Shown here in pieces: positions 1 through 13,168 of a stretch of 13,168 nucleotides of DNA. Origin of the DNA: an uncultured Ruminococcus sp. (lineage in GTDB: Bacteria > Bacillota > Clostridia > Oscillospirales > Ruminococcaceae); NCBI GenBank assembly GCA_900553675.1, contig USEH01000044.1, positions 1-13,168 of the forward strand, in the 5' to 3' direction. Below the pieces are notes generated by a model. The model ran no database searches and had not been told where the DNA came from. It worked only from the letters and a program-made list of their open reading frames with translations. Positions within the stretch are counted from its first letter, which is position 1, and the number at the start of each line of letters is the position of its first letter. The position numbers and the translations under genes were made by a program.

Positions 1-207
1 GTTTTTAGTGATTGATTCGGTCTGCGCGGGTGCTGCCTGCTCAGTCGGCTGAGCTGCGGCGGGTGCGGGTCTGCGGCTTTCAAACGCCCTGATTATCGCT
101 CCTAAAATATAGCAAAGGGCGATTATGCAGATAAGTCCGAAAAAGACCATTCCAAGACCCAATCCAACTACCAGCGGCAAAGACGGTTCGGACGCCAATA
201 CGAACAT
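1..207 (-). CDS. OadG-like sodium pump decarboxylase gamma subunit (partial, 3' end outside window)
   Basis: This 69-codon partial frame runs off the left edge. It starts at the ATG at 207-205, preceded by AAAGGAGG with 8 nt spacing. Residues about 12-39 form one membrane helix (VVGLGLGMVFFGLICIIALC and onward). They are followed by a short basic patch (FESRR) and an Ala/Pro/Gln-rich linker (PAPAAAQPTEQAAPAQTE). A short periplasm-facing N-terminus, a single helix containing GLGMVF, and an Ala/Pro-rich cytosolic tail are typical of the OadG/gamma subunit of sodium-translocating decarboxylases. That subunit anchors and assembles the biotin-dependent alpha subunit with the sodium-pumping beta subunit. 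Partner genes, if present, would lie to the left of the window. The assignment rests on topology and composition, because the C-terminal part is not visible. Confidence 0.7.
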   Translation of the reverse strand, partial: MFVLASEPSLPLVVGLGLGMVFFGLICIIALCYILGAIIRAFESRRPAPAAAQPTEQAAPAQTESITKN

Positions 208-244
208 ACAGAATTCCTCCTTTCAAATTGCCCAAATTAAAATC

Positions 245-273
245 ATAATAGCATACTAATAAGAATTTTGCAA
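245..273 (-). promoter_or_regulatory. Sigma-A-type promoter for the OadG-like gene
   Basis: On the minus strand, TTGCAA (273-268) is followed after exactly 17 nt by TATTAT (250-245). It lies about 38 nt upstream of the ATG at 207, and the intervening DNA is AT-rich. The hexamers and spacing fit a vegetative promoter. Confidence 0.65.
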
Positions 274-444
274 GCGTTTTTCCCCCGTTTTGAGCTAAAT
301 CTACAATCTGACAAAAACAAGTGACACCCAAGCCCATAAACTGGGCAATATTAAAGATTGCCTGCGTCCCGAAAGTCGCTTTTTGGGCGGCAATCTGCAA
401 AAAAAGTCCTGCACTATGCAATATTTTCCCGCGCAGAGTTGTAT

Positions 445-450
445 TATAAT
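445..450 (+). promoter_or_regulatory. Possible -10 element for the DUF4349 lipoprotein operon
   Basis: A perfect TATAAT lies 55 nt upstream of the lipoprotein ATG at 506. No recognisable -35 hexamer sits 16-18 nt upstream (the DNA there reads like ATATTTTC), and there is no extended -10 TG. The promoter may need an activator or an alternative start. This is a weak call. Confidence 0.35.
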
Positions 451-505
451 CAGAAACACCCGAAAGAAGCCCCGAGCAGGGCGAATGAAAGGAAGATTTA
501 TACAT

Positions 506-1525
506 ATGAAAAAGCTTAGTTCTATATTATTAATAGCAGTCGCGACAGTCGTTTTATTTGCTGGATGCTCAAGTCCGAGCAAGTACGACGGTTCTGCACC
601 AACCCAAGGCTTTGAAATGAACAATTCCGCCTCAGCCGACATGGGCTGGTATGAGGATGACGTTGCGTGGGACGAACCGGTTGACAGCTCCGTGGATATG
701 GAAATGGCAGCCTCCGAGCCGATGGAAGCTCCGGTAGAGAACATCGACGCGGACGCCTTAAAGGCTTCGCAGAGAAAAATCATCAAAAACCGCAACCTCA
801 GCGTTGAAACTCTTGAATACGACAAGTTCATAAAGGAGCTTGAAGCAAAGGTTTCGGAATTTGGCGGATACATTGAAAACTCCACTCAGAACGGCAATTC
901 CTACTACGGAAAAGCTATGAGAAGCTCGAACTACACCATAAGAATCCCCGCAGAGCGCTTTGACGAATTTACAACGCTTGTCGGCGACATGGGCACCGTT
1001 ACCTACACCCATGAATACATCGACGATGTTACCACAAAGTATGTAGACACCGAGGCAAGAATCGCTTCGCTCAGAGCAGAGCAGGAAAGCTTTTTAAAGC
1101 TTATGGAAAGAGCCGAGACGGTTGAGGAAATCCTGCAAATCCAGAGCTATCTTACCGACGTAAACTATCAGATAGAGTCATACACCGCACAGCTCAACAC
1201 CTACAAGAGCCTTGTTTCCTATTCCACCCTTCGCCTTGATATAACCGAGGTTGAAAGGCTTACCCCGCCCGCTGCCAAGCCTGGAGTATTCGACAGAATC
1301 AGTCAGAACATCTCCGATAATCTTTACAACATCGGCGAGGGCTTTAAGGATATGTTCGTTGGCATAGTAAGCTCAGCTCCTTATCTTGCAATGTACGCGG
1401 TTGTGATTGTCATCATAGTGATTATTGTAAGGCTTATTATCCGCAAGGTTAAAAAGTCCTCGATGTTCGCAAGCGAGCCCGCTAAGCCCGCTGCGGAGAA
1501 TCCCGAAAACAAGGAGAGCAAGTAA
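506..1525 (+). CDS. DUF4349 family lipoprotein with C-terminal membrane helix
   Basis: This 339-residue protein starts at the ATG at 506, with AAAGGAAG about 10 nt upstream. The frame opens further upstream, but only this start gives a clean signal peptide. Residues 1-20 are a lipoprotein signal peptide with lipobox LFAGC, so Cys21 should be lipidated. Residues 22-85 are acidic, Ser/Met-rich and probably a flexible tether. Residues about 90-250 match the DUF4349 pattern: a basic RKIIKNRNL start, FGGYIEN, an IRIPAERFDEF strand/helix, and a helical, likely coiled-coil stretch at about 180-235. A membrane helix (about 293-312) and a basic tail follow. The extracytoplasmic body is therefore held at both ends, by a lipid anchor and a helix. 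The family function is unknown to me. The stop codon overlaps the next gene's start (TAATG), which indicates an operon. Confidence 0.88.
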   Translation: MKKLSSILLIAVATVVLFAGCSSPSKYDGSAPTQGFEMNNSASADMGWYEDDVAWDEPVDSSVDMEMAASEPMEAPVENIDADALKASQRKIIKNRNLSVETLEYDKFIKELEAKVSEFGGYIENSTQNGNSYYGKAMRSSNYTIRIPAERFDEFTTLVGDMGTVTYTHEYIDDVTTKYVDTEARIASLRAEQESFLKLMERAETVEEILQIQSYLTDVNYQIESYTAQLNTYKSLVSYSTLRLDITEVERLTPPAAKPGVFDRISQNISDNLYNIGEGFKDMFVGIVSSAPYLAMYAVVIVIIVIIVRLIIRKVKKSSMFASEPAKPAAENPENKESK

Positions 1526-1761
1526 TGAAGCGCAAAATTGTAATTGCTGTTATAATAGTGGTGGCTTTGGCGATACTTTTCACTCCCGCCCGTATTCAAC
1601 TAAGGGACGGCGGAAGCGTTGTATACAAGGCAATAACCTACAGCGTTACAAAATACCGCAACTATGAAACAAGAGGCTGGAAAATAGTGATTTTCGGAAT
1701 CACCCTGCGCGATGATCTGGAAGAGGTCCGCAAATACCATGAATGGACAGGAAGCTTATGA
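1525..1761 (+). CDS. Small single-pass membrane protein, first of a tandem paralogous pair
   Basis: This 78-residue protein starts at the ATG at 1525-1527, sharing one base with the lipoprotein stop (TAATG), so translation is probably coupled. Residues 1-19 are a basic start (MKRK) plus a hydrophobic helix. A short segment containing the motif DGGSVVYKAITYSVTKY and then GWKIVIFGITLRDDL follows. There is no lipobox Cys, so the helix is either an uncleaved anchor or a signal peptide. The same motifs recur in the next gene. Proteins of this form are common as hypotheticals in Clostridia, and I know no function. The C-terminal tail EEVRKYHEWTGSL has no match in its paralogue. Confidence 0.78.
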   Translation: MKRKIVIAVIIVVALAILFTPARIQLRDGGSVVYKAITYSVTKYRNYETRGWKIVIFGITLRDDLEEVRKYHEWTGSL

Positions 1762-1991
1762 AGCGCAGAATTGCAATCGCCGTGATAATAGTAGCAGCTT
1801 TGGTGATACTGCTATTCCCCATCCGTATCGCATACAAAGACGGCGGAAGCGTTGAATACAAAGCTTTAACCTACAGCGTTACGAAGTATCACCGCATGCC
1901 CCCGCTCGGAAGTGATGATTACCTTGAGGGCTGGAAAATAGAGCTTTTCGGAATCACCCTTCGCGACGATTTAGCCTATTTAAAATATTGA
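1758..1991 (+). CDS. Small single-pass membrane protein, second of a tandem paralogous pair
   Basis: This 77-residue protein starts at the ATG at 1758. That ATG overlaps the upstream stop as ATGA, has AGGA 7 nt upstream, and reproduces the paralogue's MKR start. An in-frame ATG at 1743 would add five residues but has no clear ribosome site. The protein has a hydrophobic helix at residues about 5-20, then DGGSVEYKALTYSVTKYH, then an insert of roughly ten residues (RMPPLGSDDYLE) absent from the first copy. GWKIELFGITLRDDL and a short tail end the protein. Protein and DNA similarity (for example the shared 16-mer GACGGCGGAAGCGTTG) show that the pair arose by tandem duplication. It is the last gene of the operon, and its function is unknown. 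Confidence 0.77.
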   Translation: MKRRIAIAVIIVAALVILLFPIRIAYKDGGSVEYKALTYSVTKYHRMPPLGSDDYLEGWKIELFGITLRDDLAYLKY

Positions 1992-2015
1992 TAACATCTT
2001 TCTTCGTACAATATG

Positions 2016-2075
2016 CACCGCCTCCGCAGGTTCACCTCGATTTTGAGGCTGACCTGCGGCGGCGGTGTTTTTATT
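2016..2075 (+). terminator. Rho-independent terminator of the lipoprotein/mini-protein operon
   Basis: The arm CACCGCCtCCGCAGGT (2016-2031) pairs with ACCTGCGGcGGCGGTG (2052-2067). This gives 15 pairs with one mismatch around a 20-nt loop that itself contains CTC/GAG. The tail TTTTTATTT follows immediately. It begins 25 nt after the stop at 1991, and its tail overlaps the 3' end of the convergent HAD gene. Confidence 0.9.
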
Positions 2076-2730
2076 TATGATATTCAAGCCCGGTGTAATC
2101 CTTTATTACCCCATCACAAAGCTCGCTCATCCTCTGCCAGTCCCCGCGTGAGTGTTCTTCGAGTATGCCTATGCACCTCATCCCCGCCTCCTTTGCGCCC
2201 ATGCAGCCGAGATATATGTCCTCAAACACGCAGCACCGTTCGGGGCTGACCCCTGCTCTCTGCGCCGCCAAGAGATATACATCCGGAAAGCCCTTTTTGC
2301 GGCTGACCTCCTCGGTGCTTGCAAACGCACAAAAGTAATCCAAAACGCCGAAGCGTTCAAGACAAGGGCGGTAAAGCTGAGGAGGGGCGGCGGTGGCAAG
2401 GGCTATTTTTGCGCCCGATTGATGCAGCTTGCGCAGAAATTCCCGCGCGCCCTCGACCATCTCCACGCCGCTTTCGTATTGCTGAGCCAGAAGGAAGAGC
2501 CACTCGTCTATGATTTCCTGCCTGCTTTCCTGTATGCCGTACTCGGCTTTTACGTAGTCGGCAGCTTCGACAAGGTTCATCGGTGCAACCTTATCGTAAA
2601 AGCCTTTTGGGGTGTCCATCCCCCGCCTGCGCATGAAGATATCGTCTACCCTGTTCCAAGCGTCCAGAGATTTAACCAAGGTGCCGTCAAGGTCGAAAAT
2701 TGCGCATTCTATATCTTTAAAAAAGTTCAT
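2071..2730 (-). CDS. HAD-superfamily hydrolase (phosphatase / beta-phosphoglucomutase-like)
   Basis: This 219-residue protein starts at the ATG at 2730, with GGAGG 6 nt upstream. An upstream in-frame ATG at 2790 would place the promoter inside the gene. All four HAD motifs are present. Motif I is DLDGTL (Asp13 nucleophile, Asp15 acid/base) and motif II is LATAAP (Thr113). Motif III is the Lys in SRKKGFPD (Lys145/146), and motif IV is VFED (Glu170-Asp171), followed by GAKEAGM. The helical segment between motifs I and II (about residues 22-95) is a subclass I cap, as in phosphoglycolate phosphatase and beta-phosphoglucomutase relatives. The substrate cannot be read from the sequence, although HAD phosphatases of this kind usually act on small phosphosugars or similar metabolites in the cytosol. 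The gene appears monocistronic. It is divergent from recG and convergent with the operon to its left. Confidence 0.85.
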   Translation of the reverse strand: MNFFKDIECAIFDLDGTLVKSLDAWNRVDDIFMRRRGMDTPKGFYDKVAPMNLVEAADYVKAEYGIQESRQEIIDEWLFLLAQQYESGVEMVEGAREFLRKLHQSGAKIALATAAPPQLYRPCLERFGVLDYFCAFASTEEVSRKKGFPDVYLLAAQRAGVSPERCCVFEDIYLGCMGAKEAGMRCIGILEEHSRGDWQRMSELCDGVIKDYTGLEYHK

Positions 2731-2758
2731 GATGTCCTCCGAAATTATCAATAAATAA

Positions 2759-2787
2759 AGTTTATACGATATTCCGCGAAATGTCAA
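2759..2787 (-). promoter_or_regulatory. Promoter of the HAD hydrolase gene
   Basis: On the minus strand a perfect TTGACA (2787-2782) is followed after 17 nt by TAAACT (2764-2759). An alternative -10, TATAAA, lies at 15 nt. The element sits 29 nt upstream of the start at 2730. Its -35 is only 8 bp from the recG -35 on the other strand. Confidence 0.6.
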
Positions 2788-2795
2788 CAATTCAC

Positions 2796-2824
2796 TTGAA
2801 AATCTCGGAAGGATTCGGTATAAT
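2796..2824 (+). promoter_or_regulatory. Promoter of recG
   Basis: TTGAAA (2796-2801), a 17-nt spacer and a perfect TATAAT (2819-2824) lie 37 nt upstream of the recG ATG at 2862. This is close to the sigma-A consensus. Confidence 0.8.
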
Positions 2825-2861
2825 AGAAATAATATCTTAACAGGATTGGGAGGGATATATC

Positions 2862-4895
2862 ATGAGCCTTGACGACAGCGTTATGTATTTAAAGGGAGTA
2901 GGTCCCAAGCGCGCGGAGCTTTTAAAAAAGCTTGGAATTGAAACGGTCAGGCAGCTTATATATCACATTCCAAGGAGCTATATCGACTTCACCTCGCCCG
3001 TGCCGATAGCCGAAGCCCTGCTTGAAGAGATGAACGTTATAAAGGCAAGGGTATACAAAAAGCGCGCGCCCGACCTTATCCGCAAAAACATGAAGATATT
3101 CCGCGTTATCTGCACCGACGGTGCGAACGATATCACAATAGTTATATACAACTCGCAGTATCTTTACAATTCTTTAAAGGAGGACTGCGACTATATCCTT
3201 TACGGCAAGGTGACAGGCAACCTTATTTCAAAAGAGATGTCCTCGCCGATGATACTTGAAGCTTCAAGCGAGGATAGGATTCTGCCAATCTACCCACTAA
3301 CTGCGGGGATATCCATGGGAATAATGCGCTCCTGCGTTAAAAATGCCCTTGAAAGGCTTACTTCCGGCGATTGCGAGACTCTGCCCCAGAGCGTAAGGGT
3401 AAAGCACAATCTGATTCCGGCGGAGGAGGCTCTGCGAAAAATACATTTTCCTGCCGACTCCTCGGAGATATCCTCGGCGCGAAAGCGGCTTGCCTTCGAC
3501 GAGCTGTTAACCCTGCAATTAGGTATGCTCGCCCTGCGTGAAAGAAGCCGCGAGCTTACATCATATTCGCTATCTCCGAAGTCGCTCTCGCCCTACTACT
3601 CTTCCCTGCCCTTTGAGCTTACCGGAGCGCAGAAAAAAGCGATTGAAGAGTGCTGCGCCGATATGACAATGGGAAGCCCGATGAATCGGCTTATATTAGG
3701 GGATGTCGGTTCGGGAAAGACTGCCGTTGCGGCGGCTTGCTGCTATTTTGCCTATCTCAACGGCTGCCAGTCCTGCCTGATGGCTCCCACCGAGATACTT
3801 GCCGATCAGCATTATGCCACCCTGTGCGGATTTTTAGAGCCGCTGGGGGTTAAAATCGTCCTGCTGAAGGGCTCGATGAGTGCAAAGAAAAAATCTCAGA
3901 TAAAGCAGGCGATTGCATGCGGTGAATACGACATTGCAGTCGGCACCCACGCGCTGATACAGCAGTCCACCGAGTTTAAGAACCTCGCTATTGTCATAAC
4001 CGACGAGCAGCACCGCTTCGGAGTCGCGCAGCGCGACGCACTTGCCAAAAAAAGCGTGAACCCCCACCGCCTTGTAATGAGCGCAACACCGATTCCGCGA
4101 ACGCTTGCGCTGATGATATACGGCGAGCTGGACATTTCGCTTTTGGGCGAGCTTCCAAAGGGGCGGCTTAAAATCGAGACCTATGCCGTAACCGGCAAGC
4201 TCCGCGAGCGTGCATACGGCTTTGTTAAAAAGCAGCTTCAGGCGGGCAATCAGGCATACATTGTCTGCCCCGCGATTGAGGACAGCGAGACCGGCACGCA
4301 GGAGCTTAAAAGCGTTAAAAGCTATGCCAAAACCCTTGGCGAGGGCGCTTTTAAGGGATACCGCATAGAGGTTCTGCACGGTCAGCTTCCGGCGGACAAA
4401 AAGGAAAAGATAATGCGCGATTTCAAGGACGGCAAAACCGACATCCTTGTTTCCACAACCGTTATCGAGGTGGGCGTGGACGTTCCGAACGCGACCGTTA
4501 TGTTGATTGAAAACGCCGACCGCTTTGGCTTAAGCCAGCTTCACCAGCTGAGAGGACGAGTGGGGCGGGGAAAATTACAGTCCTACTGCATACTCATCAC
4601 CGACAATGTAAACGAGGAAAGCCGCAAGCGATTAAAGGCTCTTACTGCTACCTCGGACGGCTTTGAGATATCCGAGATGGATTTAAAGCTGCGCGGTCCG
4701 GGCGATTTCTTCGGCGAGGCTCAGCACGGGCTGCCGCGTTTGAAAATCGCGGACATAGCCGCGGACTCCGAGCTGTTAAGCGCGGCGGGAAACGAAGCGA
4801 AGCACCTGCACGAAAGCGGCTTTTTGCAGTCGGATGAGGGCAAGGCTCTTGCGAAAAGAGTTGAGTCTTTGTTTGATGACGGGGTTAAGAGCTGA
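2862..4895 (+). CDS. recG: ATP-dependent DNA helicase RecG
   Basis: This 677-residue protein has a normal length for RecG. RecG is a cytosolic DNA translocase that reverses stalled forks and processes branched repair and recombination intermediates. The start at 2862 follows GGGAGGG about 7 nt upstream. The N-terminus has the helix-hairpin-like LKGVGPKRAELLKKLGI (residues 10-26). Next comes the OB-fold wedge domain (about 45-145) that grips branched DNA. Helicase motifs appear in order: Walker A LGDVGSGKT (279-287), the RecG-type motif II DEQH (381-384) followed by RFG, motif III SATPIPRT (407-414), and motif VI QLRGRVGRG (562-570). The C-terminal GPGDFFGEAQHGLP region is also typical. No frameshift or missing motif is visible. 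It has its own promoter, and a strong terminator follows the stop. Confidence 0.98.
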   Translation: MSLDDSVMYLKGVGPKRAELLKKLGIETVRQLIYHIPRSYIDFTSPVPIAEALLEEMNVIKARVYKKRAPDLIRKNMKIFRVICTDGANDITIVIYNSQYLYNSLKEDCDYILYGKVTGNLISKEMSSPMILEASSEDRILPIYPLTAGISMGIMRSCVKNALERLTSGDCETLPQSVRVKHNLIPAEEALRKIHFPADSSEISSARKRLAFDELLTLQLGMLALRERSRELTSYSLSPKSLSPYYSSLPFELTGAQKKAIEECCADMTMGSPMNRLILGDVGSGKTAVAAACCYFAYLNGCQSCLMAPTEILADQHYATLCGFLEPLGVKIVLLKGSMSAKKKSQIKQAIACGEYDIAVGTHALIQQSTEFKNLAIVITDEQHRFGVAQRDALAKKSVNPHRLVMSATPIPRTLALMIYGELDISLLGELPKGRLKIETYAVTGKLRERAYGFVKKQLQAGNQAYIVCPAIEDSETGTQELKSVKSYAKTLGEGAFKGYRIEVLHGQLPADKKEKIMRDFKDGKTDILVSTTVIEVGVDVPNATVMLIENADRFGLSQLHQLRGRVGRGKLQSYCILITDNVNEESRKRLKALTATSDGFEISEMDLKLRGPGDFFGEAQHGLPRLKIADIAADSELLSAAGNEAKHLHESGFLQSDEGKALAKRVESLFDDGVKS

Positions 4896-4915
4896 AATAT
4901 AGTTGACAAAATAAT

Positions 4916-4950
4916 AAATCCAAGCCATGGTTGGCATGGCTTGGATTTTT
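4916..4950. terminator. Bidirectional rho-independent terminator between recG and glgA
   Basis: The arm AAATCCAAGCCATG (4916-4929) pairs perfectly with CATGGCTTGGATTT (4935-4948) around a 5-nt loop. On the plus strand it is followed by TTTTTAG. On the minus strand it is followed by an AT-rich, T-rich tract (ATTTATTATTTTG). It begins 21 nt after the recG stop and can end transcripts from both convergent units. Confidence 0.9.
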
Positions 4951-4962
4951 AGTATTACACAA

Positions 4963-4995
4963 TTTCAGCGGGAGACGTTATATCCCCCGCTGAAA
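4963..4995 (-). terminator. Second hairpin downstream of glgA
   Basis: The arm TTTCAGCGGG (4963-4972) pairs with CCCGCTGAAA (4986-4995) around a 13-nt loop, only 17 bp after the glgA stop. The minus-strand tail TTGTG is a poor U-tract, so by itself it is a weak terminator. It may instead protect the operon's 3' end or back up the bidirectional hairpin just beyond it. Confidence 0.5.
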
Positions 4996-5011
4996 AACTA
5001 ACCTATATAGC

Positions 5012-6409
5012 TTAAATGTCGCCCGCAAGCTCTCTGTAAAGTCCCAGATAAAGCTCTGCCGAGCGCGCCCAGCTGAAGTCCTCACGCAGGGCATGACTTA
5101 CCAGCTTGCCCCACTGCATACGCTTGTCGTAATACGCTCTTGCTCTTACGGTGGCGTCCAGCATGTCGTGGGCGTTGTAGGTCTTAAAGGTGAAGCCGTT
5201 GCCGCCGGGTCCTCCGCAGTCGACAATGCTGTCCTTTAAGCCGCCGGTTTCTCTTACTATCGGGATGGTGCCGTAGCGCAGGGATACGCTCTGCGAAGGC
5301 ATAAGGAACATATCCGCGCCGGCATAGATTCTGTGAGCCAGATCGGGGATAAAGCCGATTTTAACGCCCACCGCCTGAGGATATCTGTAAGCCATCTCGC
5401 GGAAGAAGTCCTCATACTGCTTTTCGCCCGAGCCGAGGATTACGAACTTATAGCCAATGCGAATCATGTCCTCAAAGACTCTCTTTATAAGGTCAACGCC
5501 CTTGTGCGAAACAAGTCTTGTTACTATTCCCATTACAGGCTCGTCGCCCTCCGGCAGACCCATCTCCTGCAGCAGGCTGCGCTTGCATTCCTTTTTGCCC
5601 GCCTTATCCTCAGCACTGAAATGAGCAGGGATTGCAGGGTCGGTTTCGGGGTTGTAAACGTCCTGATCTATGCCGTTTAAGAAGCCTGTAAGCTTATACT
5701 GCTTGCTCCAGAGAACGGGGTCGAGTCCGTGGGAGAAGTAGGGGTTCAGAATCTCCCAAGCGTAGGTGGGTGAAACGGTGGTTATCTTGTCGGCGGTCTC
5801 GAACGCGCCCTTCATAAAGTTTACGCAGTTGTCGTACTCAACAAGGCTGTGAGCCCAATCCGGCAGACCTAAGATGTCGTTATGAAGCTCCAAGCCGTAT
5901 TTTCCCTGATACTGAATGTTGTGGATGGTGAATACCGTTTTGATATTTCCCAGATCCTTCTGATTCTTATAAAAGACGTTGTAGTATACCGGAACAAGCG
6001 CGGTCTGCCAGTCGTTGCAGTTTAAAATGTCCGGAACAAAGTCGATATGCTTTATCATTTCAAGTATCGCGCGGGAGAAGAAGGTAAAGCGCTCCGCGTC
6101 GTCATAATGACCGTAGATTCCGTTGCGCTTGAAATAGTATTCGTTGTCTAAAAGATAGTAGGTAACTCCGTTTGCAACGCCCTTGAAAACTCCGCAGTAC
6201 TGATTTCTCCAGGCAACCGGAACAAAGAAGTTTGTAATATACTCAAGGCTTTCGCGCAGCTCCCATTTTATTGCGGAATAAAGGGGCATAACCACGCGGC
6301 AATCGTGTCCGGCTTCGTTTAAAGCTCTGGGCAGAGAGCCTGCAACGTCTGCCAATCCGCCGGAGGCTATATAGGGCAGAGCCTCGCTAGCCGCATAAAG
6401 TATTTTCAT
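5012..6409 (-). CDS. glgA: Glycogen synthase GlgA (ADP-glucose type, GT5) lacking the catalytic-glutamate loop
   Basis: This 465-residue protein is the last gene of the glycogen operon. The start at 6409 has AAAGGA about 9 nt upstream. GlgA transfers glucose from ADP-glucose to the non-reducing end of an alpha-1,4-glucan in the cytosol. The GT-B layout is complete. The N-terminal domain has MKILYAASEALPY, GGLADVAGSLP (17-27), VAWRNQYCGVF, NDWQTALVP (132-140) and TIHNIQYQG. The C-terminal domain has LNGIDQDVYNPETDP, VTRLVSHKG (296-304, with Arg298 and Lys303 matching the phosphate-binding Arg and Lys), LAHRIYAGADMFLMPS, RYGTIPIVRETGGL and a FSWARSAELYLGLY tail. Two things are odd. After MPS (370-372) the family-typical RFEPCGLS block, which carries the essential Glu, is absent and the chain continues QSVSLRYG. 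The KTGGL lysine is Ala15. The fold should form, but activity as written is doubtful. Confidence 0.95.
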   Translation of the reverse strand: MKILYAASEALPYIASGGLADVAGSLPRALNEAGHDCRVVMPLYSAIKWELRESLEYITNFFVPVAWRNQYCGVFKGVANGVTYYLLDNEYYFKRNGIYGHYDDAERFTFFSRAILEMIKHIDFVPDILNCNDWQTALVPVYYNVFYKNQKDLGNIKTVFTIHNIQYQGKYGLELHNDILGLPDWAHSLVEYDNCVNFMKGAFETADKITTVSPTYAWEILNPYFSHGLDPVLWSKQYKLTGFLNGIDQDVYNPETDPAIPAHFSAEDKAGKKECKRSLLQEMGLPEGDEPVMGIVTRLVSHKGVDLIKRVFEDMIRIGYKFVILGSGEKQYEDFFREMAYRYPQAVGVKIGFIPDLAHRIYAGADMFLMPSQSVSLRYGTIPIVRETGGLKDSIVDCGGPGGNGFTFKTYNAHDMLDATVRARAYYDKRMQWGKLVSHALREDFSWARSAELYLGLYRELAGDI

Positions 6410-6465
6410 CTTATCAATCCTTTCCTATGTAAATCGATAATCGCAATTGATAATCGATAAAAGAA
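6410..6465 (-). other. glgD-glgA spacer with repeated ATCGAT/GATAATCG elements
   Basis: This 56-bp AT-rich spacer separates the glgD stop from the glgA start and contains the glgA ribosome site. ATCGAT occurs at 6433-6438 and 6453-6458, and GATAATCG at 6436-6443 and 6449-6456, around a central CAATTG. Together they form an imperfect inverted and direct repeat of about 26 bp. No promoter or U-tract terminator is clear. Its role is unknown and may be only a weak RNA structure. Confidence 0.4.
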
Positions 6466-7590
6466 TTACAGAACGCGCTTTTTCGAGATGTAAAGCGGGC
6501 TTCCCTCGGCACTTGAAATGCAAAGCTCGTCGCCGATCTTAACGTTTTTATCGGTGATGATGTTTGAAATTTCGGTGGACTTGCCTATTTCGGTGTCCTG
6601 CATAAGAATACAATTCTTAACTACCGCGCCCTTTGCAACCTTTACGCCGCGGAAGAGGATGGAGTTTTCAACAATACCGTTGATAACGCAGCCGTCGGCA
6701 ACAAGTGAATTATTCACCGAGCTGTCAAGACCGTATTTTGAAGGTGCGTCGTCTCTTACCTTGGTGTAAACGGGGCGCTTTTTAAGGATAAGCTTTTCAA
6801 GATTCTCGGCGTTGAGCAAGTCCATATTAGCGTCGTAATAGCTTTCAAGGTCGCAGATTCTTCTGTAGTAGCCGGTGTATTCGTAGGTTCGGATGTTTAA
6901 CTTATCCGCCATTGCCTGCAAAACGTCCTTGCCGAAATCGCACTTTCCTCTGGGAACAAGGTCGTCTACCAAGTCGATAAGCAGCTGCTTTTTAAGGATG
7001 ATAACGCCCAGACCCAAGGTGTAATGACCTGCCTTTGCGGGATTGATTATAACCGAGCTTACTCTGCCGTCGCCAAAAGTTTCAAAGCAGAAGGAGTCTG
7101 CTGTCTCGGTGGCGGTATAATCGCCGGTGACGGTTACGCAGGTGATGTCGGCTCCGCTTTCTATGTGAGCGTCGACGACCTTGGATAAATCCTCGCTGGC
7201 GACAACGTTGCAGTCGCACAAAACGACATAATCGCAGGCAGTTTTTACGATATAGCCAATTGCGCCCTTTATTGCTTCAAGCTTGCCGTTGTAAAGACCG
7301 GTTGTTCTGCCGTAGGGCGGAAGGATGGTAAGTCCGCCGTCGGTACGAGCCAGATCCCACTGTCTGCCGGAGCCTACATGGTCTAACAGCGACTGATAAT
7401 TTGATTTTGTTATGATTCCCACGGTTGTCATTCCCGAATTTACCATCGAGGAAAGCTGGAAGTCAATCAGCCTGAACCTTCCGCCGAAGGGAACCGAACC
7501 CATGGTTCTGTTGGATGAAAGCTCAGGAAGAGATTCATCGTGTGAGTTGGCAAAGATTATGCCCAGAACATTTGACATATTATAGCTCAT
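6466..7590 (-). CDS. glgD: ADP-glucose pyrophosphorylase regulatory subunit GlgD
   Basis: This 374-residue GlgC homologue starts at 7590, with AAGGAGGAG about 10 nt upstream and 19 nt after the glgC stop. An N-terminal nucleotidyltransferase-like domain (to about residue 240) shows PFGGRFRLIDFQLSSMVNSGM, GRQWDLARTDGGLTILPPYG and YVVLCDCNVV. A C-terminal left-handed beta-helix follows (NNSLVADGCVINGIVENSILFRG and onward). The catalytic GGxGxRL loop of true pyrophosphorylases is replaced by IFANSHDESLPELSSNRT, and the SGDH-type Asp region reads LCDCN. This is expected for GlgD, which in Bacillota is known to pair with GlgC and raise or regulate its activity while being inactive alone. Its place directly after glgC fits a GlgC/GlgD heteromer. 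Confidence 0.95.
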   Translation of the reverse strand: MSYNMSNVLGIIFANSHDESLPELSSNRTMGSVPFGGRFRLIDFQLSSMVNSGMTTVGIITKSNYQSLLDHVGSGRQWDLARTDGGLTILPPYGRTTGLYNGKLEAIKGAIGYIVKTACDYVVLCDCNVVASEDLSKVVDAHIESGADITCVTVTGDYTATETADSFCFETFGDGRVSSVIINPAKAGHYTLGLGVIILKKQLLIDLVDDLVPRGKCDFGKDVLQAMADKLNIRTYEYTGYYRRICDLESYYDANMDLLNAENLEKLILKKRPVYTKVRDDAPSKYGLDSSVNNSLVADGCVINGIVENSILFRGVKVAKGAVVKNCILMQDTEIGKSTEISNIITDKNVKIGDELCISSAEGSPLYISKKRVL

Positions 7591-7609
7591 AATTTCATTC
7601 TCCTCCTTG

Positions 7610-8812
7610 TTATATGTCCGCCGAGATTATCTGCTTGGGAGCAACAACCTTTCCGGCTCCTACTGTAACATTGTGTCCGACAACGGCTACTCCCCATTCG
7701 TCCTTATTGGCGATGGTTTCGGGTCTTGCGCCGACTACCGCGCCGGCTTCGATAACGCTGTCCTCGCCAACGATGGAGTACTCAACAACCGCGCCCTTTT
7801 TAACGGTCGCGCCGGGCATGAGGATTGAGTCCATAACAACTGCACCCTCTTCGATGGTTACTCCGCCGGAGATGATTGAAAACTCAACCGAACCGTCGAT
7901 AACGCAGCCGGTGGTTACCATAGAGTTCTGAACGGTAGCCTTTTTGCCGATAAGCTGCGGCGCGCGGCTGTCGTTATTGGAATAGATCTTCCATGCGGGG
8001 TCGTAAAGGTCGAGTGAAACTGTGGGGCTTAAAAGATCCATATTTGCTTCCCAAAGGCTGTCTATGGTTCCAACGTCCTTCCAGTAGCCCTCAAAGCGGT
8101 AGGCATAAAGTCTTTCGTGATTTGCAAGAAGCGCCGGGATGATGTTCTTGCCGAAGTCCTTGGTGGCTTCCTTGTCGTTTTCATTGTCTATAAGATACTT
8201 TTTAAGGGTGGGATATGAGAATATGTAAATACCCATCGAAGCAAGAGTGGATTCGGGAACCTTGGGCTTTTCTACAAACTTGGTTATCTCGCCCTCTTCG
8301 TTGGTGGACATGATTCCAAAGCGGGAAGCCTCTTCATATTCAACGTTGAGAACTGCTATTGTGCAGACCGCGTTCTTTTCCTTGTGGTAGCGGAGCATAT
8401 CCGAATAGTCCATCTTGTAGATATGGTCGCCCGAAAGGATTACAACATACTCGGGGTCGTATCTGTCGATAAACGAAAGATTCTGATAGATGGCGTTTGC
8501 GGTACCCTCGTACCACTGAGCGCCGGAGTTGGACTGATAAGGCGGGAGTATATGAACACCGCCGTGGATTCTGTCTAAGTTCCATGCCTGACCGTTTCCG
8601 ATATAATCGTTCAGGACAAGGGGCTGATACTGAGTTAAAACGCCGACTGTGTCAATACCGGAATTGACGCAGTTTGAAAGAGGAAAATCAATGATTCTAT
8701 ACTTTCCTCCATAGGGTACGGCGGGCTTAGCAACGTTCTTTGTCAAGGCATACAATCTTGAACCCTGACCGCCTGCAAGAAGCATTGCTACACATTCTTT
8801 TTTGTTATACAT
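7610..8812 (-). CDS. glgC: Glucose-1-phosphate adenylyltransferase GlgC (ADP-glucose pyrophosphorylase)
   Basis: This 400-residue enzyme makes ADP-glucose and diphosphate from glucose-1-phosphate and ATP, the committed step of bacterial glycogen synthesis. I chose the ATG at 8812 because AAAGGAAG lies 7 nt upstream and the protein then begins [10 protein letters not shown] like its relatives. The in-frame ATG at 8830 overlaps the glgB stop as ATGA but has no ribosome site. Motifs are the nucleotide-binding AGGQGSRL (13-20), [33 protein letters not shown] (100-108), [10 protein letters not shown] with metal-binding Asp129, KFVEKP, and [12 protein letters not shown]-terminal beta-helix built of hexapeptide-like turns ([17 protein letters not shown] and onward) follows. 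All catalytic features are present. It sits between glgB and its partner glgD. Confidence 0.97.
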
Positions 8813-8826
8813 TAGCGTTCTTCCTT

Positions 8827-10770
8827 TCATTTAACTGACTTTTTGGTTGCTTTTTCTGGCTTATTATTTTCTGTCTGCTTGGGTTTTCTTCCTGTCGGAG
8901 CTTTCTTAACTTTGAAATACATTACCGACATTGCAGGTATATCAATCGCTATCGACTGCTCAAAGCCGTGCATAGGCTCCTTTTCAGCCTTTATCGGAGG
9001 GTTGGCGTAAGGGCTGCCGTCCTTTGAAGAGGAGTTGAACACCTCGGTATAGGTTCCCTTATACGGCACTCCAAAGCGGTAATTTTTGCGTTCCACCGGA
9101 ACAAAGTTGCACACCGCTATTATTTCATGACCCTGATTATCCATTCTGCGGAAGATGATTATGCTTTGAGTGTAATCGTCTGCCGATATCCACTTAAAGC
9201 CCTCCCACGAGTAGTCTTCCTGCCACATCGGGGGGTTATCGAGATAGAATCTGTTAAGATTCTTGACAAATTCCTTGAAATTACGGTGATTCTCAAATTC
9301 ATCAACCAAGAACCATTCAAGACCGGATTCGTAATCCCACTCTCTGAACTGGGCAAATTCTGAACCCATAAACAGCATTTTCTTTCCGGGGTGAGCCATC
9401 ATGTAGCTTAGGAACACCTTATCCTGCGCGAATTTCAGTTCGGTATCACCCGGCATTTTGTTTACAAGCGAGCCTTTTCCGTGAACAACCTCGTCGTGCG
9501 AAATCGGCAGTATGAAATTCTCGGAAAAAGCGTAGAACAGCGAGAAGGTGAGCTGACCGTGATGGTCCTTTCTGAAAAGCGGATCCATCGACATATATTT
9601 CATCATGTCGTTCATCCAGCCCATGTTCCACTTGAAGTTAAAGCCCAGTCCACCGATATCGGTAGGCTTGGTTACGTTGGGCCATGCTGTGGATTCCTCG
9701 GCAATCATTATGGCGTTGGGGATTTTTGCAAAGACCGCTTTGTTGAGCATCTGCAAAAACTCGACCGCTTCAAGGTTTTCATGACCGCCGTTTTTATTGG
9801 GACGCCACTCGCCGCCCTGTCTGTCGTAATCAAGATAGAGCATCGAGGCAACTGCGTCTACACGAAGTCCGTCAACATGGAACTTTTCAAGCCAGTGTAT
9901 AGCGCTGGAAATAAGGAAGGAGCGAACCTCGTTTTTGCCGAAGTCGAACACCCTTGTTCCCCAGCCCTTATGTTCCATTTTTAATGGGTCGGAATACTCG
10001 TAGCAGGGCGAACCGTCGAACTCGTAAAGTCCTGCGCCGTCCTTTGGAAAATGCGCCGGAACCCAGTCTAAAATTACGCCTATTCCAGCCTGATGGAACT
10101 TATCTATCATACTCATAAAGCCTTCGGGTGTGCCGAAGCGGGATGTTGGAGCGAAATATCCCATTACCTGATATCCCCACGAGCCGTCGTAGGGGTACTC
10201 GGTCAGCGGCATGAACTCAACGTGGGTATAGCCCATTTCCTTTATATATGGGATAAGCTCATCAGCCGCCTTTTCGTAGCTGAAAAAGTTGCCGTCGGGG
10301 TATTGCTTCCACGAACCTAAGTTTACCTCGTAGATGTTCATGGGAGCATTATACAGCGGTCTTTGCGTGCGCGAAGCAACCCATTCGCCGTCGTTCCACT
10401 TATAGCCGGATATATCAAATATCTTTGTGCCGGTGGAGGGCTTGGTTTCCATATGCACGCCATATGGGTCCGCCTTCATGCGCTCCGAGCCGTCAAGCCC
10501 TTTAACGCAGTATTTATAGGTTGTAAATTGCTTTATACCCTTTATTTTTGCTTCCCAGATGCCGCCGTAAATCCGCGAGCAGGGGTTTGCGCAAACGCTC
10601 CAGCCGTTGAAATCGCCCGCTACCGAAACGCTTTTTGCATTGGGTGCCCACACCCTGAAAACATATTCGTCCCCCGATATGCAGTGCGCGCCTAAAAAGT
10701 CGCCTGAGCTGTAGTTTGTGCCGGCAAGAAAGCTGTTGATCTGCTGTCTGAGCCAAGTGCTTTCAGACAT
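8827..10770 (-). CDS. glgB: 1,4-alpha-glucan branching enzyme GlgB (GH13)
   Basis: This 647-residue enzyme is the first gene of the operon. It cuts an alpha-1,4 chain and transfers it to an alpha-1,6 position, making glycogen branches. The start at 10770 has AAAGGAAG about 7 nt upstream. A CBM48-type N-terminal domain (about 23-115, with [21 protein letters not shown]) precedes the GH13 barrel. Region I is [10 protein letters not shown] (from Asp235). Region II is DGLRVDAV (Asp305 nucleophile), region III is IAEES (Glu358 acid/base), and region IV is [12 protein letters not shown] (His425, Asp426). The C-terminal beta domain ends in a Lys-rich tail (about 625-647, with [16 protein letters not shown]), probably disordered. 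The length suits the shorter, Bacillota-type GlgB without the extra N-terminal module. Its stop overlaps a possible glgC ATG, consistent with one transcript. Confidence 0.98.
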
Positions 10771-10964
10771 TACATCACTTCCTTTATTAATGTCTTTTTA
10801 TGGCAGAAGCTGTCCCATATATCCAATCGGTTATGCAGACAGACTCTCTCATAATTTTCATACTATTATTATAATAAATTCCGAGCAATATTGCAAGGTT
10901 TTTTGACACATTTTTCAGAAAGTCACATTTTACAACATACAATTTTGTTTATTTTGACGATCGT
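10771..10964 (-). other. glgB leader and spoIIE-glgB intergenic region
   Basis: These 194 bp contain the glg promoter and a leader of about 90 nt before glgB. I see no clear rho-independent terminator for spoIIE between 10964 and the glg promoter, so some read-through from spoIIE into glgB is possible. The leader has only a weak CTGTC/GACAG pairing and no recognisable riboswitch. Confidence 0.5.
10868..10896 (-). promoter_or_regulatory. Promoter of the glgBCDA operon
   Basis: On the minus strand, TTGCAA (10896-10891) is followed after 17 nt by a perfect TATAAT (10873-10868) in an AT-rich setting, about 100 nt upstream of the glgB ATG. A 10-bp palindrome, GCAATATTGC (10885-10894), overlaps the -35 and could be an operator half or chance. 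No other convincing promoter was seen within the operon. Confidence 0.75.
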
Positions 10965-13070
10965 TTATTCCTTATCTGAAAGCTTGATTACCAAAATCGT
11001 AATATCGTCGGCAGTTTCCGAAGTCTGAGCCTTGCAGGCAGCCGTTCCGAGCATGGAAGCAAGCGTTTCGGCGTCCGAATCCATCATGTCACATATGCAG
11101 GACGGCTCTATGCCCATAGCACCGTCGGTCATCATAATAACGGTGTCGCCGCTCTTGGCGGAATAGGATGATTTGACAGCCTCGACGCCGTCCATTATCC
11201 CAGCGGGATATCCTCCGCCGGCAACTATCGCCGCACCGTCCGAGCTGATAACAAAGCTTTTGCAGCCGCCGCATTTGTAGAAATCCATAGCTCCGGTTAT
11301 CAGATTTATCCGCATAAGGTCGAGGGTGGCAAAGCTTTCCTCCTCGATACTGCATTTTAAGTACTCCGCCGAAAGGGTTATGGCAGATTCTGGCGGGAAA
11401 CCCGCCGCAATAAGCTCTTTAAGGGTCTGCACAAGTATTTGCGAGCATATCCCCGCTTCCTCGCCGGTTCCCATGCCGTCAGAAACGGCGGCATAGAGAT
11501 ACTGCCCCGCGCTGAACACGCTCATATAGTCGCCGCTCTGCCCGCCTTGACCGCCCTGCTCGCGCGGCTTTTGAAAGCTGCCCGATTCCGCCGTTATGCC
11601 ACCCGAAGGCATAATTTCAAGCCTTGCATAGCCGCCCGCCTCGCTTCTTACAGCTTTGCGATACTGCCTGCCGGTCTGCATTTCTATGGCTTTTACAAGC
11701 CTTTGACCGCTCACCCTTTCGCCGCTCTTAAAATATGCACGCAAAAAGCCCTCCGGCGAGACGTATACACTGTCTACGCCCGACTGCGGAAGCTCCATAC
11801 GGCTTTCTTCGGTGTGAGTTACCGTTTTTGACAGCGCGGATATCATGGAGCTGAACATATCGCGGCGCTTTAAGGCTTCGGCTTCGTTTGCCGATTCAGA
11901 TTTCAGCTTTCTTTCGGCTTCAGCCGCCGAACGGCGCATCTCGTCAAAATGTATGCAGACGTGAGATGGGGCTTCAATGCTGTTTTCGGAATCGTCCGAA
12001 TAGCAGCCTGTATATTTTTCGCAGTTCATGCAAACTCCGGCGTACACCATGTCTCCCACAGACGGACGTTCGGGGGGCTTGACGGCTTCAAGCCGCTGAG
12101 ATAGCCTTTCAAGAGCGCAAGCCATAAACGCTCCGCGACCGTCGGAAAGCTCGCCTGCGGACGGATTCTGCCTTGCAGCCGTGGGTAAGCTTTCAAGCAT
12201 TTTTTCGGGAAGAAGCGCAAACGCGGCGGCTCCTGCTAAGCTGCATATACAGTCGGCAAGCATACCATCATGCAAGGAAAGTGCAAGAATCAAAGAAACG
12301 GCAAGAGCTGTCCATCCCGCAGCAAATATCCTGCTTTTGCGCACCGCCGACGGACATAGTATCACTGCCAAAGCCGCCGCAAGCGCAAAGGCTGAAAGCC
12401 CGCCTGTTCCGAGAACAAATCCCACGCAGGCGAATCCCGAAAAAAGAGCCGATTCCGCCTTGGGCAGATGATACACAGCCGCCGAAGCTATAAATATCAA
12501 CGCCGCTTTTCCGAGACTGAACCCGCCGCAGCCGTATGCGCAGAGAGCACAGACCGAGAGTGTGAGAAGCGTCTGTATCCCCGACGAATCCATCCCCCTG
12601 ACGTCTGATAAGGAGGGAGTTCTGAACACCGAAGTGAAAGCATACACCGCCATCGCGGAGATTATGCAGCCCAGCGTTGCCGGCAGAACGCTTAAAGCCG
12701 CCTGACCTGCCATCACCGCGAAAATGAGTCTTATGGATAGACTGCAAAGCCCCGAGGACAAAGCCGCCACAAGTGGGAATCTGCGCTTGCTTTCGTCTGC
12801 AAACCATAGCCTTACAAGTATCCCGACCGCCGCGGAGGCAAGCATCGCGACAACGCTCGGTTCAAAACCGAAAATCAGCGATGATATCACCGCTCCCGCA
12901 ACGGTCAGAGAGCCGTAAAACGCGGGAAGACATGCGGCAAGCACCGGCAGGAAAGCTCCCTTCTCTCCGAGTATCGCCGCCGGCATAAGAATGGCTCCCG
13001 CCGCGAGACTTATCAGATATTTTGCCGCTGATTTTGATGTGTTTTTTGCAAGTGCTGACGCTGTTTCCAT
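10965..13070 (-). CDS. spoIIE: Stage II sporulation protein E-like membrane PP2C phosphatase
   Basis: This 701-residue protein resembles SpoIIE. In Bacillus, SpoIIE dephosphorylates the anti-anti-sigma factor SpoIIAA to switch on sigma-F in the forespore, and it also acts at the polar division site. Residues about 15-290 are very hydrophobic and hold roughly eight to ten membrane helices. A middle region contains a Cys cluster (CMNCEKYTGC, 347-356, plus Cys372). The C-terminal PP2C/SpoIIE domain (about 510-701) has SGD (512-514), the metal-binding VSDGMGTG (529-536), FATLDL (580-585), MMTDG (646-650) and ADDIT (687-691). The start at 13070 has AAAGGAA about 11 nt upstream, a wide spacing. The protein is shorter than Bacillus SpoIIE (about 830 residues), mostly through a reduced central region. 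No frameshift is seen. It implies a spore-forming host. Confidence 0.9.
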   Translation of the reverse strand: METASALAKNTSKSAAKYLISLAAGAILMPAAILGEKGAFLPVLAACLPAFYGSLTVAGAVISSLIFGFEPSVVAMLASAAVGILVRLWFADESKRRFPLVAALSSGLCSLSIRLIFAVMAGQAALSVLPATLGCIISAMAVYAFTSVFRTPSLSDVRGMDSSGIQTLLTLSVCALCAYGCGGFSLGKAALIFIASAAVYHLPKAESALFSGFACVGFVLGTGGLSAFALAAALAVILCPSAVRKSRIFAAGWTALAVSLILALSLHDGMLADCICSLAGAAAFALLPEKMLESLPTAARQNPSAGELSDGRGAFMACALERLSQRLEAVKPPERPSVGDMVYAGVCMNCEKYTGCYSDDSENSIEAPSHVCIHFDEMRRSAAEAERKLKSESANEAEALKRRDMFSSMISALSKTVTHTEESRMELPQSGVDSVYVSPEGFLRAYFKSGERVSGQRLVKAIEMQTGRQYRKAVRSEAGGYARLEIMPSGGITAESGSFQKPREQGGQGGQSGDYMSVFSAGQYLYAAVSDGMGTGEEAGICSQILVQTLKELIAAGFPPESAITLSAEYLKCSIEEESFATLDLMRINLITGAMDFYKCGGCKSFVISSDGAAIVAGGGYPAGIMDGVEAVKSSYSAKSGDTVIMMTDGAMGIEPSCICDMMDSDAETLASMLGTAACKAQTSETADDITILVIKLSDKE

Positions 13071-13168
13071 ATTTTTACCATTCCTTTTGTTATGTATTGT
13101 TGGTAGTACTAATATTTGTCTGAAACGATTCCAAAAAGCGCGTGCAAAGCTGCCGTATGATGAGGGTT
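13071..13168. other. Region upstream of spoIIE at the window edge
   Basis: These 98 bp hold the spoIIE ribosome site and part of its promoter region. A minus-strand TTGGAA at about 13133-13128 has no good -10 at the proper distance. I cannot assign a promoter, a Spo0A box or a gene here with confidence. Confidence 0.3.

Follow-up and report, generated by a model that had tools for sequence, protein, structure and literature searches.

An otherwise intact glycogen synthase gene lacking the EPCGLAQM block in a glg cluster of an uncultured Ruminococcus sp.

The glg cluster and the contig around it

The window analysed here, the whole stretch of 13,168 nucleotides of contig USEH01000044.1 from an uncultured Ruminococcus sp., carries a spoIIE-glgB-glgC-glgD-glgA cluster, of which glgA is the last gene, and a convergent recG (Table 1). 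This order was found in 16 of the 17 loci examined (of 70), the other one, L064, having glgA at its very edge, and the SpoIIE-type protein keeps its place upstream of glgB in 16 of 17 loci despite an identity of only 24-36%. The nearest relatives of the bacterium are uncultured Oscillospiraceae; a literature search for Faeciplasma together with glycogen found no paper.

Table 1. Features of the window. Positions are those of the whole stretch; bit scores are followed by the value against which they were read.
Feature	Position	Strand	Evidence or remark
recG, convergent neighbour, contig-quality control	2862..4895	+	677 aa
Terminator-like hairpin between convergent glgA and recG	4916..4948	both	14-pair stem, consensus scan
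glgA, GT5 glycogen synthase without 8 residues	5012..6409	-	open ORF, 465 aa
Join with 24 nt missing (EPCGLAQM in relatives), ambiguous by one base	5287..5288	-	comparison with P0001 and relatives
TCGCAGAGCG, left edge of the join	5287..5296	-	imperfect copy in relatives ends CAGATGG, 24 nt further on
glgD	6466..7590	-	TIGR02092, 345.3 bits vs 236.6
glgC, glucose-1-phosphate adenylyltransferase	7610..8830	-	NF003670, 592.1 bits vs 470
glgB, branching enzyme	8827..10770	-	NF008967, 879.2 bits vs 577
SpoIIE-like gene	10965-13070		upstream of glgB

The glgA frame stays open throughout its length and contains GADMFLMPSQSVSLRYGTIPIV. In profile searches, the protein scored 490.3 bits with TIGR02095 over its whole length (cut-off 328.45), 282.1 bits with PF08323 (cut-off 22.7) and 38.3 bits with PF00534 (cut-off 26.4). 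These whole-length family-model matches place it by descent among the GT5 glycogen/starch synthases, and its GT-B fold is like that of solved GlgA. An arginine and a lysine of the R300/K305 type have a catalytic role in GT5 glycogen synthases; both are present as R298 and K303, within TRLVSHKG at residues 297-304, and were equated with E. coli R300 and K305 from the alignment. What the protein lacks is the EPCGL donor-glucose loop of an active GT5 synthase. The window glgA is an ordinary GT5 glycogen synthase gene carrying a private lesion.

The other genes served to judge the quality of the contig. Compared with 38 relatives of glgB and 45 of glgC, after one relative of each had been left out for internal stops, neither gene showed a private gap, and glgD had a single private gap column against 30 relatives, inside a loop of variable length. 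Usable relatives were lacking in this test for spoIIE, for recG and for both genes on its far side; the length of recG, checked separately, equals that of 28 relatives at 98-100% identity. Because the glg neighbours have no comparable lesion and the length of recG is unchanged, the contig is not generally poor.

Between recG and glgA there are 116 bp (4896-5011). The scanned region contained three terminator-like sites, against 1.8 expected. Matches were absent from scans of the window with Rfam, at gathering thresholds, and for tRNAs. In all 27 genus genomes with a listed recG and a listed glgA, the two genes are on separate contigs; the entries of a GlgA (P0121) and a RecG (P0220, 93%) each name a contig of 21417 bases, a hint that a sister lineage may be arranged like the window.

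The missing block and its distribution among relatives

At the gap, the window GlgA reads MPSQS-VSLRYG and its nearest relatives read MPSQSEPCGLAQMVSLRYG. Exactly eight residues, EPCGLAQM (24 nt), are absent relative to all 54 near-full-length relatives (tblastn identity of at least 50%) in one alignment and relative to P0001, the nearest GlgA, a protein of 473 aa with a cluster of 51 members. The first-pass annotation had reported that eight residues were gone, including the glutamate equivalent to E377, and both comparisons bear this out. Its reading that the frame and both flanks are otherwise intact likewise agrees with the comparison with P0001, in which 464 of 465 residues are identical and the only differences are the block and E204K. 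Since nothing more than the block and one substitution separates the two proteins, we consider the loss to be private and recent.

Corrections were needed as to which residues are missing and where the join lies. The annotation had given the missing residues as RFEPCGLS, from a PSRFEPCGLSQ motif, and had placed the join between 5294 and 5293; the motif in the nearest relatives is PSQSEPCGLAQM, and the join lies six bases away, where AGC (last base 5288) is followed by GTA (first base 5287). The displacement arose because the motif of other GT5 enzymes had been used. The Q and S that follow MPS in the window protein belong to the left flank, outside the missing block, and the ambiguity of one base exists because the Glu and Val codons both start with G.

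Seven positions of the block (E, P, C, G, L, Q and M) are invariant across the 54 relatives; the other one holds A in 50 relatives and S in four. With a block so nearly invariant, the gap is not chance variation. Two protein searches gave the same picture: the block is present in 173 of the 174 different GlgA proteins listed, a count that covers listed entries, so that rare alleles may exist among the members inside clusters. The sole exception, P0101, has 341 residues and ends before the site. This protein is 96% identical to the window GlgA, and its odd end may reflect either the edge of a contig or a further broken allele in the lineage of the window. The second search focused on residues 352-397, around the join, and would be expected to place any protein with the same deletion at the top; of the 7966 proteins that passed, 120 were listed, and none of these has the deletion. 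This leaves the deletion with no independent second observation, a point against its being real.

At the level of loci from named genomes, 69 of 70 have the block, some with substitutions, and the remaining one, L068, is a fragment covering residues 1-133 only. The block was called at 60 loci by a first pattern and at seven more by a looser one; among these seven is L063, where the block belongs to a second, distant GlgA. The block of L040 sits at a contig end, and that of L046 has one changed residue. In the genus of G001, glgA was found in 30 of 31 genomes, and all 30 have the block. The glgA match of one relative, L102 (G013:C29:277551-278966), contains one TAA inside the matched stretch. 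DNA closer to the window was sought among the 31 genus genomes, where 30 matched with a best identity of 78%, and among 395 family genomes, which overlap the genus set, where 339 matched and the best among the matches listed was 75%, none being closer.

These comparisons bear on a reading in which GlgA naturally works without the loop or is retained in a non-catalytic role. No active relative naturally lacking the block, the counter-example that had been named in advance, was seen among the proteins, loci and genus genomes read, and among these relatives there is no sign of a natural loop-less GlgA family. Added to the absence of a gap-sharing protein from the join-centred search and to the invariance of the block, the window holds a single allele, one substitution from P0001, which gives no sign of time or selection; moreover, predicted folds tend to survive small deletions. 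Such a variant therefore appears very improbable. We regard as equally far-fetched the idea that the strain keeps and expresses GlgA as a protein with an intact fold and no catalysis, acting, say, as a regulatory partner or a glucan-binding one, so that the ADP-glucose and branching provided by glgBCD would serve something besides ordinary glycogen.

Strain-level deletion or assembly artefact

Both readings offered by the first-pass annotation, a private inactivating deletion and an assembly artefact, stand. We judged, rather than computed, a strain-level in-frame deletion inactivating GlgA to be the most likely, with a probability of roughly one half (0.52). The gap is in frame, and the contig is clean elsewhere where it could be checked, with no other multi-residue gap. 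Clean in-frame joins are also not usually invented by graph assemblers, which counts against an artefact.

An assembly or consensus artefact, in which the block is present in the genome and 24 nt were dropped from the contig, for instance when a stretch also found in other species or in a paralogue was wrongly overlapped or gap-filled, is nevertheless a serious contender that we rate nearly as likely as a real deletion. The site can be hard to assemble, as a related MAG is interrupted at precisely this point: in G033, the two contigs over which glgA is split each terminate in the block, with 33 nt of overlap, and a second GlgA from that bin shares 15 nt of it. An artefact would also agree with the absence of the deletion from all other listed proteins and with the presence of the block in the near-identical P0001; the latter supplies the second assembly with the block that had been called for, although it does not come from the same sample. 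Against this, sequence sharing at the block is modest: its identity between species is 0.862, where the gene as a whole averages 0.769, which places it 113th among 1393 windows along the gene, and no more than 22 of the 406 species pairs have an exact 24-mer in common there, compared with 53 elsewhere in the gene.

The block was also considered as the strongest shared stretch of glgA and an assembly hotspot. This proposal was unsupported in 29 glgA genes, other parts of which share more exact words.

If the in-frame deletion is real, one strain would recently have lost 24 nt of glgA. Slippage between imperfect repeats is a possible, weakly supported route. The first-pass annotation had suggested a CCTTCG/CTTTCG pair, which does not flank the join; the actual candidate is TCGCAGAGCG with the stretch ending in CAGATGG. 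In 31 relatives, the ten-base left edge agrees with the copy 24 nt further along at 4-7 of ten positions (mean 6.0), five of the relatives reaching only 4 or 5, and within the gene itself a median of 3.6% of positions do equally well. Support for a repeat-mediated deletion is weak for this reason, and the poor repeat also counts against the deletion being real.

The lost residues make up the turn and the first half of a helix that hold the transferred glucose. The deleted protein would probably still fold roughly as GT-B, with little or no glucose transfer, making the window glgA a putative loss-of-function allele. We infer that the deletion is present in the cell and that GlgA activity is lost.

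Function of the block, consequences and known synthases

By alignment, E375 of P0001 corresponds to E. coli GlgA E377, which is essential for catalysis in that enzyme. We take Cys545 of Arabidopsis SS1 to be the cysteine of EPCGL. Cys545 is said to bind glucose, and changing it lowers activity (PMC4569185). In the CLg1 GBSS structure, Glu, Cys and Gly are described in contact with the donor glucose (PMC6086201); judged from their spacing, we read these three as belonging to EPCGL. According to a review, catalysis in this enzyme group involves one residue each of lysine, arginine and glutamate, which its section on bacterial glycogen synthase does not name (PMC11046441). No paper was found when the literature was searched for Glu-377, E377A or EPCGL.

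Should the deletion be real, the strain would produce ADP-glucose and branching enzyme, but through GlgA probably no glycogen. It would then hold a natural knock-out allele in a lineage mostly without a second GT5 synthase, none having been found in 28 of the 30 genus genomes with glgA, genomes that may be incomplete. The other two, G008 and G033, have a second GT5 synthase at 40% identity. Weak matches of 21-25% identity in G005, G010, G017 and G024 are read as other glycosyltransferases.

The second GlgA of G008 (L108, on contig C25) and of G033 (L063) is about 40% identical to P0001, has a PSRFEPCGLTQ motif and an open frame of 730-747 codons, longer than that of the usual GlgA, and shares its contig with the usual glgA on the opposite strand, whole in G008 and as an end in G033. 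The split glgA of G033 consists of the L040 tail and the L063 end, on contigs C49 and C58, the second of which has the distant GlgA.

As the window shows, a complete-looking glgBCDA cluster can hold a synthase without its donor-binding loop. Domain-based annotation would miss this loss, because TIGR02095, PF08323 and PF00534 still pass; the stricter, curated equivalog NF001898 (cut-off 603 bits) drops under its cut-off for the window GlgA (568.3 bits) while P0001 passes (604.7 bits). The understanding of GlgA itself is unchanged by the window allele.

Compared with known systems, the window GlgA differs from its nearest relative, P0001, which has EPCGLAQM and a Lys at residue 204 where the window protein has Glu, and from GT5 GlgA in general (TIGR02095; E. 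coli 2qzs), which keeps the E377 block for which the window protein has no equivalent. Published glgA deletions in Lactobacillus acidophilus were engineered (PMC4282360). The window GlgA resembles PDB entry 3cop, the E377A mutant of E. coli GlgA, in that the same glutamate is gone; 3cop is, however, a laboratory point mutation, whereas the window GlgA loses eight residues, including a turn and half a helix.
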